Assembly (NCBI GenBank): GCA_949775045.1
Contig: OX459100.1
Coordinates: 17,192,241 to 17,256,240 of the forward strand
Direction of reading: 5' to 3'
From: Metridium senile
Lineage: Eukaryota; Cnidaria; Anthozoa; Actiniaria; Metridiidae
DNA: 64,000 bases
Shown here: positions 1 to 64,000 of the stretch, in pieces
How the letters are laid out: each line of letters begins with the position of its first letter
Numbering within the stretch: the stretch's first letter is position 1
Notes under the pieces: generated by a model
What the model was told of the DNA's origin: nothing
The model's database searches: none
The model's input: only the letters and a program-made list of their open reading frames with translations
Program-made: the position numbers and the translations under genes

Positions 1-990
<990 letters not shown>

Positions 991-1581
991 TTTGAAGTAT
1001 TTTTTTGATAGATAAAACTAGTTTTTACGAATACACCCTTTCGGCCTGACTTTCTCTTCTTGTTGGTGAAGCGTTTGGCGTCGACTCGCTTTTTATCCCA
1101 AACGCGCCATCATTGTTACGTCAGCAGTTGTTATGGCAATGTCAAGTAAATTCAAATAAACAGTTAGAGCCCCAGAGCGAGGCTGTAATTCAAACATGAC
1201 TGATTTATTCAAAAAGTAAACAAAAAGTAAACAACATTTTGTTGTCGAGAGAACAGGAGTTTTGAGTGCAAATATTTATCATGCGTCAAAAACTCACGGC
1301 TCAAGCAATTCCAGCTGTTTTATTGTTTTGTAAAAGTTGCTCATTTACCGGTTCCAACTGTAAATTAACTTCTGAAAGTTTGCTTTAAATTTTAAAATAA
1401 GTTACTTAAGTTACTTACTTTTGAAACTTATAAGTTTTAAAAACTCTTAATAAATAATCTACAATATAAATTATGATAAAATATGAACGAAAAGTAAAGG
1501 AATCTAACCGAAAAACAATTTTTCGACATATTTTCTCGAAAACCGGTATTGGGTTTCCTGTGGTACAGACTTGCTTTCAAG
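991..1581. promoter_or_regulatory. Shared upstream region between beta-tubulin and NUDCD1
   Basis: This 591 bp interval separates two divergent start codons, so it must hold the 5' UTRs and promoters of both genes. Its tubulin-proximal part (about 1020-1140) is richer in G+C and CpG than the flanks and contains TTACGTCA at 1116-1123, a good match to the CREB/ATF element. The NUDCD1-proximal part is AT-rich. No clear TATA box was identified. Bidirectional promoter function is inferred from layout only. Confidence 0.55.
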
Positions 1582-4500
1582 ATGGCGACTGAATCGTTGA
1601 CTCCTGATCGATCTCTTCTTAATCCAAAGTTCGAGGGCTATAAGCTGCCTTCAGACCAAGTTGATGTAAAAACAACAAACCTTGTATCAGATGTGAAAGT
1701 TGTACATCCGAGAGATGATTTATTTTCACTGCAATACATTCGTGCATTTGGAAGTTACAGCCACCTCGTGGTCGACCGATGGCAAACAAACTGCGAACGA
1801 GTTTTCTTCGTGGACGAAAATAATGAAGTCCAACAAGCTACAGTCAAGGTAAGTGCAAATTTAGTTGTTGTTAGTTTTTCGGCTTTTAAATGCATTTAAA
1901 GTAATACAATGTTTGTATTTTAGAACATGAAAATCTTATCTATTTATTACATTTGTAAATTTATCTATACAAAAATGTGCAAAATTATATTCCTGTTCCG
2001 AAATATGTCATAGTTTGAAAATATTAAATAAATATTGTCTAAGTATTTAATGATAATTAGTTATTTGACTTCTCAAATGCTCTACAGCTCCCAGAGTGTT
2101 TACATCTCAGTATATAGAGGGTGGCTAAGGGGGGTTGGGGGATTGGTATGAGGTCATCAAATTCACGAATCAATGCACATATAGCAGAAGGGAAACCTGA
2201 GTTCTTTATTCATGTGTATTGGTGGTATTCATGAAAAGCTAAGAGGAACAAGGTTGAGTCGACATGGACAAAAATCTTGCACGAAATGGAGCTAATTGAT
2301 CACGAAACACGTACATTTTATGAAGGGAATCACTTGTCAAGACTAACATAGAACTCCTGGATCACGGACTGAATTTTGTTATTTTTACAAATCACACACT
2401 TTAATATTTTAGCCCAAATCATGTGTCACATGTTACCCCTTGGTCACCCTCTATATAGACACAAAGCGGCCTTTTTATATTGCTTTCACAAAATATTTTA
2501 GACATTTTTTTTTTTGCTGAGTGTGTCTCTGTCCTCTGATATAAACATGGTATTAAGCCAATCAGAGCGTGCATATATACTATCTTAAATATTTTATAAA
2601 TAAAATTTAAAGCATTGGTTCTCCTTTATTTATGTTTTTGTAATCTTGTTTACTTTGGGTTTTTTTTATACAGGATGGTTCTCTTGACTCACTAGAAAGT
2701 GTGTTCAAAATACCTTTATCAGAAGATACAAAGGAAAAGCTCAATGCCTCCATATTCTTTCCTTCAAAGGATTTTGTTTGCATCGGTGACGGTCTTGGTA
2801 AATTATATATTGTCCATTCCGAAGGTAGAATGAAGGGTAACAGCTCCGAGTGGAAAGTTTCCTTTGTTTATGAATTCGATATCCCGTTTGTTATCTTGCA
2901 TGCAACACAAGACGAGAAGTCAGGAAGTTTAAATTGCCTTCTGTTGAGTATGATAGAAAATGACAATGAAGTGTCGGCCAAAAAGGCTCACTTAGTAAAG
3001 TTGACTCTTGGTGTGTTTTCTCAAGTTAAAACTTCAGGGTCATCAAGTTTCAGTTGTGAGGCGATTAAGTATGCAGAAGGACACAGCTCACCTCTTTATG
3101 CTTCAATAGAGCCTGGTAGCAATGCCATTATAGCTGCAAGTGAAAAACCTTTCCACATGGTCAAAGGTAATGTCAATATAGCAAATAAATTAGATGAATC
3201 CATTTTGGTTTTTATGTTCATTATAAAAGGTTTTGCATAATAATCTGTACATAATAATCATTGCTGTCTATTTATTGACAAATCAAGCATTCTCAATAAT
3301 TATTACAAATCAGACTAAAATTAATATATATACATCAGTAAAAATATAATTAATAATAGATTTTTAATATTTGATTTGTTATAATTATTTCCCAGATAAC
3401 GGTACTTCACATGAAGTTTCAGATGAGAAAAAAACTGAAACAAAACAAGATGATGACAAAAATGATGATGCCAAAAATGATGATGCCAAAAATGATGATG
3501 CCAAAAATGATGATGCCAAAAATGATGATGATGATGATGAAAAGAAACTAGAATATACATACTCATGGTTCCAAGAGAACGATGATGTGACATTGAAGTT
3601 TGTCCTGGCCGAGGGAACAACCAAGGATGATGTTGTCTGCATTATAAAACCTGACGAGATAGAAGTTAGCTTATTCAATGGAGAAAGTCTACTAAAAGGA
3701 CCTTTATTTGCAAAGGTTAAAGCCGGGGACTGTACATGGACACTGGAAAAAAATTGGTGAGAAATTCATGGAATGTATTAATTCTGCTTGTTCCTTTATT
3801 CTGGATTGCAGATGCTTGTACAAGCATGAATTTCTTCAGATTAACCTTTCTCCTACATGTATATGACACTCACATACCTATTTCAATAATTGTTGTCATA
3901 ATCAAAGCTGCAGTGCAAGGGATGTCAGCATTTCTTCTCTTGTCACATTGATTTATTCATAACAGGTTCCCATTTAAATCTGTACTTATGCAAATTTTGT
4001 TGATGTGTGCTAAATACACAGATCAACCAATCAGAGAAGTTCACTTCAGAGATAATATACTCTGATTGGTTAATCTGTGTGTTTAGCACACATCAACACA
4101 ATTTGCATAAGTACAGATTTAAATGGGAAAGTACAGATTTAAATGGGAACCTGTTTCATATACATGTAGCATTTTTGGTTGTACATGTTTGTATTAAGTT
4201 GTTGTACTGGTTGATGATAAACAAATCTTTGAAAACCCTTTAAAAAAGTAAACAAATTATGTTGACATTATCAACATACAACATCAACATCCTTTGCTGC
4301 TATTCATAGATCCACAATTTGCTTGAGTGAACATAAAACAATTGCACAGTATTCCCACTGGAATATAGAATGTCCAACAAACATCGTAGATTTCAGAAAG
4401 ATTTACCGCATTTACTGTTTTTTCCTAACATACTCTTAGAATACATAAATTCCAAGACAGACTTATAAAGTTTTCAGCAATCTATGTATATTCGTGCTGT

Positions 4501-7500
4501 ATATTGAGAAAAACGTATTTGACTTGTTGGCTTAACAGTAACTAAGATAGAACACAATGTATATTAATTGGAGTGTTGACTTTATCTTCAGCTGCAACAA
4601 TGATTTTTGGAATAGGAGTATAGAAAAATGTACAAGCCATTGATGCTGTCTATTGTGTCCACAGCCTAGAGATAACTCTAACCAAGCAGTCATCAGAGCA
4701 TCATTGGAGCAGTGTAGTAGCAGGTGACACACATGGACAGTATGTCGTGCAAGGAGAAGAAGCTAAGAGAGTCCAAGAAATCCATGAGAGATTAGAGAAC
4801 TTGACATCAGATAAACTAGTAAGAACTGCAATTAATTTGCATTAAACAGGTTCCCATTTATATCTGTACTTATGCAAATTGTGTTGATGTGTGCTAAACA
4901 CACAGATCAACCTATCAGAGTATATTATTTCTGAAGTGAACTTCTCTGATTGGTTGATCTGTGTGTTTAGCACACATCAACAAAATTTGCATAAGTACAG
5001 ATTTAAATGGAAAGTACAGATTTAAATGGGAACCTGTTATTATTATTAATTCAAAATGTTTCTTCATTTTTGATTGGTTGAAATTAACTGGCGATTTCTT
5101 TGTATCATTTTATATGCAAGCGCTATTGAACTCTGTTACTCACAGTGTTCAATAATTGCAAAAAACATTCATTATTAATCATCATGTTACACTGAGTAGA
5201 GAATGGCTTTGTCATGCATCGAGTATTGTATTCAAAATACATGAATTTTAATACTAATTATTATGTTATAATATTGCAGTTATTAATGATTGGTTTTTCT
5301 AAGTTTGTTTTAAAGTTTTAAAGTAATTTTAATACTAATTATTATGTTATAATATTGCAGTTATTAATAATTGGTTTTACAAAGTTTGTTTTAAAGTTTT
5401 AAAGTGCTTACTGTACTATAAAGGTCTACAACAAACTCCATCAGTGAACTTGGAACATACTTAACACATAAATTTGATAATTCGGTAGTTCTTATAGATG
5501 TTTGATCTTGACCAAGAGCATATTCACAGTCCTTTTCACAGTTTCGTTCAGTGACCACGAATAATAGTTCCAAGTCAAGGTTTGAGTTGCTGCACATAGC
5601 AAAACTATAATTTATCATGCACAGCAGCTTGACCCTCGACTCGGAACTATCATTCGTGGTCACTGAATAGAACTGTGAAAAGGTTGAAGATTCTGCTTAT
5701 AGGAACTATATTGTAAATTAAGGAAGGCTGTTAACTTTTCAAAACAAATTATTATATATTTGAGATACTACGCGCGGTGTGATTGGTCGAGCACTGTGCT
5801 TTATAGGTGAACGGAGCACAGTTGTGACGACATCATGACGAATCTCTGTCACGCACCGAACTCTATTTCCGTTTCAAGATTTGGCAAAATTAGAAAACAA
5901 AACACTAAAATGAGATGTTTTTAATCAGGAAATACTGAGAATCAGCCTATTTTTCACACAGAAATACAATCTATTGTTTATATTTAGAAAGGAAAGTGAA
6001 GTTTGAAAAGGAAAGAACGTACAATACAACCAAAAAGTCTTTAAAAAAATCACAAAATAGGACTCAAATTTAAAATGACACCAAACTTGAGGAGTTCAAA
6101 ATTTCTACAAAATGCATAGCTTTTCAAACGATCCATAAATATTACATTCTCTAACCAAAACAACTTTGAGCATGTTTTTGCTGAAAATAAGATTACTATC
6201 TGTTTCAGCAAACGGTTCGCTGGGACGATTGTTGGCGAAAATTTGTCAAAAGGACTGCAAAACGGCATAAATTTAAAACACACATGCTCCATGAGAACAA
6301 ATTGGCATTTATTACAATTTTTTACTTACAGAAAAGTAATTTCCATTCATCGTTTATCCATATAATCTTGTTTTTATCAGCCTTTTGCAGTCCCTTTTGC
6401 ATCGATTGAATTTCATTCGCACGACTGTAGCGTGGCGTGACAGTGTTATAGGAAACCGAAATAGGAAACCAAGACGGCAACCAATCAGCGCTCGAGAACT
6501 CACACGAATGTTAGTAGGGAGAATTTTGAAAAAGAATCAGTAACTTTATCGATAAAAAGCGTGAAATTAAAGTGATTTAAGGTATCAGGACTGGTTATGG
6601 ACCCCTATGTGCGCGACTTCAAATTGTGCTCAAGCTTTACAATATTTTGTTATAAAAGTATATATTATCTGATAGGTGAATAAATGTAGTTTTAGGAAAT
6701 GTTTTCGAATTGTCCATAACTTAAATTGCGAAAAAGATATGTAGAGTTTAATGCGATTTGAGTGTCCTTTGTTTGAAAAATCACAGCCCTTTACAAATTA
6801 CCGTCACGTCAATAACAAACACGTCTTTGCACGTTAGAGAAGTTAATCTCCAAAACGGTGCCTGGGATTTTTCATATCTATCTTAGATCAGTTGCTACGA
6901 GATCTCAAACATCGACAATCGATATTTTAATGTATTTTCTTACTAGTGAAGTGATATCTTTTTAACAAAATAAAAAATAGGAAATTGCAGACACCGTCCC
7001 ACGCTTGAAACATCGTTCTACAATATTGCGAAGTTTAGTTGCAATCTGTCAAAATTTGAGCGAATGATAGTCGTTTAAAAATGAAAATTTGAGGCTAAAA
7101 AGTTACCGAGAAAAACGCGTTTATAAGTTTCGGGCCAGGGAGCCGCTGAGTGTTTACACAGACACTTCATCTGTCAATGAGTTGTCATCTTGCCTGGTCT
7201 GTATCATATACCGTAGGCTATTATTAGTGTAATAGGATGCTATTCCAGTCACTCGTTCTCTGGTGTATTGAAACCCATGTTTCTAGTCGATGTCGTTAAT
7301 GACTTTATGATGCATTTCGCCTATAATATTAGTTGACACTCACTGAAATCCTAACATACGATTTTACAAATTCAACTAGAGAAACAAACTATGCCTAGAG
7401 GAAACCGTTCGAGTGTGAATGGCGAAGCTGTGGCCGATGCAAACACACAACCAGAGCCGCTACGGCGACCTAGATAAATTGTTATTCAACATTACAAATG

Positions 7501-10500
7501 AGGGAATTGGGGCCGGGTAATTATGATCGTATTTTAATGTCAATACCTTTGTAACAACGCACAGATAACAATGCTACTTTTGCCGCTTACTTCCCGTAGA
7601 ATACTGAATATTTGACGTTCTAACTTCGGCCCTAACTTCTAGATTTGATTTCGAAGTGTTTGTATTAAAACCTCGAAGCAAGCACTTAACTACAATATGC
7701 AGCACTTTGTGTAGAATCCTCTGACCTTTGTACGTGTTTCCTGAGCATATAATACGAGCCTCGATCGCTTTCGCCGAGAGATTTTCGTCGTTCGAGCGGG
7801 AAAGGTTTCTTTGGTTTTGGCGATATAAACAAAGAAGACGATCTGCGCTTTCGAGAAGCCAATAAAGAATCGTAATGGACTATACGAGAATCTATACCAT
7901 GAATATGACAGAGATTATTAAAGTTTTTCGATTTTCGCGTAGAAGCCGTATTTGAGTAAGATTCTTGTGCACGACGATTCACGTATGAAATCACATGGGG
8001 CTCATATTGTTGCCTGGCAATTAGCTTACGATGACAGATAGCTAATTAGCTGTTGACATGATAGTTCCGGTCAAATGTTGATCACGAATTTTATTATCAG
8101 CAATTTAGCGAAATTGGAAAGTAAAAACGGCATTTTTTTTAAAGAATATGTTAGATAATATCACAATCTAACTTATAGAAGAAGAAAAAAAATTTGAGCA
8201 GAGAGTTGTCCATAACCAGTCCTGATACCTTAAGCTTAAAAGAAATGAGCAAATATATAATAAAACAAATAGAACAGTCTTTTCCGTGCTCTGTTCAGTT
8301 ATAAAGCACTCAGAAAGTGAAGAGAGCACTCAAGAAGTGAGGAGAAGCACTCGCTTTCAGCTCGTGCTTCTCCCATCACTTCTTTCGTGCTCTTGTCACT
8401 TTCATCGTGCTTTATAACTGAACAGAGCACGGAAAAGACTCTTCTATTTGTTAAATAGACAATAATTAATGACATGGTTGAAAGTGGATATATCTCAATC
8501 CAAACAAATTACCAAATTTTCATGGGAAGTAAGTTTGAAGTTCTTTAAAGTGCACCTGACGCCCTTCATGATATTTTGCAAATCTGTTGTACAATGAGGT
8601 GTATAATAAGTGTACTTAATATTTCTTGGTGTTGACCTCTCCTTTTTGAGATATGAACATTGGAAATCTGAAAATGCAAATGAGGTGACGTCATCCCAGG
8701 AATTTGTCAAAGTTTTGTTTCAAAGCTGACAGCAAGCTTGTTTTTGTAAAGTAGTTAAAATGTTAATGGTAGTGTGAATATTAGTAATACAGATATTGAG
8801 CTTTAAAAAATTGCTATAATTATTTCCAGAGAACTTTTGTATATTTAATGAGGCCTGGGAGGACTTCACTTCATTTGCATTTACAGATTTTAGAATCTCA
8901 GAAAGGAGAGGTTGACATCAAGAAAAATTAAGTACACTTATTATACACCTCATGTAAAACAGATTCGCAAAATATCATGAAAGGCGTCAGGTGCACTTTA
9001 ACAACGTTTATTGTGAAGTATGATGTGAACTTGGAAACCAACTGCCAAAAATTATGTGAAGCACACTATAAAGCCACTCTTTCATTTTAGGTAAATAATG
9101 AAAAATCAGATCAAATGCCATTCAATGCACAGCAATTGGAACAGTGTGATGATTTCCCTGAAGACATTGAATATATCATGAGACTTGACACCAACACTGG
9201 AGCTATTACACACAAGGTGACTCATTACAGTAAATTACTATCAAAGGAATATTTTGTTATTTAGGGATATGTAGTATACAGTCATTTGAAAAAAGCCCAA
9301 GCGGGAGTATGGGTAAAAATCACTGAAGCAAAAAAAATTTTAGCACATGCTAAAGAATATGCTGAAATGTGTAGCGAGTATATGAATGAATATGCGCCTT
9401 CGCGTTCTGTACAAAGAAATAAACTGTTGTATATAGAGCGTGGAGTTATCGACAAGTAAATAGCTACTTCCTCAGTTCTCATGCAGGGGATTTGTGTCAT
9501 CCAAATCAATCGCCAGCGTAAATTTAAGAGAAACAAGGCAAGTTGTTGATGATATATGCAGCGAACTGCTTCAGTGATTTCTACCCATACTCCTTTTAGG
9601 TCTAGTCGCGAAGCCGGTCGACGATAACATTTTTTCAAATGACTATATACAATATGAGCTGCCGATCTGTATGGGGGATAGACATCTATCTCATACAGAT
9701 TAAATGCAATTATATTGTATAATACTTATAAAAGTCCAACATTAGTTATTTCATATTTTACTAAAAAAAAACCAACACATTATTGCTATTATGAAAGTAG
9801 AGAATAAAAAATTATGCAACATTTTAAAAATAATGTACAAACCGTTTGATGATCAATAAATAATGATGGTTATTATGTCCAGGTCTGCCTGGCAAGTCAT
9901 CAGTGGGTCTTCAATAACATTCTCAAACCAGGAAGTCTACCAGTATTCTGTTTACGGCACGACGTTGACGCCTTGGTCTGGCAACCTACTTCAAACCTTG
10001 AAGGCCCTGACAAATACTGGAATCATATTGGAACTTTTGATGCGCTTGGTTACGTCCAGGCATCGAAGGAGGATAAGAAGTTTTCTACATGTGCACCTGA
10101 CATGAGCTATGCTGCAATAAGTGACAGCACTAAACATGTTTATATCTACCATAGACCAAGTGAAGGAGCACAGGTGAGATGAATAGTTATTTGAGTTAAA
10201 AAAATAGTTATTGTGTAGTTCCAGAAAATATCCGTAAAAAAGTTTTTTGTTACTTTTTTAACTCACATCCCATCAGCGAATAGATTAGAAATAAGATTCA
10301 GTTATTATAAACACTTAGTGTATTTGAACCCACTGGTTCATTTTTGAAGGTTTTGAAGCAGTAGAAGGTTCAGAAAAAAAACATGAAAAAAGTAAAGTGT
10401 TCATGGTTTGAGTACATCCTCACTGCAAAAGGAAAAGGAAAATGACAATGATTATATTGCTAGATGATGGTGATGCTAATATAATGATGATGATACTGGT

Positions 10501-11461
10501 GATGCTCTTGATGATCATATAATAAAATTAGGATAATGATTATGATGATGATGATGGTGTTAAAATTTCATACTGATGATGGTGATGAAATGAAGATAAT
10601 GGTTATGATGGTAGTGGTGTTTTGATGATGATTGTGATGATAGCAATGATGATGATGGTGGTGTTAATGATACTGATGATGGTTTTGATGGTGATGAAAT
10701 GAAAATAATGGTTATTATCATATGACCCGTATTTTGCCCAGCGCGCGCTCTTAAGAAAACCTTCAAAAAAAGTCACGTGATGGGGTCCGTACAGCTTTTT
10801 CCACCTGGTCCGTACAAACACGTACGGACCAGCTACTCAAAACATTACAAAAAATGGCGCGCACCGGGCAAAATATACGGGTCATATGATAAAAAACTTA
10901 TTGACTGAGTTAGGTTGGGCCGTACGGGAAAATATTTGGCTCTTGGTCATTTGTACGGACGTCATGACCGCGAGCCAAATATTTTCCTGTACGGCCCGAC
11001 CTAACTCAGTCAATAAGTACTTATGATGATGGTGGTGTTTCGATGATGATTGTGATGATAGCATTGATGATGGTGGTGGTGGTGTGGTGTACATAATATA
11101 ATATGTAAATGATGCTAATTGTGTTGATGATGATGTTGATAGCAATGGTGATATGGTGTAAATGATGCTGATTGTGGTGATAATGATAGCAATGATGGTG
11201 GTGGTGGTGGTAGTGTTAATGATGCGGATTCTCATAATGATTATGTTGTTGGTTTATGACTGTCACATTGATAATCATCATAGTCAAAATACTAGTAACT
11301 AATTGATTTTGGTGTTGCTATTTATGTATTGTTTTCAGTTTGCCTTCCAACGAGTGATCACCCTGGATTCCCCTAGTAACAGTATACTTGGACTACAAGC
11401 CTTTAGCAACAAGGTCATAGTACTTACATCCAAGACAATTCATGTCATTAAAGGACTTTAA
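1582..11461 (+). CDS. NUDCD1: NudC domain-containing protein 1 (7 coding exons, complete)
   Basis: The product resembles NUDCD1 (CML66), a CS/p23-fold protein of the NudC co-chaperone family. Exons: 1582-1848, 2674-3166, 3396-3756, 4665-4818, 9091-9216, 9883-10173, 11339-11461. They total 1815 nt and encode 604 residues, against about 583 in human. All phases join. The start at 1582 has a strong context (AAGATGGCG); an in-frame ATG at 1549 is possible but gives extra residues unlike the family. Exon 1 has the N-terminal FEGYKL and the AFGSY motif. Exons 3-4 carry the CS domain (YSWFQENDDVTLKF, then CTWTLEKN). Exon 6 has the strongly conserved RHDVDALVWQP and FDALGYVQASK. The extra length comes mainly from an acidic KNDDA repeat just before the CS domain. 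A possible poly(A) signal AATAAA lies at 11930-11935. The largest intron (4819-9090) is made mostly of mobile elements. Confidence 0.95.
3458..3541 (+). repeat. Coding 15-bp minisatellite in NUDCD1 exon 3
   Basis: Four perfect 15 bp units (AAAAATGATGATGCC, starting at 3458, 3473, 3488 and 3503) are followed by a GAT run. They encode (KNDDA)4 and then KNDDDDDE. The tract is in frame and adds a highly acidic linker before the CS domain. The unit length is a multiple of three, so copy-number change would not break the frame. Confidence 0.9.
3871..4622. mobile_element. Degenerate foldback element, interrupted by a second element
   Basis: The ends (cacatacctatttcaat... and ...gatttttggaataggagtata) and several internal patches match the better preserved elements at 15496-15782 and 45519-45815. 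The matching patches include ggttgtacatgtttgt and acatcctttgc. A palindromic element (3962-4154) and a further ~270 bp of unmatched sequence (about 4310-4575) split this copy. It lies in NUDCD1 intron 3. Confidence 0.6.
3962..4154. mobile_element. Palindromic MITE, copy 1 of 3, with target-site duplication
   Basis: This 193 bp element begins ACAGGTTCCCATTTAAATC and ends with its inverse. It is almost wholly self-complementary. The 6 bp TTCATA is present on both sides (3956-3961 and 4155-4160), a clean target-site duplication. Related copies lie at 4846-5037 and 33831-34042. It has no coding capacity, so it is a non-autonomous DNA element. Confidence 0.85.
4846..5037. mobile_element. Palindromic MITE, copy 2 of 3
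   Basis: Same family as 3962-4154, with the same ACAGGTTCCC termini and the same TGTGTGCTAAACACACAGATCAACC interior in both arms. It lies just after exon 4 of NUDCD1 (donor at 4819), within intron 4. No unambiguous target-site duplication is visible; both flanks are AT-rich. Confidence 0.82.
5246..5405. repeat. Tandem duplication of an ~80 bp AT-rich unit
   Basis: The block tttaatactaattattatg through tttgttttaaagttttaaagt occurs twice head-to-tail with few differences. It is intronic in NUDCD1 and I see no function in it. Confidence 0.75.
5535..5683. mobile_element. Foldback element
   Basis: The left arm starts tttcacagtttcgttcagtg and the right arm is its imperfect inverse, ending cactgaatagaactgtgaaa. 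The arms are about 65 bp around a short loop. It is non-coding and lies in NUDCD1 intron 4. Confidence 0.65.
6581..8229. mobile_element. 1.65 kb terminal-inverted-repeat element with TTAA target site
   Basis: A 22 bp perfect terminal inverted repeat (GGTATCAGGACTGGTTATGG plus AC) at 6581-6602 is matched inverted at 8208-8229. TTAA flanks both ends (6577-6580 and 8230-8233). TTAA target duplication is the hallmark of piggyBac-type transposition, although the termini do not begin with the usual CCC. The interior has only one ORF above 100 codons (7686-7994, minus, 102 residues, basic and Ser/Arg-rich), which I do not recognise and which is too small for a transposase. The likely status is a non-autonomous element in NUDCD1 intron 4. 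Confidence 0.7.
8264..8452. mobile_element. Foldback element (GTGCTCTGTTCAGTTATAAAGC family)
   Basis: The left arm aacaaatagaacagtctttt is repeated inverted at the right end after a centre of repeated AAGTGA/CACTT motifs. A related but diverged motif (gtgctttataggtgaacggagcac) lies at about 5797-5820, and a similarly built palindrome lies at 50054-50242. Confidence 0.7.
8545..9001. mobile_element. Foldback element with ~110 bp arms
   Basis: The left arm starts taaagtgcacctgacgccct and its inverse ends aggcgtcaggtgcacttta. The arms are separated by about 200 bp. The element ends 90 bp before NUDCD1 exon 5 and has no coding potential. Confidence 0.75.
9274..9650. mobile_element. Foldback element in NUDCD1 intron 5
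   Basis: The left terminus gtatacagtcatttgaaaaa is matched inverted by ttttttcaaatgactatatac. A second inner inverted pair, agtatgggtaaaaatcactga and its inverse, follows. A minus-strand ORF of 118 codons within it (9282-9638) arises from the palindrome and is not a supported gene. Confidence 0.72.
10440..11240. repeat. GAT-rich tract with two embedded foldbacks
   Basis: Impure (GAT)n/(GGT)n repeats occupy NUDCD1 intron 6. Two strong inverted repeats interrupt them: 10714-10891 (ttatcatatgacccgtattt and its inverse) and 10896-11018 (acttattgactgagttaggt and its inverse). The second has GC-richer arms around gccgtacgggaaaatattt. The many ORFs here on both strands are low-complexity and spurious. 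Confidence 0.75.
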
Positions 11462-12029
11462 TTTTTAACTTTATTCTAAAGCAGTCCACAAGTCACCTTG
11501 GGTCACTTGAAGTCACTATGTAAAGTCACTATTGTGACTATGTAAAGTAACTATTGTAAAGTTACTATTGTAAAGTCACTATATATAGTCATCATTGTAA
11601 GGTCTCTATGTAAAGTCACTATTGTGAAGTTATTGTAAAGTCACTAGTGTAAAGTCACCATACTGTGTCACTTACACTACTACAGCAAAACTGTGTCAAT
11701 AGTTTAAAACTAAAAAGAGAAAGAAAGCATAAAACAAGCTTATAAAATAACCAGGAGTATAAAATACCCATAGTTTTGTATGTTTTTATATATTGTATTC
11801 TTGACCACCAAACAAGTTTGTTTTGTAAACAAGTTCAAACCATGAACCAAAATCAGAGAGGTCAGAGGGCCCAGGTCAGAGCATTACGAAAAGTAACAAC
11901 AATTTCAAGTTTGTACCTTTTCAAGTTATAATAAAGGATTTTTTATTTAAAACTGCTGTCATTTTGTATTGTATTTTGTTATGATTTTTTAATGCCATGC
12001 CAGCCATCTTGAATGAAATCAAAAAGAAA

Positions 12030-12236
12030 CAATTCTGTATTTTATAAACACACTGCATTCAAACTCACATGTTGATTTTTGCAGTGGAAGGGAAACAAGA
12101 TAACCCGGAGAAAAAACCTCACGGTATGTTAAGAAGAACATCTCAAACAAACTCTGTTTACTTTTTGCCTGAGCTGGGAATTGAACCAGGCTACAGTGTT
12201 GAAAGGCCATCGTTCTCACTGCTAGGTCACCCATAT
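12030..12236 (-). mobile_element. tRNA-derived SINE
   Basis: Read on the minus strand, the head GGGTGACCTAGCAGTGAGAA resembles a Pol III A box and GGTTCAATTCC is a B box about 30 bp further on. The body that follows (aacagagtttgtttgagatg) resembles the SINEs at 24712-24935 and 28886-29031. Confidence 0.75.
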
Positions 12237-15200
12237 TAGGTCTTTGAAAGACCTATGTTTGTTGGCCATGCAACATGGCTATTTTTTATTGTTTGTATCA
12301 AAATGCTGTTGTACCAGCAACATACATGGCCTTTTATTGTCTCATGATTCTCAAAGAGGTGGAAAAATTGCAATACCACAATGTAATTATATTTAATATT
12401 TTCAATTTCAAATCCATATAAAGCTAAACATCTAAACTGAAGGGTGTCAAATGTGAATTTTTGAAAAATAACATTTCTGGTATCTCTTAGGGTGTCGAAA
12501 AAGGAGAGAAAAGCTAATCAATATTCGCTTCCGATACGTATATTAATATTATTAAATTAATGTGGTATCTCTTAGGGGGTAAAATTCATCCAGCCACACC
12601 CTTTTTAAAAGACTTCCAGTATTCTTTAAGGGTACTTTTCCCCCAGAGTCCCCCCCCCCCCCCCCCCCTGGGCCTCAAGCAGACACTGTTGACTTTTCAA
12701 AAGACAAAAAAGAATATTGTACTTTTACTCATAATGGTGCTCATTACAATCAACGTTTTGAATTTGTTTTAATTCATGAATTTGAATTCAATTTAATCTC
12801 TAATAACTATTAATAATAATTATCACTAAATTTAGAATTAAAAGGAGAAATAGACTTGTGAAGTTATAAACCAATAGACTTAGTTATGCACCTATCAATG
12901 TCTTGCCCCAACAGGGGGAGTGCGGGCAAAGTCGGGCTATTGAACACAAACTTTGCCTGTACCTGGGGCTGCTCAATGTTTTTTGACAATTTCATCACAA
13001 AGTTCTGCGTCCACAACAGTAAATATATGAGTAAGTATATGAATTTGACGTCCCCAGGATAGGGACTATTATATTGACAAAAAGATATGAAAAATGTCAA
13101 TAACCCCTGGGTATGCCCGCATTCCCCCTGTTGGAGCAAGACATTGATAGGTGCATTACTTATTTGTTTGAATAACATTCATATCATAGAGATCCAACTA
13201 TGTTTTTTGTCAAGCATTAATTTCAGCCAAATAAGCCACTGGGGAATACAGCCATACATGCTTGTAGCTGTGATAATGGGCTATTTGGTTGAAAGCTTGG
13301 CAATAAATTTGTAAATACAATGTAGTTGAATCACTTTTCACCATGAACAGACCATTTCACAGCCTCAATAATCAACCTTAGCCCTGATAACGTATAATAT
13401 ATTCTATAGAATTTGACTACAGCCTATAGAATTTATTTTTAAGTGTTTCAATAACTACTGTTTAATAATGTGTACATTACTTTAATAAGTTACCACAGCT
13501 GTAGTCAAATTCTAAAGAATATAATTGATCAACGAGAACCATGAAAAGGACTTTTTAACTTTCCTACATACAAGAACACAATCCAATCATTTCTATTATA
13601 ATTATTATTTTACATTTCATCTGGTAATAACATTCAAAAACATGATAAATATAAAATTTTCCATAATTATTCCCTTAAACTTAGATTTTCCAAAAATATT
13701 ATAACATGTAATCCCCGATCTATCAATGAACACTATGAATACTGCGGGGTTTTATGGCTTTCTGCGAATTCAGACATTCCAACAACTAGTTGTGAAATAC
13801 GTTTTTGGCTGTTGCTAAATACTTGGCACCTTGTATGTATTTGATTGAAAACTAACCTTTATTTCACAACTAGCCATCGGAATGTCTAAGGTCACCGAAA
13901 GTGGAAAATTGCAGTAATATGGTACATAGGAACCTCTTCTTATATGGATACCTTGTGAATGTGAATGATTTGAAAGTGTGGACAACTCTTCAAGGTTCAT
14001 TCATTGTACACCTCCATTTTACTTGCATGAAATTTGTGCAATTTTTCAATGGTACAATTTTCACCGTATATATTTCCGAAATCTCCATATTATCTAAAAA
14101 ATCTAAAATCTAAAAATAGCTTGCAATTGGAATAACTATCATCTTGACTGACTAGCCTCTCATACAGGTGAAGACTCAATTGTATTTCAATGTGAAAACC
14201 AAGCTAGTCAGTCAAGAATAACAGTAAGCAGTAATAACAATAAGCAGGTCGCAATATTTTGATCCAGTCAATGGGCATTGCTAATTAATTTCAGTGTATA
14301 TCACAGACACCACAATATCCAGACATTCCAGACAGTACATGAAATACAGACTAAGGGTCCACATTGTATTCCAGACACTTCCCATAGTAGGCCTTTTGAC
14401 ATACCATTTTACTACCAGTACCCAGAATGCTTCACACCTTTCTCTGTTATTCAAATTTCTAATCCCTTTTAAAAATACTAGAACAATTGACACTAATTAT
14501 TTAACAAAAGAAAGTAGGCAAAGCATTGTGGTCTTGGTAGTATATGACGCTATAATGCAAATTGCCTATTAAGAAAGAGGTTCCACAGTATAATAAATAT
14601 CTAATTATTACTTCTCTTCAGCATCCACATAAAGAACACACTGCTCTTGTGCTTACTTTGGTGGCCATATTAGAGAGTTTCAACTGTAGTTCTTTTAATT
14701 CTATATATCTCTTATATCCTAACACATCCATCATTACCAAGGAACATTAAAATATACATATAAACTGACCTTGTGCATAGCTACTTTCCACCCTCCCCCT
14801 ATGGGGAAAAAGACAGGGGAGGAGTAGGAGGAAGTAGTTTACAACTGACAAATATTGATCAATAATTATTTGTTTTAGATAAAATAATTATAAGTAAGTA
14901 AGTGAATTCAATTATTAAGTAAATAACAACAAAGAAAATAGAATGCAAATTTATACCCGTGAAACAAGTAGTACTAATTAGTACAAAATAGTGCTAATTA
15001 AACAAATAGAAAAAAATAGAATTAGCATAAAATTGCACTAAATAGTCAGCTAACTATTTCATGTTTATATTATTTGCACTCTAAAGAAACTAGTAGATAA
15101 AATAATGAAAAAATACTAAGAACAAAAAAGTGCAATTAATTATTTAAGTATAATTTTTTCCGGTAAATCAACAAAGAGAAAATCTTTTGACTTTCATATT

Positions 15201-15495
15201 TCCTGGAGTTGAAACTTTTTACTATTTCTCTAAAATAATGTTTTGAGTTTCAAATTCAATAATTTGGTAATTTTTTGTTCATTTAGATCATAATTATATT
15301 AACAATTCAGAAACCAGGTTTTAATATTGTTATAGGATGGAAAGTAAATTACATGACCCCTTGGAGCTATGGAATTTATCTTCTCATGTTTGAGAAACAT
15401 CAAACTCATTCCCTGCGCTCACTTGTGGAAATAGTTCTCAACACATGAAGATTAACTCCGTATCTCTGTGCGTCTCTGTAATATCCTCTATATAT

Positions 15496-15782
15496 ATACC
15501 TATTTCAAAAATCGTTGTCGCAGCCACAGTCCACACTCTGAAGCTTGCAAAGGATGTTGGTATTTCTTCTCTTGTTAACGATATATTCATAGCATATTTT
15601 GGTTGTACATGTTTGTTTTATATGACCACAACAAGTTGTTGATGTGGTAGATATAAATACACTTATTTCTTTATTGACGTGCAATTAATCACAAATTATG
15701 TCCATGTAACCGACATCCTTTGCAGGCTTTAGAGTGTGGACTGTAGCTTTGGCTGTGACAACGGTTTTTAAAATAGGTGTAT
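15496..15782. mobile_element. Foldback element, best preserved copy of its family here
   Basis: The termini are acctatttcaaaaatcgttg and its inverse acaacggtttttaaaatagg. The inner arm pair carries acagtccacactctgaagct. It is homologous to 45519-45815 (inverted orientation) and to the broken copy at 3871-4622. It ends 72 bp from the SACM1L stop codon and may lie in that gene's 3' UTR. Confidence 0.8.
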
Positions 15783-15853
15783 AATCATTGTTAAACCCAG
15801 TAGTAGTTGTGACCAAGTTTTTTCCTTGGTATTGATGGATGTGTATCTGCTAG

Positions 15854-16342
15854 TCAAACATGCTTATCTTTCATCTCTTTGGGTTGTAGTAGTTTTGGTT
15901 TGTCAACAAACTCTGTACCAAAGAAGACCACTATGTAAAGGGTCAGAAGAACAGCTGCTCCCCAAAACAGCACGTACAGGAATTGGATACCATAGTCAGC
16001 TGTTGTGGGAAAGGGAAAATGTATTGGACGTGATTAACAACATCTTCATCATCATTATCATTAATTATTATCTCCATCACTACCATCAACATCCTTGTTA
16101 TTGACATCATCACCATCATCATCATCATTGACATCCTTATCATCATTATTATCATTACCATCACCAATGATACAAATCTTTGTTATTAACATCAACCCCA
16201 CCATTATTGATGTCATCATCATCATTATCTCTATCATTATCATCAACATCAACATCTTTGTTACTGACATCATAGCCACCATCATCATCGTCATCATTAT
16301 TATCTTTTTCATTACCATCGCCATTACCATCTTTCTTATTGG

Positions 16343-16375
<33 letters not shown>

Positions 16376-19300
16376 TATTATTATTATCTCTATTACTACC
16401 ATCTCCATCAGCATCTTTCTTATTGGCATCATCACCAGCATCATCATCATTGGCATCATAATCATTGGCATCATTATTATCATTATCTCTATCACTACCA
16501 TATATCACCATCAACATCGTTGTTACCTACAACATCACCACCATTGTCATCATTAGCAACAGTTTTCATCACTATCATTAACTTACTTGAAGGCAGAATA
16601 AGACTTATGATGAACATAGAGAAACCAAACAAAAGAACAAATGGCAGCTAAAAATACAAGGAAACAAGAACATTCCTTATATGCTTTATCAAATTAATTA
16701 TTTTTCTTATTTTTAGGAAAGGTTTTTCTAATCAACACAGGAACTTGATGAAGTCCAACACAATTGAAATAAAATATTATATAATATTATGTAATGTACA
16801 GAAACAGTAATGCATGTATCAGGGTGTACTGAAGGAGTGTTTATTAGTTGTAGTAAAGTACTTTCATACACAAAGTAGATCTCTTGGGATTAACCCAGTA
16901 ATGTAAACATTATATAACCTTTATATAGGTATTTATTACATAATCCTTTGTACAATCTGGGTTATATCATCACAACTCATATTAAAAGGATTAGAATAAA
17001 ACAAAACAAAATAGAATAAAATAAAATAAAACTTACCGTCATGAATCTCCAGTCGCGTTTATGTTGTAATGGACATGGCTTGCTAATACACTCATTAGCA
17101 TCAACAACATAATTGCCTAAGAATAGATCTATGGAATCCTGAGAAATGCAAACAAATAACTTTCTTTATTACATTATTTTACAGGTTATGAAGTTTATCA
17201 AAATTATCTATTTATTTATTACTTTCAAATTCATCACTGTCATTATTGTTTATCAATTATCATCATTATAATCAATACATAACATTATCACCTATCATTT
17301 TCATAATTATCATAATGAATACATAACATTATCACCTATCATTTTCATAATTATCATAATCAATACATAACATTATCACCTATCATTTTCATAATTATCA
17401 TAATCAATACATAACATTATCACCTATCATTTTCATAATTATCATAATCAATACATAACATTATCACCTATCATTTTCATAATTATCATAATCAATACAT
17501 AACATTATCACCTATCATTTTCATAATTATCATAATCAATACATAACATTATCACCTATCATTTTCATAATTATCATAATCAATACATAACATTATCACA
17601 TAACATTATCACCTATCATTTTCATAATTATCATAATCAATACATAACATTATCACCTATCATTTTCATAATTATCATAATCAATACATAAGGGCCATTC
17701 CACCATGACAGACATTACATTCACAGACCTAAATAAGCTTGTGTTTCATACACAGTTGCATTATCTTACAATTTATTTTTTCACACAACTGTCTTAGAAC
17801 CTTGTCTACAATTTGCATGAAAAAAGTTTTCAGAAATAATTTTCGACTTGTCAGTTTTTTGTCCAAAATGACCGTGACGGACATTACAGCTAAAACTACC
17901 ACTAATTCCAGTTGGGTAAATTAGAAGTGAAATTCCTGTGAATTGTGAGAAGTTTATAGCAAACAATTGCTTTTTAGCATTTGGTTATAGGTTACTGAAG
18001 ACCTTTATTTTTTAGTTGTTTTTTTATATTTTTTTAAAAAAGGGAATATTTAGCGTGACAGAAATTACAAGAAACGTGACGGACATTACCAATGGCAAAT
18101 TCAGTAAGACAAATATAAGAAAATTGCCTAATTTGCTTAGTAAATATCACATATAATAGATAATATTATAGTAAAATCACATTGAGAACCTTAGTCAGTT
18201 AACTCTCTTTTTGGAGCACGCTTTTTAATGTTGTCAAATTTTCATTATTTCAATGTCTCATGTGGAATGACCCATAACATTATCACCTACCATTTTCATA
18301 ATTAAAATTATTATTAATCATAATTATCATCATCAATCATAATTGTCATCATCATCAATCATATCATTATCAATAACCTGTCTAAATCCATCAGAAAAGT
18401 TGTTCTTGTAGTATCTGATAGCTGAATTTAGTCCATCTTTCAATGCTCCAAGCACAGACCTCTTTCCAGTCCTACAAAAAAGGATTTGAAAACATTAAAT
18501 ACTAAATATAAAAACAGACAAACAAACAAAACTATATCATTTTAATGTATAGCTATTTCAAGAAAGTTGATGAAGGTTTTGAATGTTGCTTGTTGCTCTT
18601 AAAAAGGAAAAATATATATTCAATGACTCAATAGCTATAACAGTTTTATTATGTAACTATGTTAAAGAGCTAAGTTATATCTAACAAACAAAATACCTTG
18701 TAAAGTCTGTCTTTAGGGCTCCAGTTCCAGCATATTGAACTGAACAAGCATCTGCATTGTCAGCCCACACTGAAAACAAACAAAAACAAAAACAATTTAT
18801 TATTGCCCGGATCTTGATATACCTATTCCAATTAACGCTAATCATTTGGAAGTGGTTGATCTGAGACCGAAAGGAATTGTGGGGGCTCATTAAATTTCAA
18901 ATGCACTATTATAATCAAGAGTGAATATTAAATATGTTTACTTCTGAAATACTGTTATCTTTAATTGAGCACCATTCAAGCTTTACACTTAGAACAATGC
19001 ATTTGGAATTTAATGAACTCCCACAAGATCCCTAGCTATTTGTTTCATACCAACTATATTTGTTAATTAAAATAGCTGTACATCTTCGGGAACCCAGGGG
19101 TAATCTTGTGTCGCTCGTTTCTCGCTCCCAGAATAAATACCCCTGGGAACGACTTTCTTTGAATGGTTACCTTGATTTTCAGGAAAGAGATGAATTTTGA
19201 CTTCCGGAACAAGCTCCAACAGACTACGTTCCCAGGGGTATTTATTCTGGGAGCGAGAAACGAGCGACAGAAGATTAGCTATAAAGCTGTAAAGCTTGTT

Positions 19301-22300
19301 CTGTATGCATAACAGCTGGATTTCTAACATTTAAATACAACCTTTATCAAATATTATTAATACTAACTAAGTGCACAGAAATTCATTACCATTCTTGAAG
19401 ACAAATTCAAAATCCTTATATTCTGTGATTTTTTCCCCAGTTGTGATCACACCATACTCCTAGAATGATATCAAGTTAAATGACAAAATCAACAAGGGAG
19501 AAATTGAATGACATTTATTTTAAAATTCTGAGGAGTAAATTAATAGTTAGTGAACAAATACATAAATGAATGAATGCATTAGTGAATGACTGAATGAATA
19601 CATGAATGGATGGATGAATTGATTTAGTGGATGAATGAATGAATGAATGATTGATTGATTGAATGGATGAATGATTGAATGGATGGATGGATGGATGAAT
19701 GATTGAATGGATGGATGGATGAATGATTTAGTGGATGAATGAATGAATGATTGATTGAATGGATGAATGATTGAATGGATGGATGGATGAATGATTTAGT
19801 GGATGAATGAATGAATGATTGATTGAATGGATGGATGGATGAATGATTTAGTGGATGAATGATTGATTGATTGAATGGATGAATGATTGAATGGATGGAT
19901 GGATGAATGAATTAGTGGATCAATGAAATAGTGAATCAATGAATGAATGGATGGGTGTAAAAATTAGTGAATGAATAATGCATAAATGAATGGACAAATT
20001 AGTGGATGAATCAATGGATGAATGGATCAAAGTTAAAAGACATACCTCTAGTTGATACTCTAGACTCTTGGCAGCCAACATACTCTGAACTACATTGGTT
20101 CTTAAAAAAAGGATTAACTTCATTATCATTTAAAGAAATCACCATCATCACCAGTAATACAATGAAAATAATTGCCACCATCATGCTTGTACTCATGGAC
20201 ACCATAATCACAATCAGGATCATCATCATCACCATCACTTACATCATAAGTATGAATATTATTATCATCATTAACAACCTTACCATCATGATAATACTTA
20301 CCACCATCACCATCACAATCACCATTATCATCAAAACCACCACCATCAGCAAATATTACCATCATCATCATCACTACAATCTTCAATATCACCACCACAA
20401 ATGCCATCACAATCACCATCACCATAATCATCACCATCATCATTACCTGTCTAGAGAGTCAATGCAGTTTGTCCTAAAAATGCCTTTTTGTTCAGAGTTA
20501 ATAGTCCTGTCTTTGTCCATACTGAAATATCTGAAATAATATTAAACACACAAAATTTTATTTTATTTATTTGTATTTGTATTTACAGGGTTTTGCCACA
20601 GAACAAGGCTTTAGTGTGGAGACACAATATAGATAATGTCATTAGACAGCGAGAAGGAAGATCAAGTTTTTTACCCAAATTTCTTGAGGTCACTGTCTTG
20701 TCTGTCTATCAAAATGTTTAACCTGTCAAAGCGCATCTTGCTACACTCCTTGTGAAAATCAAAGGCATCATATCTGCAATAGATGTTAACAAAATTATCA
20801 TAATATACAAATTAGGTAATACCTAATAGCGGAGCTCCCAGTTTAATTTTTTCTTACAACATCAATATGTGCATGTAAATACCACTTATTAGATATTTTC
20901 TTGGGTATAATATACGTGCTGATATTTTACGAGTTGCGTACGTTTAATCAGCAAGCAATAAAATGCCAGCCCGTAATACCCAAGAAAATATCTAATAAGG
21001 GATTTATTATACAACTTACTGTTTATTGTAATTTATATAGCATTTTTCATCGAAAAATATAACCTTTCGGAGATTCAGCGCGCGGAGAGAGAATCAAAAC
21101 AAAGCCCTGGAAAAGCCAGTAAAATGTAAGATATTTCTCGCTCTCTTTTTGATTGACATAATGTCAAAAACCTCATTGGCTATCGATGTAGATGACGCCA
21201 TCATGTAACGCAACGCACGAAAGGAAAGTTTGTCATTTACACGAGGGACGGAGATTTCTCATTGAAAAAAGTCCGATAAAAGCATGTTAATGGACAATTC
21301 ATTAATGGAAATTGATTTAATGTAAGTAAAAAAATTGTAATAAATTCCACTGCTTTTTCTTAGGTTGGTTATCGTTTTCATTCTATGCACTTTTTCAGAC
21401 AAAAAAGTGTTCAGAAATGTTTTTGATGGAAAATACGATTCCCAAACGATAGTGTGAATAGCCTTATTATTATCCCTTTTATTTTTAAGTCATTAAGCTT
21501 ATTTTGCTTTTGATAACGCCTTGAAAAAGTGCTTTGGCTGAACAGTCGTTTTACGGCCGCTTTTTACCTTCTTTTATTTTCCAAAGTTAGTTAGGATTCC
21601 GGATAGAAAAGGTTAAACCTTTTCATCGTATTAGATTTATTAAAAAGTAGTCATGGCAAATCATAAAACAAAACAAAAAGTTATTTTGAAATGGAATTAA
21701 ACGCCTCAAGAATTCTAAGTTCTACCAACACAAGATCGATTTGAAAAGACAAGGACTTTAAAACAAGGTATTTTATTATGAAAAAGTTTGTGTAAAACAT
21801 CATTTTGTTCTGTAAAAAAACTTTAACAACTTTGAAATAGAAACTATAATAAAAATGTTCGTTTAGTAAACATAAAATAGTCAATATTGCTAAATAAACA
21901 GATGTTATTCAACCAGTTTTGAATTATGTTTGTATTCTAATTCATCTTTAATGTTTTCCGTTGATGAGTTTGTGAAAAGCACATAAAGAAATCCCTTTTT
22001 GAATCGACCAAATACCACAAAAAGTACAATTTACACACTTGTAAACATCGTGTTATGTACGGTTTGTATCTCAAAAAGTAAATCAAATGGAGATAAACGT
22101 TTTCTTTTTTCTTTCTATAATAAATCAGAGAACAGATTCTTCCTTTTTGAAGCTTAATAATTATTTCAAGTTTTTAGGCCGTGTTTTTTCACGCTCGTTA
22201 TCAAACAGTTTTTTCTCAAAAAACTTGAAATAAATAATCCGTTGAACTTACTTTATCGGTGATTATTTTCCAAAGGTTTTCTTCTTCTCAATGACATCGA

Positions 22301-25300
22301 TAATATTTTGACGAATACATGAATATACTTGAATCAGTTTTGATGAATTAAACATGGTCATAGTTAAACTGCCAAGCTTGAAAATCCATAAATAAACTAT
22401 ACTGAAGGAAGCATTTTGAAGATAGTTTTCATAACGAATAAAGTCGCTTCTTTTTCAATTCTTTTACGTTGCTGTAGTCTTTATTCTTCTACGAAGTTTT
22501 ATCTACAGACAAGTGTTCTTGGCCTTTCAATCTTTTCCTTTTCTTGAGATAAATTTCTTCATTTTTGTCTCCTTCAAGTTTATTTTCTTCTTTGGTCGTC
22601 TTTATTCTTCAAAGAAGTTTTATCTACAGACACGTTTTCTTGGCCTTTCAGTTCTACTGTTCAATTTCTTCATTTTTGTATCCGGCCCAAGTTTATTTTC
22701 TTCTTCGGCCAAAACTATCTTAATTTGATTCTTCGATGTTCATATTTCTTGATATTTTAAGTATTGTATTTTGTTGTTGTTTGTTTGACTTTTTTTGTCG
22801 ATAAAAGAACAACCTGCTTTCGATTCGGGCTCTGCTATTCGGCGCTAGCGCGCATCTCTTTCCCGCCGAAATTAACAGCCAATCAGTATCGCGATGGGCA
22901 CGGACGTTGTACGGACGTACGCGCCCGCGATCCTATGTGGTGTCCATGAAAAATCAACTCGATGGGTTACCATTTTTTCTTAAGTATGGTGCTCCGCTTG
23001 CGCGGGCCTTTGGCCCGCGAGGAGCTCCGCTATTAAGTAAATTACACCACAAATGATACTGGTTATTATGAGATAAATATTAAAGAGAGTTGTGCAACAT
23101 TTCAATGTACAGAGAGCCCCGCTAATTTTTTTTTTTTTTTTTAATCAATTTGCCACAATGGCAGGGATAGAGACACAGGGCAGGGCCCCAATTGCTTGGC
23201 AATATCCCCTAAGAAATAAGATATAACGGAAAGGTATAATGAAATACAGATAATAAGCTGTATGAATGACAGCTAATCTGGCCATAGAAGAGACAGCCAA
23301 AAGTGGCCTTATCAACAGGGTGGCCGTATTAAGCGGGTAAATTTAATAGAAAATGTTTGGGCATGCATTTCATCTTGACCTAAAAAACTGGCTGCAATAA
23401 CGGGTGGCCGTAAGGCTGGTTTCACTGTATGTCTATTTTTAGCAAAAAATTATGAATTATAAAGATTTTTTTCCAAAAATCATCTTTTATATTGTACCTT
23501 AATTTTTCTTGTGGGTATCCTCCATTGCGTACAATGGTAGAAAAATTGTCACCTAGAACCTTTTCTGGACCTTTTTGATCAATCTGCAAGATCAAACAAA
23601 CTAATTATTATGATGAATAGGTGATATAATCATATGAATGGATGAATGGATGAATGAATGAGGGGAAAATGAATAAAGAAATGAATGGGAGATTCAACAA
23701 ATTGATCAAAAGGAGAATCAATTCATGAATATAGGAATCAGTAACAAAACAAAGAAATTATTCATGCATTTACATTCAAAGTATCAACAAACAGATTAGT
23801 AACTAAATAAAAATTATTCTTACTAATAGTCTATAATTTTGCGATTTGTAAAAAATTAAAGACCCACGAAAAAAAGTTACGCAAAAAAATAAAAATTTAA
23901 TGCCCTTAAATTTATTTTTTTGGCAAAAACGCGAAAATAAATGCCCGCGAAATATGCCTGTTTTGATTTCGCGAAATTTTGTGCCTGCGAAAATTAGTAC
24001 GAATAAGGTAGTAGATAAATAAATTCACCATTTTTGTGACATCAAATAGTAACTTACCAGATTGATGAGCACTAATTCCCTATAGTGTGCTATCTCATTA
24101 TCAATGTGGTAATGGAATACTAAACTCTGAAATTAAATTGAATAAAAGTTATTACACATTCCTATAGTTCCCTTGTGTCCAATAACAACAGCAATCCCCG
24201 GGGGGACTCCCTTTGAAAATGGATAGGGGTGCTCGACAGACGGTTTTGAAAATGAACCTTAAAGGTACACATAAATTAACTCAGATACTGATTTCAGACC
24301 CTAAAAGGTACGACCACATTAAAAAAAATGTCAATATGTATAATCTTAGTTCGAAAACTGATCCTAAAAGGTATGGACCCAGTTTGAGACCCTAAAAGGT
24401 ACGCCAGGGTCTTATTTATGACCCTAAAAGGTCCGTCGAGCACCCCTATCCATTAAGGGAGTCCCCCCCCCCCTGGGCAGCAATCATTAGCCTAGTCAGG
24501 TCCAGCCTTGTAAGACCACAATTTTAATACATCAACTTAGAATCACTACATACAGTTGTACTAAATAATATCCAAATTTAAATAACTGAAAATGTTAACT
24601 GAGTAACTAAACTGTATGAAAGCTAGGGCCACACTTGAGCTAAGATGCCCTTGACATATATATTTTATAATTAGGTATTTATAAGTATTATATTCAACTA
24701 GCACTCCCCCATCAGGGCTCTTCCACTACATTCAATATTTTCAACGCAGAACTCTGCTCATACATTAATTTTTGCGGAGGGAGGAAAACCAGATAACCAG
24801 AAAACCACCCCTGGAATTGAGAGAAAACAACACATCTAACAACTTTAATCACTTGTCGGCCAAGTCGAGAAAACCAGGTCACAGTGGTGAATGGCCAGCA
24901 CTCTCTCCACCAGGCCACCCTTGTCACTCCATGTATATCACTCATTAGCATACTCAGAACCGGGCATCTTGCTCACATAGGAACATATTACACTCTCCAT
25001 TCAAACTTGCTAGCTCCTTGTTCATTACATAGAATCATAAATTTTGTATTTTTATTACAGAATAATGTTTTATGGACATTTCAAGCAAGAAAACAGTTTC
25101 ATATGGCTTACATGATCTGCTGTACTGCTAATTAAAGGCTTTGGTTTGTATTTTAGATTTGGTCGCTGTGACCAGTACAGAGGGATGGATCCTCTTATCT
25201 ACAATAAAAAGAATAGCAACAATTTAGTGACATACAGGTTATGGTTTGTCATGTGTATATCATGCATCATCATTATCATCATCAATCAGCACTATCATCA

Positions 25301-28300
25301 GTACTATCATCATCATTTAAAAGTTTAGTTTAATCATCATCATCATTACCACACAATTATTACCATCATCATATTTTTTTTCATCACCACAATAACCACA
25401 TCATCATCATTACCACCATCATCAGCAGCACTATTACCACAATTATTACCATCATCACCTTACAGTATATTTTCATCACCACCATAATCAGATCTTCGTC
25501 AATACTTTTACCACTTGTAATTATTACCATCATCACCTTAAAGTATATTTTCATCATCACCATCACCACCATAACCATCATCATCACCATAATCGTCACT
25601 ACCACCATCATCAGTATCATCACCACAATTTCTACAATTATCACCTTAAAGTATATTTTCATCACCACCATAATCATCATCATCATCATCTTCATCGGTA
25701 CTTTTACCACTTGTAATTATTACCATCATCACTTTAAAGTTTATTCTCATCATCATCATCATCACCACTATTATCAGCACTCACCACCATCAACCGCACT
25801 ATTATCATAATTATTACCATCATCACCTTAAAGTTTATTCTCATCATCACCATCACCATAATCACCATTATCATCATCATCATCATCATCATCACCATAA
25901 TTGGCACTATTACCACAATTATTACCATGATCATCACCTTAAAGTTTATTCTCATCATCATCATCACCACCATCACCATCACAACCATCGTGGTCTTCAT
26001 ATACCTGCACAAATGATGATATCCCATTGTTATACTGCACGATCTGTTCTGTTTCTACATAATTGGCAGATCTTCCTTCATTATCTAGACCTCGTATATA
26101 ATAGCGCACACCAGCCCTGTAGCAACTCCGCCGAGATATCACAATGAAATCAAATGAAGTCTGTTTAATGGTACAAGTTGTAATGTTAATGACTGGCAAA
26201 AGTGTCAAGGAATACATGTACACAATGTATGTCGCCATAAAAAATTGATTATGAAAGAAGTAAAGTAAGGTAAAGTACTATATTCTACATCATAAAACCT
26301 GGCTTTAGTTGAAGTTTATCTTGCAGAGAGCCAACAGTGCACTCATTTATCTCCCCTCTCTCCGATTTAGTGTACATATTTAAACCTAATCAAAGCTACA
26401 CGGAAAGCAGCCTGCGTGCGGCCAGACGTTACTCATTTACTTGAAGTCCTGTCGGACTTTACGAAGAAAAAATTTGGATGTAATGCAGGCTACACGGAAA
26501 GAAAGTGAGTGAGAAATTAAAATCAATGGTTCATCAGTGCACCTTTTTATATAATTAAAATAATAATGTGGCCAGTCATGTGTGAGATCAGCAATTTGCC
26601 CCTCTTATGTATCAAGACTTGTGACCAATCAGTTTATAATAAATCATCTAGTGTTTAGATTACAGAACTTGTAAAAGGATACATCCATGCATGATGGGAA
26701 GTATAAAGTTTTGAAGCTAAAATGAAAAAAATAGATTAGTAAAACAGAATTGTAATTTGAAAGAAAAGTATGATACTTTGGGTGTACTAAATGTAAATTG
26801 TAATTAGTCCATAATTTTATTAGTAAATTCATATTTATTTATACACTAATAATATATATAGTGTATGTTTAATAATGCACTTTTCCCTTCAATTAGATAA
26901 TAATTACTTTCCATCTTAGTTTAGGTGAGGGATACTCTGGATGCCAGAGGAATTATTTGCTGGGTCGACTATGGCGATCGCGAAGCGCCAGTAATACCAC
27001 GGAAAATAATTCCTCTGGCAACCAGGGTAGTTGAGGGATCACACAAGATCACAAATCCCTACTCTTAGTAAAACTTTGTATAATCAAAACTTCTGCACAA
27101 TTTACAGAAGAATTTAACATAACATTTGTCAAAAATGTCAGCACTTACTGAACTGGTTTAGCCAGTATTTATGCATGTAAACAAGGAATGGTTTCTATGG
27201 TAACATTCTTACCTCTGGTTGAACTGCAAATGGTGTTAGAAGATGACTGTTCCATACAAACCTTGGATCGACCTTAAAATAGTTTAAAATCTGATTGATA
27301 TGTGCTCTGAATATGACATATATAACACAAAGAGGGAGGCAGTTTGATTTCAAAATGTGGAAAACATTATGCAAGATTAAAAAGACTTCTCTCAATCTGT
27401 CACATCATGTGATACTCTTCTTGCTTCTTCTCTTCAGTTTCTCTTCCTTTTTTTCTTCCTTCTCCTTGTCTTTTGTTCTGTTGTTCCATTCTCTTCTCTT
27501 CTCTTCTCTTCTCTTCTCTTCTCTTCTCTTCTCTTCTCTTCTCTTCTCTTCTCTTCTCTTCTCTTCTCTTCTCTTCTCTTCTCTTCTCTTCCTTCCTTCC
27601 TTCCCTCCCCTTCTCTTTTCACATAATTGTACAAATTTTATGGAATATTTTGTTGAGAAATAAAGCCAAGGTTAGAGATATAGAGGAGGATATTACATGT
27701 GAAAATAACATGTTATTTTCGCATGTGAACACATGTGAAAATATCAAATTTTTGACTCAGAGAAATATAGGTATTTCATTGACAATTATATAATAAACAC
27801 CTGTTAGTTATTTCAACATGTTCTTAATACTCAGTTTTCTGACTTACCCTTTCAAAGAGAGGCATCTGCAGAAACTCAGGGCTTGCTCCTGACAGTCTCT
27901 GTGCAGTATGGGTTAGATCATAGGAACAAGAAAAGTAGAAACCATCTGTTTGAAGAACTGAAGTGATCATTGAAAGATATATCTTGTTGTAATATGCCTA
28001 GGAAAACAAATAGAATGCCACATTAGAATAGAATAGAATAGAATGTGATTGTATACTAGGATAGGATAGGATAGGATATGATAGGATAGGATAGAATAGG
28101 ATAGAATAGGATAGGATAGGATAGGATAGGATAGGATAGGATAGGATAGGATAGGATAGGATAGGATAGGATAGGATAGGATAGGATAGGATAGGATAGG
28201 ATAGGATAGAGCAGAATAGGATGGGATAGAATAGAATAGGATAAGTACTAGAATAGGATACTATGATAGGATATGATAGGATATGATAGAATGTGATCGG

Positions 28301-31030
28301 ATACTAGGATAGGATATGATAGGATAGGATAGAGTAGAATAGGATGGGATAAAATAGGATAGAATGGAATAGGATACTATATACCATGATACGATAGGAT
28401 GAAATAGGATAGGATGGGATAGGATAGAGTAGAATGGGATGGGATGGGATGGGATGGGATGGGATAGGACAAATGATCATTTTCAAATTAGTGGAGCTTT
28501 TTTCTAATCTGTGACTAAATGGAGGCCCTGCTTTCTCAGAATTAATTTACCTGGTCTTCAGTGAGATGTAGAAGTGCTTTTGGGAATGGTAACACTTCTG
28601 TACCAAGTACTTTCCATACTTCATTGCCTTGGATATAACCGACAAGTCTTTTTCTTGTGATTACTATCAAATATGGACCTACATGAAAAATAATATTATT
28701 ATATATAGATATATTAGGTTGCCTAGTTGCTTTAGAAGGTGAAGTGTTAGATTATCATACAGGAGATAAGAGTACAGGATATCACCAGACCAACACTCTG
28801 GGTATAATAATAATAACTTTTTTTAACGTCTCCATCTTCTAGCTAGACACAGTGTCCCCATATTACCCACTCACTACCTCTAAATTTAATATTTTGCACA
28901 CAACCCATGTGGCATTGGAAAGAAGAACACATCAAACAAACTCAACTCACACATAATCCATGCCAAGCCGGGACTTGAACCTGGACCACAGTGGTGAGAG
29001 GCCAGCACTCTCACCACTAGGCCAACCATGCAACTCATTAAAATATTTGTAACTGGCATGATACACTCATTTTGTAACATTTGATATCTGAAAATTGTTA
29101 GAACTCTATGTTACATTGGACAAGGAGGTTATTCCATATCCTGTCTCTATGTGTAAATACATTGGTACCTCTATTAAGCGGTCACCCATGGGACTTTCCA
29201 AAGTGGAATAATAGCTTAATAGAGATTGGCTGCTGAACAGAGGTATAGAATAGGTATAGGAATAGATTTGGGACGTTTTATTGTGGCCGCCTAATAGAGG
29301 GTGACCGCGTAATGGGTGTCTGCTTAATAGAGGTACCACTATACATCATTATCAGTATCGGCTTTATTAATGATCTTATTACCTGCCAGTAAATGAATAA
29401 TACCCATAATGCCAAAGATATCCTTGGTTTCTGCTGACGGTGGTATTTGACCTTCATTGTCTGCAATACAATATAATGACATATCACAAAGACGTCAGTG
29501 GTAGTGATATTGAATGAATGGTTAGATGGATGGATATTAAATGAAAGAATGAGAAAATTAATCATCTGAATGGATGAATTCAGCTGTAAACCTATCATGT
29601 TTAAATAAAAGCTATTTTGACATTTTTATTATTATGAATAGATGTTTGGATGAATGAATAGATGAATGGATCAATGAATAAATAAACAAATGAATCTATA
29701 AATGAATCACACTGATTAACTAAGTTTTTTATGTGAAATTTTGGATGTAGTTTTTTTTTGCATAATTTCCATAAATACTTAATAGAGTATGTAACATTTT
29801 GCTCAATTTATTATTATGGAAGACTTAGTTAATTCATGAGTGCATGGATACTATACAATGTAAAAATGCTGGCCAACTAAACAATGGGGGATTGTGGTGT
29901 TGTGGTGTTATATATGAATATTTTTTGCATTGTTGTGATAAAAAAATTCTCAAAATGCGGTGTTACAATGATGTACAAAAAAATGCCTTCGGTGTGTCAT
30001 GTTTGCTTTTCCAAAGCTGTGGCATGCGGTGAATTTTAAAGATGTGGTGTTTGTAGTGTGTGGTGAGAGATATTGTGATGCGGTTTTGTTGAAATTGTTT
30101 GCGGTGTTGCAGTTTTTGATATCAAATAGACTTCATCAATTCAAATCGATCCATTCAAATGACTGATCAATTCACATTAACTTTTCTCACAAATGTTTTA
30201 GCCTTTTTTATTTTATTGACATTCAAACAATATTTTGAATGTCAATAAATTAAAAAGGCTAACACTTACGTTACAAATAATAATTCATTGTTTATTAAGA
30301 AAAAGAAAAATCTAAGTTTAACTAATATTATCACTAAAAATGCCTGCTTTTGTAACATTTTTTAGCAGAAAAACATTTTTCTTCATTAATTATATTTTAA
30401 GAGGAATAGTGATACAATATCAGATGATTTCCTTATATTATATTTTGTTGTTTTATGTCCAATTTCTTTTGCTATTATTTGTTTCAAACAGAATTTCACA
30501 ACACTAAATGAGAGATAATTTGTTAAAGGAATCAATCTTCCTCTAATAGTCAACAAAAGACCGCTTGAGTCCCGCAGGGAACCATAAATGACGCGGCGTT
30601 TTGGGATGATTTTAGGTATTGCAAAATTAATTACTTTAGTTTGTAAACGCTGACCTAGCAGCACTTCGAATATATTTTTCTGTTGAATAACAATTGCGAT
30701 TGCAAAAATTGCTGACCAAAAAGCCAGTTTACATATCAAATTAATTGTGAATATTAGTTAGTTTGAGAATACTTAAAAAATCAAAGGGAAAATCACCTGC
30801 TAAATTTAGTTCCTGAGTCACCCTATCAATTTCTAAAATCTTCTCTCCGAGGGCTTTTGGATCTCGAGGCTCCACGTAGAACTTATCCGGCGAAATATGC
30901 CTTTAAATTAACACATATTGACAGAACAGTTAGTACAATTCCCCGATAAATCATCAAAGCAATAATAACTATAAATATCAAAGAGAAATACTTACAATCG
31001 TAAAGTCTTATAAATGCATTGATCCGCCAT
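15854..31030 (-). CDS. SACM1L: Phosphatidylinositol-3/4-phosphatase SAC1 (19 exons)
   Basis: The product is the ER/Golgi membrane phosphatase that hydrolyses PI4P. Exons in transcription order: 30996-31030, 30797-30900, 29383-29460, 28551-28678, 27848-27997, 27213-27272, 26005-~26277, 25112-25198, 24058-24126, 23498-23583, 20675-20773, 20447-20530, 20046-20100, 19390-19459, 18697-18769, 18378-18471, 17037-17138, 16587-16647, 15854-15999. All phases join, giving about 617 residues if exon 7 starts at 26277 (human 587). Landmarks are [17 protein letters not shown], the SAC core [17 protein letters not shown] and the CX5R catalytic motif NCIDSLDR (exons 12-13). The catalytic Cys is present, but the usual second Cys is Ser. 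The [20 protein letters not shown] block follows. Two hydrophobic segments (exons 18 and 19) form the C-terminal membrane anchor. The last five residues KDKHV fit the KXKXX COPI retrieval motif. The 5' edge of exon 7 is uncertain (see findings). Start context is AAAATGGCG. Confidence 0.95.
16035..16560. repeat. (ATC)n microsatellite in the last SACM1L intron
   Basis: A long impure CAT/ATC trinucleotide tract between exons 19 and 18, with a pure core near 16347-16377. All ORFs in it are low-complexity Ile/Met/Asp runs and are not genes. Confidence 0.9.
17265..17695. repeat. 44-bp minisatellite
   Basis: About ten near-perfect head-to-tail copies of a 44 bp unit (caatacataacattatcacc, then tatcattttcataattatcat and a). 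One truncated unit is near 17595. A stray partial copy recurs at about 18271-18302 after a unique block, suggesting that block was inserted into the array. It lies in the SACM1L intron between exons 17 and 16. Confidence 0.9.
19106..19270. mobile_element. GC-rich foldback element
   Basis: Arms of about 45 bp (tgtcgctcgtttctcgctcc ... cccctgggaacg and inverse) stand out against the AT-rich intron. Non-coding, in the SACM1L intron between exons 15 and 14. Confidence 0.75.
19555..20030. repeat. GAATGGAT/GAATGATT-type satellite
   Basis: Tetranucleotide-based repeats (ATGA, ATGG) are arranged in a higher-order unit of roughly 60 bp that recurs several times between 19620 and 19920. It ends just before SACM1L exon 13. 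No function is apparent. Confidence 0.85.
20824..23035. mobile_element. 2.2 kb segment bounded by short terminal inverted repeats
   Basis: TAATAGCGGAGCTCC at 20824-20838 is matched inverted by GGAGCTCCGCTATTA at 23021-23035. The whole segment sits in the SACM1L intron between exons 11 and 10. Inside are a local inverted repeat (ttattagatattttcttggg, about 20886-20998), a duplicated stretch near 22480-22720 (tttatctacagacaagtgtt and ttttatctacagacacgttt), and a CpG-rich right end containing gcgcgggcctttggcccgcg. No transposase-sized ORF is present. TA at both outer ends would fit a TA target site. Confidence 0.5.
24195..24476. mobile_element. Foldback element with internal CCTAAAAGGTACG repeats
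   Basis: The ends are gggggactccctttgaaaat ... ataggggtgctcgac and its inverse. Between them the motif ccctaaaaggtacg recurs several times. Related elements lie at 61111-61380 (full) and 55441-55612 (partial). Confidence 0.75.
24712..24935 (-). mobile_element. tRNA-derived SINE
   Basis: On the minus strand, ggtggcctggtggagagagt (A-box-like) is followed by tgacctggttttctcgac, a decayed B box. The body resembles the SINE at 12030-12236, including the ggttatctggttttcctccc segment near its 3' end. It lies in the SACM1L intron between exons 9 and 8. Confidence 0.68.
25255..26000. repeat. (CAT)n microsatellite with a periodic interruption
   Basis: A long CAT/CAC tract is broken repeatedly by the phrase attattaccatcatcacctta-aagtatattt. 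This gives a loose higher-order repeat of roughly 100-200 bp. It fills the SACM1L intron between exons 8 and 7 and ends at the exon 7 donor. Confidence 0.85.
26926..27037. mobile_element. Small foldback element
   Basis: The arms contain tgccagaggaattatttgc and its inverse around a GC-rich centre (gcgatcgcgaagcgcc). Intronic in SACM1L. Confidence 0.6.
27489..27606. repeat. (CTCTT)n pentanucleotide microsatellite
   Basis: About 20 perfect CTCTT units followed by CCTT repeats. It is a pure polypyrimidine tract on the plus strand, and the Leu/Ser and Arg/Glu ORFs across it are artefacts. Confidence 0.95.
28016..28470. repeat. (GGATA)n pentanucleotide satellite
   Basis: A long tract with a nearly pure core of GGATA units (about 28112-28206), flanked by variants (AGAATA, GGATATGAT, GGGAT). 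Intronic in SACM1L between exons 5 and 4. Confidence 0.95.
28886..29031 (-). mobile_element. tRNA-derived SINE
   Basis: On the minus strand, tggcctagtggtgagagtgc carries the A box and ggttcaagtcccggc a consensus-like B box. The downstream text gagtttgtttgatgtgttctt matches the SINE at 12030-12236. This is the best conserved head of the set. Confidence 0.82.
29165..29338. mobile_element. MITE with GGTACCTCTATTAAGC termini
   Basis: Left end ggtacctctattaagcggtc; right end is the inverse (tgcttaatagaggtacc). The interior also shows complementary gacc/ggtc arms. About 174 bp, intronic in SACM1L. Confidence 0.75.
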
Positions 31031-31143
31031 TTTGCATGTGAGACCATAATATGCATCCGCGATATTTGTTAACCGGCGGTAATACTTTAAAAAATTGAGC
31101 CGTCGTTTGTTATGACCAGCTGTTTCTCAAAGTAAAAATCAAG
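31031..31143. promoter_or_regulatory. 113-bp divergent promoter of SACM1L and MRPL52
   Basis: Only 113 bp separate the SACM1L ATG (minus, 31028-31030) from the MRPL52 ATG (plus, 31144). Both 5' UTRs and core promoters must fit here or overlap the coding starts. The interval is CpG-containing (catccgcgatatttgttaac, cggcgg) with no clear TATA box. Both start codons lie in similar AAGATGGCGG or AAAATGGCGG contexts. Co-regulation is inferred from layout. Confidence 0.65.
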
Positions 31144-31428
31144 ATGGCGGCCGTGTTGTCTTTTTCTCAACGAGGTATATAATTCGTTATTTTTCTTGTA
31201 TTTTAATCAATACTATCTTGATTATAGCAGATTATGAATATATCAATTTACTAAATATTTGTTTTTGCTTAGTGTTAATAAGAGTTTCTCGGCCGATTGC
31301 GTGCAGTCGAATGTTTAGCACAAGTCAAGGTCTGCAAGCAGGAGAAAAGTGGCGGATAAGGTTAGCAGTTATAATTATAAAGTATAAATAAGCTTATAGA
31401 AACTCTAAAAAAATATTTATTTATGTAT

Positions 31429-31459
<31 letters not shown>

Positions 31460-33236
31460 CCATTTAAGTCTGCATTCAATACTGAATATTATAGACTGCG
31501 TTATAATCCGAGACCTGACTGTTGTGCCGCGAGACAATCCCCTGCTCTTTTCGAATAGCACAACAGGGTCTTTTACGTCCACCTTATAAATGAACTAGAG
31601 TGCAGGCAGACGGGACCTCCGGTTTTTAATACGTCCTTATCCGAGAAGACAATCGAGGCACTGAGAGAGTAAAGCGTCTTGCCCAAGGACACAATGTAAT
31701 CACCTAGGCTGGGTATCGAACCAAGACCATTAGGCCCGGAATTTGGTCCCATGACCACTAGACCATCACATCTCTCTTTACAAGATTAATCAATTTCTCA
31801 TAACATCACTTAAGATATTTTATTATCCAAACATTTTGTAATATTAACAGCTAAGCCGCGCGCTGAGTTTTTTTCCAGACGTTCACTAACTACTGTAGTG
31901 TGTTTGAAATACCAAACTTTCTGTCTAGGTTGGCCAATTGTAAAACACTTGGAAAATGACTAGAAATTGTTTTATGAATTTTGAGTAGGAAAACTCCATT
32001 AGGCCATTGATAATTTATCAACATTTTAGTAAAACTTGACACTATTTTGTGGAAATGAATCCACTTTCAACTGAAACAACATTGTTTCCACGATCAAAGG
32101 AAAACGTTCACTAGACAACTGTCTAACGTTTGCCTGACCAAGACCTAGGGTCAGTCCTCAGCAGTGATGGCTTTGTGTACCTGCGATCGTTGGCAGAGTA
32201 TTGTGGGCATACAAAGCCACCACTGCTGGGAACTGAGCCTACATATAGTTCAGCTCTAGTACAAATAGAAAATACAAGTTGGCATACGGTTGACATACGA
32301 ATAGCCACTGCATTTTCTATAAGAAACAATTATAATTGTGCAAAAGTTTTTAAATTATAAATGTCTCTTATACTGTTCTTACTCTGTCTGCTTCATTTCA
32401 TTTATCATTCATTGCTTTGTAGCAAAGGCCAGGCACCTGATGGTATTAGATATGGACCACTGACAGACCAACCCGATTGGTCATATGCCGGTAAGAATAA
32501 CTGGTAGCATATAGGGCATGTAGTAATTCTCTTTGTGTTGTCTTGTCTGTAAATCAGTGAACATATTCTCTGGCTTGACTTAAAGTGCATATGACATGAA
32601 ATTTTTTGTGGTCGTTTCTAGAAGAAGAATAGGTGCTAAATACGATTCCGATATCGACCACGATTAAAAGAACCAAGAACCATTTTATATGGTGGTATAG
32701 GGCAAGCATTGCAAACAAAATGACATCACAAGGCCTAGTCACATGTTCATTTGGTCGGGCACTGAAGGCATTTTTCAAAGCATATAGCATGAGATTAATG
32801 AAAACATATTTAAAAGCGCTATTTTTGTTTTGAAATTGTGCTATATGCCTTGAAAAATGACCGTTGACTAGGCCTTGTGACATCATTTTGTTTGCAACGC
32901 TAACCCTATACCACCCTACAAAAATAATGTTTGGTTCAGTTAATTGTGTTTGCAATATCGAAGTCATCTTCAGCACCTATTATACTTCTAGAAACGACCA
33001 CGAAAAAATTAATAGCAATAAATAATAATAATAATAAATAAATAATAATAGCATCTATTGTTTTTGTGGCATCATTTTCAAAGAGTGCCGCTACATGAAT
33101 TTAAATAGTGGCTGGGTATTCTGGAGCTAAATAAATTTTTTCTGTAAATAAGAGTGTCTGTATCCTAAGGGCACAAATTATATAATCACCTCATATGGAA
33201 TTCGAGTGTCTATATAATCATATAATCATAATAATA

Positions 33237-33333
<97 letters not shown>

Positions 33334-34397
33334 TATAATCATATAATATAACCAGCTGTTTTACAAAGTTTGTTGATAAAATTCAATGTAATTTTGTAAT
33401 AAATGATTGAAACAGATGGCAGACCAGCACCTCAAACAGCAAGGAGAAGAAGACGAATGCAAAGCAGACTAGATGTTGCTGTAAGTTACATCCATTATCC
33501 ACCATGTTAATACGGTCCTCAGTTGTAGGCAACCAACCATAGTAGCTACTACTCCTATCCTAACTTTACCCCAGCAATTTTGCTGGTACCCTGGGTGGTT
33601 TATACTCTTGTGTGAAACAAGGTTTTTTCAAACCCAGAAAGCTTCTCTTCAGTTTGTATACTTAATAATTATAATAGTTGTATTTATATAGCGCTGATTC
33701 ACTAAATGTTCTAAGAGCTTATATTAAATATATAGAGGGACATTAGGACATTTTATACTTAATGTCACATAACCTTGACACAATGTAGCATATTGTATTT
33801 TGATGTTGTGGTTTGTTGTATTAGCATATAACAGGTTGCCATTTAAATCTGTACTTTCCCATTTAAATCTGTACTTATGCAAATTGTGTTGATCTGTGCT
33901 AAACACACAGATCAACCAATCAGAGTATATTATTTCTGAAGTGAACTTCTCTGATTGGTTGATCTGTGTGTTTAGCACACATCAACAAAATTTGCATAAG
34001 TACAGATTTAAATGGAAAGTACAGATTTAAATGGGAACCTGTTATATACATATTGTAATTATTGCATCAATCATCTATGACAATGTGTTTAATAGAATGA
34101 ACATTGTGTGTGAGTGAGAAGAAAATATGTAAACTTTACATCATGAAAAAATAAATAAATAAATAAATAAAAACAGATTTGTCCCAACAAGAACAAACAC
34201 AAATAAAATTGTAAGTAATTAAAATTATATGTAATACATAATTTAATAATGCAGCAGCAAAAATAGATACTAGCTATGATCTTGCAAATCTTTGATCTCT
34301 TTTCTCCTCTTACCAACAGCAAAGGATTTCACAACTATTGTCAGAAGTTGACGAAGTAAAAGACAAGACAGAAACATCAACTAAAACAACAGTATAA
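31144..34397 (+). CDS. MRPL52: Mitochondrial large-subunit ribosomal protein mL52 (5 exons)
   Basis: The product is a metazoan-specific protein of the mitochondrial 39S ribosomal subunit. Exons: 31144-31174, 31273-31360, 32423-32490, 33416-33480 and 34320-34397. They total 330 nt and encode 109 residues, with all phases consistent. The first ~30 residues are Arg/Ser-rich and free of acidic residues (MAAVLSFSQRVLIRVSRP), as expected of a mitochondrial import presequence. The family core is clear: GIRYGPLTDQPDWSYADGRP matches the conserved YGPLT-x-PDWSYADGRPAP of MRPL52. A basic RRRRR run and a C-terminal helix (ISQLLSEVDEVKDKTE) follow. Human MRPL52 is about 123 residues. The gene is divergent from SACM1L. 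Confidence 0.94.
31413..31772 (-). mobile_element. tRNA-derived SINE with (AAAT)n tail
   Basis: On the minus strand the head reads gatggtctagtggtcatggg (A box), then ggttcgatacccagcc (B box). A body containing ttgggcaagacgctttact follows and ends in an (AAAT)n tail at 31413-31461. The body differs from the other three SINEs here, so this is a second family. It lies in MRPL52 intron 2. Confidence 0.82.
32600..33010. mobile_element. Foldback element in MRPL52 intron 3
   Basis: Terminal arms attttttgtggtcgtttctag and inverse, with matching inner arms (aatgacatcacaaggcctag and inverse). About 410 bp with no protein-coding signature. An adjacent (AAT)n tract follows. Confidence 0.78.
33225..33332. 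repeat. (AAT)n microsatellite
   Basis: About 30 perfect AAT units in MRPL52 intron 3, just upstream of exon 4. Confidence 0.95.
33831..34042. mobile_element. Palindromic MITE, copy 3 of 3
   Basis: Same family as 3962-4154 and 4846-5037. This copy has the motif catttaaatctgtac doubled in both arms, making it slightly longer. The flanks catata/tatata are compatible with an imperfect 6 bp target duplication. It lies in MRPL52 intron 4. Confidence 0.82.
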
Positions 34398-34900
34398 AGT
34401 AAACTTATGACATTTCATACAAGTCATCTCTATGCTGCTCAGATCCATCAAGAATGATTGAAACAAACTCTGTTTCTTACAAAATGATTGCCACAACATG
34501 TATGATAACTATCCAATTTATTTTACATGTTACTGTGCCAGTGTTTCCCAGGAAACAATTGCAGTGGAAAAATATGGTTGTGGTGGAGAATTTTTTAGCT
34601 TTGGTCCATATTTAAATGGATAAATTATTTGTAAAGATTTTTGTGGTATTTGACACATAATTATAGTCTATTTAGAGTGCAAACAGCATATAATTGGAAA
34701 AATATAAATAGATAAATAGTACAAAATATATGCTTCAAGGATATGAGCTAACTGTTTGCACCCTATGATGACTCTTTTTGTGCAATATATGTATTGAATT
34801 TAAACACAAAACAAGAACAGCCACTTTTTCTTAAACATTTTTATTGACACAAGATATAGTATGGTCTCCTATTCAGCTACAGTTTTTGTTCTTTTTGCAC

Positions 34901-35286
34901 TACATGACACACAGGGAGCCCACTCTCAGAGACTCACAGATGATCGGTTTACGGCCACGTTTGTGTGTCAAGATTGAATATTAATTAGATAGTTTTGTCT
35001 TCAATAAAATTCCTTCAAAACACAAATGTCTCCTATTTTTCTATAAGCCTTTAAGTATTCAACTGAATCTCATGTCATCCTGAAAATTTCGAAGAAATGT
35101 TCATATAGGGACATTAAATGATCATCCAAAACATGTATTATTGCAGAAAAATAGGAGACATTTGTGTTTTGAAGGAATTTTATTGAAGACAAAACTATCT
35201 AATTAATATTTAATCTTGACACACAAACGTGGAGTAAACCAATCATCCGTGAGTCTCTGAGAGTGGGCTCCCTGTGCATGACATAG
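34901..35286. mobile_element. Long-armed inverted-repeat element at the duplication boundary
   Basis: The left arm (about 34907-35042: tgacacacagggagcccact through aaatgtctcctatttttct) and right arm (about 35149-35283) are inverted copies with about 95% identity by eye, around a ~105 bp centre. The left boundary of the 5 kb tandem duplication falls inside the centre (about 35084). As a result, the second copy begins with only the centre remnant and right arm (40165-40376). Confidence 0.8.
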
Positions 35287-35384
35287 CTTTGCAGGAGACT
35301 AAAAAAAGACAAATAGACTAAAAACAGTAATGTTAAATTAAAAGGATACTTAATCAATTGTCTCACGATTGAGGTCATTGGTAG

Positions 35385-35435
35385 AAATACCGCGACGTTT
35401 CGACTGCAATCTGCTAGTCTTCATCAGGCGATGGT
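35385..35435 (-). other. Hammerhead-ribozyme-like core motif
   Basis: Read on the minus strand, CTGATGA (35421-35427) is followed by a stem (GACT...AGTC), then GAAAC (35397-35401) and GTC. The CGC before the core can pair with the GCG after GTC. This matches the two conserved boxes and stems I and II of a hammerhead ribozyme, as found in Penelope-like retroelement ends. Stem III would be almost absent, so self-cleavage activity is doubtful. The motif is in unit A only. Confidence 0.4.
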
Positions 35436-35931
35436 GTAGACTGAATGATGGTTGTCTTGGCTTGCAATCTCAACACATTTATTCATTCAAGTCATGTTAA
35501 ACAAAAGAATTAGAATGTAATAATACTAGCAGCTAAATACACTACAGTCTCTGTTATGCTGCCTATAAAGGGCTATAAATTTGCTTTTTCCACACTAACC
35601 TAAAACAAATACCAGTACATAATTTGTATACATGTATTTCACTGGCACTATTTTTTCAAAAAATTTGATGTCAGGTGTTGGCTTTTAATTAATAAAAATG
35701 TATGTCACCACTTTTTGGGGCCATGTTGAGTGTCGTCAGGACCCTTTTATAGGCCTGGGGTTTTATAAACAATATTGTGGAATGCCAAGCAGAATTTTAA
35801 AATGTTTGATGATTGTGCTGTGTTTTGTTTTGTTGTGTAGTTTAGGATTGTTTTAAATCAATGCATTCATGCATGTGAATGTAAAAACACTATGCTACAG
35901 TCTGTTTTTACAGGGGTATTTTAAACCCTCT

Positions 35932-38900
35932 CTATTGCGGAGCACCAATCAGACTGTAAGTTGTTTTACAAACAGGACCACCCCATCCAAATAAACATAT
36001 CTTTCTGCCGTTCATACCACAGATATAATGACCATTAACGTCATCATCATGCGGGATGCAGTGCGTGTCACATTTCTTCCCATTCCACCATTTCCCACAC
36101 ATTCCTTTCCCATTTGAGTTGCAGATTATGTTTCCAGTATTGTCAGAGTCAGGGCGAAGACAGCTGAGGGAGCAGTTGTTTCCATAGTAACCCGGCAAAC
36201 ATTGGTTGCAACTTGCCGACAAAGATCCATTTGTGCATACTTTATTATATTCATCACAATCTTCACTGTCAACACCATCCAAAAAGCAAGGAATAGTACA
36301 ATTTAAGCCAGCCCATCCCAGAATACATTGCTTTCTTCCTACAGAGTCACAAGAATAATGCCCATTGATTGCATCATTGCGGGGTACACAGTATGTTTTA
36401 CAGGTTTCGCCGAACCACCACATACGGCATCTTTTGTTGTTGGTCTTGTCACAAGTATAGTGTCCATCTTGTGGGTTGCTTTTAGGTATGCATGGCGGTT
36501 TACAGTTGGGTGGTAGATACCCTTCCTGGCATGTCTGGAAAGGAAATAAGGGTGTGACGATGATAATGATTAGGAGGATCATTATGATGATATCAAAAAT
36601 AATGATCATGATAATAATAATATATATATATATATTTATATAGCGCACATGTCTGGGATTCATACAAAATATTTTAGAAATCGTTTATCATTTGCTGAAC
36701 AACTCAGAAACAACTATATCACCACAAGACGTTTGACTGATGTGCAGTATGATAAACCTTTTGTAATTAGAGTTGTTTGTGAGTTGTTTGAGGAACAACA
36801 AACGATTTCTAAAGTATTTCTGGGTGCCCACATTTTTTCGATTCACACTGTAACAAAACTTTTACCTTGCAATCAGGATCATCCCAATGTGGAAGGCATA
36901 TTTTGGTACCATTGGAGCTACATGTAAAATGTCCATTTACATCATCATCACTATCCACGCAGTGGTTATGACAATACTCCCCATACCACCCTTGTAAGCA
37001 ATGTTTGGTACCATTCACATCACATCTTGTGTTGGGACCTTCTATGCAATACTTTTTACAGGAATGACCATACCAATTGTCCAGGCAGACTTTAGTACCA
37101 TTTTTGTCGCATATGTAGTGACTTGTACTGTTTCTTTGACATAAAGTCTTGCAGTGTTTTCCATACCAGTTGGTGCGGCATATTTTGTTGCCATGGGAAT
37201 TGCATACATAATGGCCATTTATGTCATTGTCATAAGAGATACAATGCTTCTTGCAGTCTCCCCCATACCATCCTGGTCGACAGTACCTGTTGATGATTGT
37301 AATCATGTCAATCTTATCATTATCATTGGTATAATTACCTATTGTTAGAATGTAGATTCTTATAATTATTTGTAGACTCATAGTTAGCTTTATTAAAGAT
37401 ATCATCATCATATTAATCATTGTCATCATCATTGCGACCATTAACATCATCTTCAACAACATCATCACTAACCATCATTAACCACAACAATTAACTGCAC
37501 CAACATTAATTATCACTACTACCGTAAACATGCATCACCACAACCACCACCCCCACCATCTTCATAAACATCCTCATGCAATATTGTTGATATCAAAACC
37601 GTAAACACATCATTATTATCATCATTATATACCCCGGCGCTGCCATCATCACCACCACCATAAATAAAAAGCGTACCTATTTCAAGAAGAATCACACCAC
37701 AAATGTCATCATTATGGTCATATGTAGCCACACCACCACCACATAAACAAAACATCTTACCTATTTCCAGAGGAATCACACCTAAAGTGACCACGCACAC
37801 CATCATCATGTTCCACGCACTGTTTTTTACACTCGTTACCATACCAACGATTATAACATACTTTGTTGCCGTCATTATCACAATAGTAATGACCAAACTT
37901 GCTGTGTGACTTTCGACAGTACTTGGTACATCGATCACCATAGTAATTATTCTCACAGTAGACTTTCATCTGTACTTCGAGGCTTGAGCGTCTACCACGA
38001 AGTGTTCGAGAATACACGTGCGATTGGTAGCCGTTAGAACTAGGTTGACTAACGGGTAAAGTAACTGACAGCTTGTCGATGAGGTCATCTGCTGTGATAG
38101 CATCCCAGTCCCATACTTCTATGTAAAGACCAAGTTTGCCCTTGAAACAATTAATATAAGAAGTATTGAGAAACAGTCGAAACCAATCATGTTTGAATAA
38201 AAGAAGAAATTGAATGAACCACTGGGTGTATGAGTTAATGATTAAGTGGTGTTGATGAATGAACGGACGTATATGAATGAATAAGTTGATGAATGAATGA
38301 ACAAATAAATGCATAACAAGGAAGATGAAAAATGAACTGAAAAAGAATGCAAGCCCTTGATCAATTTATGAATGGAAACTAGCGAGTAAACTAGTATAGG
38401 CTGCGTCGGTGTTTGATATAAATGACAGATAATAGAATGAAACTAGCGAGTAAACTAGTATAGGCTGCGACGGTGTTTTATATAAATGATATAGGTAATA
38501 GAATGAAACTAGCGAGTAAACTAGTATAGGCTGCGTCGGTGTTTGATTATATAAACGATAGGTAATATAATGAAACTAGCGAGTAAACTAGTATAGGCTG
38601 CGTCGGTGTTTGATTATATAAACGATAGGTAATATAATGAAACTAGAGAGTAAACTAGTATAGGCTGCGTCGGTGTTTGATTATATAAACGATAGGTAAT
38701 AGAATGAAACTAGCGAGTACACCAGTATAGGCTGCGTCGGTGTTTGATATAAATGACAGGTAATAGAATGAAACTAGCGAGTAAACTAGTATAGGCTGCG
38801 TCGGTGTTTGATATAAATGACAGATAATAGAATGAAACTAGCGAGTAAACTAGTATAGGCTGCGTCGGTGTTTGATATAATGACAGGTAATAGAATGAAA

Positions 38901-39987
38901 TTTTAAACATCGTAAAAATGTACCCTTCGTCGGAGTAAAACCTTTTACTCCGACGAAGGGCTAAAGCTCGAAACGGCATAAAGTTGAGTCAACATTTTTT
39001 ACGGTGTTACAAATTTAATTATATTACCTATAATTTATAAATGTATGAACTGAATAAATGATCAATTAGTTTCACCAATAAATAAAGGAATGAATGAGCT
39101 GAATGCAGAATTTGTACATCATCTCCGCTGTATTGTATTATCTAGAGAAATCTCTTTAATGATAAGCTGAAGTGTTTATGAATTTCCGAATGGCGAATGC
39201 GTGCGCGTTGCACACGAGTGACGCTTTTATTTATTAACTCGCGGTTTTGCAATCCACAAGTTAAAAATCGTGCGCATTTATAAATTAAACTTACAGAGAA
39301 TGAAGTAAAGGCCCTTTTGATAGAAAAATGCATGTAGATATCATTGTGTCCCATCTTGGAAGTCTTTATATTAGCCAATGAACATCCACTTAAGGAATTA
39401 CGATGAGCTGAGTTGGACAGACAGATCTTGAAGTACGTATTACATTTGCTTCTGCATCGACGACCCCAGAGTTGAACGTCGCAGCATTTGCCGTTCCATT
39501 TACGACCGGTAGGGTTGCGATATCGCTTGAAAGTTACGGATACATGGCCGCGTCCCTCGACTTCAAACTACAAAAAGAAAGATCAACTTTTCTAAAATAC
39601 TCTTGGGCTTTTGGTTGGATCTGGTTACGCAGATTCTTCGCTTTTTAAAAATTCAATTTTGTTCTAGATTCCTTTAATTAGAATTAAAGATATCAAGTCA
39701 CAAGTAATCTAAGCAATTAGTATAGAGCTCAAGTGGAAGTGGTGTAACTGCGGATGCATCAATTTTTTTTAACTGAGTTCTTTCAGCCACCAGTAGTCGG
39801 CCATTTTTGTAGTGTGTGTGATGACATAATATTTTTTCCGTGCCTAAATACGTCACAGCGTTAATCAATCAATCAATCATGAAAATCTTTACCGCAAACA
39901 TTTAAATTCCAAACCATTTAAACTTAAAGTACTTACTGTAAGTATACAAAGAAGCCAGAGACCAACGATAAGCAAAACGCGATTCAT
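35932..39987 (-). CDS. DSL-A: secreted MNNL plus multi-DSL-repeat protein (5 exons)
   Basis: A Notch-ligand-like protein of unusual architecture. Exons: 39937-39987, 39295-39567, 37761-38140, 36866-37286, 35932-36534; 1728 nt, 575 residues, all phases join. Residues 1-17 (MNRVLLIVGLWLLCILT) are a signal peptide. Residues ~18-165 resemble the MNNL domain of Delta/Jagged (GKCCDVQLWGRRC, then CNTYFKICLS; exon 3 opens GKLGLYIEVWDWDAI). From Cys170 a classic DSL domain (CENNYYGDRCTKYC ... GHYYCDNDGNKVC) runs into about ten further DSL-like units, each roughly CxxxxxxxxGHYxCxxxGxKxCxxxWYGxxC. One unit (TNGSLSASCNQCLPGYYGNNC) looks EGF-like. The C-terminus (...TTYSLIGAPQ) has no transmembrane segment, so secretion is predicted. 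Poly(A) candidate at 35478-35483. No EGF array and no known ortholog name; a role in Notch signalling is inference. Confidence 0.85.
38375..38900. repeat. ~65-bp minisatellite in DSL-A intron 2
   Basis: Eight to nine head-to-tail units of 64-67 bp, each containing gaaactagcgagtaaactag and ggctgcgtcggtgtttgat. Unit starts are near 38375, 38439, 38505, 38572, 38639, 38705, 38770 and 38834. It is absent from the equivalent DSL-B intron. Confidence 0.92.
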
Positions 39988-41020
39988 CTTGCACTAGCAA
40001 TTCGTGCTATGAAGGCTTGATGTGAAGGTCAGCTAAGAGTCAACTTGATGCATGGTTTTGGAGATGACGCAATGAAACCGATATCTAGCCCCCAGCGGAA
40101 CCAACTGACACATGACAAGGATTGATTGATCAATCAGGAAGTATGCAGCGAGGTGATTGAAATTGAAATTTCGAAGAAATGTTCATATAGGGACATTAAA
40201 TGATCATCCAAAACTTGTATTATTGCAGAAAAATAGGAGACATTTGTGTTTTGAAGGAATTTTATTGAAGACAAAACTATCTAATTAATATTTAATCTTG
40301 ACACACAAACGTGGAGTAAACCAATCATCCGTGAGTCTCTTAGAGTGGGCTCCCTGTGCATGACATAGCTTTGCAGGAGACTAAAAAAAGACAAATAGAC
40401 TAAAAACAGTAATGTTAATGACAGTATTTGTTAAATTATTATAAAAAGCATCTACAGAATTGATGCTTTTATTACTTTTGGATCTTTTGTATTAAAGACT
40501 CATGTCAAATCTTATCTAATTATGAGGTTGTGTTGGCTTGCAATCTCAACACATTTATTCATTCAAGTCATGTTAAACAAAAGAATTAGAATGTAATAAT
40601 ACTAGCAGCTAAATACACTACAGTCTCTGTTATGGTGCCTATAAAGGGCTATAAATTTGCTTTTTCCACTCTAACAAATGTTACTAACCTAAAACAACTG
40701 ACCAGTACATAATTTGTATACATGTATTTCACTGGCACTATTTTTTCAAAAAATTTGATGTCAGGTGTTGGCTTTTAATTAATAAAAATGTATGTCACCA
40801 CTTGTTTGGGCCATGTTGAGTGTCGTCAGGACCCTTTTATAGGCCTGGGGTTTTATAAACAATATAGTGGAATGCCAAGCAGAATTTTAAAATGTTTGAT
40901 GATTGTGCTGTGTTTTGTTTTGTTGTGTAGTTTAGGATTGTTTTAAATCAATGCATTCATGCATGTGAATGTAAAAACACTATGCTACAGTCTGTTTTAC
41001 AGGGGTATTTTAAACCCTCT

Positions 41021-44000
41021 CTATTGCGGAGCACCAAACAGACTGTAAGTTGTTTTACAAACAGGACCACCCCATCCAAATAAACATATCTTTCTGCCGT
41101 TTATACCACAGATATAATGACCATTAACATCATCATCATGCGGGATGCAGTGCGTGTCACATTTCTTCCCATTCCACCATTTCCCACACATTCCTTTCCC
41201 ATTTGAGTTGCAGATTATGTTTCCAGTATTGTCAGAGTCGGGGCGAAGACAGCTGAGGGAGCAGTTGTTTCCATAGTAACCCGGCAAACATTGGTTGCAA
41301 CTTGCCGACAAAGATCCATTTGTGCATACTTTATTATATTCATCACAATCTTCACTGTCAACACCATCCAAAAAGCAAGGAATAGTACAATTTAAGCCAG
41401 CCCATCCCAGAATACATTGCTTTCTTCCTACAGAGTCACAAGAATAATGCCCATTGATTGCATCATTGCGGGGTACACAGTATGTTTTACAGGTTTCGCC
41501 GAACCACCACATACGGCATCTTTTGTTGTTGGTCTTGTCACAAGTATAGTGTCCATCTTGTGGGTTGCTTTTAGGTATGCATGGCGGTTTACAGCTGGGT
41601 GGTAGATACCCTTCCTGGCATGTCTGGAAAGGAAATAAGGGTGTGACGATGATAATGATTAGGAGGATCATTATGATGATATCAAAAATAATGATCATGA
41701 TAATAATAATAATATATATATATTTATATAGCGCACATGTCTGGGATTCATAAAAAATATTTCAGAAATCGTTTATCATTTGCTGAACAAATCAGAAACA
41801 ACTATATCACCGCAAGACGTTTGACTGATGTGCAGTATGATAAACCTTTTGTAATTAGAGTTGTTTGTGAGTTGTTCGACGAACAATAAACGATTTCTAA
41901 AGTATTTCTGGGTGCCCACATTTTTTCGATTCACACTGTAACAAAACTTTTACCTTGCAGTCAGGATCATCCCAATGTGGAAGGCATATCTTGGTACCAT
42001 TGGAGCTACATGTAAAATGTCCATTTACATCATCATCACTATCCACGCAGTGGTTATGACAATACTCCCCATACCACCCTTGTAAGCAATGTTTGGTACC
42101 ATTCACATCACATCTTGTGTTGGGACCTTCTATGCAATACTTTTTACAGGAATGACCATACCAATTGTCCAGGCAGACTTTAGTACCATTTTTGTCGCAT
42201 ATGTAGTGACTTGTACTGTTTCTTTGACATAAAGTCTTGCAGTGTTTTCCATACCAGTTGGTGTGGCATATTTTGGTACCATTCACATCACATCTTGTGT
42301 TGGGACCTTCTATGCAATACTTTTTACAGGAATGACCATACCAATTGTCCAGGCAGACTTTAGTACCATTTTTGTCGCATATGTAGTGACTTGTACTGTT
42401 TCTTTGACATAAAGTCTTGCAGTGTTTTCCATACCAGTTGGTGTGGCATATTTTGGTACCATTCACATCACATCTTGTGTTGGGACCTTCTATGCAATAC
42501 TTTTTACAGGAATGACCATACCAATTGTCCAGGCAGACTTTAGTACCATTTTTGTCGCATATGTAGTGACTTGTACTGTTTCTTTGACATAAAGTCTTGC
42601 AGTGTTTTCCATACCAGTTGGTGCGGCATATTTTGTTGCCATGGGAATTGCATACATAATGGCCATTTATGTCATTGTCATAAGAGATACAATGCTTCTT
42701 GCAGTCTCCACCATACCATCCTGGTCGACAGTACCTGTTGATGATTGTAATCACGTCAATCTTATCATCATTATCATTGGTATAATTACCTATTGTTAGA
42801 ATGTAGATTCTTATAATTATTTGTAGACTCATAGTTAGCTTTATTAAAGATATCATCACCATCATATTTATCATTGTCATCATCATTGCGACCATTAACA
42901 TCATCTTCAACAACATTAACCACAACAATTAACTGCACCGACATTAATTACCACCACTATACCGTAAACATGCATCACCACAACCACCACCCCCACCATC
43001 TTCATAAACATCCTCATGCAATATTGTTGATATCAAAACCGTAAACACATCATTATTATCATCATTATATACCCCACCATCATCACCACCACCATAAATA
43101 GAAAGCGTACCTATTTCCAGAAGAATCACACCACAAATGTCATCATTATGGTCATATGTAGTCACACCACCACCACATAAACAAAACATCTTACCTATTT
43201 CCAGAAGAATCACACCTAAAGTGACCACGCACACCATCATCATGTTCCACGCACTGTTTTCTACATTCGTTACCATACCAACGATTATAACATACTTTGT
43301 TGCCGTCATTGTCACAATAGTAATGACCAACCTTGCTGTGTGACTTTCGACAGTACTTGGTACATCGATCACCATAGTAATTATTCTCACAGTAGACTTT
43401 CATCTGTACTTCGAGGCTTGAGCGTCTACCACGAAGTGTTCGAGAATACATGCGCGATTGGTAGCCGTTAGAACTAGGTTGACTAACGGGTAAAGTAACT
43501 GACAGCTTGTCGATGAGGTCATCTGCTGTGATAGCATCCCAGTCCCATACTTCTATGTAAAGACCAAGTTTGCCCTTGGAACAATTAATATAAGAAGTAT
43601 TGATAAACAGTCGAACCAAAATTAAATTCAAGGGCTTTTCAAGTGCCCTTAAAAACATAAATCAAATCTAAGGAGTTTTCAAGGAGTTTAAGGAGTAGCA
43701 TGAACCCTGTCGGAGTAAAAGCTTTTACTCCGACGAAGGGCTAAAGCTCGAAACGGCATAAGGTTGAGTCAACATTTTTTACGGTGTTACAAATTTAATT
43801 ATATTACCTATAATTTATAAATGTATGAACTGAATAAATGATCAATTAGTTACACCAATAAATAAAGGAATGAATGTACTGAATGCAGAATTGTATTATC
43901 TAGAGAAATCTCTTTTTGATTATAAGCTGAATGGCGAATGCGTGCGCGTTGCACACGAGTGACGCTTTTATTTATTAACTCGCGGTTTTGCAATCCACGG

Positions 44001-44727
44001 AGTTAAAAATCGTGCGCATTTATAAATTAAACTTACAGAGAATGAAGTAAAGGCCCTTTTGATAGAAAAATGCATGTAGATATCATTGTGTCCCATCTTG
44101 GAAGTCTTTATATTAGCCAATGAACATCCACTTAAGGAATTACGATTAGCTGAGTTGGACAGACAGATCTTGAAGTACGTATTACATTTGATTCTACATC
44201 GACGACCCCAGAGATGAACGTCGCAGCATTTGCCGTTCCATTTACGACCGGTAGGGTTGCGATATCGCTTGAAAGTTACGGATACATGCCCTCGTCCCTC
44301 GACTTCAAACTACAAAAAGAAAGATCAACTACATGTTATTATGTTTTCTAAAATACTTTTGGGCTTTTGGTTGCGCAGATTCTTCGCTTTAAATTCAATT
44401 TTGTTCTGGATTCCTTAGAATTAATCGTGTCAATTCACAAGTAATCTAAGCAATTAGTATAGTGCTCAAGTGGAAGTGGTGTAACTGCGGATGCATCAAT
44501 TTTTTTTAACTGAGTTCTTTCAGTAACCAGTACTTAGTCGGTCATTTTTGTAGTGTGTGTGATGACATAATATTTTTCAATGCCTAAATACGTCACAGCG
44601 TTAATCAATCAATCAATTATGACAATCTTTACCACAAACATTTAAATTCCAACCCATTTAAACTCAAAGTACTTACTGTAAGTATACTAAGAAGCCAGAG
44701 ACCAACGATAAGCAAAACGCGATTCAT
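41021..44727 (-). CDS. DSL-B: secreted MNNL plus multi-DSL-repeat protein (5 exons)
   Basis: Tandem paralog of DSL-A. Exons: 44677-44727, 44037-44309, 43195-43574, 41954-42734, 41021-41623; 2088 nt, 695 residues, all phases join and exon borders match DSL-A exactly. The signal peptide is MNRVLLIVGLWLLSILT, followed by the MNNL-like region and then the DSL chain. The chain is about four units longer than in DSL-A, because exon 4 holds three perfect 180 bp repeats (60 residues, two DSL-like units each). Apart from this it differs from DSL-A by few residues in exon 5 (for example PPSC for PPNC, GING for GMNG, LFGAPQ for LIGAPQ). No membrane anchor is visible, and the reading frame is intact. N-glycosylation sequons (NGT, NST) recur in many units. 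Poly(A) candidate at 40554-40559. Function is inferred as for DSL-A. Confidence 0.85.
42093..42632. repeat. Perfect 180-bp triplication inside DSL-B exon 4
   Basis: Three consecutive 180 bp blocks (42093-42272, 42273-42452, 42453-42632) are identical over almost their whole length. Each encodes 60 residues, including CQRNSTSHYICDKNGTKVC and CIEGPNTRCDVNGTK. DSL-A has one such block. The frame is preserved. Confidence 0.95.
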
Positions 44728-45518
44728 CTTGCACTAGCAATTCGTGCTATGAAGGCTTGATGTGAAGGTCAGCTAAGAGTCAACTTGATGCATGGTTTTG
44801 GAGATGACGCGATGAAACCGATATCTAGCCCCAAGCGGAACCAACTGACACATGACAAGGATTAATTGATCAATCAGGAAGTATGCAGCGAGGTGATTGA
44901 GCAACGCAACGGATTAACTTGTTTATTTTAAATCGTCATTTTTTTACTTCCTTCCTTTCAAGTTACCTTTCCTCTAAATTTGTTAACCTATTTTTGATCT
45001 TGTGTTATTGTACTCCTTCCGCTTTATATCTATTCATTCTTCACCCATTTATCCATTTACTCATTCATTCACTCATTCGTCCATACATCTATCCATTTAG
45101 TTGTTTGGTCATTTCTTCCTTCGCATTTTTCTCCTTATTTTTCTATCTTCCTTTTTTCCCTCTTCTTACTTCCCTCCGCATTCGTTGCTTGATTTGTCTA
45201 ACGTACTCAAAGAACTGGTCCAAATTGTCGAATCAGTCTACTAAAAAGAGCATAATTATTATAAGCATCGGTCTTGGTCTAATTTGCGTGGCTCTATGTT
45301 TGCATTGTCGATAAGAAATGAGCTAAACCTGTTAACAGTAGATTGAAACCCCTTGATAAATCTGTTTACAAAACCCATTTGGATAATTTAAGTGTGGGTG
45401 GGGCACTTGGGTTTAGCATTCTAGAATAAACGTGACCCAAAAGATACAAATATATACAACTGCACGTTTATTAGAGAGAACGTTTAATAACATACTGACC
45501 AGTTTCATATACACCTAT

Positions 45519-45815
45519 ATTTCAAAAATCGTTGTCGCAGCCGGAGCTACAGTCCACATTCTAAAGCCTGCAAAGGATATCGGTTACATGGACTTAATTA
45601 ATTTGTGATTTATTGCACGTTTTTTAAAGAAAATATTTATATTTATATCTACCACAACAACAACTTGTTATGGTCATATAATACAAACACGTACAACCAA
45701 AATATGCTATGAATAAATCGATAACAAGAGAAGAAATACTGACAAACTTTGCAGGCTTCAGAGCGTGGACTGTGGCTTTAATTGTTTGCGACAACGATTT
45801 TTGAAATAGGTGTAT
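45519..45815. mobile_element. Foldback element, same family as 15496-15782
   Basis: Ends acacctatatttcaaaaatc and its inverse; inner arms carry cagtccacattctaaagcct. The centre is the reverse complement of the 15.5 kb copy (for example acgtacaaccaaaatatgct). Confidence 0.8.
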
Positions 45816-45817
45816 GT

Positions 45818-46380
45818 ACAGAGTAAAGAGTGCACAAAATCTTTATAACAATTGTATATATTTACATATAATTAGTGGAATCAAATTATCCGATCCATAT
45901 ACATCAATAAATCTACATATATAGCAAATAATTTAAAATATATGTTCTTTCATTTTATTTCGCATTTTATTTGTTCAAATCTTATCTAGACCTACGGGTA
46001 CTATCGTTAACCTCACCCTATACCAGAGTAAAGAGTACACAAAATCAGTATGACAATGATGGACAATTGCAAGAACGTTGTCCTGACTTGTGTAATTTAG
46101 TGGGAAATGAATTAATTAAAATACAAAAGAAGATCATTCAAACTGAACTATTTCTTTTGTTATTCTTTTCTTACCGAATGTACGTTCTTTTTTCATGAGA
46201 CAATTAACCTTCTTGCAATTAGGTGTATATATTTACATATCGTTAGTGGAATATCCATACATCAATAAATCTACATCTATAGCAAATTATTTTCAATCTA
46301 TGCCCTTTAATTTTATTTCGCATGTGCCTTCACATCTTATCTAGTCCTACTGGTACTATCATCAACCCCTCCCCACCCTC
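45818..46380. repeat. Imperfect tandem duplication
   Basis: The ordered phrases gagtaaagagtgcacaaaat, catcaataaatctacatata and cttatctagacctacgggta recur in the same order about 200-370 bp later with substitutions. Non-coding. Confidence 0.65.
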
Positions 46381-47000
46381 ACTAATAAATTTTTATTAGC
46401 TGGCACTTTTGTTTTAGAAATTGCAACCTTCTAATAAGGTTTTTCGTACGTGTGTTATATCTTAAATCGATGCATCGCTAACAGCAAATTGTGAATTTCG
46501 TTTTGATTTAGGATTCAATTATCTGATCATGACCCATCAATCAGTGTATCCAAACAGCCAATGAATGGAAGAGTTTGTGTAAGCTTCGCCCCCAAGGATA
46601 TTGGACAGGTCAGAAATTACCAATGTTAGCCTGCGTTGCAGTCGACTGCGGGGTTGCTAGGAAGCTCGTAGATCGACTGCAACGCACGCTACACCAAAGT
46701 TAGATCGCGAGGTCGCAATTAATGCAGCAATTTTAGAAATCAAGAATTAAAGAGCGGGAATGAATATGTACAGAGAAATTACGCAACTTCTAATTCCACT
46801 TTAAATCTTTCAAGTCAATCTCGTACCCAGATCCTACGTTACCCTTGGCCTGCACAGAGCTCTGGTTACTCGGCGGCGCTGGCCAAGAGGAACGCAGGCT
46901 CTGGGTACGAGATTGGTAACCTCGTTCCCAGGATCTTTCGTTTTTGGTTGAAGGTCCTGGGAGCAAGGTTGGTCTAACGAATTGATCTACCATGCACCAA

Positions 47001-50000
47001 TCAGCAGTCGTGTTCAAAAGTATACGAATCAAATATAGCAACCCAATCACTATTATCCCGTAGGCCAGTCTTCGGGTCGACCCGCGGGTCAGGTGCGGGA
47101 TTAGGGTCTACATCGTGTCTTTCTACAAATAATGGATTGTTGAACATAACTAATTTATCGTCAACGTTACGTGACCCGTCTTGGTTCCTGAGAATGAAAA
47201 AATAAAAGAATATACATTAGAAAGGTTAAAGAATATCACCTTGGGAAAGGTGATTGTAATTATATAACTGACTAATTGAATAAATGAATATACAAAATAA
47301 AGACTAACGCAAAAATCCGATGTTTCGATTTTTTGCGTTAGTCTTTATTTTAAATAAGTTCTCTAAATCTCTTTTACTTAAAGAATATACAAAAGAAGAA
47401 ATATTTAACTGGAAATCGTATAATAGTCCCATTCACAGTTCCCTGCGCCATCTTGAAAGGTAGCCGGGCCTTTGCATCGAAGCGAGACGAACATTGAGCT
47501 TGGAATGATAGAGACACGTGAATAATTGTTCCGCAAGGTGTTAAAAGGTCTCTATCATTGCAAGCTCAACGTTCGTCTTACTTCGATGCAAAGGCCTGGC
47601 ACCTTTCAAGATGGCGCAGGGAACTGTTAAGGGAACTATTGCTGGCTGAATTGATGAAAGACTCTTTGAGGTTGTGGCTCAATCAATTAATGATTGATTA
47701 TTGAATTAATGGATGGATAAAATAGATGGAATATTAATTAATTAATAAAAGAATCAATAAATGAATGGCTTATCCATGAATAGATAAATGTCGATGGACA
47801 GATCCGGATAGATATGGAATTCTACAATTACAAAGCTATGTTCTTTATTTACTTGTCTATATCATCTATATATATATATCATAGCGCGCGGTCAATATGA
47901 AAATGGCGAGGGAGAAAGCCCTTGGGACAAGGTTAAGTAAAACAATAAGCATGGTTCCTAAACTTACCACGAGACTTCTTGTAAATTGATAACTACATCT
48001 TTTTTCAGGTCTTTAGTTGCGCTGTCATCATATTGGGACAGCAAATTTGGTATTCTACTCTGGCGCTTTTCTTTCGCATCAGGGTCGAGTTCCTTGGGTT
48101 CGCGCACAATATCTGTTCGTTGTAAAGAACCCTCCGTTGATGTGTTCTTGTATCTGTGGTATGGAAAGTGAGGGGATGGTCGCTTGGTCTGTCGTCGGCT
48201 AAAACGAAATATGTACATCGTAAATATCTTCGTCAACATCATCCCAATCATCATAATCGTCTTTACCCTGCTAGAAAAACTCCTCCGCAGAAGAGCGAGA
48301 CAAATTCCCTGGTTAGCAGTGTAAATCGTCATCATAACCATCATCATCAACAACATTTCATCATATTTATATTACCCGTCATTGTTGTATATATATATTG
48401 CCTATTGCCACAATCGTCTGTACCATTATAAATTCCATTACATCACAATATATTTTAAAAGTGCGTATGCATATGCCGGTGCATCCATGGCTTTTTTCCC
48501 TCTATATGTTATTATTTCTATAAGTTATATGTTTTTATACTAAACAATTATGTTACAGTAATTTTGAGTACACTACAGTACAAACACTAAAAGTGTGCAA
48601 CATAAATACCACTAAATACTACTAAATTATGCAAATTCTTTTGTTCTTTATTGTTTAATCAACACTATTTAGTGGTAAATAGTACAAAGTATTGCACACT
48701 TTTAGTGTTTGTACTCTAGCTTTGAAAGGCACTAATATTTAGCGTCGACCGGTGGTTCGTTCAGCTAGAAGCTGATCAACCAGGAAGCCGACGGTGCAAC
48801 CTCCACCCCCCCCCCCCTCCCCCTCTATCTATCTATTATACTTAGCTTTATTGTTATTTATAATATAGCTTAGATAGTACGTAAGCTCTGATTGGTTGAT
48901 TCACTCAAAAAAGCTATGCTCTATTTCACCGGTAGAGACATGGTTTTTGATTGACAGCTCACAATTTTAATAAGAGTTGTTCTGTTATAAGCTACTACAT
49001 CTACTAAAAACGGCTATTAAAATGTAAAAAGACTTTCCATCTTGTGAACGTTCTGGTAACCTAAACCCTGAAGCCTACGGTGCAATGAAATGCAATTCAA
49101 AGGCGACAAAAATCAGAGACATGGCTTTGAAAATACGCCGCCTTTAGACAAACTGTAAAGTTGGAAGTCAAAAGTTGAATTTGATCAAAGCAAACAAAAA
49201 CAAAAGGAAAACAGCGTTTCAAAGTGGCAATAATTTTTACTTCATTTTAGCCTTGACATATGAAGATAATTTCATAGTGAATAAGTGAAATTTTTTTGCA
49301 ATTGAACTCGATTAATCTTGAACAAATAACTTGCATGTTCGTTGAATTTATCGACGGCAAAATATTATATTTTGTTTTATAAAAACAAACAAACAAACAC
49401 ACAATCAATTACAGAATTATAAATGTGCTTTCAAGTTTTTTATTCTTATAAATAAACCATGTTTGAAAACAAGCAATGTGAACAAAAAGGCAGATTTACA
49501 ATTATCTTTCAATTGTCTCGTCAAAATGAAAACAGAAACTTATAAATCTTAAACCTGCAAACGTTTTATTAAAAGTAAATAAATACATACTTTCAGCAGC
49601 CTAAGTAATCTTGTAGATGTGGTCTTTGTTCTTTTTAACTTCAAAACGTTGTACACAGCAAGCTTGTCTTGTTCAAACTGTTTTTTTCTCAGTGTGATAA
49701 ATTGCTGTCAGTCGGCACGGCTTTCACCACTCAAATTCGCTTGAATTGCTGTATATATGTCAGTCTCATGCAAGAGTTCAGCTAAAGGTTTTTGTTTTTA
49801 GCCACAGAAGTCAACCAAAGCTATGTTTTAACGGTTTTATAAATGAAATTCCTTCTTTTTAGCTAGCAAAAAGACCCGGGAAGAAAGTGAACAGCACCTT
49901 GGTCGCCACCTTGGTCCTTTTTGGTCAAGATTGCTCAATAGTACACTGATTGTGATTGGTTCATTGGGCACTAGTGTTAGTTTTGAGAATTACAATTTTA

Positions 50001-53000
50001 ATCAGCAAATAAAACTACGTTTTTACGGAAAACCAGCATTGCTATATTATAAAAGCAATAGAAGCCAGTTCCTATGACTCTACCAGTGAAATAGAGCACT
50101 TGGGATGTTGTTAGAAACACTCGAAAAAGTTATAAAATCACTCGCTTTCAGCTCGTGATTTTATAACTTTTCTCGTGTTTCTCCCAACATCCCGCGTGCT
50201 CTATTTCACCGGTAGAGTCATAGGAACTGGCTTCTATTGCTTAATTAAAGCTATTCAAGGGTGAGGCCACTGGACCTTTCGCTCCGAAAGACGCACACTA
50301 ACCACCGAAAGCCGTGCACTTTCTATCACATCGCTTCATACAAATTGTGGTAAAATCTACCTAAAGATTTTATTACCAAAATATCATGATATTTCATCTC
50401 TTTACCTGCATATTATAATAGCCGATCCAACTGTGATGCATATGAAGAGCAAGGACCCACCAAGGATCAACGCCAGTGACAGTTCGTTAAGTGTGGATGC
50501 TGTCCTCGCTTGTCTGTCCCCACTTTCTTTTGGCGGTTGTTCAGTTCTTGATGAATTTGTTGGCTCGATAATTAGAATTTCTGAAAAATAACAAGTCAAT
50601 CTGTTACTGGGTGGAGAACTCAACTTTACAGTTTTAAAGGTTTATATACTGTTCTTACAACATAAATCATATGAATACTATACGATATAGTAGCATGCAA
50701 TTTAACTTTATTTTATGGACATAGTGTTGGAGCAGATCCAGATGCAAATGAAGGGCTCTTATGGTGTTAGGGGGTATTCGGTCCCTAAATGTCTTAAATA
50801 AAATAGGGGTAGTTGCGGCGGGGGTGTCCGGGGGTGTCCGGTGCCACTAGAGACATCCCCTAGATCCGCCCCTGACTCTATAAACATAATGATATTATAC
50901 AATAATAAAAAGCTCTAATGAAATGTGCTTACCGTCCTTACAGTTAGTCCCAGTCCACCCCTCCATGCACACTTCCTGACCCGTCCGTGAGTCACAAGTA
51001 TAATGTCCCTGGGCATTGTCACGTGGCTCGCAATGAACAGTACAATTTTCTCCATACCAGTTCTCCAAACAGATTACGTCTCCAGCAGCACTGCAGCGAT
51101 AATGTCCATGGTCACTTTCCTGCCCTTTGCAATACCTCAAACATTTAGTCCCGTACCAATTTTCGAGGCACAGGAGAGCACCATCGTCCCGGCACTCATA
51201 GTGTCCAGTAAGGGAACTATTCTGTGCCTTGCAGTATGTTTTACAACCAGGGCCATACCAGTATTGATGACATAACTTAGTTCCATTGACGTCACAGTCA
51301 TAATGCCCAAACCAGTCATTATCACGGGGAGTGCAAGGGGTTGAACATTTCTCCCCATACCACCCCTGAAGGCAGATTTTTTGTCCAGTCAGTTGATTAC
51401 ATTCATAATGAGCTTGATGATCATCACGTGGTTCGCAGTGTACTGTGCAGTTCGCACCGTACCAATTACGCGCGCAAATGAGTGTGTTATTCACGGAGCA
51501 CATGGTTGTCTCTTCGCTGCTCGTTTCATTGCGCGGAGGACAGTACACATCACATTTCTTACCAAACCAGTATTTCAAACACCCTTTGGCGCCATTTTGT
51601 GGATTGCAAGTATAATGGCCGCCTGAGTCATTTCTCGGAGTGCAGAATACATCACAATGTATTCCATACCATCCTAAATGACATATTCGTTCACCTGTTG
51701 TTGCATTGCACTCAAATGCAGCTATCGAATCATTTCTTGAGCTACAGTCACATTTGGGACCAAACCAACCGGTCAAACATGTTTTATGGCCTGTTGCTAA
51801 GTTACATGTGTAGCCTGATGTCGAATCGTTGCGAGGCAAGCAGTATACGTCACACTGGCTGCTAGGATACCAGCTAGCAAGGCATATTCTGTTGCCGTTG
51901 GAATCACAGGTGTAGCCAGATGACGAGTCATTGTGAGCGATGCAGAACGTTTTGCAATCAGAGCCGTACCAGCCAGACAGACAAACCTGACGAACATAGA
52001 TTTAAAATTGAATAAACATGTTGTAATACAACTAAAGGCCCGTGCAAACGCACGCAACATTGTTGGACCAACATGGTTGCTCCAACATGTTGGGCCCGTT
52101 CAAACACCCTGTTGGATGAAGTTTGATGAAACTCATCCAACATTTCTTTTGTTCTCGTCTTCAACAAACCGTATCGCAACAATGTTGGCCAACAATGTTG
52201 CGTGCGTTTGCTCGGGCCTTAATAGAGTGAATGCATTTAACGCGTGAAATAAAAATTGCTTGCTAAAGTGTAATAGTCAAATAGACTCAAAAGAAAACAA
52301 TGGAATTAGGGTCTACTAAAGAGTGTTAAAAAATTCATGAATAACTCATGACTATTTTGTCCAAATTTACACAAGAAATCGTAACCATGACGAGTGGTCT
52401 AAATCCTGATAAAGATTAACCCTAATTTACATAAACTTTAACCTGAATTTTCTCTAATAGACTTTCATAAATCCTTGATTTTTTTTAATAAAAACACAAA
52501 ATATAGGATGGAGTTTTTTAAGCCGTTTAGTAAACTATACTTAGTCTTATCAGTAATGGGTAATGGGCTCCTGGTCTTATCTATGTCACGGGTTTAATGA
52601 ACTCACTCTAGCATCAGCGTTTTCTTATTCAAAAGATCAGTTAATAAATGGTAAACAAATTAAAAAATAACTTTAATAAAGAGGACTTTATTAGATTCTC
52701 TACTTATTTTTATTTAATTGCTTCCTATTTATTATTATATATTCTTATATTTTTTTATAGAAGCATTTGATACCACGCAAACTGATTTAACCTTAACAAT
52801 TTATTTAAATCAAAGTTCTTTGTACGTTTGTACCAATTTTTACTTCGACGTTCTCAAATTTACCATCCACAAAATCTTTCTTACTCGTCGCTACTTTTTA
52901 AATTTATTTCTTTATTTTCTATAAAAAAAACACGAGGCTCATTCACTTAAATTAACATTTTAAATTAAGATAAAATAACATCTGTAATATATTTGTTATT

Positions 53001-56000
53001 CATTAAATATATTTTTGTTTTATTTTATTAGAATTAGAATTAAAGTTAGGTCGACAAAGCAACAAAATACTGTATTCTGATTGGTTATAAGTTTGCCGCA
53101 GAATGAAATGTATTTCCAGAAATACTGCAAGTTGATTGGCTGAAAATTTGCCGCAGAAAAGTTCTGCGTCAAAATCGCTGAAGCATACAGTTTACAATTC
53201 AACGTGTTACACGAAGGATTTGTCGCTGCAACAGGAATTAGTATTTCGAAATAACAAAGACTTGTGAGTACATATTATTTTTGTCAGAAACTTATTGTTC
53301 AATGCTGTTTTGCTTTCTTGTTCGATGTTTGTTTAGTATTTTTGTTTGTATAAGGTTCTTGTGTGGTTTATGGATATTTGTGTGTTTGTGCGTTTGATTG
53401 TTTGTTTGTTTGTTTGAATGTTTATTGGTTTGTTTGAATGTTTCAGGTTTGTTTGTTTGTTTGTGTATTCAGTTTGTTTGTTTAAATATTTGTTTGTTTG
53501 TGTGTTTGATTGTTTGTTTGTTTGTTTGTGTATTCAGTTTGTTTGTTTAAATAGATATTTGTTTGTTTAAATGTTTGTCTGTTTGAATGTTTGTTTGTTC
53601 GTGTGTTTGTTTGTTTAAATATTTGTTTGTTCGTTTTTTCAGTTTGTTTGACTGTTTGTTTGTTCGTGTGTTTCTTTGTTTGTTTCAATGTTTATTTGCT
53701 CGCGTGTTCAGTTTATTTGAATGTTTGTTTATTTATTCATGTGTTTGTTTGTTTTATTAACTTGTTAATCTATTAATGAATTTATATACGGCCATTCTAT
53801 CAATTTTGTCAAGATAAACAAACATTTCACGGGGACTAGTCCAAATAAATAAGTATTGAACGTTGTGAGTGTGAGCGAACCTCACGCAAGTGCCCTTACG
53901 GTTGTAAAATGTACGTTTTTGCGTTGACATTTCATGGCTAGAATTTTACCTTTTTGCCTGTGTTATCACATGTATAATGCCCATTGATGTCGTTATTCTT
54001 TGGTACACAGTATGTAAGGCAATTTTTTCCATACCAACTGTTACGGCACACTTTTTCTCCGGTTTTCAAATCACAGGTATAATGGCCTTGGTGGTCGTCA
54101 CGTGCCAGGCAGTACTTGGTACAACTCGGTCCATAATAGTCTTTATTGCACTGGACACTGTATCGAAGTGTCATGGTACTTGGTCCTCCCTGGAATGGTT
54201 ATAATAATGCTGGTGAGGATAATAGTGAAGATGATAATAATCATAAAAAGATGATAGTAGTGATGATGATGATGAGAGTAGTGATGATGATGATGATGAT
54301 AGTAGTGAAAATGTTGATAATGGGGGTGATGATGGTGATGATGATGCTAATAATGATAATGATGTATAGTGGCGATGATGATGATAGTACTGATGATAAT
54401 GGGGGTGATGATGGTGATGATGATGCTAATAATGATAATGATGAATAGTATGGTGACATGGGGATGATGGCTGTGAGAATGTTAGTGTTTGTAACGATGA
54501 TGATGGTAATCATAATAGTGAAAATGGTGATTGAAATGGTGGTGCATGGTGATGATGATGATGGTAAAGATGATGATAATGTTCATTATAATATTCGGAT
54601 GGCAATATAAGATTTGATTTGACGATGATGATGATAAACAATGTCAATGAAAATGATGATGGCAACAGTGATGCCTGTTCATGACAATAGTCTGCGAACT
54701 CAGACATTCCAACGGTTATAATTAGTTGTACTACGTGTTTGGCTGCTGCTAGTTAGAGTGGTTTTCATTAACCCGTGAAACACACTTAAGCGTAATATGC
54801 TTTATTACACTTTATTACACTTTAACTTTAACTTTGTGTTTTATAATCATTTGTTCAATATAGCACTATTACACATTAATACACTTTATTACTCTTTCCC
54901 TATTACACTTTGTTTCACGGGTTAATAAAAACCACTCTACTCGGTACTTTTTATGTTTTAAACGACGGTGATGAAAATCGTATTTTACATCTGTCTGAGT
55001 TAGCAGAAAACCGCAGCCGATGACATTAATGATAATAATTTAGATTGTAATGATAAATATCATTATCTCAATATATAAAGGGATGGTAATGATAATCATG
55101 ATAATGATGATGATGACGACGATAATGATAATGATGATGACCATGGTAACAATAACGTCTTTTTACCTTGACATTAAGAGTCGTCCATGTTTGTTGTACA
55201 ATTCCAGCAGTGGGCGTAACCAGCTTGTCAATAAAATACTTGTCAACTAAATCATCAAAAGAGATTGTGTCTCTATCAGTCACAACTATATTGACTATTA
55301 GCTTTCCCTGGAATAGTAACAAAAACATATTATTAAGGAATAATACTATCTATCACAAGAAAGAATTCCATCACATCAATCCATCCATCACAACTATATG
55401 ACTATTAGTTTTACATGGAATGGTCACGAAAACACCTGTGTGCAACAAAGCAGAGTAAAAATGATCCTTACAGGTACGGAATCATGTCACATAACTGATT
55501 TTTGAGCCATAGCCCTAAAAGGGCCCTGAAAGGTACGCACAGGAAATATTTTTAACCCTAAAAGGTACGCCGATCACCCATACCACTTGAACAGAGGAGC
55601 GGTCCCCCGGTTGAAAACACTATTGATAAGAAATATAACTATTGTACAAGCGTACATTTTGACAGCTATAATTGTAATGATCTCCAAAAGCTCTAAAGTA
55701 AATTAATGCAACCATTGATGCAACCATACACAGACTTGTAACTCGTCCTAAATAGAAAAGTAACTAAACGCAGTTTTTGGAGTAATCACAACTGAATCGT
55801 ATTTATAGACGGAGTAACTGTGGATGCATCGATTTACTCAAATCTTTTAGTAACAATACAATATTAAGAATATCCTCTTGTTAGTAACCAATAGTTTAAA
55901 TAGTTGCTTTTACATAGTGTAACTGTAGATGCATCGCGATTAATAACTTAATTCATTAAATAATTGTCAATGAAATACCTATATTTCTCTATTTCAAAAA

Positions 56001-56445
56001 TTTGATATCTTCACATGTGGAAATAACATGTTATTTTCACATGTGAAGATATCATCACTATGATTACACAGCTTTACGGAAACTTATTGTGTCGAAAAAA
56101 GTTTTAATTTATTTTCATTGATAATTATATAATAAACAACATTACATGGTCGCCCATTTCATATTTTACCTTCCACGATGGACGCTGCTTGACGAGAGGA
56201 TTATCATAGTTTCCAAGTTTTCCACTACCTTTAGTGAAAACTATATCATAAATGTCGTACCATGTCTTTGTTTTTATGTCAAGAACACAGTTTCCACTTG
56301 AAGAGTCCTTGAGACATATCTTGAAGTAGTAGTCACATCTAGTGCACGTCTTCTCACAGCAATATCCATTCAAGTCTTTACTATCGGGATTTTTAAAACT
56401 GATCAATTCTATTGAAACTTTAACTCCAGGCCCCCCAATGGTGTA
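47001..56445 (-). CDS. DSL-C: membrane-anchored MNNL plus 12-DSL-repeat protein (first exon not found)
   Basis: Exons seen: 56170-56445, 55167-55307, 53950-54189, 50933-51986, 50406-50580, 47968-48198, 47001-47187; 2304 nt, 767 residues, all phases join. Counting from the first visible residue: 1-139 is an MNNL domain (NGYCCEKTCTRCDYYFKICL matches the Jagged/Delta pattern), and 153-568 is a chain of about 12 DSL-like units starting CNKDYYGPSCTKYC. A Ser/Thr/Glu-rich stalk of ~33 residues follows. Residues ~604-628 (LSLALILGGSLLFICITVGS...) are the membrane helix, ended by RRQTKRP. The cytoplasmic tail is ~139 residues ending YTFEHDC. The exon 1/2 border (phase 0, before GKLIVN) equals the DSL-A/B border before GKLGLY, so the genes share ancestry. 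A signal-peptide exon must lie upstream; the only weak candidate is 60439-60504 (MVILNEFLNIIRILISLTDI). Layout of one membrane form next to two secreted forms suggests a related role in Notch-type contact signalling, unproven. Confidence 0.85.
47423..47640. mobile_element. Foldback element in DSL-C last intron
   Basis: Arms of about 95 bp (aatagtcccattcacagttc through gatagagacac, and inverse). A smaller perfect hairpin, aaataaagactaacgcaaaa and inverse, lies nearby at 47297-47354. Confidence 0.78.
50054..50242. mobile_element. Palindromic element
   Basis: Arms agcaatagaagccagttcct through aaacactcg are inverted around a centre of tataaaatcac repeats. The centre motif ctcgctttcagctcgtg is shared with the foldback at 8264-8452, suggesting related elements. 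It lies in the DSL-C intron upstream of the tail exon. Related text gaaatagagc/ctatttcaccggtagag also occurs at 48917-48940. Confidence 0.75.
52034..52220. mobile_element. Foldback element 48 bp upstream of the large DSL-C exon
   Basis: Arms aaaggcccgtgcaaacgcacg and inverse; the interior is built of aacatgttgg/ccaacaatgtt motifs. It sits very close to the splice acceptor at 51987. Confidence 0.8.
53390..53775. repeat. (GTTT)n microsatellite
   Basis: Impure TTTG/GTTT repeats with some longer phrases (tgtgtattcagtttgtttgt) repeated. Intron of DSL-C. The Cys/Val/Phe and Lys/Gln/Thr ORFs over it are artefacts. Confidence 0.9.
54200..54680. repeat. (GAT)n microsatellite
   Basis: GAT-rich tract in a DSL-C intron with a ~90 bp duplicated block (aatgggggtgatgatggtga ... 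aatgataatgatg). Similar, shorter GAT tracts lie at 55025-55145. Confidence 0.88.
54754..54942. mobile_element. Foldback element inserted in an older repeat
   Basis: Ends agagtggttttcattaaccc and inverse (gggttaataaaaaccactct), about 189 bp. It interrupts a sequence (cagacattccaac ... tggctgctgctagttag | ctcggtactttttatg) that resembles 13770-13840. Confidence 0.7.
55441..55612. mobile_element. Partial copy of the CCTAAAAGGTACG foldback family
   Basis: Matches one half of the element at 61111-61380 in inverse orientation (gagtaaaaatgatccttaca, aactgatttttgagcc, cataccacttgaacagagga). Lies in DSL-C intron 1 of the model. Confidence 0.65.
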
Positions 56446-56454
56446 CTGAAAAAA

Positions 56455-57350
56455 CATCAATCAAATTATCAATTAATCAATCAATCAACCAACCAATCAA
56501 TCAACCATACAAATAAATAAAAATAAAAATTAATCAATCAATCAATCAATCAACCAACCAATCAATCAATCATACAAGTAACCAATCAATCAATCAAATA
56601 AATAAAAATTAATCAATCAATCAATCAATCAACCATACAAATAAATAAAAATAAAAATTAATCAATCAATCAATCAATCAACCAACCAATCAATCAATCA
56701 TACAAGTAACCAATCAATCAATCAAATAAATAAAAATAAAAATTAATCAATCAATCAATCAACCAACCAATCAATCAATCATACAAGTAACCAATCAATC
56801 AATCAAATAAATAAATAAAAATTAATCAATCAATCAATTAATCAACCAACCAATCAATCAATCATACAAGTAACTAATTAATCAATCAAATAAATAAAAA
56901 TAAAAATTAATCAATCAATCAATCAACCAACCAACCAATCAATCAATCATACAAATAACCAATCAATTAATCAAATAAATAAAAATTAATCAATCTAATC
57001 AATCAATCAACCAACTAATCAATCAATCATACAAGTAACCAATCAATCAATCAAATAAATAAATAAAAATTAATCAATCAATCAATTAATCAACCAACCA
57101 ATCAATCAATCATACAAGTAACTAATTAATCAATCAAATAAATAAAAATTAATCAATCAATCAATCAATCAACCAACCAATCAATCAATCATACAAATAA
57201 CCAATCAATTAATCAAATAAATAAAAATTAATCAATCAATCAATCAATCAACCAACCAATCAATCAATCATACAAGTAACCAATCAATCAATCAAATAAA
57301 TAAAAATGAATCAATCAATCAATATCTACTAACCAACCAACCAATCAATA
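56455..57350. repeat. (ATCA)n satellite with higher-order unit
   Basis: About 900 bp of ATCA/AACC tetranucleotides arranged in a repeating phrase of roughly 80-120 bp (aatcaaataaataaaaatta, then caatcaaccaaccaatcaat and catacaagtaaccaat). It begins ten bases upstream of the DSL-C MNNL exon acceptor. Confidence 0.92.
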
Positions 57351-60300
57351 CATTCATCATTCAATCAGTCAACTAAGTATCCATCCATTTTCTCATTCAT
57401 TTATTTATTCATCAGTACTCAATTGTTCGTTTTTTTATTTTTATTTTATTTATTTAACTTAATTAGCATGATTGTTTGTTTATTGATATTTTGATATTGA
57501 TCTATCTCTTCTTCAGCTCAAAGCAGAATGAAAACTCGCAACTTGGAAATAATGGGATAACATCAGAAATAAGTAAGTGTCTTTCTTTATTTCCTTTTTT
57601 AGACCTTTTTAATCTAATCTTGTTATTTCTGTTATATTTTTTATTGTCTCGTTGGATATTTTTTTACTCCAAGTTTCGCGATAACATACAAAAAACCCTG
57701 ATAACATGCAGCGAACAATACTTGATGCAGTATGCGAAGTTCGAAGCCAACGTAGTTGAGGTTTTTCATTTTTCAAAGAAAATGAAGTTAATCTAAAACA
57801 AAACAGCATGCTACTGAGGCTTTCAAATAAAATAAATAAACAGTGCATTTCCTACATGTTGAAGCAGTATGTTTTTATAATCTGACAATTTTTCATTTCA
57901 AAGTGTGCGGCATGAAAACCTGTTCTAACATATGTCCTTTCAACTTGACCTTGACGTTCTAGAACCTTTTATCAATGCAAAAGGGCCATGTTTGGATCAA
58001 TATTATCCTAGTGAACAGAAAACAAATTAATGGTAACATTAAATAATGAAGTAAGTTAGGCCTATTTAAACTACAACTTATTGGACTTATTGGTTGCAAT
58101 TTTTTAAATTTCTTTTAAATGAGCATGACCATAATTATGGTAAGGTGTGGCCACTCTATTGGCTGATTGTAAGAAGAGTCTTTACCGAAACTTCGCCTAA
58201 TGTACAATATACCGTACTTTTACTTGCGCTTGAGATTTGCTTAAATCCATTTTAAATGTATCAACTATGATAGGCGTGTCCTGCAAACCGAGGCTAAACC
58301 GCAAGTAATCCGAGAAATTAGTAAACGTTTCTGATGAACTAAGAAGCTATAATTTTAATATATAACTTAAATTGATTTATTTGAGTACCAATAAACTTTA
58401 TTACTAGTAACGACTACTCAGGCGCTGTGTCTTTATAGAGAGTAACTGTGGCATGATGTTACTCAGTTATTTACCATTAGGTACTCCGGTTTTCATTACA
58501 GTAAATAACTCAGTGTGATATAAAAACCACTACGTAGCAATTTGGTTTGTTTTGCAATGTGATATTTACTCTCATGCATAGTCTGAGTAACTGTGGTGTG
58601 TCTATCATATAGTGCCTTGTTAGAGTAGTCACCAATCCGATTCGTAGTTCTTGTAGTGTATTCTTAGTATTGTATGACACCGTAAGGATCGTTCTCTTAT
58701 ATAAAAGAATAAGGTTTAGAATATTTGCGTTGTTAGAAAGATTATGGTGAAGCAGCGTCTTTGTAATCCTCATAAATCAATGTAAAATCCCGAAATACCT
58801 TGGAAATACCTACCACAAGCGGAAGTGGCTGAGACTAACGATAATACCAGATGATAAACAGTTTGATACTATAAAGAACGGACCATTAGATAATTGATGG
58901 GGGGAGGGGGGAGGTGGGTGCATGGGGGGGGGGGGGGGGGGATGCGGGACTCCCTACAAACATATCGAGCACAACTTTAACCTTTAAAAAAATATAGTGC
59001 ACAACAACAAAAAACTGAAAAAACTGATAGTGCTCAACAACAATAAAACTGAAAAAAAATCGTGCAAAGCTGAAAAAATATCCTGCACGTACTATAAAAA
59101 AAAGACACATTTCGGGCGGGATGGGCACCGACGATGGGCACCGACGAAATTGAACAATACAAATGTTATCTTCTGTTATCTTATGTATTGTCTCACTAAG
59201 AATTGCGTAAAACAAATGTTAAGTTCATATTTAATGGTCCTATGTTGAACCTATGGGTTGGACGTTGTTTAAACGTCGCTCTAACTTGTGACGTTTCGAA
59301 TCGGTTGTTAGCTTACGACCCGACAAAGTAAACGTAAATCCATCGTGCAAGGACACAATTGTTATTTTTGGTTATCTTGGTTTGTACGTATTTCTTAAAA
59401 CATCAAATTAAAAGTTTATCTTGGGGAATCGATGCTCAGACATCTATGACCTCCTGCCGAACCTCATTTCTTAGAAAAGATATTTTTGGCTTGTATATTT
59501 CAGAAGTTGCGCAAGATTCCTACAAGATATCCTTTTACCCAATACATATACGTTCAGAAAAACATGCACGCTTCAATCGCCCTATATACCAACGTCCACC
59601 GTTTGCTTGAGTTTCGTTCTTAGAATTTAATTTAATATTAACAAAATTTAAGATGTTTTAATTTTTTTTCAAAATTCAAAGTTTTAAGATGTGCCGCTTG
59701 ATTTTTGGGAAAATTAAGCTCATGTTTCATCACAAAAACATTTTTTTTAAAAAACATTTTTTTGTACCAGTTTAGATATAAAGTAATTTGTACTTATATT
59801 GCCCACAACAGCATAACCAATTACTGTGGATACTGTGACTACTAAACGATATTAAAGTGCATATCAGTTTTTTTGATTGAGTTTGGAAGTATTTCTGAGA
59901 GAAAAATACCAAACAATGTGTACTCGTGAAATATATATTATGAAAATAAAGGAATAATTGCATTCAATTGCTATGATCTTATTACTTCAAGTGGTGCATG
60001 TGCCAAAACGATGATCACGATCATCCCCAATTTTTATTTGATCTTTGAAACAAGAAGCATTAATGTAGTAGCACTAACTGCGCAAAATATTTGGGGTAAA
60101 AATGCATCACTACAAACTACCTTGATGATACTACGTAGAAGTACCCTGGTCCGAAGGTTTTCTTTTTTTTCTGCAGTTTTTGCTCTGATTTTGAACCGCG
60201 CGAAGCACAATCTTACCTCGCGGCTCAAAAGTAGAGGAAAAAAAGAACACCTCTGAGACGATGCTTACGAAGAGTATGATTGTTTTAGCGGAAAATCGGC

Positions 60301-63300
60301 GCGATTTAGTGACCGCAGTTATTTCTCTAGGTCATCCGGAGCGCTCGCCCCACCAAGTAGCATACAGGGATTCATGGTGATTACTGAGTAGGAACCTGGA
60401 TCGAAAGAGATTTGATGTGGTGCGATAGTGATGATTACCTTCCAGATATCCGTCAAAGAAATTAATATCCGTATGATATTTAAAAACTCATTTAAAATGA
60501 CCATATCGCATGCAATTGCGAGTGTCAGTGTTTTATTCTTATCGGACGAGTAAATGCAGCACTGAATTAGATATTATTACTTTACCGCTATTACTCGGAG
60601 GATTAGAATGATCTAGAATTTAACATAAATGTTTTCAAGTATCAATATAATGATTATATTGATAACAATAATAATAAGTTTATATATCACTCCAGGAAAT
60701 TTTTTTTTCGTACATATATGGCTTATATGTCTATAAAGTGTACGTATTTTATATGCATTTCTTTTTTTGATTTGTCTACTTGAAACCGTGTCAAAAAGCT
60801 CTTGAACCACTAGATTTATACACCTTGGTGGTACAAACAACGTGACGTTCTCAATAGACGTTTTACCTTCGGCTATCGAGGGGTCAAAGAAGGCTGGGAA
60901 GCTGATGTGCCGTAACATACACAAGTCGATACGGCTTCTACTGAACAGAAATGAGTTGATAAATGAGCCTTGTGAAATTAGAACACATATATATGGAATG
61001 CATGTGGTGTAAGGAACACTGATGCCGCACGATCAGTCATTCCACAACAAAACATCACAGTTATCGTAGATAGAAGAACATCATTCATCACAAAACGATA
61101 GTAGATCAATCCCGGGGGGTGTACTCCCTTTGTCCAAGTGGTAGGGGTGATCGGCGTACCTTTTAGGGTAAAAATATTTCCTGTGCGTATCTTTTAGGGT
61201 CCTTTTAGGGTTCTGGCTCAAAAATCAGTTACATAACATGATTTCGTAGCTGTAAGAGTCATTTTTACTCTGTTTGGTTGCTTTGTTGGGGTAGAAATCG
61301 ACAAGGCTTGATCAGTTATTTTTATCTGTGCGTACCTTTTAATCACCCCTACCACTTGGACAAAGGGAGTCCCCCCCCGGAGATCAATCGTACCAGAACA
61401 AAATATTCAAATGCTCCTAATTTGTCCTGCAGTAAGTTATTTAAAATAAAAGATCAAATTGTTCCTAGCATGCAGCTAGATCATTCATTCAAAAGAAATC
61501 AAAGAATGAAATTCTCCCGTCTTCGAATCGTCACACAAGTTAGGTGATCAGTCATTCCAGAACGAAACATCAAAAATGGTCAGATAGATAGAAGTATATC
61601 TTGATTCCAGAAAAAAACACCAAACTGTTGATATTTAATCTAGAACGGATTTTACTATGTCAAAATAGGCTACAATCTTTTGAAATGAATCATTATGGTA
61701 ACCATTAGCGTTGCTCAGTTATGAGTCAGCAAAGATTGACTGGAATAAGGGACAAAATATATACGTAAGTATAAATGCAATCATTTAAAGCAGAAAGTAG
61801 GGATATTAGAAGATTAGCTCATGACTGGCGTGTTTTGTTTATCTAACTGCATATCTAAAGTCTACTTCAACTCCATTCTTACCACTCGATCACGCAGCAC
61901 TTAAGAAAACTGAGGGATTTAATTAAACTGAGGATTTAGAATGCACTAAGATTATTTACGTTGTGTATTCAGTAACAAAATAGACATAAATACTATACTG
62001 ATCGTTGAGAACAAGCGTACTTTGTTGTGTGGTTTTTAAAAAGGTTTGGACCTTATGTAAAACTTGTACACTATTCGTACATTTATAATTAGAATATTCT
62101 GATCTAAGCGCGCGTGCTTCTATTTGTAGTAATTACGTTCTCTGATATATGAGAATGTTCGGACAGTGTTATCGGAATATATATATTCATCTATAATATC
62201 TCATGTTTTTTATTCGGATTAGTTTAAATGTTTTTCTTTACAAAAACTGAAACAATCATTATCTAGTTCCTCTATTGACAACTTATGTACTATAATCCTG
62301 TTCCTTATCGGTAATGACTTACTCAGAATGATTGTATCTTTGATGGAAATAAACATCCCTTTTCTAAGATATTTCACTACATAGTTTGATACACTTGTTC
62401 GGATTACTTGAAAAGTTTTTTACAAGGAAATTTAAAAACCTGCAGGAGTTTCAAGTTAAGTTTTAACGGTTGTTGAAGAGGTAAATTTGTTTCATGATCG
62501 AAAGAATTATGATTTCTCTCTAACATATAAATACACATGGTTATAATTACCACATATGAGTACCTTAAAGCTGAGTATGGCACAGGATAACGTCAGCAGT
62601 CCTTTAAGATTCATACTTCACTCTTAAGAAGAGTTCGTCCTACACCTGCATGTGTGGCTTAATATAATAATATAACTTTGTACATGTATGTGAAATTATC
62701 TTACTTTATTAAGCCAATCAGCGTCGAGTACACTCAAATATTGCATTGTTATTTAATACTCGATCTGACTGTAAGTAAAGGTCATGCTTCCTGTTTCCTG
62801 AATCATTGACCTCTGATGTCGAAATATGGTTGTGGGTTTTGTGTGGTTAAAGATTCTTTTAATCTGTTACTATTTGAACAGTAACAAAATGATCCTCGGA
62901 ATAACATGTTTTCAGTTGTTTTATTAAATTTCTGGATTGAATTATTTGGATTGTTCTTTAGGTGTATTATTTCTGATCTTGACATTACGAAACTTTAACA
63001 TTGAGGTCTTTGAAAATCGGAAAAACGCGAAAAATAAATCCTGCGAAAATTAAATAACGCCAGTAAGGTGGCTAGGAAGCACAAATCAAATACAACTCTA
63101 ACAATTAATTAGGCTGGAGATCCTTATAAGACTTTCCCTGGAAGCATAGCCTGCTTTATCCGTTGTAAAATATAATAGCCTCTGCTACTAGGGAACGGAT
63201 AAGATCTGGTTCAGAATTTCATAGTATCGCGGGCGCATACGTAACCCAGAAAATCTGAGTTTGACCCTATGATAAGACTGGAATAGTGATCAATGTCATA

Positions 63301-64000
63301 ATATTGCATTAGTTTATCAAATGTAACTGATATATATCATGACTTCAACCACGTTTACTTGTACTCATGTTGATTTTAGTAAGAAAAAAAACCCGTTATT
63401 TAAAAAAAAAAAGTTATTTTTATCATCATTTATTCAATTTTAATAAATTGAATAAATAAATTAATTAAATAATTAATAAGAAAAAATAAATAAATAATTA
63501 TGAAAGTTGAAAGGCCTTTTACTTCTAAAAGATCAGTCTTGATGAAGGAATGGATTGAGTGATTAAACGAATTAGTGGATGAATAAATGGATGAATAAAT
63601 GAACGAACGAATGAATGAGCAAATAAACGAATGAATGGATGAATAAATGAATGAATAGTTGAGTGAATAAATGCATGAATGAATTGATGCATTGTTAAGA
63701 TGAAGGACGGAGATTCAAAGCAAAACTGTTTTCATATGGTTTGAGAGTAAAACATTTGCACAAAAGAATCGCACAAATTGAAAGACTGAAGGGTTTCATG
63801 AATTCATAATATTTATGTATCGTACCAGACAGAACGTGCAGCCCTTTTGTACTTAGCTTGTGACAAGTATCCTTTGACAAATGTCGGTGTAAGTGGATAA
63901 AAATGATAAAAAACTCGACCTTGACGACCTAAATTTCAACATCACGAACTAAAAAGGGAAAGACAAATAGATGTATTTAACCCTATAGTACATTTACATG
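57351..64000. other. No supportable gene; repeats only
   Basis: I see no ORF with recognisable composition or splice-linked exons. The longest open frames (57476-57796, 59359-59610, 58886-59215) have no recognisable motif. A poly-G run lies at 58925-58940. The foldback 61111-61380 and a GAATG-type tract (about 63540-63690) are the only clear structures. The first exon and promoter of DSL-C may be here. Confidence 0.5.
61111..61380. mobile_element. Foldback element with CCTTTTAGGGT internal repeats
   Basis: Ends cccggggggtgtactccctt and inverse (aagggagtccccccccgg), with second arms tccaagtggtaggggtgatc. The inner motif cgtaccttttagggt is repeated. Same family as 24195-24476 and 55441-55612. 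Confidence 0.8.

What the first reader, a model, noticed from the sequence alone, without database searches (positions are those of the whole stretch)
35932..56445. Cluster of three Notch-ligand-like genes built from long DSL-repeat chains without an EGF array
Seen: each protein has an MNNL-like N-terminus followed directly by about 11 to 15 DSL-like units. Known: canonical Delta, Serrate and Jagged proteins carry one DSL domain followed by several EGF repeats. Here the DSL module itself has been multiplied and the EGF array is missing. This may be an undescribed or lineage-specific ligand class. All three genes share strand and a conserved intron at the MNNL exon border, so they arose by local duplication.
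Basis: partly seen in the sequence, partly recalled or inferred. Interest (0 to 1): 0.88.

Follow-up and report, generated by a model that had tools for sequence, protein, structure and literature searches.

The report
Sea-anemone Notch-ligand-like DSL-chain gene cluster
In what is likely a sea anemone's genome, three neighbouring genes are predicted to encode proteins that start like Notch ligands but replace the usual EGF repeats with a chain of 10 to 15 receptor-binding (DSL) units; one is predicted to be membrane-anchored and likely signals through Notch, while the two beside it lack a predicted anchor and would be secreted, likely as Notch blockers.

Summary
Three minus-strand genes (A 56445-47001, B 44727-41021, C 39987-35932) are predicted to encode an MNNL/C2 domain and then 12, 14-15 and 10-11 DSL units; no EGF repeat was found. 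New here: gene A runs on into a transmembrane exon and a conserved tail, while B and C stop without an anchor, and predicted Nematostella relatives show the same split. Neighbouring DSLs share a hairpin. A's units keep their order: 11 of 12 best-match the same-numbered Nematostella unit. Only unit 9 of A carries the Phe that Jagged1 needs for Notch binding, as do the 3 of 3 A-type relatives that reach it. The genome holds more poly-DSL genes, two with 43 and 49 units. The class is not undescribed: Gazave 2009 saw DSL-only and MNLL+3-DSL genes in cnidarians and left misassembly open. Only the B/C duplication is recent; the shared MNNL intron also occurs in EGF-bearing ligand genes. Notch binding is untested, and most poly-DSL relatives lack that Phe. 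Verdict: real, conserved, a new variant of a known kind.

The parts
56170..56445 (-). Gene A, MNNL/C2 exon (first half); upstream signal-peptide exon not found
   Evidence: Splice borders and frame; alignment to Serrate/Jagged-1
55167..55307 (-). Gene A, MNNL/C2 exon (second half)
53950..54189 (-). Gene A, DSL units 1-2
50933..51986 (-). Gene A, large exon with DSL units 3-12; unit 9 carries DWFGHY
   Evidence: AF2 model mean pLDDT 87
50406..50580 (-). Gene A, stalk and predicted transmembrane exon
   Evidence: mean hydropathy 2.43 over 19 residues at residue 609
47968..48198 (-). Gene A, cytoplasmic exon 1
   Evidence: conserved in Nematostella and Actinostola
47001..47187 (-). Gene A, cytoplasmic exon 2 with NNPLF and RVDPKTGLRDNSDW blocks, stop
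44677..44727 (-). Gene B, predicted signal-peptide exon (ATG at 44727)
44037..44309 (-). Gene B, MNNL/C2 exon (first half)
43195..43574 (-). Gene B, MNNL second half plus DSL units 1-2
41954..42734 (-). Gene B, middle DSL exon
42092..42642 (-). Three near-identical 180-bp copies inside gene B's middle DSL exon (two DSL units each); gene C's exon is 360 bases shorter
41021..41623 (-). Gene B, last DSL exon, ends in a stop, no membrane anchor
39937..39987 (-). Gene C, predicted signal-peptide exon
39295..39567 (-). Gene C, MNNL/C2 exon (first half)
37761..38140 (-). Gene C, MNNL second half plus DSL units 1-2
36866..37286 (-). Gene C, middle DSL exon
35932..36534 (-). Gene C, last DSL exon, ends in a stop, no membrane anchor

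Best explanation
Three adjacent genes are predicted to encode an MNNL/C2 domain followed by a chain of DSL units without EGF repeats; gene A also has a predicted transmembrane segment and a conserved tail and likely acts as a membrane-bound Notch ligand, while B and C lack a predicted anchor and would be secreted, likely as Notch antagonists. Shown from sequence: domain content and order, exon structure, no EGF pattern in the locus, anchor-like segment in A and none after the chain in B and C, and the same split in predicted Nematostella proteins. Predicted by models: the units fold as DSLs, with the WYG hairpin of one unit serving as the start of the next, which would make a jointed rod. Inferred: A docks on Notch through unit 9, its one unit that keeps the Jagged1 Phe207-type residue, and its endocytosis, possibly through the conserved NPLF motif, pulls on Notch. 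Inferred: soluble B and C, whose first unit has V or F there, bind Notch without pulling and so block it.
For: Domains. No EGF. Anchor split A/P0001 versus B/C/P0008. Tail conserved, 68 of 135 aligned residues identical between A and Nematostella. Unit order kept 11 of 12 (Nematostella) and 8 of 8 (Actinostola). Models match Dll1/Jagged/Dll4 structures. Unit 9 Phe in A, P0001, P0003 and the matching P0007 unit; F207A abolishes Notch-1 binding of Jagged-1: PMC3888931. Secreted Delta ectodomain blocks Notch activation: PMC3063240 citing Sun 1997. The genome has a Notch NOD exon and Neuralized-domain exons. B/C dN 0.0080 versus dS 0.0328.
Against: No binding, expression or transcript data. Unit 1 of A, where canonical ligands bind, has Q at the key position, and 11 of 12 A units lack Phe. 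Phe is at that place, with a loop of 10 or more, in only 8 of the 34 fetched proteins, two of these being ordinary Serrate/Jagged; P0005, the next closest to the A group, has none in 12 units, nor does P0008 (Tyr in unit 1) or Clytia P0016. The loop of unit 9 is one residue longer than in Jagged1. Canonical ligands also have EGF repeats, absent here. One EGF-bearing Delta of this genome has N at that place, so the Phe is not a strict mark. Related genes with 43-49 near-identical units look more like adhesion or surface proteins. C's units keep their number in Nematostella P0008 in only 2 of 11. Foldseek also matches the models to scavenger receptor SCARF1, more weakly (1.1e-5, 7.7e-5).
Confidence: 0.45

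Rival explanations
1. A cnidarian adhesion or recognition family descended from Notch ligands but no longer acting on Notch: the DSL chain is a rod that binds itself, matrix, microbes or other cells, and unit number is tuned by repeat duplication.
For: Two genes on C6 with 49 and 43 units, mean identity 0.84 and 0.70 within the array, open frames of 2123 and 1915 aa, each ending in a Ser/Thr-rich stretch (39% and 33%) and an anchor-like segment; relatives P0006, P0014, P0015 and P0018 with similar stalks, 32-40% Ser+Thr; 26 of 34 fetched proteins have no Phe at the key place; B has two more 180-bp unit pairs than C.
Against: A's unit order and number are kept, its tail is conserved and unit 9 keeps a ligand-like face, unlike the homogenised arrays.
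Confidence: 0.38
2. Draper/MEGF-type engulfment receptors, as NCBI names the relatives ('protein draper', 'multiple epidermal growth factor-like domains protein 11').
For: Automatic names of P0001 and P0005; EGF_TEN passes its cut-off of 65 in P0001 (77.2) and P0003 (78.5); weaker Foldseek match to SCARF1; the tail has an NPxF motif.
Against: MNNL present; no EMI and no laminin-EGF family listed for A, B or C at E up to 1 (HMMER's filters drop most matches above about 0.1); DSL is the top family; the best structures are Notch ligands; B and C have no anchor.
Confidence: 0.07
3. Gene-prediction or assembly artefact, or decayed genes, as Gazave 2009 left open for the Nematostella cases.
For: B and C are near-copies in tandem; A's first exon was not found; a C14 DSL array carries in-frame stops.
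Against: Intact splice sites and frames in all three genes; relatives in Nematostella and Actinostola; B/C dN/dS about 0.24, with 60 of 1590 intron bases against 22 of 1725 coding bases different, gaps left out.
Confidence: 0.03

Closest known systems
Delta/Serrate/Jagged Notch ligands
   Same: Predicted signal peptide (B, C), MNNL/C2, DSL next to it, type I membrane topology in A, same MNNL intron place
   Different: 10-15 DSL units sharing hairpins instead of one; no EGF repeats; B and C without anchor
Cnidarian DSL-only and MNLL+3-DSL genes (Gazave et al. 2009, PMC2770060)
   Same: EGF-less DSL repeats, with or without MNLL
   Different: The passages I read leave misassembly open and describe no anchor split, tail, unit orthology or hairpin sharing; the paper's Additional file 7 was not seen
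Nematostella 'protein draper' P0001 and 'delta-like protein D' P0008
   Same: Closest full-length relatives of A and of B/C
   Different: Names do not reflect the architecture
Bivalve EGF-less DSL tandem-repeat genes (PMC8166818)
   Same: DSL or DSL tandem repeats without EGF, as the paper says
   Different: Not compared here; MNNL and anchor status unknown to me
Soluble DSL-type ligands: C. elegans DSL-1/OSM-11 (recalled); Hydra gland-cell DSL protein (PMC3180645, passages)
   Same: Secreted, DSL-bearing or ligand-like
   Different: A single DSL domain or none; not a long chain

Membership tests
Canonical Notch ligand (Delta/Serrate/Jagged) | MNNL/C2 N-terminal domain | tested here: met
   Pfam in B and C; A by phmmer to Serrate/Jagged-1, model of its Nematostella relative by Foldseek; Pfam itself did not report it for A
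Canonical Notch ligand (Delta/Serrate/Jagged) | DSL domain directly after MNNL | tested here: met
Canonical Notch ligand (Delta/Serrate/Jagged) | EGF repeats after the DSL | tested here: not met
   0 EGF patterns in 34001-60000 against 19 in four C4 loci; no EGF family over its cut-off
Canonical Notch ligand (Delta/Serrate/Jagged) | Single-pass membrane anchor, gene A | tested here: met
   Predicted by hydropathy
Canonical Notch ligand (Delta/Serrate/Jagged) | Single-pass membrane anchor, genes B and C | tested here: not met
   No hydrophobic segment after the chain
Canonical Notch ligand (Delta/Serrate/Jagged) | Notch-binding DSL face (Jagged1 F207 type) | tested here: inconclusive
   Unit 9 of A and unit 1 of C have Phe, unit 1 of B Val; most other units do not
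Canonical Notch ligand (Delta/Serrate/Jagged) | Binds and activates Notch | not testable with these tools
   -
Draper/MEGF10/11 | EMI domain and laminin-type EGF repeats (recalled definition) | tested here: not met
   None among Pfam families listed up to E 1 for A, B, C
Draper/MEGF10/11 | NPxY and ITAM motifs in the tail (recalled definition) | tested here: inconclusive
   NPLF is present and conserved; ITAM not assessed
Cnidarian EGF-less poly-DSL genes (Gazave 2009) | DSL repeats with or without MNLL, no EGF | tested here: met
   sequence identity to that paper's cases not checked (supplement not read)
Bivalve DSL tandem-repeat genes | Common descent with these genes | not tested
   -

The most novel reading that the evidence does not exclude
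Cnidarians run a second Notch-ligand system built without EGF repeats: a rod of hairpin-sharing DSL units whose ninth unit is the receptor-docking one, encoded next door to its own secreted antagonist, with the pair kept together since before sea-anemone families diverged.
Probability: 0.25. Interest if true: 0.82.

Novelty: new variant of a known kind. Interest (0 to 1): 0.6.

Why it matters
It speaks to a question left open in 2009 (true genes or misassembly?) in favour of true, conserved genes, and gives a definite split into anchored and secreted forms that can be tested in Nematostella. A 2025 study lists four Notch ligands there (delta, delta-like, jagged1-like, jagged1B-like; PMC12381260, passages); whether 'delta-like' is P0008 could not be checked, but P0001, named 'protein draper', is not among those names. 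If these proteins act on Notch, EGF repeats are not needed in a ligand; if not, the Notch-binding fold was turned into an adhesion rod.
Full report
WHAT IS THERE. The window lies in an unnamed 389-Mb genome (contig C6). The strongest protein hits are from the sea anemones Actinostola and Nematostella, so I take it as a likely sea anemone. On the minus strand I modelled three genes from open frames and GT-AG borders. Gene A: seven exons found, 56445 to 47001, 767 residues, first exon missing. Gene B: five exons, 44727-41021, 695 residues. Gene C: five exons, 39987-35932, 575 residues. There is no transcript evidence.

DOMAINS. Pfam gives DSL 12, 14 and 10 times (E 1.3e-96, 8.6e-93, 7.1e-75), and MNNL for B and C (2.9e-14, 7.2e-15) but not for A. 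A's N-terminus does align with Serrate and Jagged-1 over the MNNL-DSL region. EGF_TEN is listed below its cut-off for A, B and C, but above it for the relatives P0001 and P0003; it overlaps the DSL chain. An EGF pattern matched 0 times in 34001-60000 and 12, 3, 1 and 3 times in the four C4 loci of the same genome.

ANCHORED AND SECRETED. A has one strong hydrophobic segment after the chain and a tail of about 140 residues; B and C have only the N-terminal one. Nematostella P0001 (48% identity over 98% of A) has an anchor-like segment and tail; P0008 (44% over 99% of C) has none. Both are listed with contigs of the same length, 16139615, so likely on one chromosome. The Actinostola prediction P0004 joins the A-type tail to a B-type start and has the locus number next to P0002, which is the A-type front; A and B thus likely sit side by side there too. 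The tail is 68 of 135 identical between A and Nematostella and 82 of 124 between A and Actinostola, with blocks NLL-YDD, EVSW/EISW, VM-NNPLF and RVDP-TGLRDNSDW. NPLF resembles NPxY/F sorting motifs (recalled); its role is inferred.

AGE AND SELECTION. Of A's 12 units, 11 best-match the same-numbered Nematostella unit (8 of 8 for Actinostola P0002; 8 of 12 for Oculina P0003), with mean identity of 0.40 between units inside A; 0 of 200000 random draws reached 11. C against P0008 gave only 2 of 11, so that lineage has gained, lost or shifted units. B and C differ at 22 of 1725 aligned coding bases and 60 of 1590 intron bases, gaps left out; dN 0.0080, dS 0.0328. The tree groups A with P0002 (95/94), P0001 (96/93), then P0003 (86/86) and P0005 (98/93); B-type rows fall outside and are poorly resolved. 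The MNNL exon ends at a matching place in EGF-bearing loci of C4 (FAWL|gtaagt, NWP|gtgagt, AWP|gtaagt, TWP|gtaagt) and in two other C6 genes (17274458, 536045); for the gene at 623271 no donor was seen by the pattern. This intron is therefore likely ancestral.

NOTCH-CONTACT RESIDUES. In Jagged-1, F207A abolishes Notch-1 binding (PMC3888931, passages), and Arg203Lys in the DSL is said to act on Notch recognition (PMC5538765, passages). The residue at the F207 place is Phe in unit 9 of A, P0001 and P0003 (aligned) and in the P0007 unit with the same motif; P0002 ends before it. It is Phe in no other A unit. In unit 1 it is Q (A), S (P0001), Q (P0002), A (P0003), A (P0007), but F (C), V (B), Y (P0008) and V in the B-type part of P0004. 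Of 34 fetched proteins, 8 have Phe there in a loop of 10 or more: P0001, P0003 and P0007 once, P0006 twice, P0012 and P0015 once, and the ordinary Serrate/Jagged proteins P0029 and P0031 in unit 1; P0005, closest outside that A group, has none. Unit 9 is also the best-conserved unit between A and Nematostella (68%). Against this, its loop has 12 residues where Jagged-1 has 11, and one EGF-bearing Delta of this genome has N there.

WIDER FAMILY. A DSL search of the genome gave 142 matches (150 of 204 candidates scored) and an MNNL search 9 exons, four on C4 and five on C6 (A not among them). On C6 lie two more large genes: an MNNL exon at 623271 followed by a 2123-residue frame with 49 units, and a 1915-residue frame at 14179110-14184854 with 43 units; both end in a Ser/Thr-rich stretch and an anchor-like segment. 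Two short ones lie near 0.54 and 17.28 Mb. Outside anthozoans, Clytia P0016 has 9 DSL stretches and an anchor-like segment; Pfam gave no MNNL for it. Multi-DSL proteins also occur in the comb jelly Bolinopsis (P0024, with laminin-EGF; P0025) and, with EGF repeats, the annelid Owenia (P0022).

LITERATURE. Gazave 2009 (PMC2770060, passages) is the key precedent. PMC8166818 (passages) reports bivalve DSL repeats without EGF. [quoted passage not shown] PMC12381260 (passages) lists four Nematostella ligands. PMC3063240 (passages) cites that secreted Delta ectodomain blocks Notch. Also looked into: PMC10970066, PMC4335385, PMC6040629 (passages).

HOW IT LIKELY WORKS. Shown: architecture, anchor split by hydropathy, conservation. 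Inferred: A reaches across from its cell and engages Notch by unit 9, and uptake of A pulls on Notch; B and C occupy Notch without pull. The main rival, an adhesion family that left Notch, is nearly as likely, because giant arrays in the same family look built for length rather than for one docking site and most relatives lack the Phe.

Noticed in passing
L022 with L023 (C6:623271-630187): Giant poly-DSL gene: MNNL exon, then a single 2123-residue open frame with 49 DSL units at 84% mean identity, and an anchor-like segment.
   Followed up: partly
L024 (C6:14179110-14184854, minus): Second giant: 1915-residue frame, 43 DSL units at 70% mean identity, Ser/Thr-rich stretch, anchor-like segment.
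   Followed up: partly
L033 (C14:1653349-1654074): DSL array whose matches are listed with in-frame TAA stops; only described.
   Followed up: no
window 38370-38900: 67-bp tandem repeat, 8.1 copies, in intron 2 of gene C; gene B's intron 2 is 692 bases shorter.
   Followed up: partly
   Followed up: partly
C9:4833197-4849069 of G000: Cluster of many Neuralized-domain matches, some with stops, suggesting a local expansion of this family.
   Followed up: no
L026 (C6:17257456-17260560): Exons of a likely CAP (cysteine-rich secretory) protein just outside the window, upstream of gene A; one exon was checked with Pfam.
   Followed up: no
window 2-331 minus; 3368-3757 plus: Tubulin fragment and a CS-domain exon at the window's left end.
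   Followed up: no
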